Source: Gemmataceae bacterium
GTDB lineage: Bacteria; Planctomycetota; Planctomycetia; Gemmatales; Gemmataceae
DNA: 64,000 nucleotides
Assembly: GCA_009697105.1 (NCBI GenBank)
Contig: SIAQ01000009.1
Location: 1 to 64,000 of the forward strand
Direction of reading: 5' to 3'
In this document: positions 1 to 64,000 of the stretch, piece by piece
Position numbering within the stretch: position 1 is the stretch's first letter
Layout of the letters: each line of letters opens with the position of its first letter
Position numbers and translations under genes: made by a program
The notes under the pieces: model-generated
Database searches by the model: none
What the model saw: only the letters and a program-made list of their open reading frames with translations
Told to the model about the DNA's origin: nothing

Positions 1-36
1 CTTCCCAACCGCGCTCCGCTGGCGCGTCGCGGCTAA
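1..36. repeat. Intergenic palindrome half (family G)
   Basis: The first 36 bases match the right arm of the GC-rich palindrome at 7645-7704 (core cgcgctccgct.gcgcg.cgcggctaa). Only one arm is in the window. A third, short copy of the core lies at 2176-2205 just after floA. The rest of 37-231 shows no gene. Confidence 0.5.
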
Positions 37-231
37 ACAAGAATCACTATTCTATAAGTTGCCGATGTGAACAAATGTCAATGAAAAATCGCTTGCTGTT
101 TATACCGACCTGCGTAATATCCACCAGGATTCAGCGAATAATAGGATGTTGGGCACGATTCGATTGAGTGCAACGCAATGGATATAATGAATCTGACCGA
201 GCCATCGAATCCCCTGCCCCATGAGGTTCCG

Positions 232-1062
232 ATGACGCGACGCTTTGTGATACTGTTCCTGATGACGGCGCTCGTTCTAAGCGTCGGCGGTCCGAATGCG
301 TACCTGCTGGACGACGAGCCGGTGGGCAGCGTGATTGCTGAGCGGCGTGCCGTGCCTGCGACGCAGTTGCTGGATCGCATCGGCGCGTTCCTACGCAATC
401 CCGCTGTCAGCGTCGCCTTGGTTGCTTTGGCAATCATCGGCATGATCTTTGAGTTGAAATATCCCGGCGCCTCGCTACCGGGCGGGTTGGCGGCGGTTTG
501 CTTCGTGTTGTTCTTCTGGGCTTACTCATTCACGGGCGGGTTCACGTTGCTGGCGATCCTGTTGTTCTTGCTCGGCCTATTCTTTTTGGCCTTGGAAGTA
601 TTCGTCATCCCGGGGATCGGGTTCAGCGGCGTCGCCGGCGCGGTGCTGATGTTTGTCGGGCTGTTGCTTGTCACGCTCGATCATTGGCCTACCGATCAGG
701 AAGAATGGACAAACGTCGGCGGAACGTTTGGCTCGCTGGCTATCGCCATCGTCCTGGCAATTATCGGGTCGCTGGCGTTGACCTGGTCTCTGCCCAACCT
801 GCCTTTCCTGAATCGCATGGTACTCGCGCCGCCCGAATACGGCACGACCGAGGAGGATGCGCCGAGTTCGCTCTCGAACAGCGGCGCCTATGCGCTTCTC
901 GGCGCTATGGGCGTGGCGGCGACTCCGCTACGGCCTTCGGGCAAAGTACAGTTCGGCGAGCTGTTCGTCGATGTCATCGCCGAGGGCGATCTCGTCACGC
1001 CCGGCACGCAGGTGCAGGTCGTCGAGATCGATGGCACGCGCATCGTCGTGCGTGAGGTCTGA
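232..1062 (+). CDS. nfeD: NfeD-family membrane protein
   Basis: NfeD-like integral membrane protein of about 276 residues. These proteins partner membrane flotillins, and the next gene is floA. The ATG at 232 follows GAGG with 5-base spacing and opens a hydrophobic signal or anchor segment (RRFVILFLMTALVLSVGG); an in-frame ATG at 178 has no such support. Four or more transmembrane segments follow, with the typical EVFVIPG.G..G loop, and a C-terminal soluble beta-barrel-like part (residues ~215-276, ending VVEIDGTRIVVREV), as in NfeD OB-fold domains. Long NfeD proteins carry an N-terminal ClpP-like protease domain. Here only about 45 residues precede the membrane core, so this is either an intermediate form or a protease-less truncation. 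NfeD assignment is firm; the truncation is inference. Confidence 0.88.
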   Translation: MTRRFVILFLMTALVLSVGGPNAYLLDDEPVGSVIAERRAVPATQLLDRIGAFLRNPAVSVALVALAIIGMIFELKYPGASLPGGLAAVCFVLFFWAYSFTGGFTLLAILLFLLGLFFLALEVFVIPGIGFSGVAGAVLMFVGLLLVTLDHWPTDQEEWTNVGGTFGSLAIAIVLAIIGSLALTWSLPNLPFLNRMVLAPPEYGTTEEDAPSSLSNSGAYALLGAMGVAATPLRPSGKVQFGELFVDVIAEGDLVTPGTQVQVVEIDGTRIVVREV

Positions 1063-1068
1063 GATTTC

Positions 1069-1116
1069 GCTTGCGTTTAGCGCTCGGACAATCCCATGCG
1101 AGTGCTAAACGCAAGC
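1069..1116. repeat. Intergenic inverted repeat (family A)
   Basis: Arms of 18 bases (gcttgcgtttagcgctcg / cgagtgctaaacgcaagc, one mismatch) around a 12-base loop, between nfeD and floA. The same stem family recurs at 17875, 40535, 49149, 54203 and 58808, always between genes. It could work as an attenuator inside this two-gene unit. Confidence 0.85.
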
Positions 1117-1139
1117 AAAGCTAATCAAAGGAACAGGCC

Positions 1140-2171
1140 ATGTGGACCGACTATCGCTTGTGGTTGTTTCTCTTCGGCTGCCTCGCGGTCGTATGCGCGG
1201 TCATTTTCTTCTTCGTGTTCTTGAGCTTCCTGAATCTGTGGATTCAGTGCGTATTGACGCGAGCGGACATCAGCATCTGGGGTTTGCTGTGGATGAGGCT
1301 CCGCAAAGTCAATTTCGAGATGATTGTCAAGCAAAAGATCAGCATGGTGCAGTCCGGCGTCAAAGTGGCGACGGCGCAGATGGAAGCACATTACCTCTCC
1401 GGCGGAAACGTTGAGAAGACGGCGCTCGCGGTCATCATGGCGCACAATGCGAACATCGACCTTAGCTGGGCGACCGCCGCCGCCATCGATCTCGCCGGCC
1501 GTGATGTGCTGGATGCGGTTCGGACCAGCGTCTATCCGAAAGTCATCGACTGCCCCGATCCCGCCAAGGGCAAGGCCATGCTCGAAGGTGTATGCAAAAA
1601 CGGCATCCGTCTCAAGGCCAGTGCTCGTGTCACCGTCCGCACCAAGCTCGACCGCCTGATCGGCGGCGCCACGGAGGAGACGATTATCGCCCGTGTCGGC
1701 GAAGGCATCGTCGAAGCGATTGGCGCGGCTGAAAGCCACACGGATGTCCTCGCCAATCCCCGGCTTATTTCGCAGGCGGTCTTGAAGAACGCGCTCGATT
1801 CACAGACCGCCTTCGAGATCGTCTCGATCGATGTCGCCGAGCTTGACGTTGGCGATAACGTCGGTGCCCGGCTGGCGACGAAAAAAGCGGAGTCGGACCT
1901 GCGCGTCGCACAAGCCCAGGCGGAAGTCCGCCGCGCCGCCGCCGTCGCGATGGAACAAGAAATGAGGGCGCTGGTCGAAGAAAACCGCGCCAAGGTCATG
2001 CTCGCCGAGGCGGAGATTCCGCTCGCCATGGCCGAGGCGTTTCGGAGCGGCCACCTCGGCGTGGGCGAATACTACAACATGCGCAATGTGCAAGCCGATA
2101 CCAATATGCGTAACGCCATCGCCAGCGCGGGCCGAACCTCGGACGTGAAAGAGAGCAACGGGAAGGCGTAA
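1140..2171 (+). CDS. floA: Flotillin-like protein FloA
   Basis: Flotillin-like SPFH/UPF0365 protein (343 residues) that organises membrane microdomains. An N-terminal hydrophobic hairpin (residues ~5-35) anchors it. The SPFH-like core follows, with typical stretches AMEAHYLSGG, ALAVIMAHNANI and DLAGRDVLDAV, then an Ala/Glu-rich helical region (residues ~245-300), a hallmark of FloA. The C-terminus ends with GVGEYYNMRNVQADT.MR, also characteristic. Length is close to the usual ~330. It sits 77 bases after nfeD on the same strand, the conserved nfeD-floA arrangement. A family A hairpin lies between the two, so coupling may be modulated there. Confidence 0.95.
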   Translation: MWTDYRLWLFLFGCLAVVCAVIFFFVFLSFLNLWIQCVLTRADISIWGLLWMRLRKVNFEMIVKQKISMVQSGVKVATAQMEAHYLSGGNVEKTALAVIMAHNANIDLSWATAAAIDLAGRDVLDAVRTSVYPKVIDCPDPAKGKAMLEGVCKNGIRLKASARVTVRTKLDRLIGGATEETIIARVGEGIVEAIGAAESHTDVLANPRLISQAVLKNALDSQTAFEIVSIDVAELDVGDNVGARLATKKAESDLRVAQAQAEVRRAAAVAMEQEMRALVEENRAKVMLAEAEIPLAMAEAFRSGHLGVGEYYNMRNVQADTNMRNAIASAGRTSDVKESNGKA

Positions 2172-2246
2172 GTCCTGCCTCGACGCGCCAGCGGAGCGCG
2201 GGATCGAATCGTATCGAAATCGCGATGATTAATGAAGGAGCTATCG

Positions 2247-2594
2247 ATGGCGACTGCAACCAAACGAAATCCAAAAACCTCTCGCAATGGCCAGACGCCA
2301 GACGCCGAGCCGGAGGTTCTGACACTCGCCGAGGCGGCGACGTTTCTTCGTATCGACGAAGAGTCGGTTGTTCGCCTCGTCAACGAACAGGGATTGCCTG
2401 GCCGATCCGTCGGCGATGGCTGGCGTTTCTTGCGTTCCGGTCTCAGAGCATGGCTGATCACGCCGAATTTCCAATATGGCAAGGATGCCGTCCTTGACAT
2501 CATCGGAAGTTGGAAGGATGATCCCTTGGTCGAGCAAAAGTTGAAAACGACCTATGCACGCCGCGGTCGTCCCATGACGGAGGACGGCGAATGA
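2247..2594 (+). CDS. Helix-turn-helix antitoxin-like protein
   Basis: Small protein of 115 residues with an excisionase/MerR-like helix-turn-helix (residues ~24-60: LTLAEAATFLRIDEESVVRLV then GLPGRSVGDGWRFLRSGLRAWL), a DNA-binding domain seen in antitoxins paired with PIN toxins. The ATG at 2247 is preceded by GAAGGAG at 2234-2240; an upstream ATG at 2232 overlaps that Shine-Dalgarno sequence and is less likely. Its stop overlaps the start of the PIN gene (ATGA at 2591-2594), which implies translational coupling and supports a toxin-antitoxin pair. It is probably the autoregulating antitoxin. Because the PIN partner carries an internal stop, the module is probably degenerate. Confidence 0.75.
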   Translation: MATATKRNPKTSRNGQTPDAEPEVLTLAEAATFLRIDEESVVRLVNEQGLPGRSVGDGWRFLRSGLRAWLITPNFQYGKDAVLDIIGSWKDDPLVEQKLKTTYARRGRPMTEDGE

Positions 2595-3007
2595 TCGTCC
2601 TGGACACAGACACCCTGACCCTATTGTTGATGGACCACGCCAAAGTCGTGGCGAGATATAAATCGGCTCAGGAAAAGGTCGTAATCTCCATCATCACCCG
2701 AATTGAAGTTTTGCAGGGCCGTTTCGAGAGTCTAATGAAAGCCTTGGATGCCAAAGAGTTACTGATCGCGCATCGGTGACTCATTAAAGCTGAACACGAT
2801 TTGACTCGATTTCAGACATTACCTATTGATGAGAAAGCCGGAAATGAGTTTGACCGGTTACTGAAAGACAAGAAACACAATAAGGTTGGTCGCGCCGATT
2901 TGCTGATCGCGTCGATTGCCCTCACGCAACGTGCCACCTTGGCGACGCGCAATCTCAAGCATTTCAGGCTATTCGCGGGCTTGAAACTAACGAACTGGGC
3001 CGACTAG
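2591..3007 (+). pseudogene. PIN-domain (VapC-like) toxin with in-frame TGA
   Basis: Reading one frame from 2591 to 3007 gives a complete PIN-domain protein apart from one TGA at 2777-2779. The start MIVLDTDTLTLLL holds the first acidic residue (LDTD). SIITRIEVLQGR holds the second acidic motif. The part after the stop contains KKHNKVGRADLLIASIAL and ATLATRNLKHF, the conserved C-terminal half with the RADLLIA Asp. The stop falls where relatives commonly have Trp, so a TGG to TGA change is the simplest explanation. The PIN fold is an RNase; without readthrough only a 62-residue fragment would be made, lacking the second half of the acidic active site. The gene overlaps the upstream helix-turn-helix antitoxin by 4 bases. 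Confidence 0.85.
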
Positions 3008-3017
3008 CGAGGATCAC

Positions 3018-3350
3018 ATGCCGCCGCTTATCGACATCGTCATCCTGCTCGCGGGTTTGTTTGTCATCGCCGCTGTGCTGTTGCTTTTGCTGCGTAGCGC
3101 TGGTCGTGCTACGGGATTCGCGCAGGTTACCTTGCCGGTTTCGCCGACCGTTGTGCAACCGGCGGAACCCGTCGCCGTACCCGTCGTGAAGCCGCGACCG
3201 AAGCGAAAGCGTGCCAAGCTGACGCCCGCAGCGACGAAACCACCGACGCCGATAGATCGCGTTGTCGGTCTGCTGAAAGACCCCGATTCGTTGGCGACCG
3301 CGTTTTTGTTGCGCGAGATTCTCGATCCGCCGAAGTCGCGCCGCAAATGA
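3018..3350 (+). CDS. Small single-pass membrane protein, unknown function
   Basis: A 110-residue protein with one N-terminal transmembrane helix (residues ~4-27, IDIVILLAGLFVIAAVLLLLL). A Pro/Val-rich linker and a strongly basic stretch (KPRPKRKRAK) follow, then a short helical tail ending in LLREILDPPKSRRK. The start is preceded by GAGGAT at 3009-3014, close to the ATG. The family is not recognised. The basic, proline-rich tail suggests a cytoplasmic binding segment, but no function can be assigned. It lies between the broken PIN gene and a convergent hydrolase. Confidence 0.6.
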   Translation: MPPLIDIVILLAGLFVIAAVLLLLLRSAGRATGFAQVTLPVSPTVVQPAEPVAVPVVKPRPKRKRAKLTPAATKPPTPIDRVVGLLKDPDSLATAFLLREILDPPKSRRK

Positions 3351-3358
3351 TTGTCGGT

Positions 3359-4762
3359 TTACTTTCGCTCGACCATTTTGCGAAATATGTCGCACACGAT
3401 CGGCCCAGTCTCCGGTCCTAGACTATTCTCCTCGCCGTATTGCGCTCGCTTTCGTCCGTAGCAGTAAGGCGCTTTCTCATCCCACTGGCGTTTGGGCAGG
3501 ATGTAGCCGATCTCGTCGTTGGCCAAGCCGACAATCATGCGATGCGGGCCTTTCATCTGGGCGTAGATGCCCGGTTCGATGGCGGCGTCGGGGAAGTCGG
3601 CGTTCTTGTCGGCGGGGTCTTGCACTTTGCTCAACACGAGTTCGGGATAGATTTCGCCGGGAATTGCCGCTATTTCGAGCTTGCCTAGTTTCAGCCAACC
3701 GACTTCGGTTTGGATGCAGAGTGGAATCTTTTTGTCGATCTGTCCCTTGAACGGTTCTGCCTTGAGTGGATCATTTCGCCACACGTAGACATCGCGTTTC
3801 AGCACGCCGAAGTTGAAAGCGAGCATGTAGAACGGATTGTCGATTGGTGCGAAGAAGCGCTGGGTGCGTACCTCGAACGGCGTCAACGTGACCGGCTTGG
3901 CGGTGGCAAGCGCTTTGTCTGCGAGTTTGCCGACGAGCACGCCGTAAGCCTTGGTCTTGGCAAACGTGCCGTCATTGAGCGCGACGCCGGCGTCGTCCTT
4001 TACTTCGACATGAAGTGAAGTCATCAAACCGCCGACGGTCCCCGTGAGATAGACGACGGGGCAGCCGTGCTTTTTTCGTAGGTATTCGGCAGTGAAACCT
4101 ACGAAGTCGGCGCTGATTTCGGTGTTCTTGCTGTCGAGCGTTTCGGGATGGCAGTTCCATTGCACGAGGATGCCGACCGATTTCTTGTCCGCGCCATCGA
4201 AGCGCAGGGCGACGAGTTCATCGTGCTTGACATACGGCTCGCGATTGTCGTGCAGCAGTTGCGGCGCGAACGCGCTGCCGATGGCCGCATCGGCGGGTTG
4301 GCGTGCTTTGTCGGCGGCGCGAATGGCTTGCACTATGCCTTGCTCAACCTTCTTGAGATATTCGGGATCGACGCCGGACGTCAGCAAGTTCGGCCCCCAC
4401 AGGCCCATCGTGTCCGGGCCTTCGTGGTTGTGCGTGCTCGCCACAAGGATGTAAGTGAAATCGCGTAACTCGCTACGCACGCGCTGAGCGACGTCGTTGA
4501 ACAGGCCGACGACATCAACCGAAGCAATGGCGATCTTTTTTCCCGCGTGCTCCAGAACGACCACGCGGACCATAATCGGATCATGAATCTTGGTCGCCGC
4601 CCTGCCTTTGCCAAAGCCCGCGATCCAGACCGGCGTCTTGCCAAGCGTCGGCGAAACATCTGCCTCGGCGAACCCGACGGAGACCTGCGCGATCACGCGC
4701 GAACTCGTCGGCACGATGCACGCGATGGCGAGGAGCAAGACGAAGCAGCGTGGTGTGTTCAT
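3359..4762 (-). CDS. Secreted neutral/alkaline ceramidase-like hydrolase
   Basis: A 467-residue exported protein similar to the N-terminal catalytic part of neutral/alkaline non-lysosomal ceramidases, which are zinc amidases of sphingolipid or related N-acyl substrates. The start at 4762 follows GCGAGG and gives a signal peptide (FVLLLAIACIVPTSSRVIAQ). An upstream extension to 5050 would run through a palindromic repeat and is rejected. Typical features are VGFAEADVSP near the N-terminus, the zinc-ligand-like STHNHEGPDT and VQWNCHPET, and GTVGGLMTS. Many planctomycetes carry such short ceramidase-like proteins of unknown substrate. No partner genes are adjacent. Confidence 0.8.
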   Translation of the reverse strand: MNTPRCFVLLLAIACIVPTSSRVIAQVSVGFAEADVSPTLGKTPVWIAGFGKGRAATKIHDPIMVRVVVLEHAGKKIAIASVDVVGLFNDVAQRVRSELRDFTYILVASTHNHEGPDTMGLWGPNLLTSGVDPEYLKKVEQGIVQAIRAADKARQPADAAIGSAFAPQLLHDNREPYVKHDELVALRFDGADKKSVGILVQWNCHPETLDSKNTEISADFVGFTAEYLRKKHGCPVVYLTGTVGGLMTSLHVEVKDDAGVALNDGTFAKTKAYGVLVGKLADKALATAKPVTLTPFEVRTQRFFAPIDNPFYMLAFNFGVLKRDVYVWRNDPLKAEPFKGQIDKKIPLCIQTEVGWLKLGKLEIAAIPGEIYPELVLSKVQDPADKNADFPDAAIEPGIYAQMKGPHRMIVGLANDEIGYILPKRQWDEKAPYCYGRKRAQYGEENSLGPETGPIVCDIFRKMVERK

Positions 4763-4828
4763 ACCTCGCATTTTATGAAGGCGCATGCTAAGTATCGGAT
4801 GCGCGACAAAAATTGTGGAAATTGGCGT

Positions 4829-4895
4829 AAGCCCAGAGGTGAGGTACTCCGAACCTCTGGGATCCCAAGGGTTAGGAGTACCGCACCCTTGGGCT
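4829..4895. repeat. Palindrome family C, complete copy
   Basis: A 67-base imperfect palindrome running aagcccagaggtgaggtact ... ggagtaccgcacccttgggc tt, with a TGGGATCCCA centre. Other copies are at 15474-15540, 34548-34615 and 46137-46217 (with a central insertion), with a split copy at 11752/12193. It separates the ceramidase-like gene from the divergent redoxin gene. Confidence 0.9.
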
Positions 4896-5012
4896 TGCAT
4901 TGTTGGTTTTGGTCTCCTGAAACCGTGAAAATCGCGATCGGCTTGACACGGGCTGTGGAAAGAACAAAATACCATGAACTGCCGCACTGCTATTTCCCCC
5001 GAGGCGGATCGC

Positions 5013-5642
5013 ATGGTACTTCGCATTCTGATTTTCGCATTTGCGTGCACGTCGCTCCTGGCCTTTGCTGTCGGATGCGGCTCGACGCCTGCGAAGAAAT
5101 ACCCGAGTGTGTACGATTATAACCCAGCCTTTCGCGACGACGCCACGACGAACACCAAGGTGACAGGTGTCAATTTCTTGCCGCAGTTCGTGGATCGTGA
5201 CGGTAAGACCATCAGGCTCAAGGATTTTGAAGGGAAGAAGAACGTCGCCTTGTTTTTCATGCGCGGCATGACGCGCGATCCCGGCGGCCTCTGCCCTACG
5301 TGCAGCGTGCAAACCTCGCGACTCGTCGCCAACGTCGGTGAGTTCGGCAAGCGCGACACGGAGGTGCTCATCATCTTCCCGGGCGAAAAACAACACGCCG
5401 CCGAGTTCGCCGCCAAGATTCAAACGACCGTCGACGGCAAGGCGATGCCAATTCCGGTGCTGCTCGACGAGGATTTCAAGGCGGTAGATCGTCTGGGCAT
5501 ACGCGGGGATAGCGCGAAGCCGTCGACGTTTCTGTTCGACAAGGCAGGCCAGGTGCGGTTCGCCTATGTCGGTGCGACATCGACGGATCGCCCATCGTTG
5601 GCGGCAATCTACAAACAGCTGGACGAAATGGCGAAGCCGTGA
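5013..5642 (+). CDS. Redoxin-domain (AhpC/TSA-like) lipoprotein
   Basis: A 209-residue thioredoxin-fold protein. The start at 5013 (after GAGGCGG) gives a lipoprotein signal peptide with a lipobox ending AVGC at residues ~21-24; an earlier in-frame start at 4974 would bury it. The redoxin domain follows: FLPQFVDRDGKTIRLKDFEG, then FFMRGMTRD and a CPTC motif (GGLCPTCSVQTSRL), then VLIIFPG and DEDFKAVDRLGI. CPTC suggests a peroxiredoxin- or disulfide-exchange-type active site rather than the classic single peroxidatic Cys. It probably acts outside the cytoplasmic membrane in thiol redox chemistry. No partner reductase is next to it. Confidence 0.8.
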   Translation: MVLRILIFAFACTSLLAFAVGCGSTPAKKYPSVYDYNPAFRDDATTNTKVTGVNFLPQFVDRDGKTIRLKDFEGKKNVALFFMRGMTRDPGGLCPTCSVQTSRLVANVGEFGKRDTEVLIIFPGEKQHAAEFAAKIQTTVDGKAMPIPVLLDEDFKAVDRLGIRGDSAKPSTFLFDKAGQVRFAYVGATSTDRPSLAAIYKQLDEMAKP

Positions 5643-5713
5643 TCCATGGTTCCGTAGTTCCTAGAATTAGCCACGGGCGAAACCCAGCGCGGGCGGGCCG
5701 CAACAAATACAGC

Positions 5714-5840
5714 ATCACGAAAGGACGAAAGAGTGAAAGCACGAAAAATACTCTTGTGTTTACCTTTCGTGCTTTCGTGATTCGTATTCTGGATTTGCGC
5801 AACATGAATTCTGCGCGGCTCGCAAGGATTTTGGAGGTAG
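5714..5840 (+). repeat. Composite element H (hairpin plus conserved 60-mer), copy 1
   Basis: An 18-base stem (5714-5731 with 5764-5781, core cgaaag.acgaaag) is followed by a conserved segment to 5840 (gaattctgcgcggctcg ... ttttggaggtag). The same two parts, in inverted orientation, occur at 11937-12080. It fills most of the 5643-5964 gap before the kinase gene. The rest of that gap ends with a phrase like atccgtgcttaatctgtg. Confidence 0.75.
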
Positions 5841-5964
5841 GAGACGTGGATGAAACACGGAAAGGAAGTCACGACTGCAATTCCCTGGTTCTTCGTTTCT
5901 ACTCTGCTCCCTATCCGTGCTTAATCTGTGCTCCATCCCTGGCAATTTTGTTTTGGAACGAATA

Positions 5965-7644
5965 ATGGTCTCGAATCGATGCAACCTATGTGGCAATGCG
6001 CTGGTGGCTGGCGCGTCGTGTTCAACGTGCACGACCGGGCCGGCGGAGACCGTCGCGGTCGTCGCCGACGCCACCAGCACCGAACCGAGCGACCAAAGCC
6101 CAACAGTTCATGCCACGGACCTGCTCGGTGAAAACGCCAGCCGGGCCGCCGATCTTCCGGGGTATGAACTGCTGGGCGTACTGGGCCAAGGCGCCATGGG
6201 CGTCGTCCATCGCGCACGGCAAATTGCGCTCGACCGGTTTGTTGCGATCAAGGTCGTTCGAGGCAATACGCTCAACAATACCCTTCGCGCACGCTTTCTC
6301 CAGGAAGCACGAAGTTCCGCGAAGCTCAAGCATCCGAATATCGTCATCGTTTACGACCTCGGACAACTGGGAGAGCAGCTCTTTCTCGTCATGGAGTTGC
6401 TCGAAGGCGAAACGCTGGCCCAGCACATCGCACGCATGGGCAAGATCGACGAATGCCGAACCTGGATGCTCGTGCGGCAGGCTGTCGCTGGACTCGTCCA
6501 TGCCGAACAGGTGGGCATCGTGCATCGCGACATCAAGCCGGAGAACCTGTTTATCACATCCAGCGGCGACGGCGGCGAGCCATTCCTGAAGATCATGGAT
6601 TTCGGCCTGGCGCTATTGAATCAGCGAGCCGAAGGCGAGGCGCTGACGAACGCCGGCGAGATCCTAGGTACACCCATATACATGGCGCCGGAGCAGTTCG
6701 CCTCCTCGCGCGTCGATGCCCGCGCCGACATTTATTCGCTCGGCGTCACGGCGTTGCACATGCTCACGGGGCAGACGCCCTACGGCAACACCAGCATCTG
6801 GAAGATCGTCGCAAAAAAGAGGGTGCCGCTGCCGATCCCAACGCATCTGTCTGCGGCAGGTCAAGCTCTGCTCCACCGCATGACCGCTCCGCAACTCGGT
6901 GATCGCATTGCGACGCACGCCGATTTGCTGATCGCCATCGACCGACTGCTCGACGCCCGACCGAGCGAGCCAGCGTCGACGATTCCCGAACCGCCCAAGT
7001 TAGCCCGTAGACGCTGGCGCTGGTTTGTCTTCGCTGGCTTGATCGTCTTGGCTCTGGCCGGCGCAACTGCGGTATACCTACGTCAAGGTCATGTCTCGGA
7101 GGAGTGGATCGCCGACGGATCGATTTCGCTTTTCGACGGCAAGAATCTCGCCGGCTGGCGTTTCATTCGCGGCACCTGGAAGCCCGACAAGGACGCCGAG
7201 GGTGGCACGGTCCTCTCCGGCCAAGGCATCATCGCCAGGCCGTTGCCCGATTTCGCGAACTATCGGCTCCTGCTTGGCGTCGATTCGTCGCAATGTAAGT
7301 TGGTCGAGGTGCAGTTCGGCATCGTCGGCGATGGCGCTTCCGCGAGCCGGCTGATGCTACGCATCGCCAGCGACTCTATCGCCATCGGCAAGCAAGTCGG
7401 CGAGGACGGCTCCTTCGCGCTCATCGCATCCATCCCGGCGCCGCCAGGGCCGGACCGCGAGCAAGAAACGCCCTACCGCGAAGTGCGCATCGAACGCATC
7501 GCGGGCCGCTGGAAGGCCTACTATCACGGCAAACTCGTCGGCGAAGCGCGCGCCCCGACAAACGAACGCCCAGAGTTTCGGCTGCAAGCTAACGGCGGTG
7601 CAGCTCGCTTTGAGACGATTGAAGTTATCGAAATGAAAGGTTAA
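5965..7644 (+). CDS. Ser/Thr protein kinase with C-terminal DUF1080-like domain
   Basis: A 559-residue Hanks-type kinase. A short zinc-ribbon-like motif (CNLCG ... CSTC) occupies residues 6-22. The kinase domain (~67-330) has the glycine loop GQGAMGVVHRA, VAIK with Lys96, HRDIKPEN with Asp189, DFG at 212-214 and GTPIYMAPEQ. A transmembrane helix spans ~352-372. Outside the membrane lies a domain starting SISLFDGKNLAGW (~387-558) that resembles DUF1080/concanavalin-like carbohydrate-binding domains. Membrane kinases with extracellular sensor domains are usual, but a DUF1080-type sensor is a planctomycete speciality. This suggests phosphorylation signalling driven by a sugar or polysaccharide ligand (inference). 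ATG 5965 is preferred to an upstream GTG at 5917. Confidence 0.88.
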   Translation: MVSNRCNLCGNALVAGASCSTCTTGPAETVAVVADATSTEPSDQSPTVHATDLLGENASRAADLPGYELLGVLGQGAMGVVHRARQIALDRFVAIKVVRGNTLNNTLRARFLQEARSSAKLKHPNIVIVYDLGQLGEQLFLVMELLEGETLAQHIARMGKIDECRTWMLVRQAVAGLVHAEQVGIVHRDIKPENLFITSSGDGGEPFLKIMDFGLALLNQRAEGEALTNAGEILGTPIYMAPEQFASSRVDARADIYSLGVTALHMLTGQTPYGNTSIWKIVAKKRVPLPIPTHLSAAGQALLHRMTAPQLGDRIATHADLLIAIDRLLDARPSEPASTIPEPPKLARRRWRWFVFAGLIVLALAGATAVYLRQGHVSEEWIADGSISLFDGKNLAGWRFIRGTWKPDKDAEGGTVLSGQGIIARPLPDFANYRLLLGVDSSQCKLVEVQFGIVGDGASASRLMLRIASDSIAIGKQVGEDGSFALIASIPAPPGPDREQETPYREVRIERIAGRWKAYYHGKLVGEARAPTNERPEFRLQANGGAARFETIEVIEMKG

Positions 7645-7704
7645 GCCGCGACGCGCTATGCGGAGCGCGGGGTCGATGTCGCGCTCCGCTAGCGCGGCGC
7701 GGCT
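7645..7704. repeat. GC-rich palindrome (family G)
   Basis: Arms ~26 bases long (agccgcgacgcgctatgcgg .. / .. ccgctagcgcggcgcggct) with a short loop, starting at the stop codon of the kinase gene. It could terminate transcription of that gene. One-armed copies are at 1-36 and 2176-2205. Confidence 0.8.
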
Positions 7705-7757
7705 AAACGAATTATCGCAATAATTAACCACCCGTTCTTCAATCGAGGTCCTGCCTT

Positions 7758-9851
7758 ATGTGCAACATCCCCTTCATGCGCTCTCTCGTGATCGTGGCAG
7801 TTCTATGGTTCAATGTTCTTCCAATCCAATCTCAAGAAAAAGTCGCCAAACGCCCCATCACGGTCGAGGATCTCTGGAAGGTCAAACGGCTCGGCAAGCC
7901 GTCGAACTCGCCTGATGGAACCTGGGTCGCCATCGACGTCACCACCTTCAGCATGGACGACAACACCAGCAGTACGCAAATTTGGCTTTGCTCCACCGAC
8001 GGCAAAACGCAAAAGCAACTCACGCACGCCAAGGCCAGCTCCAACGGCCCGCTCTGGTCACCCGATGGCAAGTCGATCGCGTTTACCTCGAAGCGCGGCG
8101 ACAGCACGCAAATCTACATCATCTCGCCCGACGGCGGCGAGGCGAAGCAACTCTCGAACTTGCCGATGAATCCCAGCGGCTTGAAATGGGGCAGCGATGC
8201 CAAGACGCTTTACTGCGTCGTCTGGACCTGGCCCGACACGCCCGATGATGCGAGCTATTTGAAGAAGGAGAAGGCCCGCAAGGACGACAAGGTGCAAGCC
8301 TACGTCATCGACGACGCCCTTTACCGCGTGTGGGACCACTGGATCGCCGACGGCAAGAAACCCGTGGTGTTCGCGGTCGATGCGAAGAGCGGGAGTCATC
8401 GCAATCTGTTTGCAAGCGCTAAACGGACACTGTCCGTCAGCAGCGGGTCGGCGAGCGATTACGATGTATCACCCGACGGCAAGGAAATCTGCTTTGTCTC
8501 CGAGTCCGCAAAAGAGCTCGGCATGGACTATAACAGCGACCTGTACGTGATGCCGATCGACGAGACGAGCCGCGAGCGTAAGCGACCGGAGGATCAGCCG
8601 AAGAACATCACGACCGACAATCCCGCGAGCGATTTCGCACCGGTCTATTCACCCGATGGCAAGTCGATTGCGTTCTCGCGGCAAACGACGAAGTACTTCT
8701 ATGCCGACCGCGCACGTATAATGCTGTACGATTGCACCACGAGTAAGAATCGCGCGTTGACGGCAAAATTGGATCGCTCGTGCAGCGACATTTTGTGGGG
8801 ATCGAATAGCGAACGGCTGTTCTTTGCTGCCGAGGACAAGGGTTACGTTCGTCTTTATTCGGCATCGCCTGCGAACGGAGAAATCGATCCCGCTACTGAG
8901 AAGTACAGCGACCGATCGCTGACCATGGATGCGGACGGCAAAACCGCGGTCTTTTTGCGTTCGAGTTTCGCCCTCCCGCCGACCCTTTTCTATATGGATA
9001 GTCCAATACGTGAGCCACGAAAGATCGACAAGTTCAATGACGACTTGCTCTCCCAATGGAACCTGGGCGAGATGAAGGAAGTCACCTACAAAGGCGCCGA
9101 CAACGATGACGTGCAGATGTGGGTCGTCTATCCGCCGGGCTTCAATGCCAAGAAGAAATGGCCGTGCCTGATGATGATCCACGGCGGGCCGCACAACGCG
9201 ATCACCACCGACTTCCACTATCGCTGGAATGCTCACCTCTTCGCGGCCAAGGGCTATGTGGTCGCGATTCCGAACTTTCATGGCTCATCGGGTTTCGGCC
9301 AACAGTTCACCGATTCGATCACCGGCGACATGGCGACGAAACCGTTCATCGACGTCATGAAGGCAACCGACTATATGGAGGCATTTCCCTACATCGACAA
9401 GACCCGCACGACGACGGCGGGCGCCAGCTACGGCGGGTACATGATGGCCTGGCTCAACGGGCACACCGACCGCTACAAGGCGATGGTCTGCCACGCCGGC
9501 GTCTACAATTGGCACAGCATGATGGCGTCGGACTTTGTGCGTGGGCGAGAGCGGGCGCTCGGCGCGTTGTCGTTCGGCGATCAGTCGAAGATCGACAAGC
9601 AGAACCCACAGCGTTTTGCCGCCAACTTCAAAACGCCGACGCTGGTGATGCATGGCGAAAAGGATTACCGCGTGCCGATCACACAGGGGATGGAGTATTA
9701 CAACACGCTGCGGATCAAAGGCGTGCCGTCGCGGTTCGTCTACTTCCCGGACGAGAATCACTGGATCTTGAAGCCGCAGAACTCACGGTTGTGGTATAGG
9801 GAGTTTTTCGCATGGATGGAAAAGCACGTGGGCAGCGGGCCGACGAAGTGA
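7758..9851 (+). CDS. S9-family prolyl oligopeptidase
   Basis: A secreted serine peptidase of 697 residues of the dipeptidyl/acylaminoacyl-peptidase type. A signal peptide (RSLVIVAVLWFNVLPIQSQ) is followed by a beta-propeller (residues ~30-400) with repeated SPDGK-type WD/TolB-like blades (SPDGKSIAF occurs twice). The C-terminal alpha/beta-hydrolase domain has HGGP (oxyanion side), the nucleophile Ser557 in GASYGGYM, Asp636 in GEKDYRVP and His668 in DENHWI, so the triad is complete. It should release short peptides from N-termini outside the cytoplasm. GAGG at 7745 supports the start. It stands alone. Confidence 0.95.
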   Translation: MCNIPFMRSLVIVAVLWFNVLPIQSQEKVAKRPITVEDLWKVKRLGKPSNSPDGTWVAIDVTTFSMDDNTSSTQIWLCSTDGKTQKQLTHAKASSNGPLWSPDGKSIAFTSKRGDSTQIYIISPDGGEAKQLSNLPMNPSGLKWGSDAKTLYCVVWTWPDTPDDASYLKKEKARKDDKVQAYVIDDALYRVWDHWIADGKKPVVFAVDAKSGSHRNLFASAKRTLSVSSGSASDYDVSPDGKEICFVSESAKELGMDYNSDLYVMPIDETSRERKRPEDQPKNITTDNPASDFAPVYSPDGKSIAFSRQTTKYFYADRARIMLYDCTTSKNRALTAKLDRSCSDILWGSNSERLFFAAEDKGYVRLYSASPANGEIDPATEKYSDRSLTMDADGKTAVFLRSSFALPPTLFYMDSPIREPRKIDKFNDDLLSQWNLGEMKEVTYKGADNDDVQMWVVYPPGFNAKKKWPCLMMIHGGPHNAITTDFHYRWNAHLFAAKGYVVAIPNFHGSSGFGQQFTDSITGDMATKPFIDVMKATDYMEAFPYIDKTRTTTAGASYGGYMMAWLNGHTDRYKAMVCHAGVYNWHSMMASDFVRGRERALGALSFGDQSKIDKQNPQRFAANFKTPTLVMHGEKDYRVPITQGMEYYNTLRIKGVPSRFVYFPDENHWILKPQNSRLWYREFFAWMEKHVGSGPTK

Positions 9852-9903
9852 GTGTTGAGTAACGAATGGCGAGCCGAACCACGTAGAGAGCCAGTTCGTT
9901 CAC

Positions 9904-10047
9904 GTGACTGTTCGCACGAAACCGGAAGGTTCCTACATCGCGCACGGAGTTCCGTTCGGTGAGGCCAAGGTCACGATCCGCCGTCGGCCCGAGGAGTGGA
10001 AGAATCGCGCCACGATGTCTCCCGAGAATTGGAAGGTGTTCAGCTAG
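9904..10047 (+). pseudogene. Possible remnant of a carboxypeptidase-regulatory-like domain
   Basis: A 47-codon open stretch starting GTG. The text SYIAHGVPFGEAKVTI is like the last strands of carboxypeptidase-regulatory-like (transthyretin-like) domains of small planctomycete lipoproteins (G.Y...GVP.G...V.I). No signal peptide or complete domain precedes it, so it may be a 3' gene remnant. It abuts the palindrome at 10047. Low certainty. Confidence 0.25.
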
Positions 10048-10129
10048 CAATCGCGTCAGAGCCGCGCACGAAGTAAGCGGTTAGAATACACAAACCGCTT
10101 ACTTCGTGCGCGGCTCTGATCGCGATTGC
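10047..10129. repeat. Palindrome family F
   Basis: A long inverted repeat: gcaatcgcgtcagagccgcg .. with its complement ending in ..cgcggctctgatcgcgattg c, stems ~35 bases and loop ~10 bases. A one-armed copy (tcagagccgcgcacgaagta) is at 55600-55620. It lies between the 9904 remnant and the end of the creatininase gene. Confidence 0.85.
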
Positions 10130-10164
10130 AATCGTCACATTCCGGTTCTGACATTGCCAATCTC

Positions 10165-10935
10165 TCAGTACGGAAAACTCTCGTCCAACTCGGCCTTCGA
10201 CAGTTCAACCAAGAACGACGATAGCCGCTCGACAAGAATGTCCATCAGCCGTTGGCCTTTTTCGGCGGTGGCGGCAGCGGGGTCGCCCAGGCCAGTGTTT
10301 TTACACACGAGGTGCCAGGGCCGAGTGATGCTGATCCAGCCGCGATTGATCGCCTCAAACCGGGAGGGCTGAGCGGCGCCGTCGTCGGCGAGTTCGATTT
10401 TCATCAGGTCGGGGAAGAACGCCAGGCCCAGGCTCGTTTCCACTTCGTCGGCGTGCTCGCCGGGTTTCGCGAACAGGCCCGGGTATCGATCGGTGGCCAT
10501 GCGGAACCAATCGCACACGCACAGGAAGACGCTGGTCCGGTGGTGCAATTCGCGAGTCAATGGCTTGAGTTCGTTACCACCGTGGCCGTTGAGGAGCACC
10601 AACTTTCGCACGCCTTGAGCTTCGAGCGAATCGACGATATCGCTGATGAGGGCGAGCAATGTCGTCGGCGTGACGCTCAGCGCGAGGCCGCCGGGCACTT
10701 CGAGATGGTTTGTGTTCACGCCGAACGGCATCGTCGGCAGGAGTAACACCTTCGCGCCGGCACCGTAGGCACGCTCGCAGGCGCGCTTGCCGATCTCTTC
10801 CACTTCATAGTTGTCGGTGCCGTAGGGCATATGCAAATTGTGCGGCTCGGTAGCGCCAAACGGCAGGACGGCGACCTCCCATTGCTCGGAGCGGATAAAG
10901 GCATGCGTTTGTTCGGCGAGAATGTAGGGATGCAA
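10165..10935 (-). CDS. Creatininase-family amidohydrolase
   Basis: A 256-residue member of the creatininase family, which are metal-dependent enzymes hydrolysing cyclic or formylated amides (creatininase, MftE-like, FAPy-lyase-like). Metal-binding signatures are visible: PFGATEPHNLHMPYGTDNYE near residue 25 (E..H...GTD), LLNGHGGNE near residue 120 and PGEHADEVETS near residue 160. Length and motifs are complete. The actual substrate cannot be told from sequence. It stands alone, divergent from surE with ~100 bases between them. Confidence 0.88.
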   Translation of the reverse strand: MHPYILAEQTHAFIRSEQWEVAVLPFGATEPHNLHMPYGTDNYEVEEIGKRACERAYGAGAKVLLLPTMPFGVNTNHLEVPGGLALSVTPTTLLALISDIVDSLEAQGVRKLVLLNGHGGNELKPLTRELHHRTSVFLCVCDWFRMATDRYPGLFAKPGEHADEVETSLGLAFFPDLMKIELADDGAAQPSRFEAINRGWISITRPWHLVCKNTGLGDPAAATAEKGQRLMDILVERLSSFLVELSKAELDESFPY

Positions 10936-11034
10936 AATTGTACTCCTAGCTGTGCAAGTTTACGACGTACGCCGCTTGCAAATCGAATCCTGGGCCTCGA
11001 TGAGATTGTATGATAACGCTGGAGGCTTCACCGC

Positions 11035-11721
11035 ATGCGAATCTTGCTCACCAATGACGATGGCATCGACGCTCCGGGTCTGGCGGCGCTCGCTCGTGTC
11101 GCCGAATCGCTCGGCGACACCGTCTGGGTCGCGCCGCACACGCATCTTTCGGGGTGCGGGCATCGCGTCACCACCGACGGACCGATCCGCCTGATGCAGC
11201 GTGATGCATTGCGCTGGGCCATCGACGGCACACCGGCGGATTGCGTGCGTGTCGCCCTCGCTCGGTTCGCACCGGAGTTCGATTGGGTTTTCTCAGGCCT
11301 CAACGCCGGCGGGAATCTCGGCGTGGACGTGTATCACTCTGGCACCGTTGCTGCAACGCGCGAAGCGGCTCTGCATGGCAAACGCGCGATCGCCTTCTCT
11401 CAGTATCGCAAGCGCGGCCTGGAGATCGATTGGCCTCGCATCGAACGCTGGATGCGACAGGCGGCGCTGGAACTACTCGCCGAGCCGCATGTGCCGGGCG
11501 TGTTCTGGAACGTCAATCTGCCGCACCTTACCTCGAACGAACCGGAACCGCGAATCGTGCGCTGCCGGCTGGAATCGGCGCCGCTGCCGTTGAGCTTTCG
11601 CGATCATGACGAAGGCCTGCACTACGACGGCAACTACCACTGCCGAGCGCGTGTTCCCGGCAGCGATGTCGCGATCTGCTTTGCGGGCGACATTGCGGTA
11701 ACTCGGTTGGTTGTGGGTTAG
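11035..11721 (+). CDS. surE: 5'/3'-nucleotidase SurE
   Basis: Complete SurE (228 residues), a metal-dependent nucleoside monophosphate phosphatase implicated in stationary-phase survival. The N-terminal metal site is intact (ILLTNDDGIDAPG with Asp8-Asp9), followed by VWVAPHTHLSGCGH (Ser metal ligand) and FSGLNAGGNLGVDVYHSGTVAATREA, the conserved Asn-containing loop. The Met start is followed directly by the conserved RILLTNDDG. GGAGG at 11021-11025 acts as Shine-Dalgarno. It is not in the usual surE-pcm context. Confidence 0.95.
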   Translation: MRILLTNDDGIDAPGLAALARVAESLGDTVWVAPHTHLSGCGHRVTTDGPIRLMQRDALRWAIDGTPADCVRVALARFAPEFDWVFSGLNAGGNLGVDVYHSGTVAATREAALHGKRAIAFSQYRKRGLEIDWPRIERWMRQAALELLAEPHVPGVFWNVNLPHLTSNEPEPRIVRCRLESAPLPLSFRDHDEGLHYDGNYHCRARVPGSDVAICFAGDIAVTRLVVG

Positions 11722-11751
11722 GAGCCTCGCCGAGATATCTTGATCCAATTC

Positions 11752-12193
11752 AAGCCCAGGGGTGAGGTACTCCGAATCCCATAGGTACCAAACTTAAGGA
11801 AGTGGTTTCAGGAAAATACAAACTCACCACAGAGAACACAGAGGCCACAGAGAAAATGCGAAGAATTGGAGATGAGGTACTCAATCCGAGTCGTGAAACA
11901 TTCATTTCACAATTCCGCGCATAGTCTCTGTGTTACCTACCTCCAAAATCTTTACGAGCCGCGCAGAATTCATTTTTCGCAAATTCAGAATGCGAATCAC
12001 GAAAGAACGAAAGCATGAAATCACGCAAGAGGAACACTAAAGATTTTTTCGTGATTTCATGCTTTCGTTCTTTCGTGATTCGTACTAGATTGCGGCTTGG
12101 CCGCGCCATGTTCTCTGTGGTGAATTGCTTTCGTTCGCCACTGTTTCCTTAAGTTGATGCCTATGGGATTCGAAGCACCTCACCCCTGGGCTT
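11752..12193. repeat. Three-shell nested palindrome
   Basis: The whole surE to HEAT-gene gap is built of nested inverted repeats. The outer shell is a split family C palindrome (aagcccaggggtgaggtact at 11752; its complement ends at 12193, with cccatagg/cctatggg and cttaagga/tccttaag also paired). The middle shell is tcaccacagagaaca (11824-11838) with tgttctctgtggtga (12109-12123). The inner shell is a 31-base perfect stem (11996-12026 with 12050-12080), which belongs to composite element H copy 2. No gene is seen in 11722-12272. Confidence 0.85.
11937..12082 (-). repeat. Composite element H, copy 2 (inverted)
   Basis: Reverse orientation of the element at 5714-5840. The conserved segment (ctacctccaaaat ... 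gagccgcgcagaattc) comes first and the cacgaaag-type hairpin second. The hairpin arms are 31 bases here but 18 at copy 1. Confidence 0.75.
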
Positions 12194-12272
12194 TTGTGCC
12201 CTTTGCTCTTTTCGGATCACACATAATCTAACACCACAGCATCACCTCGGACCTCACAGCAAAGGATTGTTC

Positions 12273-14489
12273 ATGAAGCGGACCCATTTCTGGCTCATCG
12301 CCTTCAGTGTATTTTTCCTGGCCATCACCGCAGCATCGGCGGGGCAGCGTTCTGTCGCTGAACTGATCGGCGAGCTAAAGAAGGCCGACGCCGAAAAGTA
12401 CAAAGCGATGGACGAGCTTGCCACGCTTGGAGAAAAAGCCGCCTTGGCAGTGCCGGCACTCGTCGATCTGCTGCCCAGTAAAAGCGAGGATATCCGCCTG
12501 AACGCGACGATCACGCTGGGCAAAATCGGCAAACCCTCGGTTGCGCCATTGACTAAAGCGCTAGCCTCGACCGATGCGGATGTTCGCTTCTACGCGGCTT
12601 GGGGCCTGGCATTCGTCGGCGCGCCAGCGAAAAGTGCCACGGCGGAAATCATCAAGGCCCTCGGCGATCCCGCGGCCCAGGTGCGGCGCAAAGCGGCCTT
12701 CGCGCTCGGGCGTATCGATCCCGATCCTGACGCGGTCGCTCCCGCTCTCGTGTCCGCCATGAACGATGTCGACGCCGATGTGCGCGAGACCGCCGCCAAG
12801 GCCGTGCCCGGACTCGGCAAAGCCGCCGTGCCCGCGCTCATCAAGGCGATGAACACCGACAAACCGAATCAACGCACGCTGGCCGTCAAGACGCTGGGCG
12901 ATATCGGCAGCGCCGCCGCGCCGGCGATACCGGAGTTGGAAAAACTTCTGAAGCATGGTGACCAGGGCCTAGTTTCTCTCACTGCCGAGATGCTCGGCAG
13001 CATCGGCGCGGCATCGATTCCGACGTTGAAGACCGCCGCCGATGATGCCGATGCCAGCGTCCGTGCCGCCGGCCTGCGTGGCCTCACGAAGGTCGGCGGG
13101 CCGGCGATTCCCGTTATGCTCGACCTGCTCGGCTCCAAGCATGTTGAGGTTCGTCGCCACATCTCGGGCACGGTGTCCCATCTCAACGTGCAAGATAAGT
13201 CGATCGTCATCGCTCTCGGTTTTGCCACCAAGGACACCGATTTCCAGGTTCGCAAGAATGCTCTTCAATCGCTACGCGACATGGGCACGGGCGCCAAACT
13301 TGCCGAGCCTTATGTCGTTGCCCTCCTGGTTGACATCGACTCGGTAATTCGCGTGGATGCCTTTCACGTGCTGGTATCGATCGGCGTCGATCCGCAACCC
13401 GGCCTGAAGATGGCACTGAGCACCGGCGATCTGAAAACCCGCATCAACACCGCGAGTCTGATGACTCAGCTAAATATCGAGGTCGCGCTTGCGGAGCCGA
13501 TCTTGCTTGATGGCCTGAAGCAAGAAGACCCATCGCTCAAGATGCAAGCTGCCCATGCCCTGTCGTTGCGCGGTTTGCAACAGGACGCGGTGTTGCCGAT
13601 CTTCATCGCCGGGCTGAAGAACAAGGTCCCGAGTGTAAGGCGACAAGCGGCGGAATCGATCGCTCGCTACGGCGCGAAAGGCCGACAAGCCGCGCCTGAG
13701 CTTATTGCCGCCCTCGATGATCCCGATGACAGCGTTAGTGCTCAATCGTTGGCGGCGCTGCGCCAGGTCGGCGAGGACCCTCGCAAACTGCTGCCGGCCA
13801 TGTTCAAGGTGCTTCGCCGTAAGGATGCGAGCTTGTATGCCGCCGCTGCCCAAATCGTATTCCAGGTCGGACCCGAATCGCCCGGCGAACTCATCAAGAT
13901 GCTCGATTCCGACGATGCGCCCGGCATCCGCCTCACTTGTCTGCAAGTGCTTTCAACAATCGGCCCACCGGCGAAAGCCGGTGTCGGCGCAATGATCAAG
14001 GCACTTGAAGATCCCTCGCCACGCGTGCGCATGACGGCGGCGCGAGCGCTCGGCAACATCGGCCCGGACGCGAAGTCAGCGATCGAGCCGTTGCAGAAGG
14101 CGTTCAAAGATTCCGACGCCAACGTGCAGAGCATTGCCAAGGCAGCCGTCACGCAGATCCAGGCTGACCCAAACCGCAAGATATTTGAGGTTGCAGGCGT
14201 GCTGACGACGCAAGACCCGTTTGATGAAGCTCGTCAACGTCAGCACGCCGTCGTGCATACGATTCACATGAAAAAAGGCCAACGCTATCAACTCGACCTG
14301 CGTTCGGGTTGGGACAATTATCTGCGGTTAGAAAATGCGCAAGGCGTGCAACTTGCGCAAGACGACGACGGCGGCGGGTTCCCGAACGCTCGCATCGTCT
14401 TCGTGCCGCCAACCGACGGCTTCTACCGCATCATTGTCACCAGTTTCAGCGGCGGCGCCAATGGGCCGTACACGCTGACGGTGCAGTAA
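12273..14489 (+). CDS. Secreted HEAT-repeat protein with C-terminal PPC-like domain
   Basis: A 738-residue protein with a signal peptide (HFWLIAFSVFFLAITAASA). Sixteen or more HEAT/PBS-lyase-like helical repeats follow (residues ~30-620), seen as recurring D..VR..AA.ALG.IG and AVPALI.A. patterns. The last ~100 residues (FEVAGVLTTQDPFDE, then HMKKGQRYQLDL, NYLRLENAQGVQLAQDDDGG, FYRIIVTSFSGGANGPYTLTV) form a pre-peptidase C-terminal-like beta-sandwich. It is probably a periplasmic or surface scaffold that binds other proteins. AAAGGA at 12261 with ATG at 12273 fixes the start. No operon partner. Confidence 0.88.
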   Translation: MKRTHFWLIAFSVFFLAITAASAGQRSVAELIGELKKADAEKYKAMDELATLGEKAALAVPALVDLLPSKSEDIRLNATITLGKIGKPSVAPLTKALASTDADVRFYAAWGLAFVGAPAKSATAEIIKALGDPAAQVRRKAAFALGRIDPDPDAVAPALVSAMNDVDADVRETAAKAVPGLGKAAVPALIKAMNTDKPNQRTLAVKTLGDIGSAAAPAIPELEKLLKHGDQGLVSLTAEMLGSIGAASIPTLKTAADDADASVRAAGLRGLTKVGGPAIPVMLDLLGSKHVEVRRHISGTVSHLNVQDKSIVIALGFATKDTDFQVRKNALQSLRDMGTGAKLAEPYVVALLVDIDSVIRVDAFHVLVSIGVDPQPGLKMALSTGDLKTRINTASLMTQLNIEVALAEPILLDGLKQEDPSLKMQAAHALSLRGLQQDAVLPIFIAGLKNKVPSVRRQAAESIARYGAKGRQAAPELIAALDDPDDSVSAQSLAALRQVGEDPRKLLPAMFKVLRRKDASLYAAAAQIVFQVGPESPGELIKMLDSDDAPGIRLTCLQVLSTIGPPAKAGVGAMIKALEDPSPRVRMTAARALGNIGPDAKSAIEPLQKAFKDSDANVQSIAKAAVTQIQADPNRKIFEVAGVLTTQDPFDEARQRQHAVVHTIHMKKGQRYQLDLRSGWDNYLRLENAQGVQLAQDDDGGGFPNARIVFVPPTDGFYRIIVTSFSGGANGPYTLTVQ

Positions 14490-14509
14490 AACGAATTCGT
14501 TTTGCCGCA

Positions 14510-14588
14510 GGCGAGCCTAGCCGCGTAAGCGGCAGGTTGATACTCGTGATCGCGCGTTCAACCTGCCGCTTACGCGGCTAGGCTCGCC
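14510..14588. repeat. Long perfect palindrome after HEAT-repeat gene
   Basis: Arms of 31 bases (ggcgagcctagccgcgtaag ... gttga / tcaac ... cttacgcggctaggctcgcc) with a 17-base loop, 20 bases after the stop codon. It probably stops transcription of the HEAT gene or is a mobile palindrome. The following 14589-14822 has no gene. Confidence 0.85.
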
Positions 14589-14822
14589 GAGGTCGGGTCT
14601 TTGGCTGCTTGGAATATTTCCATCATCCCCATTGCAACTTATCGCAATACCATTCAATTTGCGAAAACCTTGGTTGACTCGAAGCGCCATCTCCGAGAAA
14701 GAGGTCGATCGCCTCGGATTCTCTCTAGTTCGTCATCATGACACCGGTGACATTGTCGTGGCCCCGCCGAAGCTTACAAAGCAGGTGTTTTTACCTATTC
14801 GTGAAATCCGTGCTATTCGTCG

Positions 14823-15569
14823 TCAGTCCACGCCGATCATTGGGCAGATCGTTCGCAACTTGCATTCCTCGCAGTTCGGCTTGCGCGAGGCGCAGACCTG
14901 ACGGCCGTGGAAAATCATGCGATGGCCGAACATAGTCCATTCGTCCTCGGGAATCAATTTCATCAGATCGGACTCAACCTTGACGGGATCGTCGTGCTCG
15001 GTCAGCCCCATGCGGCGCGACAGTCGGCCCACGTGCGTGTCCACGGGGATGCCGGGAATCCCGAAGGCGTTGCCAAGGATGACGTTCGCCGTTTTGCGGC
15101 CCACACCGGGCAGCGGGACGAGCTCCTCCATGGAGCGAGGCACAACGCCTGCGTGCCTGGCGACGAGGTCTTTGCAACACGCTTGAATGTTCTTGGACTT
15201 ATTGCGAAAAAAGCCGGTCGATCGGATGAGCGTTTCCAACTCCGCCAAATCGCATTCCGCAAAAGACAGAGCATCGGGGAATCGCTTGAACAAGGCTGGT
15301 GTTACTTTGTTTACGCGCTCGTCCGTGCATTGCGCGGAGAGTATCGTCGCAACCAAGAGTTCAAGCGGATTGGTGTAATGCAGCGCGCAATGCGCGATGG
15401 GATAACCCTCGGCCAAGAACGCACGGATCTTGACGGCGCGATTGCGGATTTGAGTGGTGCTAATGGGAATGCAGGTCCAGAGGTGAGGTACTCCGAACCC
15501 TTGGGATCCCAGAGATTCGGAGTACCGCACCTCTGGGCTTACGTCAAAATCCACAACTAGCGTAAACAT
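14823..15569 (-). CDS. nth: Endonuclease III
   Basis: DNA glycosylase/AP lyase of base-excision repair that removes oxidised pyrimidines. It has the helix-hairpin-helix LVPLPGVGRKTANVILG with the catalytic Lys, the catalytic Asp in GIPVDTHVGR, and a complete 4Fe-4S motif C-x6-C-x2-C-x5-C at the C-terminus (CASRKPNCEECKLRTIC). The 5' end is odd. The only in-frame ATG (15569) puts ~31 residues encoded by a family C palindrome (15474-15540) in front of the protein. The position where relatives start (before PISTTQIRNRAVKIRAFL) has ATT at 15470-15468. Translation may start at ATT, at a GTG at 15530 inside the repeat, or at 15569; none has a convincing Shine-Dalgarno sequence. The product call is firm, the start is not. 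Confidence 0.9.
   Translation of the reverse strand: MFTLVVDFDVSPEVRYSESLGSQGFGVPHLWTCIPISTTQIRNRAVKIRAFLAEGYPIAHCALHYTNPLELLVATILSAQCTDERVNKVTPALFKRFPDALSFAECDLAELETLIRSTGFFRNKSKNIQACCKDLVARHAGVVPRSMEELVPLPGVGRKTANVILGNAFGIPGIPVDTHVGRLSRRMGLTEHDDPVKVESDLMKLIPEDEWTMFGHRMIFHGRQVCASRKPNCEECKLRTICPMIGVD
15474..15540. repeat. Palindrome family C, overlapping 5' end of nth
   Basis: Same 67-base palindrome as at 4829 and 34548 with the ggatcc centre. It reads in frame into nth with no stop codon, giving ..RYSESLGSQGFGVPHLW.. before the conserved protein. Confidence 0.9.
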
Positions 15570-15590
15570 GCGATATGGGTCGGCAGATTC

Positions 15591-17843
15591 TCAAAGCCCC
15601 CACAAGCCGATGTCGAACGTGATCGCGGCGGTGCGGTAGAGCCACCAGGCACACGAGCGGTATTCGCAATGAATCTTCACGTGCGCCGCCGCCCCGAGCG
15701 CGATGCTTGGATCGGATTTATCCAGATCAATCCCCACAAGGAACACCTGCGATTGGGGCACGAGTTGATTCGGCTGCGACCCCGGTTTGACGGCAACCGG
15801 TCCGCCGCCCTTCGTGGTCAGCTGCGGTGGGATGTTCTTCTCGTCGGTGTTAGGCAGCTCGGCGACCGTGCCCGTCCAGGTTCGGCTGTCATGGCCTTGC
15901 ACGCGGATCGTCGCTTCGATCTTGCCGTTACGCTTTCGGGCGTTGCGGTCGTTCTCCTTGAGAAGCAAGAAATCCGGAGCGCTGATTGGCACAAGTATCC
16001 GAAGCTTCGTCTTTCCCGCGATGCTGCAAAATACCGCCCCTTGTTCGCGATCCCAACGCTTGCCGATCTCGTCGATCGGCGGCAATCCGACGACCACGCC
16101 ATCGCGCGGCGAACGAAGTGTTAATTTCTCCCGTTCGTTTTCCACATGTTTGAGCGATGCCTTGGCCTGGAAATATTCGCTCTCGGCTCGGCTCAAGTGA
16201 TCTTCGATGCTCTTGCGCTGGTTCGGATCGGATTCCTTGCTGATTTGATCCTGGAGAAACTTCCGGATTTTCTCCTTCACGACAATCGCCGAATTCACTT
16301 GCTCGCGCTGGTTCTCCAGATCGGGACTCGTGAAGCGCGCGAGTTCCTTGCCTTTCTTCACTTCCTGACCTTCCTTGACGAGCAACTCCGTCAGGTTGCC
16401 GGCGACATCGATCGTCACATGCGTGATCTCTGTCGGTTGCGTCTGCACGAAACCGTGCTGGCGGATGCGCGTGACGGGCAGGGGTACGAAGAAGACGGCG
16501 AACAGCAGGACCGCGACCACGCAAGCGCTGCTCGTAACACGAAGCGGTTTCATATCGGGTAGCCTCCCTCGTTTCTTGACGTTGGTAATCATGCGATAGA
16601 TCGGCCAACCGATCATCGACGCGAACGCGCCGATCGCCAGGAGTTCGCTGACAACCTCGAGTTTGTACGGTTTTAGGAATGTCGCCATGAAGGTCAAAAT
16701 GACAAACGTGACGATCCATTTGTAGAAATAGCTCACGATGGCGAAGGTAGTAAACAGGATTTTTCGCCAAAGCTCCATATAGCCTTCGGGCGGCGCTTCG
16801 ATGCCGAGGAACCAGTCCATGGCGAGGTTTTGCAGGTAGCGATTGGCGCGGTCACGCAGGTTCGGGATCTCGATCCAGTCAGCAAGCACGTAGTAACCGT
16901 CGTAGCGCATGAGCGGATTGCCGTTGAACATTACGGTGCTGACGGAGCAGACGACCATGAGGTTGAGGCAGAGGTTGTTGAGGAACGGCTGGTTGGGCGT
17001 GTTCCACCAGATGAACGTCGCCGCTGCCGCGATCATCAATTCCACATAGATGCCGGCGGCGCTGATGATGATGCGGTGCCATTTGCCGGGCAGCCGCCAG
17101 GCGTCGGAGACGTTGCAATACATCGCCGGTGAAAAACAGAGCAGCAAGAAGCCCATCTCGTGCACTTCGCCGTTGAACGCCTTGCAACTCAGGCCGTGGC
17201 CGAACTCGTGGATCACTTTGACTACGCCAAGCGCAACCCAGAGGTAGATCATGTTTTTGAAGTTGAAGTAGCTCTCGAACGTCGGCAGCCGGGCGTAGAA
17301 AACGTCGAACTTCGTCAGCACGAGTGCGAGGGCGGCTCCCATGAACGCCAGGCTCGCCAACAAAAATAGCCGGGTGAACATCCACCATAGGTAGGGCAGC
17401 ATGAGGGTCAGCAGACGATCCGGATCGAAGATCGGCAGCTTGATGTAGAGGATATTCGTCAGCGTCTGCATCCATTCGGAGCGGATGCGTTTTTGGCGAT
17501 TGTCGTAGAGTTGCTTGCCGGCCTGGGGCGATTCATTTTGCACGAGGCCCATCTTGAGCAACTGCTGGCCGAACTGCTCGAGGTCTTCAAGCCGCAGCCG
17601 TTCCGGGCGGAATTGCGTCTCGAATGCCTTCTGTGCGTCATCGAGTGTGTGCTCGCCGTCCATCAGCGAGATCAGGAAATACTCCTGCTCCTTGAAGCGA
17701 TAGTAGCGCAGGCTTACCGGGTCTTTGACGACGTAGTAGCTTCGGCCTTCGTAGCGCTGGGGCACGATGGTCAGGTCGGGCCGACGCCGCAAGCGGACGA
17801 GCTTGCGACGTTCCGTTTCACTTGATGGCGCGGTGTTCTGCAT
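15591..17843 (-). CDS. PqqD-like/M50 site-2-protease/HlyD fusion membrane protein
   Basis: A 750-residue polytopic protein with three parts. Residues ~20-110 form a PqqD-like winged domain (LRRRPDLTIVPQRYEG, then YYRFKEQEYFLISLMDGEHT). Residues ~140-460 form an M50/site-2-protease membrane core with zinc ligands HEFGH (212-216) and Asp315 in NPLMRYDGYYVLAD. Residues ~470-750 form an HlyD-type periplasmic adaptor with a biotinyl-lipoyl half (VTIDVAGNLTELLVKEGQEV), a coiled coil and a second half motif (TLRSPRDGVVVGLPP). The order resembles YydH/NHLM-type peptide zinc metalloprotease proteins. It is the last gene of a three-gene set (22282 to 15591) whose other members also carry HlyD parts. 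Likely role: processing plus export or relay of a peptide or membrane substrate; the substrate is unknown. Confidence 0.88.
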   Translation of the reverse strand: MQNTAPSSETERRKLVRLRRRPDLTIVPQRYEGRSYYVVKDPVSLRYYRFKEQEYFLISLMDGEHTLDDAQKAFETQFRPERLRLEDLEQFGQQLLKMGLVQNESPQAGKQLYDNRQKRIRSEWMQTLTNILYIKLPIFDPDRLLTLMLPYLWWMFTRLFLLASLAFMGAALALVLTKFDVFYARLPTFESYFNFKNMIYLWVALGVVKVIHEFGHGLSCKAFNGEVHEMGFLLLCFSPAMYCNVSDAWRLPGKWHRIIISAAGIYVELMIAAAATFIWWNTPNQPFLNNLCLNLMVVCSVSTVMFNGNPLMRYDGYYVLADWIEIPNLRDRANRYLQNLAMDWFLGIEAPPEGYMELWRKILFTTFAIVSYFYKWIVTFVILTFMATFLKPYKLEVVSELLAIGAFASMIGWPIYRMITNVKKRGRLPDMKPLRVTSSACVVAVLLFAVFFVPLPVTRIRQHGFVQTQPTEITHVTIDVAGNLTELLVKEGQEVKKGKELARFTSPDLENQREQVNSAIVVKEKIRKFLQDQISKESDPNQRKSIEDHLSRAESEYFQAKASLKHVENEREKLTLRSPRDGVVVGLPPIDEIGKRWDREQGAVFCSIAGKTKLRILVPISAPDFLLLKENDRNARKRNGKIEATIRVQGHDSRTWTGTVAELPNTDEKNIPPQLTTKGGGPVAVKPGSQPNQLVPQSQVFLVGIDLDKSDPSIALGAAAHVKIHCEYRSCAWWLYRTAAITFDIGLWGL

Positions 17844-17874
17844 GGGTCACATGGGATTTTGAATGTACATTGTG

Positions 17875-17928
17875 CCGCTTGCGGCTTAGCGCTCAGCATG
17901 TCGCACTTGGGCGCTAAGCCGCAAGCGG
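17875..17928. repeat. Intergenic inverted repeat (family A)
   Basis: Perfect 18-base arms (ccgcttgcggcttagcgc / gcgctaagccgcaagcgg) and an 18-base loop, in the gap between the WD40-HlyD gene and the M50 gene. If transcribed with the triad it would form a strong hairpin between cistrons. Confidence 0.9.
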
Positions 17929-17938
17929 AAAACAGGCA

Positions 17939-20032
17939 TCACTCAATCACGATCGTTACCGGACGCCCGACTTCGAAGCGTCCGTTGGGGTAGCGGTCCG
18001 AGACGGGATTGGGAACTTCAAACCCGATTCGACTCATCTTCGTCGCATGGTCGAGAGAGTGCGTTCGCAGCGTCAATGGCACGTCAGGGATGCGCTGCGA
18101 ACCGACCTCGGCCACGGTTGGGATGTTCCAGAGGTACACAATCGAACCCGACGCGGAGACGGCGAATGAGTTCGTCCCGCCTTTGCCTGCGTCGGGTGAG
18201 AAGGCGGCGCAGGACACGGTCTGCTTGTCGCGAGGCGCGAATTGGCGGACCTCGAAGCCATGCTCATTGCCTTCCGGCGCTCGCCAAAGTTGTAAGCGTC
18301 CCTCGGCGACGCCTGCGGTCAGCATCAGCGAGCCATCGGGCGAAAACTTCGCCAGCGCATCAAACGGCGTTGCTCCCGCAGCCATACTGACCGTGTGCAC
18401 CAGTTTCCGCTCCTCCACCGACATCAACCACAGCGTGCGATCCTTGTCGAACAGCATCCATCGGCCATCAGGACTTACACCGAGGTCGCCAACGTTGCCC
18501 TGGCGATCATGTACCGGTTCGCCGTCGGCAAAGGCGCCTTTCTCTTTCAAATGCCAAACGCGCACCGATTTGTCGCGCGACGAGGAAACCAGTCGGCATT
18601 GCGGCGTGAAGTGTAACGACGTGACGGCGTCCTCGTGGCCTTGGGCCACGCCGTGAGCCGGGATAAAGCTGTACAACGGCGTCAGCGTGTTCTCGATTTT
18701 CCAGAGCTTGATCGACCCGTCGTGGGCGCCGCTTGCCAACAACTTGCCATTCTGGCTGATCGCCAGGCTCGTGATCGCGACGTCGTCGCCGTGTTTGACG
18801 GCGGGTTTCGCCTTTTGTTTGTCCTGATTGTCGAGATCCCACACATAGAGATTGCCTTTCGCGCAGCCAGCGATGGCGAGATTCCGCTCGGCGGCCTTTG
18901 GCGTGCATACAACGACACGCATCGGGTCCGGGTGCACATACATCCGCAGCGGCGCGCGATCCATCGGCCGGAACACGCACACCGATTTGTCTTCGCTTGC
19001 CGACACGATGTGAAAATCCCGCGCGACGGCCACGCTGTGGATTTCGCCGCGATGTCCGAACATCTCGTTTTGCGAACCTTCGATGATCGTCGGTTCGATC
19101 GTCGCCGTGATCTGCTTGCGTGATTGCAGACGCAGGTAATCGGGTTCCTCGATCATCGCCTCGGCCATGAGACGTTCGAGGTTCTGTACGACCAGAACGG
19201 TCGGGTTCTGTTGCTGCACAAAGGCACCGGTTTGGCGGACGATCGACTTGATCGTGAAATGCTTGTACGGGAGGAACGCGCGAAGCTCGTGCTGGCGCAG
19301 CCGGATGGCGGCCAAATCCTTCTCGTTATTCGCGAGCCTGACGGCTCCTTGCTTCGTGATGTGTTCACTTTCGAGCTTGATCTTCGTCAACTTAGCGCCG
19401 CCCAGCGCTTCGGCATTACCGGCCTTCTGATCGAAAAGAATTTTCTCGCGAATGTATCGATCGTGCCCTTCCTTGGCGGCGGCGGCGGCGGCGACGGCCT
19501 CGACCTCGGCGACGCCGATCTTTTCGATTTTGTCCACCACGTAGCCCAATGCTTCTGACGGGTCGATCATCGCCAGCATCTGCCCATGGTGCGCGGTTTG
19601 GCCTTCGTAATAACGGCGATAGAACTTCGTGTACGAGCTTCGGCCACCGTAAATCGGCGGCGTCGAGGAGTACGGTTCCGCCAAAAATGGCGTCGATCCT
19701 GCCGCGAGAACGGCGCTGTCGCTGACCTGATCGCCGATAAACAGCACCCGGCCCGGAACCGGGCTAGGGACTTCTTCCATTTCGATGGCGTTCATCGTGC
19801 CCACCACGGGAATCGGATTGCTTTGACCCCGCGTCGGCGGCACGATAGTCGGGTATGGGTCGGCGGTGTAGAGGTCTTTCCCCAACGTCGTGGGATCGGC
19901 AACCTCAATTGCGCCGATTTGGCCGACGTTTTTCGGATTTGTGACCGAAGTCTGATCGAGCAGGCCAAGTTGCCATGCAATCACAAGAAACAATCCCGCG
20001 CCGAGCGCGACGATGAAAAGTATGCGGAACAT
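17939..20032 (-). CDS. HlyD-type adaptor fused to WD40 propeller
   Basis: A 697-residue protein with an N-terminal signal anchor (FRILFIVALGAGLFLVIAW). A membrane-fusion-protein part (~80-310) has a lipoyl-like half (EVPSPVPGRVLFIGDQVSD), an Ala/Glu-rich helical hairpin (~165-250) and a second half ending FVQQQNPTVLVVQNLERL. A WD40 propeller (~320-650) has blades such as GHRGEIHSVAVA, ISQNGKLLASGAHDGSIKLW, GHEDAVTSLHFTP and SSSRDKSVRVWHL. The C-terminal ~40 residues return to adaptor-like strands. Its anchor places the propeller outside the cytoplasmic membrane. It is the middle gene of the triad, 110 bases before the M50 fusion gene. The HlyD-WD40 pairing implies that the adaptor itself carries a large docking platform. 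Role inferred, not known. Confidence 0.85.
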   Translation of the reverse strand: MFRILFIVALGAGLFLVIAWQLGLLDQTSVTNPKNVGQIGAIEVADPTTLGKDLYTADPYPTIVPPTRGQSNPIPVVGTMNAIEMEEVPSPVPGRVLFIGDQVSDSAVLAAGSTPFLAEPYSSTPPIYGGRSSYTKFYRRYYEGQTAHHGQMLAMIDPSEALGYVVDKIEKIGVAEVEAVAAAAAAKEGHDRYIREKILFDQKAGNAEALGGAKLTKIKLESEHITKQGAVRLANNEKDLAAIRLRQHELRAFLPYKHFTIKSIVRQTGAFVQQQNPTVLVVQNLERLMAEAMIEEPDYLRLQSRKQITATIEPTIIEGSQNEMFGHRGEIHSVAVARDFHIVSASEDKSVCVFRPMDRAPLRMYVHPDPMRVVVCTPKAAERNLAIAGCAKGNLYVWDLDNQDKQKAKPAVKHGDDVAITSLAISQNGKLLASGAHDGSIKLWKIENTLTPLYSFIPAHGVAQGHEDAVTSLHFTPQCRLVSSSRDKSVRVWHLKEKGAFADGEPVHDRQGNVGDLGVSPDGRWMLFDKDRTLWLMSVEERKLVHTVSMAAGATPFDALAKFSPDGSLMLTAGVAEGRLQLWRAPEGNEHGFEVRQFAPRDKQTVSCAAFSPDAGKGGTNSFAVSASGSIVYLWNIPTVAEVGSQRIPDVPLTLRTHSLDHATKMSRIGFEVPNPVSDRYPNGRFEVGRPVTIVIE

Positions 20033-20099
20033 AGGAGACCTCGCTGGAAGAAGGATACATCGAGAACGACCCGGAAGTGTAGGCGACGGTTTGCACTGA

Positions 20100-20135
20100 T
20101 CGGTCGTTTACGCTTCCGGCTCGTAATACGACTTT
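20100..20135. repeat. Palindrome family B, single arm
   Basis: The stretch gatcggtcgtttacgcttcc ggctcgtaat matches the right arm of the family B palindromes at 22456 and 43158. A degenerate left arm (tgtaggcgacgg) is at 20078. It lies between the first two genes of the triad. Confidence 0.6.
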
Positions 20136-20155
20136 GGTTGTGCGCGTCAGGTTTT

Positions 20156-22282
20156 TCACGTGAACGGGAAGATCACTTTTTCGAAGAGGAATTCCCAGAC
20201 GCCGTAGAAGAGCGAGTAGCCCATCGCGCGGTTGCCGCAACGGATGCGCGTGCTGACTTCGGTACCGGTGATGAGTCGCCCGGCGGGCATGCGGTCGTCC
20301 TCGGGGATGTCGTTGCCGTCGAGGCGAACCCAGGCCATGACGACGGCCTCGGCTTCGTCGTTGCTGTCTTTTTGATTGTTTGCTTGAAAAGCGATCTTAT
20401 CGCGGCGGATCCTGCCCCGATAGGAACGCCACGGCTCGGTCTTGAGCATGATGTCCACGTCGAGTTCGGTATTCGCGGGCAGGGATTCAAACGCTCGCAG
20501 GATTTGGCCGATGTGCTTTTGCGGAATCTTCAGTTCGACCTCCCAGTCCGAAATCTTCGGCCTCCTCGGATCGGTAAAGCCGATGCGAATGAGTGGATCG
20601 CTCGGCTTTACCTGGCGACCGAGAAGGTTCTCGCGAAAATCGGCGCTGAGAATGATGCCGGCGCGCGGCGAGTTGATGTAGTAGTATCCCGGCTTGGTTG
20701 GATGGGCGTTGGTTCGGTTCTTCAAATCTTCGAGCATCCTGATGCTCTGCTCACGTTTTACGCGGGCCTCAAACGCGGTGATGCCGTCCATGCCACGGCC
20801 TTCGCCGCCCTCGCCCATACGCTGCGCGAGGGGATTGATTTTGTTGGCCAGGGCGTCGATTTCGCCTTGAAGCTCGCGGATCCGCTTTTCGAGATCGGAG
20901 TCGAACATCGTTAAGAGGGCCTTGCCTTTGGTTACTTCGGTGCCCGAAGCGAGGCCGGACATGACGTCCTCGACTTTCCCAGTGATCGGTGAAAAGACCC
21001 AAATGCGATTCTTGGGCAGGGCCGTGCCGCTGGCGTCCATCTTGAGCGGGAAGGGGATGAGAATTAGGGCGAGAATGAGAATGGCGACACCCGTCAGCGA
21101 CAGCGCGGTGATCGCCTTGGCTTTGCCGCCCAGCCCGTCTTGCAGATAAGCCAGCGGCAGCCAAATGAAGCGCATCGGGATGCGCTGATATTCGAGCGCG
21201 TTGTAGAGGGCCGGGCAGGCATGGCGGCCGACCACGTCGAGTCGAGCTTGCAGTTGCTCCGTTGCCAGGACGGTCTCGAAACATTCCATCATCAATGCGG
21301 AGCGGGCGGGCTTCTTGCTCCCCTTGTCACGTTCATCTTGCAGCGGCGCGATGACGAGAATCTTGCTGTTGCTTTCCGCCAAGTAAGCGTCTAGGCTCTT
21401 CAGAACCTTGGGAGGCAAGGTTCCGTCCAGCGTGCCGGTGTAGACGAGTCGCTCGCCCCATTCGATGACCGAATCGAAGAGTTTGCGCATGAGCTGCACG
21501 AGGTTCGAGCGTTTCTCGACGATATCGGCGCCGCTGATGGCGCTGACCTGGCACTTGTCCGAGCTGCGCGTCGCCACGCTGACGCGATCGACTTCGATGA
21601 GGCGACGCGCTTCATTGGCGATGAGGTATGCGACCTCGGTAAGATTGAGGCTGTTGTGAATTTGCCGCGTGAACGTTTCGAGCTTCAGCCAAAGCTCCTG
21701 TTGACCGACCATTTGGCGGAGTTGATGGTTGCGCAAGAAGAGCGAAATGAATCCCACCATGCGAACGACGAACTGGTAAAGGCTTTGCATCGCGTTTGCA
21801 TTGCGGGAAGGATCCTGCCAGAGCTCAACGAGGCCGATGACTTGCTTTTCTTGCAGGATCGGCACAAGGATAATGATGAAGTCGGTGGGGTTGCCGGCGA
21901 CCGAATCGGGGCCATTGGCGGCCTGGCTGTAATGGGGCTTGATGATGCCGCCCTTGCCTTGGGTGATTGCCTGGCGCAGCAACTCGTCATGCATCGGTCG
22001 CGTTTCGGCGTTTTGTTCCAGGCCGACTTCGCGCAGGTTGATTTGGCATTGCAGCTGAAGGTTGCCCTGCGGGGTACGAATCCACACAGCGCCGGCGTGG
22101 GCCTGAGTCGCGAAATAGATGCGCTGCAGAAATTCGCTATACATCTGTGCCGGCGGAATGTCCGACTCGGCGAGGTGGGCGATCTCCTCGGCGACCTGAT
22201 TCACCTGCTTGCGCGCCTGCTCGATCTGCTGCATTTCCAGGGTGTTCGCCGTGCTGCCGGGAGCGATCGGTTCGTTGTTCAT
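20156..22282 (-). CDS. Tandem GAF-like domains fused to HlyD adaptor
   Basis: A 708-residue membrane protein. Residues ~40-190 and ~200-345 are two GAF-like regions (AHAGAVWIRTPQGNLQLQC, then FIIILVPILQEKQVIGLVEL; NEARRLIEVDRVSVATRS). A transmembrane helix spans ~391-413 (ITALSLTGVAILILALILIP). An HlyD part follows with SPITGKVEDVMSGLASGTEV (lipoyl-like), a coiled coil (~460-540) and YYYINSPRAGIILSADF. The GAF domains would be cytoplasmic and the adaptor periplasmic, so the protein could transmit a ligand signal across the membrane to the export machinery. The start at 22282 follows GAGGTCCAAC; an extension to 22378 has no support. It is the first gene of the triad, 123 bases before the WD40-HlyD gene. 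Confidence 0.85.
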   Translation of the reverse strand: MNNEPIAPGSTANTLEMQQIEQARKQVNQVAEEIAHLAESDIPPAQMYSEFLQRIYFATQAHAGAVWIRTPQGNLQLQCQINLREVGLEQNAETRPMHDELLRQAITQGKGGIIKPHYSQAANGPDSVAGNPTDFIIILVPILQEKQVIGLVELWQDPSRNANAMQSLYQFVVRMVGFISLFLRNHQLRQMVGQQELWLKLETFTRQIHNSLNLTEVAYLIANEARRLIEVDRVSVATRSSDKCQVSAISGADIVEKRSNLVQLMRKLFDSVIEWGERLVYTGTLDGTLPPKVLKSLDAYLAESNSKILVIAPLQDERDKGSKKPARSALMMECFETVLATEQLQARLDVVGRHACPALYNALEYQRIPMRFIWLPLAYLQDGLGGKAKAITALSLTGVAILILALILIPFPLKMDASGTALPKNRIWVFSPITGKVEDVMSGLASGTEVTKGKALLTMFDSDLEKRIRELQGEIDALANKINPLAQRMGEGGEGRGMDGITAFEARVKREQSIRMLEDLKNRTNAHPTKPGYYYINSPRAGIILSADFRENLLGRQVKPSDPLIRIGFTDPRRPKISDWEVELKIPQKHIGQILRAFESLPANTELDVDIMLKTEPWRSYRGRIRRDKIAFQANNQKDSNDEAEAVVMAWVRLDGNDIPEDDRMPAGRLITGTEVSTRIRCGNRAMGYSLFYGVWEFLFEKVIFPFT

Positions 22283-22322
22283 GTTGGACCTCGGGGGCAA
22301 TGGAATCGTTAGGCGGTAGTCC

Positions 22323-22432
22323 GAAAAACTCACCACAGAGTACGCAGAGAAACGCATTATGCTAGGGGCATACGACAAAACACAGTGCGACAGAGTGTTT
22401 TTCCTGAAATTGTCACGCGACGCCCCTAGTGC
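22323..22432. repeat. Degenerate inverted repeat and cacagag phrase
   Basis: Upstream of the GAF-HlyD gene. A caccacagagtacgcagag phrase (shared with 11824 and 26168) sits at 22331-22349. It is followed by gctaggggc (22361) paired with gcccctagtgc (22422). Confidence 0.55.
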
Positions 22433-22455
22433 TTTGTCAACGCTAAGATATCGGG

Positions 22456-22519
22456 TACGAGCCGGAAGCGTAAGCGACGGATGGTCATGCCAGACCGTCG
22501 CTTACGCTTCCGGCTCGTA
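22456..22519. repeat. Palindrome family B, complete
   Basis: Arms of 25 bases, perfect (tacgagccggaagcgtaagc gacgg / complement), loop 14 bases. A near-identical stem is at 43158-43222. It lies in the 22283-22936 gap, which contains no gene. Confidence 0.92.
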
Positions 22520-22531
22520 AACCAAACATCC

Positions 22532-22650
22532 TATACTGCGGGCGGTTGAGCATGTCGCATTTTCAGAGCCTGAGTGCCAGCGAAGGGTCGCGTCGTGCCC
22601 GTCGCTGGCGCTCAGGCTCCGACCGGACAAATTCATCCGCTCGAAGTATA
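22532..22650. repeat. 119-bp MITE-like element, copy 1 (family D)
   Basis: Begins tatactgcgggcggttgag and ends ccgctcgaagtata, so the ends are imperfect inverted repeats. In the middle is a palindrome tttcagagcctgagtgccag .. / ..ctggcgctcaggctcc. A second copy of the same length is at 36591-36709. The remaining 22651-22936 shows no gene. Confidence 0.85.
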
Positions 22651-22936
22651 CATTTAACCTGTGACAGAGCACTACAATAGAATTATCTATACAAACCGCA
22701 CAGAAAGTATGAGTTTGTGAATCAATTCGCGCAATTTCTTTCACAATCGTACAACAATTGGCACGGATTTTTCAAGGCCAGTGCATCCTTCGGCATGCGT
22801 GACATGGGTCGTATAGTACCAGGTGCATCTACGGAAATCACGAATAACGCCGATGAAATCATACGCTGCAGGAATTATTCCCTATCCGTCCGATCCGTGG
22901 TTAAATTATTGCAAATTCGTTCAAGTGAGTTGACTT

Positions 22937-23695
22937 ATGATAGAACACGAATTCGGCGTGCCAATCCCCGGGCACGTGCTGGAGCCCGAGCGCTGGGTCC
23001 AGACGGCGTTGAAAAAGCTGCCGCCGGTTGGCCCGCTGGACGTTGCCGCGCTCTTTGGCAGAGTCGCCCCGCTGGTTGTCGATCTCGGTTGTGGCAACGG
23101 TCGCTTTCTGCTTGGATCGGCACTCGCTCGACCGGAAATGGATCACATCGGCATCGATATTCTACCGATGGTCTTGCGTTATGCCACCCGGCGTGGCAAC
23201 CAGCGAGGCTTGAGCAACCTGCGTTTCGCCGCCATCGACGCGCAGCGATTTCTCAAAGATTACCTGCGAACTGCCAGCGTTTGCGAGGTGCACTGTTATC
23301 ACCCACAGCCGTTCCACGACGCGCGCGAGATGCATAAGCGCCTGCTGACTCCGACGTTCTTGGCCGATGTGCGTCGCGTGTTGGAGCCAGGCGGCCGCTT
23401 TTTCGTGCAGACCGACAACGAGCCGTATTGGCGATATGTGACGCAGATCGCGCCGAGCTTTTTTGACTTTCACGAACAGATCGGCCCCTGGTCCGACACG
23501 CCACGCGGTCGAACTCGGCGAGAGATCTTGGGGCTGAAGCATCGATACGCCATATTTCGCGGCTGGGGCACGGCTCGCAGCGACGTGACGCTCGCCGACC
23601 CGCTGCCCGCGCCGACGTTCGACGCCGGGCCACGCCACCGCGATCTCGACCGACTCGAAAGCGAATCAAACGCCCGGCTTCGGCGGCGTCGTTGA
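22937..23695 (+). CDS. trmB: TrmB-like tRNA (guanine-N7-)-methyltransferase
   Basis: A 252-residue SAM-dependent methyltransferase matching TrmB, which makes m7G46 in tRNA. Motif I is VVDLGCGNGRFLLG (~residue 48), followed by HIGIDI (motif II) and LRFAAIDAQRFL (motif III region). The catalytic-loop motif is divergent: instead of the usual FPDPWPKKRHHKRRL it reads YHPQPFHDAREMHKRL. The substrate-binding half follows (PGGRFFVQTDNEPY). The C-terminus is extended and basic. The divergence could be a lineage variant or a changed target RNA. The 3' end overlaps a convergent gene by 30 bases. Confidence 0.82.
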   Translation: MIEHEFGVPIPGHVLEPERWVQTALKKLPPVGPLDVAALFGRVAPLVVDLGCGNGRFLLGSALARPEMDHIGIDILPMVLRYATRRGNQRGLSNLRFAAIDAQRFLKDYLRTASVCEVHCYHPQPFHDAREMHKRLLTPTFLADVRRVLEPGGRFFVQTDNEPYWRYVTQIAPSFFDFHEQIGPWSDTPRGRTRREILGLKHRYAIFRGWGTARSDVTLADPLPAPTFDAGPRHRDLDRLESESNARLRRRR

Positions 23696-24865
23696 AGCAC
23701 GGCTGCGTTCGACCATCCAGGTAGTCGCGGCGAGAGCGATCCACCCGGCTAACCCGACGACGAACAAAATTATGCCGAGTGCCGTGCTCGCGAAAAACGA
23801 CTTCGCAGGATCAGCAGGCTCCACAATCGGCTGCACGGGAAAGAAGTCATTGTCGGGCCGATTTGGATCGTGCTGTGGGTCGCCGCCGTGTTCGGGATCA
23901 AGCTCGTGGAAACCATCGAGCAGCTTGGTGAACGCCATTCGGCGCGGCGCCTTGTCGTCAATCTTGGTGCCGGCCTTCGTCCACAGGTCGGTCAATTTGA
24001 GTCGCGCGTCCTTGCTCTGCGGATCAAATTTCAGCGTGTCCTTCATATCTCCCAACCAATCTTGCTCGATACCAAACGGCAAAGCGTGGCCAAACAATTT
24101 CCGCTGATTCGGGTCATTCTCGCACGGCATCGTCAGCGTCGCGATGCGTTCGAGCAGGTCCTTGTCGGCCCATTCCGCGCCCTGAAATGCTTCGCCCGCC
24201 CTCAGCATGTTGCCAAAAAGGACGACGACCTTCGGCGTTTCCGTGGAAGCCAATTCCTCGCCCAGGCCCCAAAGGGTCCAGCGTTCTTGTTCGCGTCGTT
24301 TAGCGGAGAGCGTGATAAGTCTTACGTCATGGTGCAGCGATTCATCGAGCTTCGAGCGGTCCTTGTTAAAAGCGCCCAGAACACGTTTAACCTTGGCGTC
24401 GACCCTGCGATTCGCGAATTCGTCGGTAGACTCCAGCAGCAGCACGGTGCACAGCGATTTCGCGATCTCGCCGCGTATCTCATTGCGTATCGGCGAACGC
24501 AACAGGGCTATCAACGTACCGAAGGGATCGAACGGGATCATGCGGTCGTCCGGTGCGATCAGCCAGAACTCCGATTGCTTCAAGTCCGTCGGCAGCGGGA
24601 TCGATTTTAGTACGGCTGCGACCTTCTTGGGGTCCGTCGGCAGATGCACTAACACGATGTTGCTGTGCCTGGTCTTCGAGAGCAATTCGGTATGCCGAGC
24701 CAGGGTTGCCGGCGTGTTCTCGGTATCAGTGAGATGGAGCAGGCGGAAAGGCCGCGGCTCGATTTCGACGAACCCGGCTTCGCGCACCGTGAACTGGGCC
24801 GAGGCCGGCGTGGGAACGAAGGCGAACAACACCATCAAATGCAACAAGACCTGAGAAAATCGCAT
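23666..24865 (-). CDS. Exported protein with C-terminal membrane anchor, unknown function
   Basis: A 399-residue protein with a signal peptide (RFSQVLLHLMVLFAFVPTPASA) and a C-terminal transmembrane helix (FFASTALGIILFVVGLAGWIALAATTW), so most of it is extracytoplasmic. The soluble part has an alpha/beta look (FRLLHLTDTENTPATL, SNIVLVHLPTD, PKVVVLFGNML) and may have a thioredoxin- or Rossmann-like core. No catalytic motif is recognised. The start at 24865 is chosen for the signal peptide; an in-frame ATG 57 bases upstream adds a hydrophilic leader. Its last 30 coding bases overlap the end of trmB on the other strand. Confidence 0.7.
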   Translation of the reverse strand: MRFSQVLLHLMVLFAFVPTPASAQFTVREAGFVEIEPRPFRLLHLTDTENTPATLARHTELLSKTRHSNIVLVHLPTDPKKVAAVLKSIPLPTDLKQSEFWLIAPDDRMIPFDPFGTLIALLRSPIRNEIRGEIAKSLCTVLLLESTDEFANRRVDAKVKRVLGAFNKDRSKLDESLHHDVRLITLSAKRREQERWTLWGLGEELASTETPKVVVLFGNMLRAGEAFQGAEWADKDLLERIATLTMPCENDPNQRKLFGHALPFGIEQDWLGDMKDTLKFDPQSKDARLKLTDLWTKAGTKIDDKAPRRMAFTKLLDGFHELDPEHGGDPQHDPNRPDNDFFPVQPIVEPADPAKSFFASTALGIILFVVGLAGWIALAATTWMVERSRASTTPPKPGV

Positions 24866-25016
24866 AGCGGCGATCCACCGGAGGAAGTTTGAGGTTTCAA
24901 TGTCCAAGGCGCCATTCATCATATTATGTCATTTTCCGCCCTGCCGGGTATAATCTTTCTCCATGGGCCTTGAAGGCTCCCACCACGACCATTCACTTTT
25001 CATTTGGGGAGTTCGC

Positions 25017-26132
25017 ATGATTCGCAAGAGTTGGGCTGTCACCGCCGCCTGCACCGTGTTGTTTGGGTTCGGCGTCGCCGTGTTTTCGGACGTCGGCGTA
25101 GCCGGCCAAGACAAGAAAAAGACCGAGAAGAAAGTCGAAAAGAAGGCCGAGAAGAAAAAAGAAGTCTGGACCGACATCAATGACAAGACGCTGCCGATCG
25201 ACTTCAAGTTTCAGGGCGAATACGTCGGCGAAAAGGTCGGCGCTCAGGTCATCGCACTAGGCAACGGAGCGTTCCAGGCCGTCATCTACACCGGCGGATT
25301 GCCCGGCGCCGGATGGAACGGTAAGGACCGATCACTCCTCGCTGGAACTCTTGAGGCTGACAAAGTCGTGTTCACGGCAGCTCAGGGCAAACGCAATTAC
25401 CTCGCCCAAGCGCCGACCGCGTTCTCGGCAACAGCGAAATTCCCCCCCGTCGGGCATCAAGAAAGCCTCAGCGCGACCATCGTCGGCGACACGATGACGC
25501 TGAAAGACAAAAGCCCGATCGAACTCAAGCGAACCGTTCGCACCAGCCCGACGCTCGGCGCCAAGGTCGCAGCCGGCGCCGTCGTTCTCTTCGACGGTAC
25601 CAGCAAAGACGAGTTCAACGGCGGCCGACTCGACAAAGTCACCGGACTACTCAACACTGATGGCAGCGACGTCACCACCAAACGCAAATTCTCCAACTAC
25701 ACCGCTCACATTGAGTTCATCCTGCCGTACCGGCCCGATGCTCGTGGCCAGGGCCGAGGCAATAGCGGGTTCTATCAGGTCGATCATTACGAAGTGCAAA
25801 TCCTCGACTCCTTCGGTCTCGAAGGCAAAGACAACGAGTGCGGCGGCGTCTATCAGCGGCTCAATTGCAAAGTCAACATGTGCCTGCCGCCGTTGCAATG
25901 GCAGACCTACGATGTCGAATTCACCAATGCCGTGACCGAGAACGGCAAGGTCACCAAGAAATCGCGCATCACGCTCAAGCACAACGGCGTCCTCGTGCAC
26001 GACAACGCCGAACTCGTCGGCGTCACCGGCGGCGCACGCAAGGAAGCCGAAGGCACGCCCGGCCTGCTGCGTCTTCAAGGTCACGGCAACCCGCTGCAAT
26101 TCCGCAATATCTGGGTCGTTGAGAACAAGTAA
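25017..26132 (+). CDS. DUF1080 (3-keto-disaccharide hydrolase-like) secreted protein
   Basis: A 371-residue exported protein. A signal peptide (SWAVTAACTVLFGFGVAVF) is followed by a Lys/Glu-rich linker (KKKTEKKVEKKAEKKKE), an N-terminal beta region (~50-180) and a DUF1080 jelly-roll (~190-370) with VLFDGTSKDEFNGG, GNSGFYQVDHYEVQILDSFG, PPLQWQTYDVEF and LRLQGHGNPLQFRNIWV. DUF1080 proteins act on or bind glycans, some as 3-keto-glycoside hydrolases; the exact substrate here is unknown. ATG 25017 follows GGGGAG at ~25006. Its neighbour on the opposite strand (26319-27818) also has a DUF1080 domain. Confidence 0.9.
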   Translation: MIRKSWAVTAACTVLFGFGVAVFSDVGVAGQDKKKTEKKVEKKAEKKKEVWTDINDKTLPIDFKFQGEYVGEKVGAQVIALGNGAFQAVIYTGGLPGAGWNGKDRSLLAGTLEADKVVFTAAQGKRNYLAQAPTAFSATAKFPPVGHQESLSATIVGDTMTLKDKSPIELKRTVRTSPTLGAKVAAGAVVLFDGTSKDEFNGGRLDKVTGLLNTDGSDVTTKRKFSNYTAHIEFILPYRPDARGQGRGNSGFYQVDHYEVQILDSFGLEGKDNECGGVYQRLNCKVNMCLPPLQWQTYDVEFTNAVTENGKVTKKSRITLKHNGVLVHDNAELVGVTGGARKEAEGTPGLLRLQGHGNPLQFRNIWVVENK

Positions 26133-26162
26133 AATTCCGCCCTTTTACGGCTTCGCCCAGAT

Positions 26163-26312
26163 TTTTCACCACAGAGACGCAGAGGCACAGAGAAGAAAAG
26201 AATAGATAAAATTAACTATTCGCACCATCAAATGATCGGGAAGTTTTCGCCACCCCTGATCCCTCATTGCATTCTCTGTGCCTCGGTGTCTCTGTGGTGA
26301 ATTTTTCGAGCG
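26163..26312. repeat. Inverted repeat of cacagag type (family E)
   Basis: The phrase ttttcaccacagagacgcag aggcacagagaa at 26164-26195 pairs with its near complement at 26275-26310 (ctctgtgcctcggtgtctct gtggtgaa). The ~80-base loop is AT-richer. It sits between two convergent DUF1080 genes, where it could be a shared terminator. Related phrases are at 11824, 12109 and 22331. Confidence 0.85.
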
Positions 26313-26318
26313 AGCGGT

Positions 26319-27818
26319 CTACTTTTCCATGCCGAACATGAAACGCAACCCGCCAATGACGTGTTGCTGGAAGCGCGGGTCGGCCCATACTTCTTCGCGA
26401 TGGCCGAGCGCGGTGTAGAATACGTTACCCTTGCCGAACTGGTGAACCCACGCCAGGGCGTTGTCCTTGTCGGCGCGTTTGCCGGGGTTCTTCACGGAGT
26501 CCATGTCCATGCGCATGAGCACTTTCAGTTTTTCGCGTGAGTATGGCGTTCGGAACTGGTAGATTTCGTCGGTGATCTCGAACGAATCGCCGAGGTGCTT
26601 GGTCGCGGCGTGCTTCTTGTCTTCGACGATGACGCGAATTTTCTGATGCCAGGGATGGCCGTCGAAGTAGCCGCCGATCAGCTCGCCGTATTCCTTCCAT
26701 TTGTAGAAGGTATCGGTCGCGCAATGGCTGCCGCCGAATCCTTTGCCTTTGCGAATAAACGAGAGCAGGTCGGATTTTTGTGCCTCGCTCAGGGGCAGTT
26801 CGCCAGTGGTATAGAAGAAGACGGCGTCGTAGGTCTTCAGGGCTTCATCGGAGATTTCGACGCGCGAGTTCTGCGAACAGACGACATCGAACAGGCCCGT
26901 CTTTGCCGCCAGGTCCATGAACGTCGTCTCGACGAGGCACGGCTTGATAACCGCGAGCGATTTGTCGCCGGCCTTGATCTCGAGCGGCTTTACAAGTCGG
27001 CCATGATACGCAACGGAAACCTTACCCTTGTTGTCCTTCACCTCAAGCTGATCCATCTTCGGGAAATCCTCGGCCTTCGCGTCCTTGGCGACGGTAACCG
27101 AACGGCGGACGACGCTGTGGACGAATCCCTTTGATTCGGTGATGAGCAGCACGCGTTTCTTCGTTTCGCCGCTGGCTTGGGCGACGACGAACGAATCGAT
27201 TCGCGGTTGAACGGGAGCCGCATCGGCTTTCTCTTTTTCCTTGTCGGCAGTGACCATAATCTGGATGTTGCGATACTCGAACTTGCCGGATTCCGCTTGC
27301 AATCCGACGCCGCCCTTGGCAGGGACTTTCATCTTGGCCGGGGTAATCGCTTCGCCGTTGAGCGTGGCAGTCGATTCGGTGCCTTTGACGGTGATGACGA
27401 GCAGGTTCCAGTCGTCGTTCTTGAAATTTTTGAGTTGCTTCTGCTCGCCGCGCCGCGCGAAGTCGCGGATCTGCAGTTGCGGTCCGCGAACATAGACGCC
27501 GCTGTCAGCCTTGAGTCCGGCGCGGTACTCCATCTTGACGACGAAGTCCTGCTCGAAGCTCTCTGCGGTATAGAGATCCTTTATGCCTTTGCCGAGATCG
27601 CACACGATGGCGCCGTCCTTGACGTGGAAGCGATTGTCAGAGGTTTCGGTTTTGCCTTCGAGTTTATCTTTGGATCCCTTATAGACCCAGCCGGTGAGGT
27701 CCTTGCCGTTGAATAGGCTGCGATACCCCGGATCGGGTTTGAAGGCGTCTTGCGCCTGGCTAGTCGATGCCAGCGCAAACAGTGTGAGGATGAGAGCCGA
27801 GAGGAAGCGAGTCATCAT
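26319..27818 (-). CDS. DUF1080-ThuA fusion, secreted
   Basis: A 499-residue exported protein. A signal peptide (TRFLSALILTLFALASTSQA) is followed by a DUF1080 domain (~25-200; YRSLFNGKDLTGWVYKG, ADSGVYVRGPQLQIRD, GKFEYRNIQIM). A ThuA-like glutamine-amidotransferase-fold domain follows (~235-497; KKRVLLITESKGFVHSV, AVFFYTTGELPLSEAQKSDL, GKGFGGSHCATDTFYKW, VFYTALGHREEVW). ThuA proteins belong to trehalose/3-keto-sugar catabolism, so the fusion joins two sugar-related folds in one enzyme. AGGAG sits 4 bases before the first of two ATGs (27818/27815). It converges on another DUF1080 gene. Function is inferred as extracytoplasmic oxidised-glycoside degradation. Confidence 0.9.
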   Translation of the reverse strand: MMTRFLSALILTLFALASTSQAQDAFKPDPGYRSLFNGKDLTGWVYKGSKDKLEGKTETSDNRFHVKDGAIVCDLGKGIKDLYTAESFEQDFVVKMEYRAGLKADSGVYVRGPQLQIRDFARRGEQKQLKNFKNDDWNLLVITVKGTESTATLNGEAITPAKMKVPAKGGVGLQAESGKFEYRNIQIMVTADKEKEKADAAPVQPRIDSFVVAQASGETKKRVLLITESKGFVHSVVRRSVTVAKDAKAEDFPKMDQLEVKDNKGKVSVAYHGRLVKPLEIKAGDKSLAVIKPCLVETTFMDLAAKTGLFDVVCSQNSRVEISDEALKTYDAVFFYTTGELPLSEAQKSDLLSFIRKGKGFGGSHCATDTFYKWKEYGELIGGYFDGHPWHQKIRVIVEDKKHAATKHLGDSFEITDEIYQFRTPYSREKLKVLMRMDMDSVKNPGKRADKDNALAWVHQFGKGNVFYTALGHREEVWADPRFQQHVIGGLRFMFGMEK

Positions 27819-28114
27819 GTTCTCCTGGAGTGGATCAAGGTGGGAATTTCGTCGCAGGTTACGATACGTGCTGAAGCGTGATTTGAAAAGTGTGGCTCGC
27901 CGCCAATGATGTGAGAAGAAGCGCCTCATGCAAAGGCCCAACGCCGTACTTGCAGTGAACCAAATACGACCACCGATTTCTCAGCACGGCGAATCTGCAA
28001 CGCGTACAGTATCACGAGAATTTGCGAGCACCCAACCCGGCCAACTCGCCCAACACGGTGGCGGGCAGGTCCAGGCACTCGCTGGTTGCTGCGAAGCAGT
28101 CCAACTCGACATCC
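27819..28114. other. Intergenic region without recognised gene
   Basis: This holds the promoter side of the DUF1080-ThuA gene and the 3' side of the small antitoxin-like gene. No toxin partner could be read downstream of that gene on the minus strand: the frames are short and unlike RelE/ParE. Confidence 0.4.
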
Positions 28115-28339
28115 TCATGAGTTCCCCAGCAAGCGTGCCTTTACTTCTTCCCAGGTGCTACCGGCGTTCGGATTGGCGTCATGAACATCGATACGACGCT
28201 GCAAGTCCTGTCGTTGAGCGTCCGTCAGTGGGTAATTCGGATCTTCAACGGCGATGCTGCCCCAAATCTCCTCGACGAGCAATATGCGCTGGGCGATGCT
28301 GAGTTGGTCAATGCCAAGGCCTATCATGGTTGGTGACAT
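28115..28339 (-). CDS. Addiction-module antitoxin-like protein (orphan)
   Basis: A 74-residue protein of the putative addiction-module component family. The pattern LSIAQRILLVEEIWGSIA, a short acidic middle, PLTDAQRQDLQRRIDVHDANP and WEEVKARLL is diagnostic. These proteins are usually the antitoxin upstream of a RelE/ParE toxin. Here nothing toxin-like follows, so it is an orphan or remnant. Start 28339 (MSPTMIGLG) is chosen, with 28328 also possible; the Shine-Dalgarno sequence is weak. A longer frame to 28522 would run through repeats and the neighbouring gene end. Confidence 0.75.
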   Translation of the reverse strand: MSPTMIGLGIDQLSIAQRILLVEEIWGSIAVEDPNYPLTDAQRQDLQRRIDVHDANPNAGSTWEEVKARLLGNS

Positions 28340-28361
28340 CGCGATCTTTCTATATTTTGGC

Positions 28362-28440
28362 CATCCCAAGGGTTCGCTGCGCTCACCCCTGGGCTTGCAT
28401 TGCATTCTCAATCTGCAATCTAAAATCTGCAATCTACAAT
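28362..28440. repeat. Partial family C arm and ctgcaatct-type simple repeat
   Basis: The stretch atcccaagggttcgctgcgc tcacccctgggctt (28364-28397) is a degenerate half of family C. Next to it, atctgcaatctaaaatctgc aatctacaat (28411-28440) is a tandem of near-identical 9-10-mers. The dehydrogenase stop codon (28434-28436) lies inside this repeat. Confidence 0.65.
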
Positions 28441-30701
28441 TTCTTCTGCATCGCCTTCCACACCCGGCCCGGCGACATTGGCAGTTCGTCCATGCGCACG
28501 CCGATCGCGCGATACACCGCATTGGCGATGGCGGCGGGGGGCGGGATGATCGGGACTTCGCCGACGCCGCGGACGCCGAAGGGGTGCAGCGGGTCGGGGA
28601 CTTCGACGATCACCGCGTCGATCATTGGCAGGTCGAGCGCGGTCGGCATGCGGTAGTCGAGGAAGCTGGCGTTGGTCATGACGCCTTTGTCGTTGTAGAA
28701 GTATTCCTCGTTCAACCCCCAGCCGATGCCCTGCACCGCGCCGCCCTGGATTTGGCCTTCGACGTAGCTGGGGTGAATCGCCTTGCCACAATCCTGCACG
28801 GCGGTGTAGCGGAGTATCTGAATCTTGCCGGTGTCGGGATCGACTTCGACATCGACGATATGCGTGGCATACGCGCCGCCCGGCCAGGGTGGGTCAACGC
28901 TCGCTCGGCCAATGATGACGCTGCCGTGCTTCTGGGCCTCGGTGGCGATTTCGGTGAACGACATTTTCTTGGCAGCGTCGGTTTTCGAGACGACGCCGGC
29001 GTTCTTGTACTCGACCTCTTCGGGCTTGACCTTCCACCAGCCGGCGACTTTCTCGATCATCTGGCGTTGAATGTCCTTGCCTGCTTCAAACGCCGCCCAG
29101 CCGGTGGCGTAGGTGACACGGCTGCCGCCGGTGATGTCGGTATAGCCGACGGCGTCGGTGTCGCCGACGGTGGGGCGGACATCCTCGGCGCGGATGCCGA
29201 GCGTTTCCGCGAGTTGCATGGCGATGCTGGTGCGCGAGCCACCGATGTCGGTCGAACCTTCGACGAGGCTGACGGAGCCATCGGAGTTGACCGATGCGCT
29301 GACGCTGGACTTCAGACCGATATTGAACCAGAACCCGCTGGCGACGCCACGGCCACGCGGGAAGCCGTTCGCGCCTTTCGTCAGCGGCGCGGTGTAATGC
29401 GGATGCGATTTGGCGGCCTGCACCGTCTCGATCGCGCCGATCTTCGGGAAGGCGGGGCCATCCGCTCGGCGTGTGCCTTCCTTGGCGGCGTTGTTGAGGC
29501 GGAATTCGAGCGGGTCGATCTTGAGCTTTTCGCAAATCTCATCGACGATCGTTTCCATCGCCATGGCGGCATTGGTCGCGCCCGGCGCGCGGTAGGCACT
29601 CGTCGCAGGCTTGTTGACGCAGACGTCGTAGCCGTCGATTTGCAAGTTGGCGATGTCATAGCACGAGAAGATGCAAACGCAGCCGGCCCAGATCGGCGAG
29701 CCGGGATACGCGCCGGCTTCATAGGCGAGGTAGGCTTCGGCAGCGGTGATCTTGCCATTCTTGTCAGCGCCGACTTTGACGCGGATGTGCGAGCCTGGCG
29801 TCGGGCCGGTCGCTTCAAGCACATCGGCGCGATTCATCAGTATCTTGACCGGCTTGCCCGTCTTCTTGCTGAGCACGGCTGCGACCGGTTCGAGATAGAC
29901 GCGAATCTTCCCGCCAAAGCCACCGCCGATTTCCATCGGGACGACTTTGATGCGCGAGACGGGGATCAGCAGGAGTTCCGCAACCTGCGACCGCACGCTG
30001 AACGAACCCTGCGTGCTGCACCAGATCGTGACCGTCCCATCGGCGCTCCACAAAGCCGACGCGTTGTGCGGCTCGATGTAGCCCTGGTGCACCGTTGCGG
30101 TGTTAAACGTTTTCTCGATAACGACGGCCGCCTCGGCGAAACCCTTCGCGGTGTCGCCGAGCTTGTATTGGAGATGCTTGGCGATGTTCGTCGGCTGCTT
30201 GTCGGTCGCGCCGGCCATCGATTCGGTGACGAGATCGTCGTGCAGGATCGGGGCACCGGGTTGCATCGCCTTGACGACATCGGTGACGACGGGCAGCGCC
30301 TCGTATTCGACGACGATCAGCTTGCACGCTTCCTCGGCGATATGCGCGTTGATCGCGGCGACGGCGGCGACGGCCTGGCCTTTGTATAGCACCTTGTCCC
30401 GCGCCAAACAATTCGCGCTCAGATGCCGCAGATTCACTGCACCTTCGCCGAGGTGCGCGATCTTGTCGCCCGGATCGGGAAAGTCGGCGGACGTGATGAT
30501 CGCCTCAACGCCGGGCAACGCTGCTGCCTTGCTGACGTCGATCCGCTTGATCTTGGCATGCGCGACCGGGCTGCGGAGGATGCGTCCGTGCAATAGACCA
30601 GCGGCCTGGAAGTCGGCGCCATACAGCGCGCGGCCTGTGACTTTATCGACGCCGTCGTGCCGAACCGGACGGGTGCCGATAACTGAGTAGGTTTGTGTCA
30701 T
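28434..30701 (-). CDS. Xanthine dehydrogenase-family molybdopterin-binding subunit
   Basis: A 755-residue large subunit of the xanthine oxidase/CO-dehydrogenase family. The N-terminal hammerhead domain (RPVRHDGVDKVTGRALYGAD, then GRILRSPVAHAKI) is followed by the molybdopterin domains with EIGGGFGGKI, SAYRAPGATNAAMAMET, GRGVASGFW and, near the C-terminus, RGVGEVPIIPPPAAIANA, whose Glu is the expected catalytic base. It hydroxylates aromatic heterocycles or aldehydes in the cytoplasm or after Tat export. The usual 2Fe-2S and FAD subunits are not next to it: upstream is a divergent DUF1501 gene, downstream an antitoxin. A MogA/MoaB protein for the cofactor is at 36003. Start 30701 (ATG) is preferred to GTG 30713. 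Confidence 0.93.
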   Translation of the reverse strand: MTQTYSVIGTRPVRHDGVDKVTGRALYGADFQAAGLLHGRILRSPVAHAKIKRIDVSKAAALPGVEAIITSADFPDPGDKIAHLGEGAVNLRHLSANCLARDKVLYKGQAVAAVAAINAHIAEEACKLIVVEYEALPVVTDVVKAMQPGAPILHDDLVTESMAGATDKQPTNIAKHLQYKLGDTAKGFAEAAVVIEKTFNTATVHQGYIEPHNASALWSADGTVTIWCSTQGSFSVRSQVAELLLIPVSRIKVVPMEIGGGFGGKIRVYLEPVAAVLSKKTGKPVKILMNRADVLEATGPTPGSHIRVKVGADKNGKITAAEAYLAYEAGAYPGSPIWAGCVCIFSCYDIANLQIDGYDVCVNKPATSAYRAPGATNAAMAMETIVDEICEKLKIDPLEFRLNNAAKEGTRRADGPAFPKIGAIETVQAAKSHPHYTAPLTKGANGFPRGRGVASGFWFNIGLKSSVSASVNSDGSVSLVEGSTDIGGSRTSIAMQLAETLGIRAEDVRPTVGDTDAVGYTDITGGSRVTYATGWAAFEAGKDIQRQMIEKVAGWWKVKPEEVEYKNAGVVSKTDAAKKMSFTEIATEAQKHGSVIIGRASVDPPWPGGAYATHIVDVEVDPDTGKIQILRYTAVQDCGKAIHPSYVEGQIQGGAVQGIGWGLNEEYFYNDKGVMTNASFLDYRMPTALDLPMIDAVIVEVPDPLHPFGVRGVGEVPIIPPPAAIANAVYRAIGVRMDELPMSPGRVWKAMQKKL

Positions 30702-30912
30702 AGTTGGGTTCACTTAGGATGAGCGGGCGAGAGTTCGTTTTGGATTGATATAACGAAACGCCGTAGGGAAGCAAAGGGCATCTGCGAACGTCCGGTGTGG
30801 CCATACTGCGCTGGCCTACTCTAATGCTTCGTTCGCTTTTTTTTCGTTTCCCACTTACCCGGCAGGCAGGTAACCTGTTACAATCACCTCATCCTACCTT
30901 GGGGGGCGTTTC

Positions 30913-32316
30913 ATGTTGACCATCCGCGATTCCGGTGCGGCTCTTTGCGATCAGGTTTCTCGCCGCGATTGGTTGCGCATCGGCGCACTCGGCACACTCG
31001 GCCTTTCGCTACCAGCGCTGAACCAGGCCCGTGCCCAAGTCTCGCCTATTCCTCGGCCATCATCGTTTGGCAAAGCGAAGGCGTGCATCCTCGTCGGCTT
31101 GACTGGCGGGCCGCCGCAACATGAAACCTGGGACCCTAAGCCCGACGCGCCGGAAGAGATTCGCGGTCCGTTTCGGCCGATCGCGAGTTCCGTGCCCGGT
31201 TTGCAAGTGTGTGAATTGATGCCCAGGCTCGGCGCACTCGCACATCATTTCGCGGTGCTGCGTGCGATGGCCACGCGCGACAACGCCCACTCCTCCAGCG
31301 GCTACTACATGCTGACCGGCGTGCCTCACACGCCTGCCAATGTCGAGAACGCTCGCGCCGGCGCGCCGAACAATTGGCCCAGCCTCGCCTCGCTCGTCAA
31401 TCGCCTGAAGTCTCGGCCCGGCGGGATGCCGGCGTCGGTTGTTATTCCCGAGCATATTTGGAACGACGGCAACATACCCTGGCCTGGCCAAGACGCCGGC
31501 TTCCTCGGCCGTGCGACCGATCCTTGGCTTTTGCACTGCGATCCGTCCGCCGCCACGTTCCAGGTTCCCGCGTTGGCTATGCCCGACGACCTGACGCCGC
31601 TGCGCTTCGATGATCGCCGATCGCTGCTCGATCAGGTCAACCGACATCTTGATACGCTCAATCGCACAGCTGCGGTGGCGAACTACAACCATCAGTTTCA
31701 TCAAGCGCTCGACATGATGCGCACGACCAGCGTGCGCCAGGCGTTCGACGTCAGCCACGAGCCGGCATCGATGCGCGACCGCTATGGTCGATCGCGCTAC
31801 GCTCAGAGCCTATTGCTCGCACGACGGCTCGTCGAATCGGGCATCTCGCTTGTGCAAATCAACTGGACTCGCATGGGCCCGAACCTGCCCAACCAGGGCG
31901 GCTGGGATACGCACAACGCCAACGCCCAATCGTTGCGCAGCCACCTGATGCCGTTGATGGATCGCGCGGTGAGCGCTCTAATCGAAGACCTGGCGATGCG
32001 CGGGTTGCTTGACGAGACGCTCGTCGTTTGGCATGGCGAGTTCGGCCGTACGCCCCGGATCAATCCCAACGCCGGGCGCGACCATTGGGGTTCGGTCTTC
32101 TCGCTGGCGATGGCAGGCGGCGGCGTCCGCGCGGGAGTCGTTCACGGCGCCTCCGACCGCATCGGCGCCTACCCCCGAGAAGGCCAGGTGTTGCCCCAAG
32201 ACCTCACCGCTACCATCTTCCACCTTCTCGGCATCGACCCCGGGACGGAAGTTCATGACACGCAAAACCGCCCCATCCCGATCACTCGTGGCCAAATCGT
32301 ACGGCAGATTGTTTGA
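30913..32316 (+). CDS. DUF1501 protein, Tat-exported
   Basis: A 467-residue DUF1501 protein (alkaline-phosphatase-like fold of unknown substrate, very abundant in planctomycetes, usually next to DUF1549/DUF1553). It has a twin-arginine signal (SRRDWLRIGALGTLGLSLPAL), KACILVGLTGGPPQHETWDPKPDAP, AVLRAMATRDNAHSS, GGWDTHNAN, LVVWHGEFGRTPRINPNAGRDHW and the C-terminal FHLLGIDPGTEVHD.Q.RPI. The DUF1549/1553 (cytochrome-like) partner is missing here, so it is a stand-alone member. GGGGGGC precedes the ATG. It shares a ~200-base divergent promoter region with the dehydrogenase subunit. Confidence 0.95.
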   Translation: MLTIRDSGAALCDQVSRRDWLRIGALGTLGLSLPALNQARAQVSPIPRPSSFGKAKACILVGLTGGPPQHETWDPKPDAPEEIRGPFRPIASSVPGLQVCELMPRLGALAHHFAVLRAMATRDNAHSSSGYYMLTGVPHTPANVENARAGAPNNWPSLASLVNRLKSRPGGMPASVVIPEHIWNDGNIPWPGQDAGFLGRATDPWLLHCDPSAATFQVPALAMPDDLTPLRFDDRRSLLDQVNRHLDTLNRTAAVANYNHQFHQALDMMRTTSVRQAFDVSHEPASMRDRYGRSRYAQSLLLARRLVESGISLVQINWTRMGPNLPNQGGWDTHNANAQSLRSHLMPLMDRAVSALIEDLAMRGLLDETLVVWHGEFGRTPRINPNAGRDHWGSVFSLAMAGGGVRAGVVHGASDRIGAYPREGQVLPQDLTATIFHLLGIDPGTEVHDTQNRPIPITRGQIVRQIV

Positions 32317-32336
32317 GTGGGAAAGAGCTGAAACGT

Positions 32337-33551
32337 CTACGCGGCCTTCAAAATCAAGCACGTGTTGCTGCCGCCGAAACCGAATGAATTCGATGCGGTC
32401 GCGCGCACTCGGCACGGCTCGGCTTGATTCGGGACGTGGCGGAGTCGGCACTCCGGATCGGGGTTGTGCAGATTAATCGTCGGCGGGACGGCCTGGCGCT
32501 CGATCGCGACGATGCACACCAGAGCTTCCACGGCGGCGGCGGCGGTCAGGAGATGGCCAGTCATGCTCTTCGTCGAACTCACCGGCATCCTTTCGATGTG
32601 CGAACCGAACACGCTGGCCAGCACCTTCGCCTCGGCTTGATCGCCCACAGGCGTGCTTGTCGCATGGGCGTTGACGTAATCGATGTCGGCGGGGTCGAGC
32701 TGGGCGTCGATCAACGCCTGCCGCATCGCTTGAATCGCTGGGACCGGATCGGGGCTGGGTATCACCATGTGATAGGCATCGCTCGATGCACCGCAGCCCG
32801 CGACCTCGGCATAGAGCTTGACGCCGCGCTGACGTGCGGATGCGGATCGCTCCAGCACGAAGATCGCGCCGCCTTCGCCCATGACAAAGCCGTCGCGATC
32901 GCGGTCGAATGGCCGCGAGGCGGCGGGCGGATCGTCGTTGCGGCGCGAAAGTGCCCGCAGGTTGCCAAAGCCAGCGAGATTGAGCGGATTGATCGCGAGA
33001 TCGCACGCACCGGCAAGGCAGACATCAACCCAGCCAAGCTGTAGCCAACGCCGAGCGAGGGCAATCGCGTGATTGCCACTTGCGCAGGCGGCGGAAAGCG
33101 AGGCGACCGGGCCGTTCAAGCCGAGCCGATGGGCGGTTCGATGCGCGAGCGGTTCGATATGTGCCTGTGTTTCAAACGCTTGTCGGCCGCCGTTACGAAA
33201 GTTAAGCTCCCACATCGTAAGCCATTCCGCCGCGTTGCCGAGCACGATACCGATGCGTAGGTTGCTGCGATTGTGCCAGAGTTTGGCATCGCACAGCGCC
33301 GATGTACAGCACCAGAGCATCGCTTGATCGAGCCGTGACATCGCCGCAAAATCGTGCTGGCTGAATTCCTCCGGGCACGGAATGTCCGTCACCTGTGCGC
33401 CGATCTGCGACGGGTGATCGTTGACGGGAAACTCCGTGATGGTACGTACGCCCGATTTGCCGGCGAGCAAACGATCGGCGAATTCGAGATACGTGTGTCC
33501 CAGCGGCGTGGCGGCGCCGAGCCCTGTGATGACAATCGATTCTCGCGGCAT
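32337..33551 (-). CDS. Beta-ketoacyl-ACP synthase (FabF-like)
   Basis: A 404-residue condensing enzyme with an intact Cys-His-His set: Cys156 in SAACASGN, His296 in NAHATSTPVGD and His333 in STKSMTGHLLTAA (with Lys328). The C-terminal glycine loop SNSFGFGGSNTCLIL is also present. It catalyses decarboxylative Claisen condensation on acyl carrier protein. The gene starts at the stop of the upstream ketosynthase-like gene (overlap TAATG), so the two are translationally coupled, as in KS/chain-length-factor pairs. An alpha-oxoamine synthase is divergent 0.2 kb beyond. No ACP is visible. This looks like a special lipid or polyketide-like locus rather than primary fatty-acid synthesis. Confidence 0.92.
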   Translation of the reverse strand: MPRESIVITGLGAATPLGHTYLEFADRLLAGKSGVRTITEFPVNDHPSQIGAQVTDIPCPEEFSQHDFAAMSRLDQAMLWCCTSALCDAKLWHNRSNLRIGIVLGNAAEWLTMWELNFRNGGRQAFETQAHIEPLAHRTAHRLGLNGPVASLSAACASGNHAIALARRWLQLGWVDVCLAGACDLAINPLNLAGFGNLRALSRRNDDPPAASRPFDRDRDGFVMGEGGAIFVLERSASARQRGVKLYAEVAGCGASSDAYHMVIPSPDPVPAIQAMRQALIDAQLDPADIDYVNAHATSTPVGDQAEAKVLASVFGSHIERMPVSSTKSMTGHLLTAAAAVEALVCIVAIERQAVPPTINLHNPDPECRLRHVPNQAEPCRVRATASNSFGFGGSNTCLILKAA

Positions 33552-34429
33552 TACCTTGCCTCCAAATCGCCAGCGAAATCCAGCTCAGCAACGATTCTTC
33601 CGCCGACGCGCCAACGAGTCGATTGCCGTTGCGCGACGGCTTCGGCAATGGCGTCGAGTTGCGGTTCGGCCAGCCAGCGGATCGCGTCGTCGTTCGCTGC
33701 CTCGCCAAGCCTCAACTCCGGGCCGTAGGTTGCATCGATCGTGGGGCGCAGCGCCATCGCGATGCCGCAACAATTTGGCGTTGGTGTGACGTTCGCATCG
33801 GCACTGGGGATCCGCTCCGATTCGTAACCCATGAGTATCAACCAAAGCCCCGGCAGGGATGAATCGGCGAGCAAACTGGCCGCGAGCAGTAATGCGTCGC
33901 GAACGGAGTTTGGCCCGCCGCCGACGCCGAAGTTAGGGCCATAGGCTTTGAGCGATTGACTGAGCGTCCCCGAAATCGCATGCAGCGATTGATGCGGAAT
34001 AAGGTGAGGCGACACGCCCCAAGCTCCGTCGGTCGGATACGCCGTCATGCTTCGCGCGATCTGGATTCGTCCAAAGAAATTGGCGGCGGCGACGATCCCC
34101 CAATCGCGAAATTCTGGCTGTGGCTCAGTAAACTGCCCGATAGCCGCACGCACCGTTTCGATAGCGACTACCGTTTGTTCTTCCGAATGCTTGAGAAATG
34201 ATGCCGACATCGGCTCCGATGCGATTACCGTCGGTTGCTTGCGCAATGCGGCAATCGTGAGTGCATTTGCGTGCGTCACCGTGCAGCTGGCGATCGCGCA
34301 GCGAACCGAGACTCTTATTCGTTCCGCAGTTTGCAGTGCGTACACGGCACGCGTTCCTTTCGCTTGGACATGGTCGATCCATTTCTTTTCATCGACCGAA
34401 CGCTCGATGTTTCTTGGCAGAATAGCCAA
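33551..34429 (-). CDS. Ketosynthase-like protein lacking the catalytic Cys
   Basis: About 290 residues resembling only the N-terminal half of ketosynthases: WGIVAAANFFGR, SPHLIPHQSLHAISGTLSQ, then GPNFGVGGGPNSVRDALLLA. In active enzymes the last part carries a Cys (A.CASG.). Here the position is Gly-rich, so it cannot form the acyl enzyme and should act like a chain-length factor or structural partner. It overlaps the start of the active FabF-like gene by one base. The 5' end is uncertain: no good ATG is available, TTG 34429 is a guess, and upstream reading enters a family C palindrome. The C-terminal half of the fold is absent. Confidence 0.7.
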   Translation of the reverse strand: MAILPRNIERSVDEKKWIDHVQAKGTRAVYALQTAERIRVSVRCAIASCTVTHANALTIAALRKQPTVIASEPMSASFLKHSEEQTVVAIETVRAAIGQFTEPQPEFRDWGIVAAANFFGRIQIARSMTAYPTDGAWGVSPHLIPHQSLHAISGTLSQSLKAYGPNFGVGGGPNSVRDALLLAASLLADSSLPGLWLILMGYESERIPSADANVTPTPNCCGIAMALRPTIDATYGPELRLGEAANDDAIRWLAEPQLDAIAEAVAQRQSTRWRVGGRIVAELDFAGDLEAR

Positions 34430-34547
34430 GATTTTCCCATTATTACGACAGGAACAGTCAAGCAGCGAAGGCCAGGCAAATTGCGACGTATCCGACGCCT
34501 GGGAGTTTCGGCTTGAATTTATTCGGCATTTTTGGTCTATCAGTCTA

Positions 34548-34615
34548 AAGCCCAATGGTGAGGTACTCCGAACCGTTGGGATCCCAGAGGTTCGGAGTAC
34601 CTCACCATTGGGCTT
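34548..34615. repeat. Palindrome family C, near-perfect copy
   Basis: The most symmetrical copy: aagcccaatggtgaggtact ccgaaccgttgg GATC ccagaggttcggagtacctc accattgggctt. It lies in the divergent promoter region between the ketosynthase-like gene and the oxoamine synthase. Confidence 0.92.
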
Positions 34616-34637
34616 CCTAGAGTCGAAGGAACGAAAC

Positions 34638-35897
34638 ATGGCAACCCAACCGATGCAGAACCTCGAGAAGGCGATCCGGCAAAATGGCCTGGTGCGCTTC
34701 GTCGAACATTTCGCGCAACAATATCCGGATTCGCATTTGAAGGATATGATCGTCGACCGGCTAGGCCCCAATCGCGAGATGGAGGTCCAGGGACGCGAGG
34801 TCATCAACTTCGGTTCCGACAGTTTTCTGGGACTGGATCAAGACCCGCGCGTGCGTGAAGCGATCGAGCGCGGCTTGCATCACTGGGGTTCGCACAATGG
34901 CGCGTCGCGCGCGTTTTCGTCGGTGCGTTCAAACGAGCAAGCCGAGGAAAAATTAGCGGCCTGGCTGGGCACGGAAGCAGCACTCATCTATCCATCGGTG
35001 AGCCTCACCAATCTCGGCGCGCTGCCTGGCCTGGTAACGAAACGTGATCTGCTCGTTATCGATGAACATGCTCATAATTCGATGCAGGACGGCGCCAGGA
35101 TCGCACAGGCCAACGGGGTGCGCGTTGTGCCGTTCAGCCATTGCGACCCCGACGATCTCGATCGCACGCTGGAAGCCGCCGGCGAGTATCGCGTCGCCGT
35201 CGTCGCCATCGACGGCGTTTACAGTATGACCGGCGCCTTGCCTCCGCTGGCGAAACTCAACGAAGTCTGCCTGCGCCGCAACGCTGTGTTGTATGTCGAT
35301 GACGCGCACGCCACGGCGGTTCTCGGCCCCCATGGTCGAGGCACGGTGCTTGACGCCCTCGGGACCTATGACAACGCCTTCGTCATTGGCTCGCTGTCGA
35401 AAGGTTTCTCGTGCTTCGGCGGTTTCATAGGCTGTAAACGCGAGTTCAAGCAGCTGCTCAAGATTCGCTCGAACACGTTCATTTTCGGCGGCCCGGTTCC
35501 GCCCGCTTACCTCGATGCCATCTGTGTCGTGTGCGATATTCTTGCCTCAAGCGAATACGACATCATCCGTGCTCGCTTGACGCGCAATCTCACGCAGCTT
35601 ATTCGCGGCGCGGAGCAACTCGGATTGGTCGTTCTCGGCGCCGAAACGCCAATCGTGTCGATTCTCGTCGGCGACGAAGACGTGACGTTGCAAGCGGGCA
35701 AATTCCTGTTCGAGCAAGGCTTTTATGTTCAATCGGTGACGTTCCCCGCTGTGCCCTATCACGCCGGTGTGCTGCGCATCCAGGTGAACGCGAATCATCA
35801 ACCAGGCGCTATCACGGGCCTAGTTCACGGGCTGGCGAAACTGGCAGAATCGTTCGCATTGCCGACCACACGGAATGAATTGCGTCGCGCTGCATAA
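34638..35897 (+). CDS. Alpha-oxoamine synthase (PLP-dependent)
   Basis: A 419-residue fold-type I PLP enzyme of the serine palmitoyltransferase/KBL/BioF group, which condenses an acyl thioester with an amino acid. Visible: INFGSDSFLGLDQDPRVREA, HHWGSHNGASRAFSSVRSNEQAEEKLA, the His144 region in IDEHAHNSM, VYSMTGALPPL, DDAHATAVLGPHGRG (Asp222, His224), and the Schiff-base Lys255 in GSLSKGFSCFGG. The motif around the Lys differs from the BioF consensus, and no other biotin gene is near. Its position opposite a ketosynthase pair suggests a lipid or polyketide acyl-chain substrate (inference). GAAGGA at 34625 supports ATG 34638. Confidence 0.92.
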   Translation: MATQPMQNLEKAIRQNGLVRFVEHFAQQYPDSHLKDMIVDRLGPNREMEVQGREVINFGSDSFLGLDQDPRVREAIERGLHHWGSHNGASRAFSSVRSNEQAEEKLAAWLGTEAALIYPSVSLTNLGALPGLVTKRDLLVIDEHAHNSMQDGARIAQANGVRVVPFSHCDPDDLDRTLEAAGEYRVAVVAIDGVYSMTGALPPLAKLNEVCLRRNAVLYVDDAHATAVLGPHGRGTVLDALGTYDNAFVIGSLSKGFSCFGGFIGCKREFKQLLKIRSNTFIFGGPVPPAYLDAICVVCDILASSEYDIIRARLTRNLTQLIRGAEQLGLVVLGAETPIVSILVGDEDVTLQAGKFLFEQGFYVQSVTFPAVPYHAGVLRIQVNANHQPGAITGLVHGLAKLAESFALPTTRNELRRAA

Positions 35898-36002
35898 CGT
35901 GACAACTCATTCAATAAACAAATGCGTGTGGCGGGAGATTTTTTCAGTACGTACTGGACAGGGCACAAGTCGTCGCGCCTTCGCCAAAGAAACCAAACCC
36001 TC

Positions 36003-36530
36003 ATGACTATCCGTATCGGCATCGTCACCATCTCCGATCGCGCGAGCCAGGGCGTCTACGAAGACAAAGGCGGCCCGGCGATCCAAGACTGCCTGCGCGA
36101 AATTCTGTCCTGCACGTGGGAGCCGATCCCGCGGTTGATTCCCGACGAACAGCCTACCATCGAGGCGACACTTAGGGACTTATGCGATACGGAAAATTGC
36201 TGCCTCGTCGTCACCACGGGTGGCACGGGGCCGGCGCGACGCGACGTCACGCCCGAAGCGACCGAAGCCGTGTGCGACAAGATCCTCGACGGGTTCGGCG
36301 AGCAGATGCGGGCCGTCTCGCTCAAAATCGTGCCGACGGCAATCCTCTCGCGGCAAATCGCGGGCATCCGCGGCAAGTCGCTGATCGTGAACCTGCCGGG
36401 CAAACCCAGCGCTATTCGCGATTGCTTGCTCGCCGTGTTCCCCGCGGTACCGTATTGCATCGACCTGATCGAAGGACCGTTCCTGACGACGAATGAAAAC
36501 GTAGTGAAAGCGTTTCGGCCGAAGAAATGA
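36003..36530 (+). CDS. mog: Molybdopterin adenylyltransferase/MoaB-like protein
   Basis: A 175-residue MoCF-domain protein that adenylylates molybdopterin before Mo insertion (MogA) or is a MoaB homologue. Motifs: IGIVTISDRASQGVYEDKGG, LIPDEQPTIEATL, LVVTTGGTGPARRDVTPEAT (the nucleotide/pterin-binding TGGTG.. loop) and LIVNLPGKPSAIRDCL. It is close to the MogA consensus. ATG 36003 starts directly at the conserved IRIGIVTISD; the upstream extension to 35922 is unsupported and the Shine-Dalgarno sequence is weak. Stand-alone here, but it provides cofactor for enzymes such as the dehydrogenase subunit at 28434-30701. Confidence 0.9.
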   Translation: MTIRIGIVTISDRASQGVYEDKGGPAIQDCLREILSCTWEPIPRLIPDEQPTIEATLRDLCDTENCCLVVTTGGTGPARRDVTPEATEAVCDKILDGFGEQMRAVSLKIVPTAILSRQIAGIRGKSLIVNLPGKPSAIRDCLLAVFPAVPYCIDLIEGPFLTTNENVVKAFRPKK

Positions 36531-36590
36531 GCGTCGGGCTTCTCGATAAGCGTTCGCTGGTTGAGGCCGATTTCTGGAATTATGCGGAGC

Positions 36591-36709
36591 TATACTGCGG
36601 GCGGTTGAGATTGTCGCATTTTCAGAGCCTGAGCGCCAGCGAAGGGCCATGCGGTGCCCTTCGCTGGCGCTCAGGCTCTGACCGGACAAAGTCATCCGCT
36701 CGAAGTATT
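36591..36709. repeat. 119-bp MITE-like element, copy 2 (family D)
   Basis: Starts tatactgcgggcggttgaga and ends ccgctcgaagtatta, with a central cagagcctgagcgccagcga palindrome. Only ~12 of the 119 positions seem to differ from 22532-22650. The central stem stays paired despite changes on both arms (cgaaggg/cccttcg here). Confidence 0.85.
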
Positions 36710-37080
36710 ATCACCGCTGGGGATCATTTAGTTCAGCGACGAATGGCCAAGTGAGTGACAATGGTCAGCGATGATTTCCGCAGAGAGCGCTGTCGCAACA
36801 TCGGCCTCGAACTGGCCGACGGTCGCGGAGATATTGAGGGCCAACCTTGTCTGCTTGTTGGGATGGGTTGATGGGTATCCCAATTCTGGCAGGCGGTCAT
36901 TGTTCGCTCAACGCCAACTGAACTCTCTCAACCTCATGACGGACAAGTCGTTGTCGCTGAGTGAATTCCATTCGTGTCAGGACCCTTTAGTGTAAGTGTA
37001 TATACCTATTCTGACGGGTCTTGATACCTTTTCCCGTGCATACCGCGATCTGAAACGATCAAGCATTGCTCTGTATGGCC
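36710..37080. other. 370-base stretch without recognised gene
   Basis: Only short frames occur. One, 36760-36870 (MVSDDFRRERCRNIGLELAD...), has weak coding character but no recognised family. No repeat or RNA gene was identified. Confidence 0.35.
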
Positions 37081-39609
37081 TTACCGCTTCGCTGTGTGCA
37101 AGGGCAGTCGCAGCGCCGGCGGGCCACGGAACGTCTCGACGAGCATGTCGTGTTCAGTTGGCCGAACCGTGATCGCGCCGGTGGGCCAGGTGGCGAGGTA
37201 GGTCGCGCCGTGGGATTCATAGGTCTTGATACTCGCACGCTCGAACTTGGGCGAGGTCTGGCTGCTGACCACGAGCTTCGGTTTCGCCCATTTCGCCAGG
37301 GCCGGGTTGTTCGAGCTTTCGCTGCCGTGGTGTGGAGCCATCATCACGTCCACGGGCGTCGGCGGTTGACTGAGGAGCTGCGTCAAGCCTTCCTTTTCGA
37401 GATCGCCCGTGAGCAGCATCGACCAATCGGCATGCGTGACATGCAACACCAGGCTGCGCGAGTTCTCGTTTCCTGCAGGCCCGATGGCCGGCGGATGCAG
37501 CACGCGAAAAGCCACGCCATCGACCTCCCATCGGCTGCCGACCTTGACCACTTTCATATCGATGTGCTGCTTCTCGATTGCCGCCAGCGTCTTGCGAACG
37601 CCTGCGGAATCGCGCTCGGCAAACGTCGGCGTGCAAATGATGCGATCTATTGCGAAGCGCTCGGCGAGTTGAGGCAAGCCGTTGAAGTGATCGAGATCGG
37701 CATGCGACAGGATCACGTCGTCGATTCGGCGAATGCCGCGCGACCAGAGGAATGGCCCGATATGCCGGCGCGTCACATCCGGCCCGGCCGTCGCGCCGGC
37801 GTCGTAGACGATGACCCTGCCCGACGGCGTCTCGATCACCGTGCACAGGCCATGCCCGACGGCGACAAACGTGCAGCGCAACTCGCCGGGCCGATGCGGC
37901 GCGAACACTAGAGCCACGCCGAGCACCCACCAAGCCGCGCCGACGCCGATCGCGATTCGCGTGGTATTACCGACGATATACGACGAAATACCTATAAGCA
38001 ATCCCACGTAGAAGACCCACGACCACCATGCGGGGATATCAGGCACGAACAGGTAGGCGCCGGGCATCATCAAGCCGAGGTCCACCAGCCAATCGCCCAT
38101 GCCCAGCGCGATCTGCGTCAGCCAGCCGAACAGCCAGGCGAGCGGCGGCATCCAGGCGGCGAACAGCAGGCAGGCGAAACCGGTCACCAGCGCAATCGAT
38201 GTCAGCACCACCATCGGCGGGCCAAGCAGCAACGCAATCGGTGATACATTGTGATAGTGCTGCGCGACCAACGGCGTGATCGCCAGCCAAACCATGGCGT
38301 TGACGACATAGGCTGCAAAGGCCGCCCGCGCCAGCCACAGCCCAAGCCACACGGGCCAGGATTGCGATTGGGCGATTAGGTCTTCGAGCGAATCGGGCGG
38401 CGTATCGGTCCAGCGCGAGACGCCCCAGGCCAATACGGCACTGGCGAGGAACGAGAGCTGGCAGCCCGCGTTGAAGATGTCGGTTGGGTTGACTGCGAGC
38501 ACGCCGATCCAGCCGAGGGCGAAGGTGTTGGCGTACGACACCGGCCGTCGCAGCATCACGCCGCCGCAGTAGGCCGCGACGACCCAGGCAGCCCGCATGA
38601 CCGGAGGCCGACCACCCGTCAGCAGCGCGTACGTGATTAGCACGAGCGCAATGATCGGCGCCGCCGAGCGCCTGCGGTTGCCGGCGATGCGAGCGCTGAA
38701 CCAGAACAGCCAGGCGAGCACGATGAGATGCTGCCCGGAGATCGCGAGCACATGCACGATGCCGCTGCGTTGGTACTTGTCCCACCCGGCGCTGCCCAAA
38801 CCCGAGCCTTCGCCGAGCAGCAATGCTGCCGCCAAGTCGTGATGGGCCGACATGTTTTGTTTGAGCGACGCCTGCCCCCATTCGCGCACGACGGCGAGCA
38901 CGCCCCACAGCGACGTTGGCCAACCGCGACGGACGAGCTGCGCCTCGTCGGTCTCCAGCACAGTCAGTGTCGTCGTGATGCCTTGATCGCGCAGGAAATT
39001 CGCATAGTCGAATTCGCCCGGATTCATCGGCTCGCCCGGATGTGCCAGTCGGCCCAGCAGTTCGACCTCGTCGCCAGCGGTGAACGGTATCTCGGCGAAT
39101 CGGCCCTGCAGCGTCACCTGCGATAGGCCGCTGCAGCGCATCCATTGGCGATCGGTAATGTCCTGGCGTTCAGTGACGCGTACGGCAAAACGCACGGTCG
39201 GCTTCGCGGATTGTGTGCGCAGCGGATCGATCTGGCCTGGAAATGAAATCGGCGCGGAATGCACGACACCACGCAGCCGAGCGATGTGTGGCTCGCGGGC
39301 GGCGTGTCGGCTGAGATCGTCGGCGGGGAGGTAATGGCGATGCAAATGATGGAAGGCGGCTCCGAGCGCGATGAGCGTCAGCCATAAGGCAACGAGTACG
39401 ATCCGCGTGTCGCCACGAAATGCCGCCACTGCGACGGCAGCAGCACAAACAAACGCGGTCACGAGACTCGTTTCAAATGGGATGACGAGATGCCGATCCG
39501 CGACCATGCCCACGGTAAGCGCGAGCGCGATCGGCACAAGCGGCGCGGTCCAGAACCCCAACGATCGCGGGACGACGAGCATCGATGAATCCATCCGCAC
39601 CAACTTCAC
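37081..39609 (-). CDS. comEC: ComEC/Rec2-family DNA uptake channel
   Basis: An 842-residue polytopic protein with the full ComEC layout. An N-terminal membrane pair and an OB-like DUF4131 region (~80-230; GVVHSAPISFPGQ, GRFAEIPFTAGDEVELLGRL) are followed by the Competence domain (~250-520; GEGSGLGSAGWDKYQRSGIVHVLAISGQHL, where SG.SGxHL is the hallmark). The C-terminal metallo-beta-lactamase domain has LSHADLDHFNGLPQL, APHHGSESS and SWEVDG-like strands. The family passes single-stranded DNA across the cytoplasmic membrane. The HxDxDH motif is intact, so the nuclease-like domain may be active. The start may be GTG 39609 or ATG 39594. No ComEA or pilus genes adjoin. Confidence 0.93.
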   Translation of the reverse strand: MKLVRMDSSMLVVPRSLGFWTAPLVPIALALTVGMVADRHLVIPFETSLVTAFVCAAAVAVAAFRGDTRIVLVALWLTLIALGAAFHHLHRHYLPADDLSRHAAREPHIARLRGVVHSAPISFPGQIDPLRTQSAKPTVRFAVRVTERQDITDRQWMRCSGLSQVTLQGRFAEIPFTAGDEVELLGRLAHPGEPMNPGEFDYANFLRDQGITTTLTVLETDEAQLVRRGWPTSLWGVLAVVREWGQASLKQNMSAHHDLAAALLLGEGSGLGSAGWDKYQRSGIVHVLAISGQHLIVLAWLFWFSARIAGNRRRSAAPIIALVLITYALLTGGRPPVMRAAWVVAAYCGGVMLRRPVSYANTFALGWIGVLAVNPTDIFNAGCQLSFLASAVLAWGVSRWTDTPPDSLEDLIAQSQSWPVWLGLWLARAAFAAYVVNAMVWLAITPLVAQHYHNVSPIALLLGPPMVVLTSIALVTGFACLLFAAWMPPLAWLFGWLTQIALGMGDWLVDLGLMMPGAYLFVPDIPAWWSWVFYVGLLIGISSYIVGNTTRIAIGVGAAWWVLGVALVFAPHRPGELRCTFVAVGHGLCTVIETPSGRVIVYDAGATAGPDVTRRHIGPFLWSRGIRRIDDVILSHADLDHFNGLPQLAERFAIDRIICTPTFAERDSAGVRKTLAAIEKQHIDMKVVKVGSRWEVDGVAFRVLHPPAIGPAGNENSRSLVLHVTHADWSMLLTGDLEKEGLTQLLSQPPTPVDVMMAPHHGSESSNNPALAKWAKPKLVVSSQTSPKFERASIKTYESHGATYLATWPTGAITVRPTEHDMLVETFRGPPALRLPLHTAKR

Positions 39610-39660
39610 GAAATCGTGGCACGAGAAAAAATACCCTTAACGGGTGAGTTTGACGCTTTT

Positions 39661-39739
39661 CCGAGCCGCGATCGTCAGGGAGTGGCCGACTGGGTGCCGT
39701 GCGTTTATTGTCGGCCGCTCCCTGACGGTCGCGGGTCGG
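39661..39739. repeat. Long palindrome at 3' end of DUF2784 gene
   Basis: Arms of ~29 bases (ccgagccgcgatcgtcaggg agtggccga / complement with a few mismatches), loop ~20 bases. The right arm encodes the last codons and stop of the minus-strand DUF2784 gene (39705), so the repeat has supplied its C-terminus. Confidence 0.8.
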
Positions 39740-40190
39740 AAACTTCTTGAGTCGTCGGAAGTTGGCGTCGAAATCGCGGCGGGACCAGGAAGACCGTCGC
39801 CAACGTCAATCCGGCGAAAACATAGTAGCTCGCGTCCAGAACGACGCCATGCCTGGTCAAGTCATAGAACGTGAATTTTCGCAGATGCCGGCTGATGAAA
39901 CCGAAATCGTCGTCGCTCCAATTTTGATTACGGAAGTCGGGATCCAATTGTCCCGCCTCGATCTGGAGATTGTATTCCAGGGTCGTGAGCGGGCATTCGA
40001 ACTCGACCATCGCTTCCACAGCAACGATGACGATCGTGCCGACATGTGCGACCCGAAACCACGGATTGCGAATCCAGCGCCAACGAAGAACCCAACCGAG
40101 CAGAATGGCGAACTGCCCCAACACGACAAACGCAATGATCGCGAAATGGATGATACTAACCAACTCGGCCAACACGGCGTAGATGTTCAT
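39705..40190 (-). CDS. DUF2784 membrane protein
   Basis: A 161-residue membrane protein of the DUF2784 family: N-terminal helices (LAELVSIIHFAIIAFVVLGQFAILLGWVL), then RNPWFRVAHVGTIVIVAVEAMVEFECPLTTLEYNL (the ECPLT.LE motif is the family signature) and a third helix (YYVFAGLTLATVFLVPP). Function unknown. ATG 40190 with GGAACG upstream is preferred to TTG 40205. The last ~11 residues (SDPRPSGSGRQ) come from the palindrome at 39661-39739. Confidence 0.82.
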   Translation of the reverse strand: MNIYAVLAELVSIIHFAIIAFVVLGQFAILLGWVLRWRWIRNPWFRVAHVGTIVIVAVEAMVEFECPLTTLEYNLQIEAGQLDPDFRNQNWSDDDFGFISRHLRKFTFYDLTRHGVVLDASYYVFAGLTLATVFLVPPRFRRQLPTTQEVSDPRPSGSGRQ

Positions 40191-40534
40191 GGGTGTGCGT
40201 TCCAACGAGCAGGTGGGCTTTGGCAGTTTCCCGCGGCCAGCGAAGCGGATCTCTTGAGTGATAAAGCCTCAAGCGTTGCGCGAAATCGATCTCTTGACGG
40301 CAGGTGTGCACAACGGAGCTGAGCATACCTGCGAAGCCTTCGTTACGGTACGTTCTTACCTACCGGTGAACGCCGCGAAGGCATGGATGGGGTGATTGTA
40401 TAGGCGCGGCGGGATGGGTGCTACGCCGCCGGGCTGAAAGGCCGTAGCAATGCATCCCACCTCTATCGCCTTCTCTCACGCCTGACCATTTCCGCCGCAA
40501 GTCGTAAAATTCGCTTTTGGCTTTCGATTTTACA
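40191..40534. other. Intergenic region, no gene seen
   Basis: The phrase cgatctcttga/ggatctcttgagtg occurs twice (40249 and 40289). Otherwise no repeat or gene is recognised. Confidence 0.3.
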
Positions 40535-40578
40535 TTTGCCGCTTGCTGTTTGGCGAGCGCTAAGCCGTGAGCGGCAAA
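40535..40578. repeat. Intergenic inverted repeat (family A) upstream of mutS
   Basis: tttgccgcttgctgtttggc gagcgctaagccgtgagcgg caaa, a degenerate family A hairpin ending 14 bases before the mutS ATG. The Shine-Dalgarno sequence (GAGGGCGGG) follows immediately, so folding could affect mutS translation. Confidence 0.75.
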
Positions 40579-40592
40579 CAGAGGGCGGGTTC

Positions 40593-43097
40593 ATGGCCAC
40601 TCCCATGATGCAGCAGTATTGGGATGTGAAGAATCAGTATCCCGGCATGCTGCTCTTCTTTCGCATGGGGGACTTTTACGAACTATTTGAAGACGACGCG
40701 AAGACCGCCGCCAAGGTGCTTGGTCTGACGCTGACGAGTCGGGACAAAGAAATCGTGATGGCCGGCTTTCCGCATCATTCGCTGGAGATGCACCTGCACA
40801 CGCTGTTGCGGGCGGGCTTTCGTGTCGCGGTGTGCGATCAGGTCGAGGAGGCGTCGCAGGCGAAGGGCCTCGTCAAGCGGGCGGTGACGCGCGTGGTGAC
40901 GCCGGGCACGGTGACGGAATCGGACCTGCTCGATCCGAAGCAGAACAACCACATCGCCGCGGTGTTGCCGACGACCGCGAACGGCACAACGGGCCTGGCC
41001 TGGCTGGACGTATCAACGGGGCAGTTTCACGCGATGGATGCCTCGCCCGATCGGCTGCGCGATGAGCTATCGCGCATCACGCCGACGGAATGCATCTGCC
41101 CCGAAGGCTCCGCCAACACACTCGCCTCGGTGCTGTCGCGCCTCGCCGTTGTGCCCGCGCTCTCCATTCGGCCTGACTGGACGTTTGACGCTCGCACCGC
41201 CCGAGAAGCGTTGGCCAAGCATTTCGGCGTATCGACATTCGCCGGCTTCGGGTTCGATGATTCGCAAGTCTGCCTCGCCGCCGCCGGGGCGCTGTTGTTG
41301 TATGTCCAGGAGATGCTCAAGACCGACGTGCGGCATATCCGTCGGCTGTTCCCGTATGCCGCGGGTAATGTGCTCCAGCTTGACGATGTCACCCGCCGCA
41401 GTCTGGAGTTGACGCGCACGCTGCGTGAAGGCGATCGGCAAGGCTCGGTGCTTGCCGCCATCGACCGCAGCGTAACGACGATGGGTGCCCGCCTGTTGCA
41501 AGAATGGCTGCTGGCGCCGCTCGCCGACCGCGCCGCCATCGAAGCAAGGCTCGACGGCGTGACGGAATTACTCGACCATTCGACGCTGCGTAACGAGCTG
41601 CGCGAATCGTTCAAGGAAGTGCACGATCTGCAACGCCTGACGACGCGCGCCAGCACCGGACGGGCGTTGCCTCGCGATCTGTCGGCCATTGCGAGGACGT
41701 TGCGTTTTCTGCCCGCGATCAAGGCGAAGATCGCGGCTCGCAAGTCGGCAATCTTGCGCGATCTCGAAGCGAATCTCGAACTCTGCCCGGACCTGCGCGG
41801 CTTGCTCGACTCGGCCCTCATCGACGAACCGCCGCTCAGCCCCAAGGAAGGCGGCCTGATTAAATCGGGCTACAACGCCGAGCTGGATGAACTGCGTGAC
41901 ATCGCCAAGGGCGGCAAAGAGTGGATCGCGCGGTTCCAGGCGGCCGAGATCACCCGCACCGGCATCAACTCGCTCAAGGTCGGCTTCAACCAGGTTTTCG
42001 GCTACTACATCGAGATCACGCATACGCATCTCGCCAAGGTTCCCAACGACTACCAACGCAAGCAGACGCTGAAGAATGCCGAGCGTTACATCACGCCGGA
42101 GCTGAAGGAGTACGAAGAGAAGGTGCTCTCCGCCGAGGAAAAGAGCCAGGCCCGCGAGTACGAGATTTTTCTGAATCTGCGTGACCGCGTCGCCGGCGAG
42201 ACGCATCGGCTCTTGCAAACGGGCGAAGTGCTCGCGCAGCTCGACGTGTTGGCGTCGCTCGCGGAATTGGCGTCGTCGCGCCAATATGTGCGGCCGACGC
42301 TCGTGGACGAACCGGTGCTTGTGCTCAAGGATGGCCGGCATCCCGTACTGGATCAAACGCTGCCGCCGGGGACGTTCGTGCCGAACGATGTGATGCTGGG
42401 CACAGGCGACGGCATGTTCGCACTCATCACGGGACCGAACATGGCAGGCAAAAGCACCTATATCCGCCAAGTCGCGTTGCTCACGCTGCTCGCGCAGATC
42501 GGTAGCTACGTGCCGGCGGCGAGCGCGACGGTCGGCATCGCCGATCGCATCTTTACACGAGTCGGCGCGTCGGACGAACTGAGCCGCGGGCAGAGCACGT
42601 TCATGGTCGAGATGACCGAGGCGGCCAACATCCTCAACAACGCCACGCCACACAGTCTGGTGATACTCGACGAGATCGGCCGAGGCACGTCCACGTACGA
42701 CGGCGTATCGCTGGCCTGGGCGATCACGGAGTACCTGCACACGCAGGTCGGTTGTCGAACGCTGTTCGCGACGCACTATCACGAGTTGGCCCAGCTCGCC
42801 GAGACGTTGCCGAACCTGCGCAATTGCAATGTGCTGGTGCGTGAGTGGAAGGACGAGATCATCTTCCTGCACAAGATCGCGCCGGGCAGCGCGGACAAGA
42901 GCTACGGCATCCATGTCGCCCGGTTGGCAGGTGTTCCGCCGGAAGTGCTCGATCGGGCTTCGCAGGTATTGAAGCAACTCGAATCGCACCATCTCGACGA
43001 AGAGCTGTCGAAGCCTCGCTTGCGCAAGACGAAGAAAGTGATCCGCGAGGTAATGCCGATGCTGTTCGACATGGATGAGGGTGACGCGCTGGCGTAA
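40593..43097 (+). CDS. mutS: DNA mismatch repair protein MutS
   Basis: An 834-residue MutS1. The mismatch-binding domain starts at the N-terminus (ATPMMQQYWDVKNQYPGMLLFFRMGDFYELFEDD), with the Phe-x-Glu-type wedge in GDFYELFE. The connector, core and clamp domains follow. The ATPase has Walker A GPNMAGKSTYIRQVALL (~614-630), the signature SDELSRGQSTFMVEM, Walker B LVILDEIGRGTSTYDG, and HYHELAQL. It recognises mispairs and recruits MutL. ATG 40593 with GAGGG upstream is preferred over an extension through the family A repeat. Length is normal. mutL is not in the window. Confidence 0.98.
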   Translation: MATPMMQQYWDVKNQYPGMLLFFRMGDFYELFEDDAKTAAKVLGLTLTSRDKEIVMAGFPHHSLEMHLHTLLRAGFRVAVCDQVEEASQAKGLVKRAVTRVVTPGTVTESDLLDPKQNNHIAAVLPTTANGTTGLAWLDVSTGQFHAMDASPDRLRDELSRITPTECICPEGSANTLASVLSRLAVVPALSIRPDWTFDARTAREALAKHFGVSTFAGFGFDDSQVCLAAAGALLLYVQEMLKTDVRHIRRLFPYAAGNVLQLDDVTRRSLELTRTLREGDRQGSVLAAIDRSVTTMGARLLQEWLLAPLADRAAIEARLDGVTELLDHSTLRNELRESFKEVHDLQRLTTRASTGRALPRDLSAIARTLRFLPAIKAKIAARKSAILRDLEANLELCPDLRGLLDSALIDEPPLSPKEGGLIKSGYNAELDELRDIAKGGKEWIARFQAAEITRTGINSLKVGFNQVFGYYIEITHTHLAKVPNDYQRKQTLKNAERYITPELKEYEEKVLSAEEKSQAREYEIFLNLRDRVAGETHRLLQTGEVLAQLDVLASLAELASSRQYVRPTLVDEPVLVLKDGRHPVLDQTLPPGTFVPNDVMLGTGDGMFALITGPNMAGKSTYIRQVALLTLLAQIGSYVPAASATVGIADRIFTRVGASDELSRGQSTFMVEMTEAANILNNATPHSLVILDEIGRGTSTYDGVSLAWAITEYLHTQVGCRTLFATHYHELAQLAETLPNLRNCNVLVREWKDEIIFLHKIAPGSADKSYGIHVARLAGVPPEVLDRASQVLKQLESHHLDEELSKPRLRKTKKVIREVMPMLFDMDEGDALA

Positions 43098-43146
43098 CAC
43101 GTCTGTGTTCCGTGCAAGAAAGGTGGCTCTCCATCATTGCCACTGC

Positions 43147-43233
43147 CGACAAAAGTCTTTACGAGCCGGAAGCGTAAGCGACGGATTTCTCCAGCCCGTC
43201 GCTTACGCTTCCGGCTCGTAAAGGCTTTTGTCG
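43147..43233. repeat. Palindrome family B with outer arms
   Basis: The inner stem is as at 22456 (tttacgagccggaagcgtaa gcgacgg / complement). Outer arms cgacaaaagtc / gcttttgtcg extend it to ~87 bases. It starts 50 bases after the mutS stop and may terminate that transcript. The remainder of 43098-43439 has no gene. Confidence 0.9.
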
Positions 43234-43439
43234 CGCGTCCACCCGATTCAGGTACTCGCATCAAAACTCAGTTTGGATTTGCATTCATCTAGTTTTCGAC
43301 CTACGTTTCATCAACCGATAACCCCAACTCCCATTGGTCGCTGTTTCTCTGTGATTTATCCTCGTTGCGGATAACATTTTGGCCGATGACGCTCCCTTTG
43401 CGTTGTTGCGATCCGAAATAGCATCGGCAACGCCCGAGC

Positions 43440-43877
43440 ATGGATTATTCGATGCAATCTCGTCACACGTTGCGAACCAATCCCGAACGATCTGGCGCCC
43501 ATACAGTCGAGTTCGCGCTCGTGTTGCCGGTCTTCGTGATTTTCATTTTCGGTTTAGTCGAGGTCAGCCGCGGCATGATGACATCGACTCTATTGACGAA
43601 CGCTGCCCGTGCGGGTTGCCGAACCGGAACCTTGCCAGGCAAGGCGACTTCGAATGCGACCGCCGCCGTGGACGATCTCCTCAAGACGGGCGGCATCTCG
43701 GGCTATACCACGACCGTCAGCGTGAACGGTAGTACCACCGCGAACGTATCCGCCGGTGTGACCGGCGACACGATAACCGTCCTTGTCACCGTTCCCGCGA
43801 GCAAGATATCGTGGATTCCCGGTGCCGGATACTTGGTCGGAAACCTCTCGGGAACGTTCTCGCTGCCCCATGAATGA
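43440..43877 (+). CDS. TadE-like pseudopilin protein
   Basis: A 145-residue TadE-family protein: a short polar leader, then RSGAHTVEFALVLPVFVIFIFGLVEVSRGMM, the prepilin-like hydrophobic helix with the conserved Glu (VEFALVLP), then NAARAGCRTGTLPG and a small beta-rich exported domain (SVNGSTTANVSAGVTGDTITVLVTVP). In Flp/Tad systems TadE and TadF are minor pseudopilins. This is the first of three consecutive genes of this type. The secretion ATPase, platform and prepilin peptidase are not here. The start may be 43440 or 43452. Its stop overlaps a possible start of the next gene. Confidence 0.88.
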   Translation: MDYSMQSRHTLRTNPERSGAHTVEFALVLPVFVIFIFGLVEVSRGMMTSTLLTNAARAGCRTGTLPGKATSNATAAVDDLLKTGGISGYTTTVSVNGSTTANVSAGVTGDTITVLVTVPASKISWIPGAGYLVGNLSGTFSLPHE

Positions 43878-43897
43878 CAGGAATGGAGAAGACTACC

Positions 43898-44338
43898 ATG
43901 ATGCTAATGCTTCCGAAGACGCGAAAATTCAAGAGTCTCGTTCGCCGTGGCACAGCGACGGTCGAGTTTGCCGTCATCGCCACCTTCCTGATGACGCTGA
44001 CGCTCGGCACGATCGAAATAACCCGTGCCATTCAGGTGAAGAATGTGCTATCGGATGCAGCTCGAAGTGGTTGCCGACTGGGATCGCAGCCGGGCTACAC
44101 GTCGGCGCAAGTCACCGACAATGTGAATGCCGTCCTTACGAACAATGGTATCACGACGACACTTGCGACGGTGACGATACTCGTCAACGGATCGAGTAAG
44201 GATGTCTCGAAGGCGAGCAAAGGCGACCAGATATCCGTCAAGGTCGCCGTGACGATTGCCAATATTAGCTGGAATACGCCGCTGTTCTTCGCCAACTCCG
44301 AAGTTGAATCCGAAACGGTCGTGATGATGCATCAATGA
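43898..44338 (+). CDS. TadE-like pseudopilin protein, second copy
   Basis: A 146-residue paralogue of the preceding gene: RRGTATVEFAVIATFLMTLTLGTIEITRAIQVKNVLSDAARSGCRLGSQPG, followed by a VTILVNGSSKDVSKASKGDQI-like beta domain ending EVESETVVMMHQ. The layout is the same as the first protein, and the AAR.GCR.G motif is shared. GGAGAAG at 43886 positions ATG 43898; an earlier ATG at 43874 overlaps the previous stop (ATGA) and could couple translation. Probably a co-assembled minor pseudopilin. Confidence 0.87.
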   Translation: MMLMLPKTRKFKSLVRRGTATVEFAVIATFLMTLTLGTIEITRAIQVKNVLSDAARSGCRLGSQPGYTSAQVTDNVNAVLTNNGITTTLATVTILVNGSSKDVSKASKGDQISVKVAVTIANISWNTPLFFANSEVESETVVMMHQ

Positions 44339-44344
44339 TGACGC

Positions 44345-44444
44345 GGCCGACAAAAGTCCGATTTCCGACGTTGAAGCGTAGGCGAAGCGTGCTGAATGCC
44401 TCGCTTACGCTTCAGCCTCGGACGGGAAATTGTCTTTTGTCGGC
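44345..44444. repeat. Palindrome related to family B
   Basis: Outer arms gccgacaaaagtc / ctttttgtcggc-like are shared with the element at 43147. The inner stem differs (gttgaagcgtaggcgaagcg / tcgcttacgcttcagcctcg). It separates the second TadE gene from the TadG-like gene. Confidence 0.8.
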
Positions 44445-44476
44445 GGCGTCAGTAATGAAACAATGAGAGACCCGTC

Positions 44477-45670
44477 ATGAGAACTATGCCTGCAGAGAAC
44501 GTATCATCTCGACGAGGTGCGATCGCGCCGCTGACGTGCGTCATGCTGGTGTTTTTGCTCGGAATGGTGGCGTTTGCCGTCGACCTCAGCTGGATTGCTT
44601 TGACGAAATCGGAGCTGCAGAACGCCGCCGATTCCGCCGCCCTCGCCGGTGCGGGCAGACTGGGCGAAAACTTTGTTCTCTACAATCTTCCGAATCAAAC
44701 CGCGACAACGAAAACCAACCTCATGAGCGCTGCTGTTGCCGAGGCGAAGACGTACGCCACGACGTTTGCAAGTCTGAATTCTGCCGGCGCGGTCAACAAT
44801 CTGACGCTGCTGGCCGCTGACATCGACGTCGGCCACACCTCGAGTAGCGGCGTCTTTACGTCGTACACCTCGGATAACACCAAGTATCCCAATACCGTCA
44901 ACGTGACGATGCGGCGCGACGCCTCCGCGAATACGTCCCTTGGCCTGTTCTTCGCGCCTGTGTTTGGCATGTCGAAAACCGACGTGACCGCGACGGCGTC
45001 CTCGACTCTTTACACCAGCGTGATCGATAGCTACAAGGTCGGCTCGGTCAACTCCGGGATGTTGCCCGTAACCTTCGATGTCAACGACTGGAACGAATTC
45101 ATCAAATCGGGCAAGGATTCAAACGGCGCCAAGAATACGGACAGCAACGGCTACCCGGTTCTTGAAGTCTATCCCAGCGTCAAAGATAAGGGTAACTTTG
45201 GCTTGCTGAGCCTGAATGACTCTCATGTCGGCGCCAACACGATCAGCGGCTGGATCCACAATGGCGTTCCGACTTCGGACATTCAAATCCTGATATTTAA
45301 CGGTCTTATTCCGCTCTCCAAACATACCAGTGCCTGGGATTGGCGGGGAGAAAACGGCTTCAAAGCCTCAAACGTGATGGATATCAATGCTTACGTCGGC
45401 AAGACCTTTATACTACCACTCTTCTCACCAAAAGACCCCAGCATCTCCAACTATAGCGCCGGCATCGGGCAGGGGTCGAACTACAACTACAACATCGTGC
45501 AATTCGTCGGCGTCAAGATCATGCAAGCCCCGAGCAACAACAAACAGGTTTGGATTCGGCCGGCAGCCATCAGCGATCCGAACATGATCCTTACTACCGC
45601 CTCCACCGTTCCGCTCGGCACGAGCAGTACGTTTTCCACCATTATCGTGCCTGCCAAGCTTACGAATTAG
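44477..45670 (+). CDS. TadG-like protein
   Basis: A 397-residue protein with the TadE/G-like N-terminus: RRGAIAPLTCVMLVFLLGMVAFAVDLSWIALTKSELQNAADSAALAGAGRL. The AVD.SW....ELQ.AADSAALAGA signature is typical of TadG/putative Flp assembly proteins. A large beta-rich exported domain follows (Ser/Thr/Asn-rich, residues ~120-397) without a recognised von Willebrand MIDAS motif. Together with the two TadE-like genes it forms a pseudopilin set, probably for a surface fibre or for anchoring. GAGAGA precedes ATG 44477. A palindrome interrupts the cluster just upstream. Confidence 0.85.
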   Translation: MRTMPAENVSSRRGAIAPLTCVMLVFLLGMVAFAVDLSWIALTKSELQNAADSAALAGAGRLGENFVLYNLPNQTATTKTNLMSAAVAEAKTYATTFASLNSAGAVNNLTLLAADIDVGHTSSSGVFTSYTSDNTKYPNTVNVTMRRDASANTSLGLFFAPVFGMSKTDVTATASSTLYTSVIDSYKVGSVNSGMLPVTFDVNDWNEFIKSGKDSNGAKNTDSNGYPVLEVYPSVKDKGNFGLLSLNDSHVGANTISGWIHNGVPTSDIQILIFNGLIPLSKHTSAWDWRGENGFKASNVMDINAYVGKTFILPLFSPKDPSISNYSAGIGQGSNYNYNIVQFVGVKIMQAPSNNKQVWIRPAAISDPNMILTTASTVPLGTSSTFSTIIVPAKLTN

Positions 45671-45718
45671 CTGCATTCAAGTGGAAGACGCTAAGTGCCT
45701 GAACATATGATTAATAAG

Positions 45719-46050
45719 TGACAGCGCCTATGGTGGGCGCAATCACGCCCGGCATCGACATGCTGGCGAACGATCTCGGTGCGGTGGTCCGCCGCACCAT
45801 CGAGCGCAGCAGGCGGGTGCTGATTCCTACCTTCAGCCTGGGCCGCACTCAGACGGTGATCTTTTTCTGGCATCAACTTATCCACCAAGGCACAATCCCG
45901 CGACTGCCGATCTTCGTCGACAGTCCGCTGGCAGCGGCGGCGACAGAAGTCTTTCGTCTGCTCCTCGAATGCTTCGACGAAGAAACGTCACGGCTGCTCT
46001 ACAGCGATCGCGACCTCTTTAGTGAGTCGCTGGTCCGCTACACGCGACTT
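45719..46050 (+). pseudogene. Fragment of a beta-CASP metallo-beta-lactamase RNA-processing protein
   Basis: About 110 codons match only the middle of beta-CASP MBL proteins (RNA-specificity domain): VVRRTIERSRRVLIPTFSLGRTQTVIFFWHQL, then LPIFVDSPLAAAATEVFRL and FDEETSRLL. The N-terminal HxHxDH metallo-beta-lactamase motif and the C-terminal zinc motifs are absent. After ~46050 the frame degenerates into unrelated sequence. No start signal fits. It is a decayed remnant left between the TadG-like gene and a family C palindrome. Confidence 0.8.
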
Positions 46051-46136
46051 CGCAAACGCGGATTCGGCGATGTGGCATGCTCGAGGCCGGGCAATACGGG
46101 GACGCTTGAATAGAGTGAATCAATCAGGGAACGCAA

Positions 46137-46217
46137 CCCAGAGGTGAAATACTCCAAACCTCTGGGATGATTGATGACATCATATCCCAAGAGTTCGGAG
46201 TACCTCACCCTTGGGCA
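46137..46217. repeat. Palindrome family C with central insertion
   Basis: The arms are as in the other family C copies (cccagaggtgaaatactcca / ggagtacctcacccttgggc), but the TGGGATCCCA centre is split by a small second palindrome (atgattgatgacatcat). It lies 12 bases before the dehydratase start. Confidence 0.88.
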
Positions 46218-46228
46218 TTGAAACACTT

Positions 46229-47260
46229 ATGCACATCACCCGCATCCGCACCTGTCAGCCGCCGTGCGATTCGCCGAAAGATTGGCGAACGTCGCTCGGC
46301 CAAATCCTCGTCGCTGCCGAGACCGACGTTGGCCTCACGGGCTATGGCGTCGGCGGCGGCGGGTTGTCGGCGATGCACATCGTTCGCACGGTGTTGCGCG
46401 ATCTTCTGGTTGGCCGCGAGGTCGAACCCATTGCGACGCGCTGGCAGGAGATGTACGATGCCACGCTGGCGTTTGGCCGCAAGGGCGTCGCCGTCATGGC
46501 GATCAGCGGCGTCGATCTTGCCCTGTGGGATCTCCGCGCCAAGGCGGCGGGCGTGTCGGTCGCGCAACTTTTGGGCGGACCGCGCCATGCGACACTGCCA
46601 ACCTATGCGACGGTGTGGGGCGACCTATCCGCCACGATGGTCGGCACGCACTCGGCGTTCAAACTGCACCTTGGCAAGCAGTTGTCGGGTGACGTACAGC
46701 CGCTCGTCGATGTCGTTCGGCGAGCGCGAGATCGCGTTGGACTGAGCGTGAAGCTGATGGTGGATGCGTGGATGAAGTGGGACGTGCCGTTCACGCTCCG
46801 GTTTGCGGACGCCGTCGTTAACCTGGGACTCGATTGGATTGAGGAGCCGATTTCGCCGGACGATCTCGCGGGCTATGCGGAGTTGTGCAAACACTCGCCA
46901 ATTCCCATCGCAGGCGGCGAGCACGAATTCACGGCGCTGGCATTCAACGCGCTGATCGAACGCCGGCTGCACCACGTTCTTCAGCCCGACGTTTGCTGGG
47001 TCGGCGGGATGACCGAGTTAGTGAAGATCTACACGGCGGCGAACCAGGCCGGCGTGCGCGTCTGCCCGCATCGCGGCGCGGAGGTTTGGGCGCTGCCGGC
47101 GCTGGCCGCGCTCGATTCCCAACCGCTCGCGGAATCGGGCCGACCGTGGTTGACGTGGGTTGGCGGGCAACCGCCGATTTGCGATGGCGTGATCGAAGTG
47201 CCGAGCGTCATTGGCTTCGGCGCTACGTTTGCGGCAGAGGTGCTGGCGATGCTGGAGTGA
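46229..47260 (+). CDS. Enolase-superfamily (mandelate racemase-like) dehydratase
   Basis: A 343-residue enolase-superfamily protein similar to acid-sugar dehydratases such as rhamnonate dehydratase. The Mg ligands are visible in order: Asp in SVKLMVDAWMKWD, Glu in DWIEEPISPDD and Glu in IPIAGGEHEFT. LQPDVCWVGGMTELVKI and VCPHRGAEVWALPAL follow, with His near the general-acid position. The capping domain is at the N-terminus (TGYGVGGGGLSAMHIVR). It is shorter than typical rhamnonate dehydratase (~400), so the exact substrate is open. It presumably degrades sugar acids. No pathway neighbours, although a glycerate kinase lies at 54284. Confidence 0.85.
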   Translation: MHITRIRTCQPPCDSPKDWRTSLGQILVAAETDVGLTGYGVGGGGLSAMHIVRTVLRDLLVGREVEPIATRWQEMYDATLAFGRKGVAVMAISGVDLALWDLRAKAAGVSVAQLLGGPRHATLPTYATVWGDLSATMVGTHSAFKLHLGKQLSGDVQPLVDVVRRARDRVGLSVKLMVDAWMKWDVPFTLRFADAVVNLGLDWIEEPISPDDLAGYAELCKHSPIPIAGGEHEFTALAFNALIERRLHHVLQPDVCWVGGMTELVKIYTAANQAGVRVCPHRGAEVWALPALAALDSQPLAESGRPWLTWVGGQPPICDGVIEVPSVIGFGATFAAEVLAMLE

Positions 47261-47351
47261 TGGGCGAGCCGCCATCGGGATTTTCGCGGCCGGCCTCGTA
47301 GAATAATTGCGCGTCCCTTCGGATTGAAATTCCCAATGTGTGGAGTTCCTC

Positions 47352-48014
47352 ATGTACGACAACCCATTCGATGGACAGCCCGAGAACGAAGTAGGCGATG
47401 CGATCCCCGAGGCTCAGAAGATTCTGCAGGGCTTGCTCGGCGAATTGCCTAATCGTGCCCGATGGCATGTCGAAAAACTATCGCAGGAACTGACTCGCCT
47501 GGACGATCAGTCCGCTGAAACCAGCGCACACATTCGCGATGAGGCCGAACAGCGGGTCGCGGAGAATGAGCACAAGGCAGAAGAACGCCGAACCACGCTG
47601 GTACAGCAGGCGATTGAGCAGTTGGAACCGTTGCAGAAAGACTTGATTCGTGCGGGCGAGATCGGCGCGGCTCTGGCGACGTTTGTGCAGATTCAGGCGT
47701 TGAAGGCGCGCATGGCGAATGTATTGCCGAACCCGGGCAATCTGCTGAATTTTGCCCAGGTCGGAAAGTCGTTTCATTTCCGCATCGTCGGCGATGACCG
47801 CGGTCCGGTCTGGGGCAGCGACGTATACACATCCGATTCGCACCTGGCCGCCGCCGCCGTGCACGCCGGCGCATTGGAGATGGGCGAAGAAGGCGTCGTT
47901 CGCGTCAGCATGGTCAGCATGGCCGGCATGCCAATCAAAGGCTCGATGCGTCACGGCGTGATGTCGATGGACTGGGGCCATTACCAAGTCGGCTATCGTA
48001 TCACCAAAGCCTGA
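47352..48014 (+). CDS. Coiled-coil protein with C-terminal LCCL domain
   Basis: A 220-residue protein without a signal peptide. Residues ~15-115 are strongly helical and charged (RARWHVEKLSQELTRLDDQSAETSAHIRDEAEQRVAENEHKAEERR), a likely coiled coil. Residues ~140-218 look like an LCCL domain (GKSFHFRIVGDDRGPVWGSDVYTSDSHLAAAAVHAG, then GSMRHGVMSMDWGHYQVGYRI). LCCL domains are mostly known from secreted eukaryotic proteins (cochlin, Limulus factor C), where they bind lipopolysaccharide or lipids. The matching part lacks conserved cysteines, as expected for a cytoplasmic bacterial version. GGAG 6 bases before ATG 47352 fixes the start. Confidence 0.85.
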   Translation: MYDNPFDGQPENEVGDAIPEAQKILQGLLGELPNRARWHVEKLSQELTRLDDQSAETSAHIRDEAEQRVAENEHKAEERRTTLVQQAIEQLEPLQKDLIRAGEIGAALATFVQIQALKARMANVLPNPGNLLNFAQVGKSFHFRIVGDDRGPVWGSDVYTSDSHLAAAAVHAGALEMGEEGVVRVSMVSMAGMPIKGSMRHGVMSMDWGHYQVGYRITKA

Positions 48015-48066
48015 ACCGCAGGCCGCGCGTCTGAATGCGTTGGTTTCCCAAGCAGAGGATTCTCAC

Positions 48067-48591
48067 ATGATCCGTTCCATTGGCGTTTTCGCATTGTTCA
48101 TTGTGGTCGGCCTGCTGCACGCCGGTGAATCGACCAAAGCCGGGGCGGCGAAGAAGACCGCTACGGAATTGGCCTCGGCAATGCTCAAAGGCGAGCACGC
48201 CAAGGTTGTTGACCGCACTTTCGACAAGATCGTTGAAATGGCCGGCGGGCGCGAAAAGATGATTGGCCGCATCGGCGAACTGGCGAAAGCGATGGAAGCG
48301 AAGGGTGTGAAATTTCACGCCCTAAACGTCGGTGAACCAGGCGACGTGTTGACGGAGGGGAAATTCACGTTCGTCGTCGTACCGACGGTCATGGTGATGC
48401 GTGTGCCAAGCGCGACATTGACGGCGAAATCGTTTCTGCTTGGCATATCGCTGGATGATGGAAAGCATTGGAAATTCGTGGAGGGCGCCAAAGTCGGAGA
48501 CAAGGCTGCGCGAGAAAAGGTGCTGCCGCCGCTGCCTGTGCAACTCAAGCTGCCGGCGATGGAGCAGCCGGTGATCGAGCGGGATAAATGA
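48067..48591 (+). CDS. Small secreted protein, unknown function
   Basis: A 174-residue protein with a signal peptide (IRSIGVFALFIVVGLLHAG). The mature part begins with a helical stretch (KTATELASAMLKGEHAKVVDRTFDKIVEMAGGREKMIGRI), followed by beta strands (GKFTFVVVPTVMVMRVPSATLTAKSFLLGISLDDGKHWKFV). The helix-then-sheet layout and the DDGK.WKFV strand resemble NTF2-like or DUF4440-type folds, but no firm family is recognised. AGAGGA at 48054 precedes the ATG. It follows the LCCL gene by 52 bases and may be co-transcribed. Confidence 0.7.
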   Translation: MIRSIGVFALFIVVGLLHAGESTKAGAAKKTATELASAMLKGEHAKVVDRTFDKIVEMAGGREKMIGRIGELAKAMEAKGVKFHALNVGEPGDVLTEGKFTFVVVPTVMVMRVPSATLTAKSFLLGISLDDGKHWKFVEGAKVGDKAAREKVLPPLPVQLKLPAMEQPVIERDK

Positions 48592-48605
48592 GCGTAAACG
48601 CACGA

Positions 48606-48920
48606 TCAGAGTCCAAGCCAATATTTCACCGCATCTTCGATTGATGCGAGTTCAGCGGGCAGTAGGTCGCCAAGCTTTCTAATCAGACGCGCTCGTGCGA
48701 CAGTGGCAATGCCCTGAGCGTCGAACGCACCTGGTTTGAGGAATCGTTTCGATATTTCGATCTCGAATCGAGTTCCATGTAGTAATGTCGTGTGAGGCAC
48801 GACAGTCACCAACACGCGGTCTTGTGGTTCTGGTGGTATGCTAAGAACCAACGCAGGCCGAACTTTCGCAGCGATACCCAGATCGACCATCCAGACTTCA
48901 CCGCGATCAGGATGAGGCAT
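48606..48920 (-). CDS. MazF/PemK-like mRNA interferase toxin
   Basis: A 104-residue MazF/PemK-family protein: N-terminal MPHPDRGEVWMVDLGIAAKVRPALVLSIPP (RGEVW.VDLG...RPALVLS is the family signature), then VLVTVVPHTTLLHGTRFEIEI, and a C-terminal TVARARLIRKLGDLLPAELASIEDAVKYWLGL. It would cleave RNA site-specifically. ATG 48920 lies inside the 3' end of the upstream small gene (14-base overlap), the usual toxin-antitoxin coupling. The key residues around RP.L.LS look intact, so the toxin is probably functional. Confidence 0.88.
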   Translation of the reverse strand: MPHPDRGEVWMVDLGIAAKVRPALVLSIPPEPQDRVLVTVVPHTTLLHGTRFEIEISKRFLKPGAFDAQGIATVARARLIRKLGDLLPAELASIEDAVKYWLGL

Positions 48921-49098
48921 TCGCTGCCTCCTCCGTGTCGTAGGCACTGAATAGGTCGTCCGCTAACTCGTCCAAGTAGGCCTCCGTGACATCGCAGTCC
49001 TCGGATGTGACTCGGAGGATTTGAACCGCCACCGCGTGTTGGTCCGTTGGCGTAAGTGTCGCAAATTCAGAAAGCAATTGCAGTGCTTTGGCGGTCAT
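48907..49098 (-). CDS. Antitoxin partner of MazF-like toxin
   Basis: A 63-residue acidic protein (TAKALQLLSEFATLTPTDQHAVAVQILRVTSEDCDVTEAYLDELADDLFSAYDTEEA). It is helical, without a recognisable DNA-binding AbrB part, and overlaps the MazF-like gene by 14 bases. Size, acidity and order (antitoxin first, same strand) support its role as inhibitor. ATG 49098 follows GAGAG; a longer frame to 49164 is unlikely. Family assignment is by context more than by motif. Confidence 0.75.
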   Translation of the reverse strand: MTAKALQLLSEFATLTPTDQHAVAVQILRVTSEDCDVTEAYLDELADDLFSAYDTEEAANASS

Positions 49099-49148
49099 GC
49101 TAAACTCTCTGCCTGACGATAAATCGGATACCAACTTTATCATATCAT

Positions 49149-49186
49149 GGCTTAGCGCTCGCAAGGCGCTACTTGAGCGCTAAGCC
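49149..49186. repeat. Intergenic inverted repeat (family A)
   Basis: ggcttagcgctc / gagcgctaagcc arms with a 14-base loop, 12 bases after the stop of the acyl-CoA dehydrogenase gene on the minus strand. Possible terminator. Confidence 0.85.
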
Positions 49187-49197
49187 GCAAGCGGCGT

Positions 49198-50370
49198 TTA
49201 CTTGTACGCCTCATATTCCTTACCGCCGAGTAATGCCGAGGCGATCTTGAGCTTCAGAATTTCATCCGTGCCTTCGTAGATTCGGCACACGCGCACGTCC
49301 ATTAAATGTCGGCCGGGGCGGTACAGCGTTGACCAGCCGCGACCGCCGAAGATTTGCACGGCATGGTCGGCGGCGGCCCACGCGGCGTTTGAGGCGTACA
49401 ACTTCGCCTGGGCGGCGAGCAGATCGGATTTTGCACGCAAGTCGGCGTTCGTCGGGTCCGCATTCGCCGCGTCCTTCGCTTCGGCGGCTTTCAGGATCAA
49501 CGCTTCGCTCGCCAGGCGTGCCATCTCGATCGCCGTCAGATGCTCCTGCACCAGCTGATGTTTGCCAATCGCCTTGCCATGCTGCGTGCGTTCCTTGGCA
49601 TAGCGGATCGTTTCGATCAAGCAATCCTCGATAACGCCAAGACAGCCGGACGCGACGCTCAGCCGCCCGCTGACGAGCGTGCCCATGGCGATGCGAAAGC
49701 CGTCGCCTTCCGGGCCAAGCAGGTTCGTCAAGGGCGTATGCAGATCGGTCATCTCGAACATGCCGGTGTTCGCGGAGTACATGCCCATCTTGGCGACGAG
49801 GTCTTCGCACGCGAAGCCGGGCTGATCGACATCGATGATGAAGGCGCTGATCCGTCCGCCCGCTTTCGGATAGGCGAAGGTGACGATGGTCGTCGCGATG
49901 CCGGCGTTGGAGATGAGATACTTCGTGCCGTCGAGCCGATAATGGTCGGCCTGCTTTTCGTAGGTGCTGGTCATCTCCAGCGGGTTGCTGCCGGCGTCCG
50001 GTTCGGTCAGGCCGAAAGCGAAAATCTTGTCTCCCTTGCACGAGGCGGGCAGGTATCGGCGTTTCTGGTCTTCGCTGCCCCATGTAATGATCGGATACTG
50101 CCCGATGCTCGTATGCCCGGAGAAGAAGGTGCGAACGCCCGTGCCCTCCTGCCCGATGCGTGCGAGCGCTTTGACGTAGGTGACGGTATCGGCGCCGCGG
50201 CCGCCGTACTCGGTCGGCACGGGCATGCCGAGGATGTTGTACTTCTGCGCCAGTGGAATCAGGTGATGATTGAAGCGATGCTCGACATAGCAAAGCTCCT
50301 CGTGTTCGCGCAACTCCTGGCAGAAGGATTCGACATCAGACAGAAGGCGACGCTGGTCGGCGGCATTCAT
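49198..50370 (-). CDS. Acyl-CoA dehydrogenase
   Basis: A 390-residue flavoprotein: MPVPTEYGGRGADTVTYV, FAFGLTEPDAGSNPLEM (FAD/substrate loop), IIDVDQPGFACEDLVAKMGM, RYAKERTQHGKAIGKHQLVQEHL, and the C-terminal FGGRGWSTLYRPGRHLMDVRVCRIYEGTDEILKL, which carries the catalytic Glu in YEGTDE. The protein is complete. It catalyses alpha,beta-desaturation of acyl-CoA, with ETF as acceptor. The chain-length class is not determined. It stands alone between MazEF and a glycosyltransferase, with no CoA-ligase or hydratase next to it. Confidence 0.95.
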   Translation of the reverse strand: MNAADQRRLLSDVESFCQELREHEELCYVEHRFNHHLIPLAQKYNILGMPVPTEYGGRGADTVTYVKALARIGQEGTGVRTFFSGHTSIGQYPIITWGSEDQKRRYLPASCKGDKIFAFGLTEPDAGSNPLEMTSTYEKQADHYRLDGTKYLISNAGIATTIVTFAYPKAGGRISAFIIDVDQPGFACEDLVAKMGMYSANTGMFEMTDLHTPLTNLLGPEGDGFRIAMGTLVSGRLSVASGCLGVIEDCLIETIRYAKERTQHGKAIGKHQLVQEHLTAIEMARLASEALILKAAEAKDAANADPTNADLRAKSDLLAAQAKLYASNAAWAAADHAVQIFGGRGWSTLYRPGRHLMDVRVCRIYEGTDEILKLKIASALLGGKEYEAYK

Positions 50371-50390
50371 GCTTCTCTCCCAATTTCAGA

Positions 50391-50474
50391 TTTCAAATTT
50401 CAGACTTCAAATTTTAGTAGCGATCATCCTAGCGGTGTATGCGTCTTTTCAATTTGCAATTTGAAATTTGCAAT
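50391..50474. repeat. aatttcaaatttcaga-type simple repeat
   Basis: Two tandem runs: tttcagatttcaaatttcag acttcaaatttt (50391-50417) and ttttcaatttgcaatttgaa atttgcaatgg (50447-50474). They resemble the ctgcaatctaaaatctgcaa run at 28411-28440. The repeat flanks the acyl-CoA dehydrogenase start. Confidence 0.7.
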
Positions 50475-50480
50475 GGTTTT

Positions 50481-51311
50481 TTACCGAATCGCCGTCGAAA
50501 GCCGATACCAGGCGCGATGCAGTCGTCCGAGAATGCGATGGCTCTTCGGTAGTTTGCGAAGCAATCGTGGCCAGCCGTTCTCGCGTTCATGGCAGCGGTA
50601 GTGCCAGTAAGCGCAGTACTGTTCGAGGTGGGCATCACCGGCGTGGCGACGGCTGACTTCGAGAATTTCGTGGAAGACCTGCATGCGCATTGACAGCGTC
50701 TTCGTCGCGGGATGGATGCGCGAGCAGGCGAGGAACTCGGGGACATGCGCGATCGCCGCCCCGCCCTGGCCGAGGCGGAGCCAATATTCGTAGTCCATCG
50801 CGCAATCGAGCGTGTCGTCAAACAGGCCGAAGCGGTCCATCGTGCGGCGGCGCCAAAAGGCGGCCGGTTGGCAGATGAAACAGGTTTCGACGAGCTGCGC
50901 AAAGGTGTAATTGCGCGTCGGGTAATCGCCGAGCGTGTGATCGTCGGCATCGATGAACCGGGCGTTGCCATAGAGCAAATCCCATTCGGGATGCTGTTGG
51001 AAATGCGCGACGACCTTTGAGACGGCGCCGGGCAAGAGCGTATCGTCGGAGTTGAGGTATGCGACGAACTCGCCTCGGCAACGTCGGAGACCCTGATTGA
51101 TGGCGTCGGTCTGCCCGCCATCGCGATGGGAATGCCAATAGTAGCGGTCGCCGTAGCTTTCGAGAATTGCGACGGAACCATCAGTCGAGCCGCCATCGAG
51201 GACAAGATATTCGATATGCGGATAGTCCTGTGTCAGCACGCTTTCGATGGTGCGGCGCAGAAACGTTGCCTGGTTGAAGGAAGGCGTAATGATCGAAACG
51301 ATCGGTCGCAT
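50481..51311 (-). CDS. Glycosyltransferase family 2
   Basis: A 276-residue GT-A-type glycosyltransferase: MRPIVSIITPSFNQATFLRRTIESVLTQDYP at the N-terminus, LVLDGGSTDGS, HSHRDGGQTDAINQGL, and the metal-binding AYLNSDDTLLPGA (the SDD motif). The acceptor half has CQPAAFWRRRTMDRFGLFD and DYEYWLRLGQ. It is complete and has no transmembrane part, so it is a cytoplasmic glycosyltransferase for surface polysaccharide or glycan. Donor and acceptor cannot be told. Neighbours are unrelated. Confidence 0.92.
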   Translation of the reverse strand: MRPIVSIITPSFNQATFLRRTIESVLTQDYPHIEYLVLDGGSTDGSVAILESYGDRYYWHSHRDGGQTDAINQGLRRCRGEFVAYLNSDDTLLPGAVSKVVAHFQQHPEWDLLYGNARFIDADDHTLGDYPTRNYTFAQLVETCFICQPAAFWRRRTMDRFGLFDDTLDCAMDYEYWLRLGQGGAAIAHVPEFLACSRIHPATKTLSMRMQVFHEILEVSRRHAGDAHLEQYCAYWHYRCHERENGWPRLLRKLPKSHRILGRLHRAWYRLSTAIR

Positions 51312-51339
51312 GGCGGAATCCTTTCCTATTCAAAACGCA

Positions 51340-51819
51340 TCACGACTCGTCGGTGAGGTCGATGCGCAATAGCTCCGTCGGCGACAGGAGATTAGCGCGA
51401 TCGAACGCCTTCTCGATCGCAACTTTGATTTCCGCATTGCGTTTCTTCACCGCCTGCATCCGTTCCACTTCTGCCGCCGATTCGGATTCGTGGGCGAGCA
51501 AATTCTTGTCATGCGTATCGACGGAGAAAACCCACAGCATTTGGCCACGATGGTCCTTCTGTTGAACGCGCAACTTCAAATGGCGGTAGCCATCGCGCCC
51601 GAGCCGAAATGCGAAGCCGACGGTACCGACTTTTTCCGGTATCAGTTCTTTACAGACCGGCAGCGAGAGTGGCGCGGGCGGCAGGTAATCCGTGACCGCT
51701 GCGTCGGGCGCGATCTCCAGGCAGGAGCGTACCGCCACCGGGATCGATGCCGACCCCGCCGGATACGCCAACTCCAGGAAAATTCGGCAGGCCTGGGCCA
51801 GGTCCCGCGTGGTAAACAA
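51340..51819 (-). CDS. Conserved hypothetical protein
   Basis: A 159-residue protein with no recognised domain. It begins FTTRDLAQACRIFLELAYP (helical), then PDAAVTDYLPPAP, a beta-rich stretch (GFAFRLGRDGYRHLKLRVQQKDHRGQMLWVFSVDTHD), and a charged helix (SESAAEVERMQAVKKRNAEIKVAIEKAFD). It reads like a planctomycete-specific small cytoplasmic protein; I recognise no function. The start is TTG 51819 after GGAA, with no ATG available upstream, so the 5' end is uncertain. It follows the glycosyltransferase across a 28-base gap and may share its transcript. Confidence 0.7.
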   Translation of the reverse strand: MFTTRDLAQACRIFLELAYPAGSASIPVAVRSCLEIAPDAAVTDYLPPAPLSLPVCKELIPEKVGTVGFAFRLGRDGYRHLKLRVQQKDHRGQMLWVFSVDTHDKNLLAHESESAAEVERMQAVKKRNAEIKVAIEKAFDRANLLSPTELLRIDLTDES

Positions 51820-51950
51820 TTCCAGGGTGCGCTCCGAGTTTCAACTGCCTTCTGGCCGAAATGATGAGCAATCGTCGCGATCGGTTAAATATCATGAGTT
51901 AGTATACCAAACAACGCGGTTGTATGCTCAATCAACACGGGAGGTGGTCG

Positions 51951-54191
51951 ATGCGAATTATTTTCGGCGTTGCATGTGTCATTTTCGTGCTTACACAGAC
52001 GTCGTATTCATCCGCGCAGACGCCCGATTTCGATAAGCTCAAGGAAAAATCGATCGCCGTCGGCGGAGGCAAAGTCGGCGAACTGCTTCGGCAGTGGTGG
52101 AAGGAAGGCACCGCCGCCGGGAACGCCGGTGACTTCTACGACAATCGCGACGGCGATCATTCGCCGCTCAACCTCTCGCCCTTCCCGCAACTTTCCGCCG
52201 TCAAATATTCGCCGGAAGACATCGCGCTTCGCAAACACTGGGCGGCGGCGCGCGTCGTTCGACCTCACGTCACGTTTGGCAACTCGTCCACCTCCGCACC
52301 GGCGCATCTGGGCGGCAGCAACCCGCGCTCGCTCACCGTCTCGCCGCTCGGGCTGACGTTGCTTTCCGAACACTATCGCAAGAACAACGTCTACATCTAT
52401 CCCGAACATCGCGATCACGATCCGGGACACAACGGCAAAAACGACGGCTTCGGCGACCTCTACCCCACCAACACGCCGTACCTCTTCATCTCGCAAGGTT
52501 CCTCCGGTTCCGATCAACCATTCATGCGGATGATGCCGTCCGTCCTTGCCGCATTTCGGCCTGAAGTCAAGCGGAAGCTCATCGAGACCGGCACGCTCAT
52601 GCCGACGATTCAGATGCTCTTTCGCTCAACGAATAAGCACCTGAAAGATCCCAAGGAATATCTGACGGGCAAAGCGCATCCATCGGTCTTCGAGGGCAGC
52701 TGGGTCGATGAACTGGCGATCGTGCAAAAAGCCCACGCGCTGGAGTTGAACGCTCTCCCGCCGATCGTGCAGATGCGGGTGTTGGAGGAAAACAAAGCGA
52801 TCCCAGGCATCGACTTCATCGATCTCGCGACATCCGAGATTATTGGCACCACGCCGGCGTGCATCGCTCGTGTGTATCGCAGCAAGGCCCAGAAGCAGCG
52901 CATCGTCGTCAGTGCCGATGCGAGTTTCGATCTGAACAAGAGCAAGCTGACCTATACCTGGGTGATCCTGCGCGGCGATGCTGACAAGATCAAGATTGTT
53001 CCCAAGAACGATGATCCCTCTACTGCGGAGATCACCGTTGCGTATCACGAACGCAGGCCGATCGCGCCAGGCTCGGCGATGGAGTCGAACCGCGTCGATA
53101 TCGGCGTGTTCGTGCACAATGGCACACATTATTCGGCGCCGGGCTTCGTCACCTTCACCACGCTCGATCGCGAAGTTCGCACCTACAGCACCGAGGGCAA
53201 ACCGCTCGAGGTTGCTCACGGCACGGGCGAGACCGATGTGCGCGTGCCGAACTGGGAGAAGCTACTCGCGTTTCTCGCCAACGATCTGGTCGCTGGCTCG
53301 ATGTTGCAATTGACGAAAGTCCACAAGGAGACGCTACGACGACTGGCTGACGAGCAACAGGGTTTGGTCGACGAAATTGTTCGCATTCAAGCGGAATCGA
53401 AAGTCGCTGAGAAGGTGGCCAAGGACTCACCCGACAAGGCGAAGGCGAGCAAGGAACTCGACGCCCTGCGCCAGCGCATCGTCAAAGCCCAGAAATCTGC
53501 AAGCGATTTGATCGACCGCAAAAATGATTCACTCGGCGCGTCGCCACGGCAATTCTTCAATACGCGATTCGAGGCGTTGACCAAAGATCCGTTGTTTACG
53601 TTGACGCATCAGGATTGGCTGAAGAAAGCCCGCACACCCGCCAACGAAGCACGCTTCAAGGCGACTTGGCAACGGCTCGTTCACTTCGGTATCGCAACAT
53701 CGAACGAAACGCTGACGCCGTTGTTGCCGAGCGGCAAGTCGCTCGCCGATGCGATTTGGACGCGGTTCGAGCGGTCGCAACTCGAAATGGTGCATGCGAC
53801 TCTGCTCGCGGACCTGGCGTTCCCCGGCTTGTTGCAGGCTGGCTATCAACTCAACTACGTCGATCACCGGCTGTCGGTTGCACGCGAATGGCGTGACGTT
53901 TTCCGCCATGATTCTCGCGGCGAGTACATTGGCTGGATGCGCTATTCGAGCGATGGCGTGCAATTATTCAACCATGAGGGCCTGCTCGCCGTCGAGAAGG
54001 ACCTGCAATGGCGTGTTGTGAAAGGACGAATCGTGCGCTATGATCAGAATCCCGCAAAGACGAAAGGCCCGAACCTGAACCCACTGCGCATCGATCTCGA
54101 CGACACAATCGTCCGCTACGAATTCGACAGCCCTGCCGACATGCGTGGCCGCCGCGCGGGCATGGAACCGGCGAAGGATGCGAAGAAATAG
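51951..54191 (+). CDS. Large secreted protein, unknown function
   Basis: A 746-residue exported protein with a signal peptide (MRIIFGVACVIFVLTQTSYSSAQ); GGGAGG 7 bases upstream fixes ATG 51951. The N-terminal half (~20-330) is rich in DxDxG-like and aromatic motifs (YPEHRDHDPGHNGKNDGFGDLYPTNTPYLF). A PKD/Ig-like strand set follows (~330-420: TPACIARVYRSKAQKQRIVVSADASFDLNKSKLTYTWVILRGD). A coiled coil spans ~470-530. The C-terminal part (~540-746) is alpha/beta (LFTLTHQDWLKKARTPANEARF, LLPSGKSLADAIWTRFER). No catalytic motif is certain. It stands alone. Confidence 0.8.
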   Translation: MRIIFGVACVIFVLTQTSYSSAQTPDFDKLKEKSIAVGGGKVGELLRQWWKEGTAAGNAGDFYDNRDGDHSPLNLSPFPQLSAVKYSPEDIALRKHWAAARVVRPHVTFGNSSTSAPAHLGGSNPRSLTVSPLGLTLLSEHYRKNNVYIYPEHRDHDPGHNGKNDGFGDLYPTNTPYLFISQGSSGSDQPFMRMMPSVLAAFRPEVKRKLIETGTLMPTIQMLFRSTNKHLKDPKEYLTGKAHPSVFEGSWVDELAIVQKAHALELNALPPIVQMRVLEENKAIPGIDFIDLATSEIIGTTPACIARVYRSKAQKQRIVVSADASFDLNKSKLTYTWVILRGDADKIKIVPKNDDPSTAEITVAYHERRPIAPGSAMESNRVDIGVFVHNGTHYSAPGFVTFTTLDREVRTYSTEGKPLEVAHGTGETDVRVPNWEKLLAFLANDLVAGSMLQLTKVHKETLRRLADEQQGLVDEIVRIQAESKVAEKVAKDSPDKAKASKELDALRQRIVKAQKSASDLIDRKNDSLGASPRQFFNTRFEALTKDPLFTLTHQDWLKKARTPANEARFKATWQRLVHFGIATSNETLTPLLPSGKSLADAIWTRFERSQLEMVHATLLADLAFPGLLQAGYQLNYVDHRLSVAREWRDVFRHDSRGEYIGWMRYSSDGVQLFNHEGLLAVEKDLQWRVVKGRIVRYDQNPAKTKGPNLNPLRIDLDDTIVRYEFDSPADMRGRRAGMEPAKDAKK

Positions 54192-54202
54192 AGGAGATTT
54201 TC

Positions 54203-54254
54203 CCGCTTGTGTTTAGCGCTCGGAATATCCCACGCGAACGCTAAACGCAAGCGG
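54203..54254. repeat. Intergenic inverted repeat (family A)
   Basis: Arms of ~20 bases (ccgcttgtgtttagcgctcg / gcgaacgctaaacgcaagcg g), loop ~11 bases, between the stop of the 746-residue protein gene and glycerate kinase. The flank ttagcgctcgga.tatccca is shared with the copy at 1069. Confidence 0.88.
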
Positions 54255-54283
54255 AATAATCACCAACCAACGAGATATATACC

Positions 54284-55594
54284 ATGACCTCGCCATTGCG
54301 TCAACACGCCCGTGCGATCTGGGACGCTGCCGTCAACGCGGTGAAACCCGAACCGCTCGTGGCGACGGCGCTTGCTGAATTGGGCGATGCCATTCGATCC
54401 GCGCGGCGGATTATCGTGCTCGGCGCAGGCAAGGCGGGCGCGGCGATGGCGGCAGCGGTGGAGGTCGCACTGGCGGACCGGCTCGATCGCGTCGAGGGCA
54501 TCGTCAACGTGCCCGCCGATGCCGTTCGCCCGCTTCAACGCATTCGCTTGAATGCCGCGCGACCGTCGATGACGAATTTCCCGACCGCTGACGGTGTGCG
54601 CGGCGCCGAGGAGATGCTGCGTCTCGCGCGATCGGCGGGGCCTGACGACATCGCACTCTGTCTCTTGTCCGGCGGCGGGTCGGCGTTGCTACCCGCACCG
54701 GCGTCTGGGGTTTCGCTCGCAGACAAGCTGGCAGTGACGAAGCTGCTGCACCAGTGCGGCACGACCATCAACGAAATGAACGCCGTGCGCAAGCATCTCA
54801 GTGCCATCAAGGGCGGCCGGCTGGCTCAGGCGTTTACCGGCCGAGCGCTGGTCAGCCTCATCATTTCCGATGTCATCGGCGATCCGCTTGATGTCATCGC
54901 ATCCGGGCCGACCGCGCCGGATACTTCAACATTTGCGGAGTCGCTGGCAATCCTCGACCGCTACGGCATCGCGCATCGCACACCCGCTGCGGTAGTCAAA
55001 CATCTCCGCTGCGGCGCGGCTGGCGACATCGGAGAAACGCCGAAGACGTTGCCGGCCAACATGCGCAATCTGGTGCTGGGCAACAACGCAAAAGCGTTGG
55101 CGGTCGCGCAAGCGAAGGCAGAATCGCTCGGCTATCGCGTCGTCAATCTCGGCTCGTACATCGAAGGCGAGACTCGGCACGTCGCCATCATGCATGCCGG
55201 CATCGCCCGCTCGCTGCGCGATCAGCACGTCCCGATCGCGCCGCCGGTTTGTTTGCTAAGCGGCGGCGAAACCACGGTCACGCTGTGCGACAAGCCAGGT
55301 AACGGCGGACGCAATCAGGAGTTCGTCCTCGCGGCATTGTCGAAACTCGGTGCGATGCCGAATGTCGTGATCCTCAGCGGCGGCACCGACGGCGAAGACG
55401 GCCCAACCGACGCCGCCGGCGCCTGCGCGGATGCGCAGACGTTGCAGCGTGCCCAGGCGCTCGGTCTGAACGGTGAGAATTTTCTGCGCCGTAATGATGC
55501 CTATCCGTTTTTCGATGCGACTGGAGATCTGCTCAAGACGGGATTGACGCAGACAAATGTGATGGACGTGCGAGTGATTCTGATGGGAACGTAA
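54284..55594 (+). CDS. Glycerate 2-kinase (GckA/TtuD family)
   Basis: A 436-residue DUF4147/MOFRL-type glycerate kinase: IIVLGAGKAGAAMAAAVEVAL near the N-terminus, NFPTADGVRGAEEMLRLA, ALCLLSGGGSALLPAPASGVSLADKL (the SGGGSA loop), NAVRKHLSAIKGGRLA, SDVIGDPLDVIASGPTAPD and the C-terminal MOFRL part LLSGGETTV, GNGGRNQEFVLAAL, GTDGEDGPTDAAGA. It phosphorylates D-glycerate at O2 in glycerate/tartronate metabolism. Complete. It is a candidate downstream enzyme of sugar-acid breakdown, but it is not in an operon. Confidence 0.95.
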   Translation: MTSPLRQHARAIWDAAVNAVKPEPLVATALAELGDAIRSARRIIVLGAGKAGAAMAAAVEVALADRLDRVEGIVNVPADAVRPLQRIRLNAARPSMTNFPTADGVRGAEEMLRLARSAGPDDIALCLLSGGGSALLPAPASGVSLADKLAVTKLLHQCGTTINEMNAVRKHLSAIKGGRLAQAFTGRALVSLIISDVIGDPLDVIASGPTAPDTSTFAESLAILDRYGIAHRTPAAVVKHLRCGAAGDIGETPKTLPANMRNLVLGNNAKALAVAQAKAESLGYRVVNLGSYIEGETRHVAIMHAGIARSLRDQHVPIAPPVCLLSGGETTVTLCDKPGNGGRNQEFVLAALSKLGAMPNVVILSGGTDGEDGPTDAAGACADAQTLQRAQALGLNGENFLRRNDAYPFFDATGDLLKTGLTQTNVMDVRVILMGT

Positions 55595-55599
55595 CGTTG

Positions 55600-55740
55600 T
55601 CAGAGCCGCGCACGAAGTAAGCGATTTTGAATATGCAAATCGCGATGTATTTTGACACTTCTCGCTGATCTCCACCAGAAACTTCACGACAGGGAACCCA
55701 GCGCGGCCAAGCCGCGCTGGGTTCCCTGTCGTGAAGTTTC
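55600..55740. repeat. Family F arm plus perfect 30-bp palindrome
   Basis: A single family F arm (tcagagccgcgcacgaagta agcga) lies at 55600-55624, just after the glycerate kinase stop. At 55678-55740 a perfect inverted repeat has 30-base arms (gaaacttcacgacagggaac ccagcgcggc / complement) with only a 3-base loop (caa), the most perfect hairpin of the window. It lies between convergent genes and could be a bidirectional terminator. Confidence 0.9.
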
Positions 55741-55760
55741 CCAGCTTTCCTCGGTGGCGG

Positions 55761-56018
55761 TCACATCCCAGCAAGCATCGCCATCGAGAGTTGGCCAAGG
55801 CTTTCCTCGCTTACCGCAACCGGCTCGCCGCACTCCGGGCAGAAGATGTGGCCGTCGTTGGTGAGGCTGGAAAAGATCATGTCCTCGAAGGTCGCGCCGT
55901 CGCCGAGCGCGTACCACGGGCCTTTCTCGAACATCAGATCGGTCACCTCATTTGCTGATAGGTTGGGCGGGGCGACGAATCGGCAGGCACAGCATTCACA
56001 GTATAATTCGATCTGCAT
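55761..56018 (-). CDS. Small zinc-ribbon protein
   Basis: An 85-residue protein with two Cys pairs: YCECCACRF (CxCC.C) at the N-terminus and IFCPECGEPVAV (CPxCG) near residue 60. This forms a zinc-ribbon-like fold with an insertion (NEVTDLMFEKGPWYALGDGATFEDMIFSSL). It is probably a small regulatory or nucleic-acid-binding protein. GGAG 7 bases upstream fixes ATG 56018. No closer family was recognised. It faces glycerate kinase convergently across the palindrome at 55678-55740. Confidence 0.75.
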   Translation of the reverse strand: MQIELYCECCACRFVAPPNLSANEVTDLMFEKGPWYALGDGATFEDMIFSSLTNDGHIFCPECGEPVAVSEESLGQLSMAMLAGM

Positions 56019-56280
56019 GGCAAAGCTCCGTGGGTTGATTTCCTTTGGGCGGGAAATCCAAACGCAATACCAATGCCACGAATTGAATACTGGCCTTGAT
56101 TTTTTTCTCCTGAGACGCAACAGGTTATTTAGCAATGAGATGCGTTACAAATAATCGGAAACTTACCATCGGCGGCTTGCGGGGTTTGGAAACTATTTTC
56201 GCCGTGGAGGTGTTTTGCGAGGAGTGAATCTGGAAGTTGTTACAATGCTTGAATTGTAAAAATGGCAATGGAGAAACCTG

Positions 56281-56370
56281 CAAGCCCCAGGAGGAGCGTC
56301 AGCGATTCCTGGGGGTGAAAGCGCCCGTGAATTTACCCCCAGGAATCGCTGACGCTCCTCCTGGGGCTTG
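56281..56370. repeat. Palindrome with 36-base perfect arms
   Basis: Arms caagccccaggaggagcgtc agcgattcctgggggt and its exact complement, loop ~18 bases, ending 6 bases before the stop codon of the minus-strand gene 56376-57593. It probably acts as that gene's terminator. The gap 56019-56280 otherwise shows no gene. Confidence 0.92.
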
Positions 56371-56375
56371 GGTGC

Positions 56376-57593
56376 TTATTCTTTCCGCTGGGCTTCCATC
56401 GCGATGTCGAAGTTGGCGACGGCGGCGTAGATGGCGCGATACTCGGATTCATCGGTCGGGCCGGCCGGGCCGACGTTGAGGGCGTTGTCGATCAGGAATT
56501 CAACGACATCCTGAATTGGCTTCCTGCCGCCGATGAAATGCTGGTACTTCGCCTGCCAGACCGCTTCGCCTTTTTCGAGGGCGGTCTGGGCCTGGATCAC
56601 TTCGTTCAGGAATCGACGGGCCTCGGAATAGTGGGCGGTCGAGATTTCGTTGGCGCGATCGATCAACTCGCGTCGCATCTCTTTGAACTGGGCTTGTTGA
56701 TCGCGAACGGCCGGCACGTCGGCCTTGCCGTTATAGGTGTTCATGACGGCGGCTTGTAGAACGCGGTCCCACGTTCTTTGTTGTTCGAGCGTCAGTTTCT
56801 CGGTCAGCGCGGTGGGCCAGGTCACACGTCCGTTGTCGCGAAGGATGCCCAGGCCAACGTGGTTCTTCGTCACGTTCAGATGCCCGAGAACCGTTTCGGT
56901 AAGAACGATCGGTTCGATCGTGGTCTTGTTTTTCAGATGCTTGCGAAGATCATTGACGAGATAATTCACTGCCTTTCCCCTGGAGATTTCGCCGGGCAGC
57001 GACGCGGTTTGCATGCGTTTCAACGTCAACTTCTCAATTCGTTCTCGCTCTTGCGCGGCCGTCGGCGTGTTCGCTTTGATGTAAGCCTCGATTTCAAAGG
57101 CTTTCTTTTTGGTATCCAGTCGAGCCTGCAGTGCTTGCTTGCGAAGGATTCGCGCTTGCTCAGAGCTGTTCACGGTGCTGCCGTAGGCGCGAAGCAAATC
57201 CGCTTGGCCCATGGTGCCATAGGTATCGTAATAATGCGAATACGGGTTGTATGGGTTCAGCAACCCCGCGCCGCCGATGCCGTAGCCCGGCGAAGTCGAT
57301 GAATAGGGATTGCCCATGGAACCGTAGGGATCCGTGGGTCCGATCGGCGGCAGATACGCTTGGCCGTACGTACCCGAGTTCAGATACGCCTGCGGATTCG
57401 CATTGAAGTAGCCGCGAGTCGCCTGCGCCGCCCACATCTGCCGCGCCATCCACGCCTGCTGATTGAGCTGCGCTTGATAATAATAGGCGACATACGGGTT
57501 GTAGTTGTACTGAGCACGCACTTCCGTGGCGGCACTCGCGATCACACCCGCCACTAGCATGGCGGAAAGGAACGGTCTTCGCATCACGATCAT
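56376..57593 (-). CDS. Secreted Tyr/Gln/Asn-rich protein, unknown function
   Basis: A 405-residue protein with a signal peptide (RRPFLSAMLVAGVIASAATEVRA). A low-complexity region rich in Tyr, Asn, Gln, Gly and Pro follows (~26-135; YNYNPYVAYYYQAQLNQQ, PYSSTSPGYGIGGAG). A helical C-terminal half comes next (~140-405; ARILRKQALQARLDTKKKAFEIEAYIKA, KLTLEQQRTWDRVLQAAVM). No catalytic motif is seen. Such Tyr-rich exported planctomycete proteins are common and of unknown role; surface or matrix function is a guess. GAGGTGGGCC precedes ATG 57593. Confidence 0.8.
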   Translation of the reverse strand: MIVMRRPFLSAMLVAGVIASAATEVRAQYNYNPYVAYYYQAQLNQQAWMARQMWAAQATRGYFNANPQAYLNSGTYGQAYLPPIGPTDPYGSMGNPYSSTSPGYGIGGAGLLNPYNPYSHYYDTYGTMGQADLLRAYGSTVNSSEQARILRKQALQARLDTKKKAFEIEAYIKANTPTAAQERERIEKLTLKRMQTASLPGEISRGKAVNYLVNDLRKHLKNKTTIEPIVLTETVLGHLNVTKNHVGLGILRDNGRVTWPTALTEKLTLEQQRTWDRVLQAAVMNTYNGKADVPAVRDQQAQFKEMRRELIDRANEISTAHYSEARRFLNEVIQAQTALEKGEAVWQAKYQHFIGGRKPIQDVVEFLIDNALNVGPAGPTDESEYRAIYAAVANFDIAMEAQRKE

Positions 57594-57831
57594 GGCCCAC
57601 CTCGTTTTCGGGCGACCGGATTGGATTGGAAATGTGAACCTTGGCGACCTGACGTCGTTCTCTCCTGGTTATATTATACTTCGCATGGTCAGAATTGGGG
57701 CATTTCGTTCTTTGAACATAGTTCGCCATTTGTGGCGGGAAGTCGGACAACGCGCCGTGAATGGCGGGCTATATTAAAGAATCTCCGACACCAGCGCTAA
57801 GCCGCAAACGGGAAACGATAAGGAGCAACCG

Positions 57832-58776
57832 ATGACGATCTTGATTTCGGACCCGCTCTTTCAGCGTCACGAGACCGGCCAGCATCCAGAACGGCCCGCT
57901 CGATTGGCGTCGATCCTCACCCGCCTGGAGCGCGACGGCCTGGTCGCGCGCTGTCAACATGGCGAGTACACGCCATTGACAGAGGACGCCGTTCGCGGGA
58001 TCCATTCTGCGGAGGTCGTAGCCACGGCACGCCGGTTCGCGGAAGCGGGTGGCGGTTGGCTGGAGTCGGACACGTTCGTCTGCCCGGCGTCGTACGACGT
58101 CGCGCTCGCCGCCGCCGGCGCCTGTGCCAGCGCGGTCGATCAAGTAATGCGTGGCATCGACCGCACCGCATTCTGCCTGGTCCGTCCGCCGGGGCATCAT
58201 GCGACCGCTCGTCAAAGCATGGGCTTCTGTTTATTCAACAACATCGCATTGGCGGCTCACCACGCGCGGCAAACTTTCGGGCTGGAGCGCATCCTCATCG
58301 TCGATTGGGACGTGCATCACGGCAATGGCACGCAGGACATCTTCTGGACCGACCCGACCGTCTTTTTCTTGAGCGTCCATCGCTACGGACATGGGTTCTA
58401 TCCGGGAACCGGCCACTCGGACGAAACGGGAACCGGCGCCGGCCTGGGCTTTACCGCGAATCTGCCGCTGCCTCATGGTATCGCGCGCGCCGAGTATCGA
58501 GCGGCCTTTCAGCACGCCGTCGAAAAGGCCGCGGATGCGATCAAGCCCGACCTGATATTGCTGAGCGCCGGCTTCGATGCGCACGTCCGCGATCCGATCG
58601 GCTCGCTTGGCCTGGAAGCGGAAGATTTCGCCGACATGACGCAGGTGCTTCTCAACGTCGCCAATACGCATGCCCAAGGCCGAATCGTCAGTTGCCTGGA
58701 GGGCGGCTACAACCTTGACGCCCTGGCCGAATGCGCGTCGGCACATTTGGCAACGCTGATCGATAGCAGGAAATAG
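57832..58776 (+). CDS. Histone deacetylase/acetylpolyamine amidohydrolase-family protein
   Basis: A 314-residue deacetylase of the arginase/HDAC fold (class II-like). It has the paired active-site histidines in VRPPGHHATA (122-123), zinc ligands in VDWDVHHGNGTQ (Asp160, His162), SVHRYGHGFYPGTGH, LLSAGFDAH (Asp249), and the C-terminal LEGGYNLDALA with its Tyr/Gly loop. All zinc-binding residues are present, so it should be active; in bacteria such proteins deacetylate polyamines or acuC-type proteins. AAGGAGC with 6-base spacing precedes the ATG. It is a single gene after a family A half-arm at 57791-57809. Confidence 0.95.
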   Translation: MTILISDPLFQRHETGQHPERPARLASILTRLERDGLVARCQHGEYTPLTEDAVRGIHSAEVVATARRFAEAGGGWLESDTFVCPASYDVALAAAGACASAVDQVMRGIDRTAFCLVRPPGHHATARQSMGFCLFNNIALAAHHARQTFGLERILIVDWDVHHGNGTQDIFWTDPTVFFLSVHRYGHGFYPGTGHSDETGTGAGLGFTANLPLPHGIARAEYRAAFQHAVEKAADAIKPDLILLSAGFDAHVRDPIGSLGLEAEDFADMTQVLLNVANTHAQGRIVSCLEGGYNLDALAECASAHLATLIDSRK

Positions 58777-58807
58777 CAGCCCATCACCTCCAGCCGATTT
58801 TGCATTT

Positions 58808-58863
58808 CCGCTTGCGGCTTGGCGCTCGGATTTTCCCACGCGAGCGCCAAGAAGCCGCATGCG
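58808..58863. repeat. Intergenic inverted repeat (family A)
   Basis: ccgcttgcggcttggcgctc g / cgagcgccaagaagccgcat gcg, with a one-to-two-base slip in the right arm; loop ~11 bases. It follows the deacetylase stop by ~32 bases. The tail gaaaaaaataattg makes it resemble a rho-independent terminator. Confidence 0.85.
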
Positions 58864-59001
58864 AAAAAAATAATTGCACCGATCGCGATTTTTCTCCTCA
58901 CTTCATCTTCGCTTCAGGTTGCTTCGCGTAGTATCCACCCATTACGAACGGGATCGTCTCGTTCCTCCTACCTGAGTATTGGTTTCCGAAGGAGTCATGT
59001 C

Positions 59002-59625
59002 ATGCGTGGAACCCTTATGCAGTTGAGCGTGATCGGTCTGGCGGCATTTCTGTTCGTCTCCGCCGACAAAGCCCAGGCACAGTACAAAGGCGTCTACCGA
59101 CCCTACGGTCAGGGCGGCGGCAAAGTCCCAACCGGAACCGGAATGTCGGGCGGCCAACAAGGCAGCATCGGTACGACAATTGGCACCATGATCGGCGGTA
59201 TGATGGGCGGCGGTCAACAAGGCGGCAAAGGCGGGTCGTGTGGATTCATGGGCGGCCAAGGTGGCGGCCTCGGCACCATGATCGGCGGCATGATGGGCGG
59301 CGGACAACAAGGCGGCGGTCAAGGTGGCAAAAGCGGGTCGGGTGGATTCATGGGCGGCCAAGGCGGCGGCATGGGCGGCATGATGGGCGGTGGACAACAA
59401 GGCGGCGGTCAAGGTGGCAAAAAACCGCAAGGCGGCCAAGGCGGCGGCGGTATGGGCAAACCACCACATGGCGGCACCACCGGCACCGGAACCAAGCCGT
59501 CTCCTACCGGCACTGGTATCCTTCCAACCGGCATCGGCTCACTGCCAACGACCATCGGCGACACCACCGGAGGCCAACTCAGCATCTTCAACAATCCTCA
59601 GGTCCAACGGTTTATCAAACGGTAA
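59002..59625 (+). CDS. Glycine-rich repeat secreted protein
   Basis: A 207-residue protein. A signal peptide (MRGTLMQLSVIGLAAFLFVSADKAQAQ) is followed by a Gly/Gln/Met-rich body with three tandem units of the kind TMIGGMMGGGQQGG...GGFMGGQGGG, then a Thr/Pro/Gly tail and a conserved ending (SIFNNPQVQRFIKR). The repeats are also direct DNA repeats (~90 bases), so copy number is probably unstable. It looks like a structural or surface glycine-rich protein. GAAGGAG 8 bases upstream supports ATG 59002. It precedes the response regulator by 159 bases and could be in its regulon. Confidence 0.85.
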   Translation: MRGTLMQLSVIGLAAFLFVSADKAQAQYKGVYRPYGQGGGKVPTGTGMSGGQQGSIGTTIGTMIGGMMGGGQQGGKGGSCGFMGGQGGGLGTMIGGMMGGGQQGGGQGGKSGSGGFMGGQGGGMGGMMGGGQQGGGQGGKKPQGGQGGGGMGKPPHGGTTGTGTKPSPTGTGILPTGIGSLPTTIGDTTGGQLSIFNNPQVQRFIKR

Positions 59626-59784
59626 GCTTCCCGCTCGCAGCTAAATACACTCGCGGCGAGCGACATGTTTTGATGATGGCTACGGTGGTCAACGGCAACT
59701 TTTATCAGACGCCGCACGCATGTCGAATCGTTCGTCGTGGAATACAAAAGGAGCAGTTCCATTTCAATTCCAACGGATTTCGCC

Positions 59785-60438
59785 ATGCGTGTACTTGTCG
59801 TTGAGGACGAACCCGAGTTGCTCCAGGTCACGGCTCAAACCTTGCGCGAATCCGGTTTCGCCGTCGATGAAGCCGCCGACGGTGAGGAAGGGCTCTACAA
59901 GGCAACGACCTGGGAATACGACGCAATCGTGCTCGACCTCATGCTGCCAAAGATCGATGGTTGGACCTTGCTGGGAAAGCTTCGCAAGAAGAAGAAAACT
60001 CCGGTGCTCATCCTCAGTGCCCGCGACGGCGTGCGTGATCGTGTGCAAGGTCTGGATATCGGCGCCGACGATTATCTCGTCAAACCGTTCGAGCTCTCGG
60101 AGCTTCTCGCTCGGCTGCGAGCGTTGATCCGCCGCGCCGCCGGCCAGGCTTTGCCCCAGATCAAGATCGGCGACGTTACCGTGGACACCCGCACGCGAAC
60201 CGTGACCAAGGACGGCTCTTTGGCAGATCTGACAGGCCGTGAGTACGCTATCGTGGAATGCCTCGCCCTTCAGCGCGGCGGATTGGTGACGCGCACGTAT
60301 CTCTACGAGCATATTTTCGACGAGAACGACGATTCGCTCTCGAACCTCATCGAAGTCCACGTTTCCAATATCCGCAAGAAGCTCGGCAAAGACTTCATCA
60401 AGACCCGCCGAGGTCAGGGGTACATCGTCGATGATTAG
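59785..60438 (+). CDS. OmpR-family response regulator
   Basis: A 217-residue two-component regulator. The receiver domain (1-115) has the acidic pair in VVEDEP, phosphoacceptor Asp51 in AIVLDLMLPKIDG, the Thr/Ser switch (VLILSARDG) and Lys in DYLVKPF. The C-terminal winged-helix trans_reg_C domain (125-217) has DVTVDTRTRTVTKDG, LTGREYAIVECLALQRGG, and IEVHVSNIRKKLGKDFIKTRRGQGYIVDD. It binds DNA after phosphorylation. ATG 59785 is chosen over 59737 because it starts exactly at the receiver. The gene overlaps the kinase start by 8 bases, so the pair is coupled. Confidence 0.95.
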   Translation: MRVLVVEDEPELLQVTAQTLRESGFAVDEAADGEEGLYKATTWEYDAIVLDLMLPKIDGWTLLGKLRKKKKTPVLILSARDGVRDRVQGLDIGADDYLVKPFELSELLARLRALIRRAAGQALPQIKIGDVTVDTRTRTVTKDGSLADLTGREYAIVECLALQRGGLVTRTYLYEHIFDENDDSLSNLIEVHVSNIRKKLGKDFIKTRRGQGYIVDD

Positions 60439-61861
60439 ATCGATCCGTCTCCGCGTGCAGCTGTGGTACGCCGGCGTACTGGTGGGCGTCCTCGTGAGTT
60501 TCGCGGCCATCACCTACGCGCGCGTCAATACGATGAAACTTCGCGAAGTCGATGTCCAGCTCGAAGTCGCCGTGCATTCGCTCGATGCGACCCTTAAACT
60601 CTTCCCGCTGAAAGAATTCGAGCCGGACTCCGACAAGGAACGAAAGAACCTATCGCGCGAGGAACGTGACAAACATTTGGCGGATTTGACGCTGCCGAAG
60701 GAAGTCGAGGCGCGCATCATCGACACATCCGGGGAACGGCCTTATTTCGCGATTTGGCGAGGCGACCGAGGCTTGCTCAAGGCGCAGCATGTGCCCGGCG
60801 CTGAGCCGCGGACGATGCCGAATACCTACGCCCCGGCGGGCAGCTTGACGTTTACCAATGTGGGATGGTACCGCGAAGCCGTCATGAAAGGCACAGGTGG
60901 GACGAGGATTCTGGTCGGGCGATCGGTCGCGGCCGATTATGCCGAGCGGGGCCGTTTTGCGGGGCTGCTGTTCATCGTTGGCTTGCTTGTTTTCGCCATC
61001 GGTTTGGCCGGCGGGTGGGTTGTCGCCTCGCGCATGATGCAGCCGCTCGCCGCCATGAGCGCGACGGCGGCGTCGAGCTCGGCACGCAAGTTGAGCGAAC
61101 GAATCGAGACCCAGAACCTCGACACGGAACTCGTGGGCCTTGCCGAGGTTCTCAACGCCATGTTCGAGCGGCTCGATACAGCGTTCTCGCGTCAACAGCA
61201 ATTCACAGCCGACGCGTCGCACGAACTGCGAACGCCGATCGCCATTCTTCGTTCCCATGTCGAGTTGGCGTTATCGCGCCCGCGAACGGTGGAAGAATAT
61301 CGGCAAACGCTGGAGACCTGCCTGCGCGCCGCCAATCGCATGAGCACGCTGGTGCAGGGCCTGTTGCTGCTCGCACGCAACGATACGGGCCAGAGCGACG
61401 AATCTTACCGCAAACTGGCGATGGCGCCGTTGCTCGAGGAATGCGTCGAGCTGTTTCGCCCGATCGTTGATACCAAGGAAGTGCAACTGACGCTCGATGT
61501 GATCCCGTGTTTCGTACGAGGCAATGCCGACAGCCTGATTCAGGTGGTTTCAAACCTGCTTAGTAATGCAGTGCACCATACGCCGCCGGGCGGTGCGGTG
61601 TTCGTGAGTTTGAGTGTGCGTGACAACGACGTTCGCGTGGCGGTGCGCGACACAGGCGTGGGCATCCCGCCAGAGTTTCAATCGCACATCTTCGAGCGGT
61701 TCTACCGCGTCGACAAGTCTCGTGCACGGGCCTCCGGCGGCTTCGGCTTGGGCCTGGCGATCTGCAAGAGTATTATCGATTCGCACCGCGGCCAGATCGG
61801 GTTTGAATCCGAACCCGGCAAAGGCACGACGTTCTGGATCCATTTACCGCTCAAGATGTAG
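60431..61861 (+). CDS. Sensor histidine kinase
   Basis: A 476-residue membrane kinase with two transmembrane helices (~14-34 and ~176-198) around a periplasmic sensor domain (~35-175). A HAMP domain (ASRMMQPLAAMSATAASSSARKLSERIETQNLDTE) leads to HisKA with phosphoacceptor His264 in DASHELRTPIAIL, then HATPase with SNLLSNAVHHTPPGG (N box), DTGVGIPPEFQ, FERFYRVDKSRARASGGFGLGLAICKSI (F/G2) and GKGTTFWIHLPL. It is the cognate sensor of the response regulator just upstream. The stimulus is unknown; the periplasmic domain is unfamiliar. Confidence 0.95.
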   Translation: MIRSIRLRVQLWYAGVLVGVLVSFAAITYARVNTMKLREVDVQLEVAVHSLDATLKLFPLKEFEPDSDKERKNLSREERDKHLADLTLPKEVEARIIDTSGERPYFAIWRGDRGLLKAQHVPGAEPRTMPNTYAPAGSLTFTNVGWYREAVMKGTGGTRILVGRSVAADYAERGRFAGLLFIVGLLVFAIGLAGGWVVASRMMQPLAAMSATAASSSARKLSERIETQNLDTELVGLAEVLNAMFERLDTAFSRQQQFTADASHELRTPIAILRSHVELALSRPRTVEEYRQTLETCLRAANRMSTLVQGLLLLARNDTGQSDESYRKLAMAPLLEECVELFRPIVDTKEVQLTLDVIPCFVRGNADSLIQVVSNLLSNAVHHTPPGGAVFVSLSVRDNDVRVAVRDTGVGIPPEFQSHIFERFYRVDKSRARASGGFGLGLAICKSIIDSHRGQIGFESEPGKGTTFWIHLPLKM

Positions 61862-61906
61862 TGATACCTTGCCGTGACGCGCATCAGAATTCGCAGCTTC
61901 AATCGG

Positions 61907-63649
61907 TCAATCGGAAATCGTCAAGCTCTCGGGTGCGGCGGCGTGGCTGCTCATTGTCGGGAATCGGATACGGAAGCGAGCGCCGTGCATCGGCTCGGAA
62001 TAGATCTCCAACGCAGCGCCGTGATGTTCGAGAATCATCTGCACGAACGAAAGACCAAGCCCCATGCCCGCGCTCAGGCCGGCGTAGAGGGCGTTGTTGC
62101 GCTTCGTCGAATAATGCGATTCGGTGCAATGTCGGCGGGTCTCCTCGGACATGCCGATGCCGTTGTCCTCCACTTCCAAGGTCGCTTGACCATCGACCAC
62201 CATCGTGCGAAAGATCACCCGGCCTTTCCACCCGGCGGCGGCGATCAGAGCCTGGCGCTGGGCGTCATCGAGTGGCCCGCTTCGCGCAGCGCCGTCGGGT
62301 CTGGCCTGTTTTCGCAGCTGATTGCGCATCTCCGAAATCGCGTCGCGGGCATTGAACAGAAAATTCTCTAGCGTCTGTTGCAAATGCGAGCGGTCACCGC
62401 CCACATGCAAGGCTCCGTCCGCACCGGCGGCATGCAGATCGAGTTCGACGCGCATCTTCCATTTGCTTTCGGCTTGCTCGCTCCAGGTGGCGTGTATATC
62501 TCTGACGAGGGCGTTCAGATCGACGCGTTTGCGCTCGAATTTGTTCGGGTCGCGCTGCACGGTATGCAGAATCTCTTGCAGGCGTTCGGTGACGGTGCCG
62601 AGTGTTTGCTGGATCTCGCCGAGCATGCGTTTGCCGTCCTCGGGGCTAGGGCGTTCGTCGAGGCAGCGGCGTAGGAGATCGTTGGGCCGAACGAGGAGGT
62701 TCTTGATATTGTGGGCGTACGATTTCGCCATCACGCCGATGCTGTGGAACATCTGCGACTTCAATTCGAGGGCGTGCGTTTCGGCGACTTGCTTCTCGCG
62801 TTCAGCTTCCTGGCGGCGCAATTCTTCCTCGAGGCGTTGGCGTTCGGCTTCTTCTTGCTTGCGTTCGGCTTCTTGGCGGCGCAACTCTTCCTCAAGGTGC
62901 TTTTGCTTGGAATCCTGTATCTGCTGATCGATGACCTGGCGTTGGCGATCGCGCTCGGCCTCGCGGCGTTGGCTGAACAACATCCAGAGCAGGGCCAGCG
63001 AGGCGAAAAAGAGAACCCAGATATTGATGAGTCGGCGGCGGGCATCGTCCTCGCGCTCCTTCAGCTGCTTTTGCATGTAGGCATGCAGCTGGTACTGAAT
63101 CTCGATGGTCGCGTGCTCGTTGCGTGGTAGCCGATAGCCTTTTAGTTCACGAAACTGATGCTTATGCCGAGGGTTTTCCGAGTCCCAGACGATCGGGTCG
63201 AAGGTTAGGCGCTTGTCGCAGCTCTGTTTCAACTCGTCTGAGAAACGCACCTCCAGACGGTAGATTACCGGGAACAAGGGCAGCTGGCTGGTATAGATTT
63301 TCGACGGCGGCAGGCAGAGCGCTTGCAGCATCTCGTAAATCTCCGCGCGCTTCTGGGCATGCAAGAACACGATAGGCCCGGCGTTGTCGTCCGGCAGGTC
63401 CTTCAGTTTCGTCGAACTTTCTTTCGACAAGGCGACGAACTTCCGGATAAGATCAGGCAGCGTCGTCGAGCCGATGCGGGCTTCGCGCACCCATTCCATC
63501 ATCGCTTGTTCGTCGTAAAGCGCCTCGCCGTCGCGCCAGATGAGCAACGGCTCGCGGAGAAAATAGAATACCAGCCCGCCCAGCAGCAGCGGCGCGAGCA
63601 TTGGCCACAACCAGCGCAGCCGTGAACGCCAGGACGAGGGTTCGTTCAT
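61907..63649 (-). CDS. Histidine kinase-like ATPase membrane protein
   Basis: A 580-residue protein with an N-terminal membrane helix (WLWPMLAPLLLGGLVFYFL) and an extracytoplasmic domain (~40-210; SDELKQSCDKRLTFDPIVWDSENPRHK). A second helix (INIWVLFFASLALLWMLF) leads to a long charged coiled coil (~225-300; REAERDRQRQVIDQQIQDSKQKHLEEELRRQEAERKQEEAERQ). A DHp-like segment (MFHSIGVMAKSYAHNIKNLLVRPNDLLRRCL) and a HATPase (VEDNGIGMSEETRRH, GLSAGMGLGLSFVQMILEHHG) follow. The likely phosphoacceptor is His in AHNIKN. It converges on the two-component pair with only 45 bases between stops, and overlaps the upstream gene by ATGA (63649-63646). Confidence 0.85.
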   Translation of the reverse strand: MNEPSSWRSRLRWLWPMLAPLLLGGLVFYFLREPLLIWRDGEALYDEQAMMEWVREARIGSTTLPDLIRKFVALSKESSTKLKDLPDDNAGPIVFLHAQKRAEIYEMLQALCLPPSKIYTSQLPLFPVIYRLEVRFSDELKQSCDKRLTFDPIVWDSENPRHKHQFRELKGYRLPRNEHATIEIQYQLHAYMQKQLKEREDDARRRLINIWVLFFASLALLWMLFSQRREAERDRQRQVIDQQIQDSKQKHLEEELRRQEAERKQEEAERQRLEEELRRQEAEREKQVAETHALELKSQMFHSIGVMAKSYAHNIKNLLVRPNDLLRRCLDERPSPEDGKRMLGEIQQTLGTVTERLQEILHTVQRDPNKFERKRVDLNALVRDIHATWSEQAESKWKMRVELDLHAAGADGALHVGGDRSHLQQTLENFLFNARDAISEMRNQLRKQARPDGAARSGPLDDAQRQALIAAAGWKGRVIFRTMVVDGQATLEVEDNGIGMSEETRRHCTESHYSTKRNNALYAGLSAGMGLGLSFVQMILEHHGAALEIYSEPMHGARFRIRFPTMSSHAAAPESLTISD

Positions 63650-64000
63650 GGCAGCGCCCCCCCCAGGCGTTGGGTGTTGTAGGTCGCGTCGAAAAATTCG
63701 ACGCGATCCCAGGCGCCGCCTTCGACTTCGCGCACCCGCTTCCAGATGCTGATACGGCTCGTGCCCTCGACGCGGTCTTCGTCGTAAATCGGCTTTACCC
63801 AAACGACATGTTCGCCGGTATATACCCGGCGATCGCCTTTGTCATCGAACAACAGCCGATGCCGATCGCCCAGGCCATGCAAGCGCGAATTGCCGACGTG
63901 CGCTGTACTGCCGTTCGCCTCGGCCTGGTACCAGCAGGTCGCGCGCATGCGTTCGCGCATCTGATTGCCGTCGGCGAGAAGTCGGCCGTCATCGAGCACG
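63646..64000 (-). CDS. Partial gene at window edge, unknown function
   Basis: At least 117 codons run off the right end. The visible C-terminal part is beta-rich (RERMRATCWYQAEANGSTAHVGNSRLHGLGDRHRLLFDDKGD, then YTGEHVVWVKPIYDEDRVEGTSRISIWKRVREVEGGAWDRVEFF). The ending ATYNTQRLGGALP overlaps the start of the histidine-kinase-like gene (ATGA), so the two are one transcriptional unit. Perhaps a virulence-factor or FHA-type protein that works with the kinase, but no family is recognised. Confidence 0.7.
   Translation of the reverse strand, partial: VLDDGRLLADGNQMRERMRATCWYQAEANGSTAHVGNSRLHGLGDRHRLLFDDKGDRRVYTGEHVVWVKPIYDEDRVEGTSRISIWKRVREVEGGAWDRVEFFDATYNTQRLGGALP

Follow-up and report, generated by a model that had tools for sequence, protein, structure and literature searches.

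A conserved GAF-HlyD, HlyD-WD40 and PqqD-M50-HlyD gene trio in a Gemmataceae bacterium and its probable role in protein export

Here we describe three neighbouring genes of a Gemmataceae bacterium (GenBank assembly GCA_009697105.1), analysed within a stretch of 64,000 nucleotides of contig SIAQ01000009.1, hereafter the window. Genes A, B and C are three intact minus-strand open reading frames, separated by gaps of 123 bases (A-B) and 95 bases (B-C), each of which holds a palindrome. Every one of the three proteins contains an HlyD-type adaptor, fused to tandem GAF domains in A, to a WD40 propeller in B and to a PqqD-like domain plus M50 protease in C. An initial annotation made from the letters alone had read the locus in this way, and the open reading frames, profile matches, structure models and homologues bear it out. 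The features of the locus are:

20156..22282, minus strand: gene A, 708 aa; tandem GAF domains, one transmembrane helix (residues 391-409) and an HlyD-type adaptor (ORF, Pfam, AlphaFold, Foldseek)
21809..22153, minus strand: first GAF domain of A, residues 44-158 (Pfam GAF in relatives; AlphaFold)
21263..21643, minus strand: second GAF domain of A, residues 214-340 (model only; no Pfam match)
20225..21055, minus strand: adaptor part of A, residues 410-686, in the order lipoyl domain, short hairpin, beta-barrel (Pfam in relatives, AlphaFold, Foldseek)
20067..20126, no strand: palindrome in gap A-B
17939..20032, minus strand: gene B, 697 aa; N-terminal anchor, adaptor and a WD40 propeller that appears nested in the adaptor beta-barrel (Pfam, hhalign, AlphaFold, VIA-align)
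18119..19078, minus strand: seven-bladed WD40 propeller of B, residues 319-638 (VIA-align Z 34.8; Pfam)
17942..18115, minus strand: last barrel strands of B after the propeller, residues 640-697 (hhalign)
17873..17930, no strand: palindrome in gap B-C
15591..17843, minus strand: gene C, 750 aa; PqqD-like domain, M50 membrane protease and HlyD-type adaptor (ORF, Pfam, NCBIfam, homologues)
17541..17744, minus strand: PqqD-like domain of C, residues 34-101
17196..17210, minus strand: HExxH zinc-site motif of C, residues 212-216 (HEFGH; H, E and H invariant in 25 homologues)
16896..16925, minus strand: third zinc ligand motif of C, NGNPLMRYDG, residues 307-316 (N, N, P, L, R, D and G invariant in 25 homologues)

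Two of the Pfam families found in A score below their cut-offs in the window itself, GAF at 21.3 against 22.4 and HlyD_3 just under, and are matched by 28 and 29, respectively, of 31 relatives. The AlphaFold model of A (pLDDT 88) contains two GAF folds, and Foldseek with this model returned the GAF modules of PDE5A, PDE6 and phytochromes together with the adaptors EmrA, MacA and MexA. Peptidase_M50 and HlyD_D23 exceed their Pfam cut-offs in C, and RND_mfp was matched in B. The PqqD match is weak in the C protein of the window (E 0.12) and reaches E up to 0.05 in 14 of 25 homologues. Residues 34-403 of C matched the NCBIfam family daptide_HExxH (E 6e-55; 186.9 bits, under the cut-off of 300); YydH/LiaK was matched at E 1.5e-11 (44.5 bits, under the cut-off of 225) and TfuB1 weakly. 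The transmembrane helix of A sits between its GAF and adaptor parts, and the topology first proposed for the locus, with the GAF side of A in the cytoplasm, the M50 part of C in the membrane and the adaptor parts outside, is supported.

The WD40 match in B is clear (Pfam E 4e-28, seven blades). The middle gene of many relatives is a plain HlyD adaptor of 285-380 aa, with which B could be aligned up to the barrel by hhalign; the 58 residues past the propeller matched the last barrel strands of this plain adaptor (probability 97%, E 1.3e-10). Alignment of plain B with whole B strayed into the propeller, and deletion of the propeller columns gave an end-to-end alignment. In the AlphaFold model of B (pLDDT 82), strands precede the propeller at residues 278-318 and follow it at 648-696; the chains that VIA-align listed for this model were all propellers. 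The alignments and the model suggest that the propeller is inserted within the adaptor beta-barrel, an arrangement that appears new. Propeller-bearing B was found in the taxonomic order of the window (Gemmatales-type) and in one other family (Pan216-type); B is plain elsewhere.

The trio is conserved across the class Planctomycetia. Homologues of C were found in 56 of 59 relatives, and 33 of 41 loci (the window and 40 retrieved loci) have A, an adaptor gene and C one after another on a single strand; most named Planctomycetia loci in the genome collection records, from Gemmataceae, Isosphaeraceae, Planctomycetaceae and Pirellulaceae, share the order. The flanks are variable, and among the 41 loci there was neither a recurrent ABC, RND, MFS or TolC family adjoining the trio, in agreement with the initial annotation, nor a conserved regulator, sigma factor or anti-sigma gene. 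A conserved exporter beside the trio was rejected as a candidate; the plain adaptor itself is the largest neighbour cluster. In the window, the trio has neither a SecA or TolC gene nor a giant gene beside it. The 740-aa protein encoded near the trio at window positions 12267-14489 consists of repeated alpha-helical (HEAT-like) units, and a gene of like size stands at its place in the closest relative only.

It had at first been suggested that the system might be undescribed. For Planctomycetes, Verrucomicrobia and Proteobacteria, Kamneva et al. 2015 (PMC4452313) had already reported clusters in which genes for GAF-HlyD, HlyD/lipoyl and M50-HlyD proteins accompany a secondary SecA_DEAD gene; they proposed type 1-like secretion, called the biological role "completely unknown" and noted that SecA lies elsewhere for some loci. 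The window and its genome hold the GAF plus HlyD/lipoyl protein, the HlyD/lipoyl adaptor gene (B), the Peptidase_M50-HlyD protein and a secondary SecA_DEAD of the module-linked clade, and the two systems are alike in having no ABC transporter. The trio is a variant of that module, from which it differs in the propeller of B and in its SecA_DEAD gene, which is usually, although not strictly, in the same locus in the 2015 description and is found here on contig C124. The main text of that paper does not contain the word WD40 and names neither PqqD, RTX nor giant cargo. It names an operon of Methylobacterium extorquens AM1, META1p2402-2399. Papers on the Methylobacterium locus tags were searched for and none was found.

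Of the two SecA_DEAD genes in the window's genome, the shorter (SecA2; C124, L178 9366-11513) encodes DEAD, preprotein cross-linking and P-loop domains. When 51 SecAs were placed in a tree, this protein grouped with eight trio-adjacent SecA2s in a Planctomycetia clade of 26 members (94/99), and the canonical SecAs formed a separate clade (100/100). The SecA2 gene stands upstream of A in Pirellulales-type loci and beside C in other classes; outside the class, A and B surround a C-SecA2 pair, the order being C-SecA2-B-A in L228, and L215 shows the contiguous order A-C-OEP/TolC-SecA2-B. The zinc-site motifs and SecA2 are kept across the family. When fragments and split hits are left out of the count, 16 of the 29 C-bearing genomes outside the class have a second SecA_DEAD gene, as against 1 of 77 that lack C (p 2.7e-10, kinship ignored). 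Inside class Planctomycetia the SecA2 profile is uninformative, because C and SecA2 are both nearly universal there. SecA2 is associated with the trio and is not obligatory, since 13 of the 29 C-bearing genomes outside the class lack a second SecA_DEAD gene, as do the Citrobacter locus and one Azospirillum plasmid locus considered below. The single-contig, 99% complete genome G045 likewise carries C and a plain adaptor without a second SecA_DEAD gene, and same-genus genomes have one. The window's genome also encodes several OEP proteins, candidates for a TolC-type partner, none of them linked to the trio. The view of the three genes as self-contained is not supported: in relatives the trio is joined by SecA2 and at times by TolC, and the genome of the window has SecA2 and such OEP genes elsewhere. 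Two further SecA proteins were observed. One, encoded at L210 11157-13106 with C on one side and the adaptor gene on the other, is a strongly diverged SecA_DEAD protein (81 bits); the other, at L225 8185-10098 (G126), is a secondary SecA that adjoins a 733-aa HExxH protein with no C-profile match.

The putative export machine, most of which the trio makes up, is present throughout Planctomycetota and on some proteobacterial plasmids, where homologues of A, B and C occur. Seven of the nine proteobacterial plasmid loci read contain a giant gene; of the other two, one Azospirillum locus has C alone and the Phyllobacterium locus has a 1,412-aa neighbour instead. Giant genes that adjoin the trio or lie within its locus are:

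Pseudosulfitobacter plasmid: giant gene of 38.8 kb adjoining the trio
Mesorhizobium plasmid: giant gene of 31.6 kb adjoining the trio
Citrobacter plasmid: giant gene of 13.4 kb, with TolC, adjoining the trio
Two Azospirillum plasmids: giant genes of 13.0 kb and 10.2 kb, with TolC, adjoining the trio
Rhodobacteraceae M382 and Ensifer plasmids: unannotated giant frames adjoining the trio
G208: giant of 3,899 aa with LEPRILLSA, directly upstream of A and C
G213: giant with LEPRILLTA within the trio locus
G161 and G225: giant gene within the trio locus

All five plasmid giants with readable N-termini carry an LExR motif there (LEPRFLLSA, LEPRLLLSA, LESRQLFDGA and, twice, LEPRFMFDAA), and NCBIfam assigns the first two of these N-termini to LEPR-XLL (NF012209). 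For the two Azospirillum giants, the motif is carried by the frame that immediately precedes the annotated gene. The gene order in the Citrobacter locus and one Azospirillum plasmid locus is giant-TolC-B-A-C. The Citrobacter stretch read (L310, NZ_CP048383.1), which shows no SecA, has a giant Ig-like gene, TolC, two adaptors and M50-HlyD consecutively; C matches similar to that of Citrobacter are also present on E. coli plasmids.

Within Planctomycetota, LEPR-XLL was matched in 20 of 199 genomes. Of the 46 genomes that carry C, 19 have a match, compared with 1 of the 153 that lack it (p = 4e-13, kinship ignored). The gene after C in L132 encodes a cadherin/Ig/dockerin protein with LEPRDLLA, a candidate cargo which also matches Pfam Planc_extracel (PF07595) at the position of the motif, under the cut-off. 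A 2045-aa RTX protein with 14 repeats is encoded upstream of A in L210, and the giant neighbours in L108, L201, L208 and L074 gave no Pfam match. The same-genus genome G001 (L074, C122) has a second A-B(WD40)-C set, and the frame immediately after it, of 2308 aa, carries LEDRCLLSA near its start, the sole such N-terminus in the 218 kb sampled of that genome. Giant surface proteins that appear to share an N-terminal tag, and that lie beside the trio in relatives, point to what the machine would export. For the genome of the window this line of argument stops short, because LEPR-XLL gave no match there at E up to 0.05 and no convincing LExR motif was present in 0.89 Mb of it.

We consider it fairly likely that A, B and C serve as three membrane-fusion adaptors in a protein-export module that is associated with SecA2 and belongs to the type reported by Kamneva et al. 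2015. Such an exporter would span the envelope, and C would recognise and trim a tag. This reading builds on the protein architecture, the zinc-site motifs, the gene order, the presence and ancestry of SecA2, the TolC and giant tagged genes in some relatives' loci and the propeller nested in the adaptor sequence. The cytoplasmic secondary SecA (here unlinked, on contig C124) would engage a long exported protein and, where present, drive its entry. Polytopic C would bind the N-terminal tag (LExRxLL-type in relatives), probably via the PqqD-like domain, and cleave this tag at the membrane. In the periplasm, C, A and B may contribute their adaptor parts to a mixed conduit that leads to an outer-membrane protein of the TolC type; the tandem GAF domains of A could gate assembly or activity from the cytoplasm, and the propeller of B, in the barrel, could offer an extra periplasmic binding surface in Gemmatales. 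The type 1 secretion system (HlyB/HlyD/TolC) shares with these loci the HlyD-type adaptors and, in some relatives, a TolC gene and giant or RTX proteins. It differs in that the trio has no ABC transporter alongside and consists of three different adaptors, two of them fused to cytoplasmic or membrane modules, and in that the candidate signal is N-terminal. More tentatively, with confidence a little short of even, we propose that the M50/three-adaptor module is dedicated to the export of giant surface proteins. LExRxLL (LEPR-XLL, at least partly Planc_extracel) would then be their targeting signal; the PqqD-like domain of C would read it, the M50 part of C would remove it, and SecA2 would be the motor where present.

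Three other readings were weighed against export of tagged giants. Unlikely, although the best placed of them, is a repurposing of the Gemmatales trio, with SecA2 unlinked, a propeller added and no tagged cargo, to serve perhaps as an envelope scaffold or in export by another signal. The restriction of propeller-bearing B to Gemmatales-type and Pan216-type genomes and the want of a LEPR-XLL match in the window's own genome agree with such a change of role, which the zinc-site motifs and SecA2, retained across the family, and the LEDRCLLSA protein behind the second A-B(WD40)-C set of G001 speak against. Less likely again is a membrane signal relay without export, in which the GAF domains sense in the cytoplasm, the M50 protease cuts a membrane-bound regulator, and the adaptors and propeller sense outside. 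M50 proteases frequently act in regulated proteolysis, GAF domains are sensory and an exporter pump is absent beside the trio; a relay would, however, have no conserved regulator, sigma factor or anti-sigma neighbour in the variable flanks, and the TolC gene and giant extracellular-type proteins in relatives' loci would be superfluous to it. The initial annotation had left relay and secretion side by side, and secretion fits better because relatives encode giant candidate cargo in the same locus. Least probable is a RiPP-like maturation and export of peptides, with PqqD-like binding and M50 removal of a leader and export by the adaptors: the PqqD-M50 core of C is homologous to the daptide and YydH-LiaK M50 proteases (NF041824, NF058609) and matches TfuB1 weakly, yet C stays under the NCBIfam cut-offs and has an adaptor at its C-terminus, modification and ABC genes do not recur nearby, relatives have giant genes instead, and the RiPP precursor envisaged earlier found no counterpart, as no small ORF outside the genes was conserved between the window and related loci.

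Export of tagged giants, if true, would constitute a secretion route, either one-step or fed by SecA, that differs from the ABC-driven type 1 route. Its Gemmatales variant would have an adaptor with a periplasmic propeller, and it would be unusual for a membrane-fusion adaptor to be modified by a nested WD40 propeller. The LEPR-XLL link gives a candidate cargo and a candidate signal to a locus that was reported in 2015 without an assigned role. It would explain ABC-free export of proteins of several thousand residues in Planctomycetota and some Proteobacteria, as well as what the LEPR-XLL or planctomycete extracellular motif does. No export machine tied to LEPR-XLL or Planc_extracel was found in the literature searched, and both this link and the nested propeller appear new against the open, formally published papers searched.

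The palindromes in the two gaps, noted in the initial annotation, are real; as regulatory parts they were rejected. They are copies of dispersed repeats outside the system, since 399 half-sites of the gap A-B family and 661 of the gap B-C family occur genome-wide, against 1 and 0 for the reversed-pattern controls. The first family, TTACGAGCCGGAAGCGTAAGCGACGG, has window copies at 20101-20126, 22455-22520 and 43159-43221, and the second, CCGCTTGCGGCTTAGCGC, has one at 17875-17928. A third palindromic family of 40 bases, GGTACTCCGAA..TTCGGAGTACC, occurs in the window at 4843-4882, 15487-15526 and 34562-34601, and one of these three copies lies just downstream of C.
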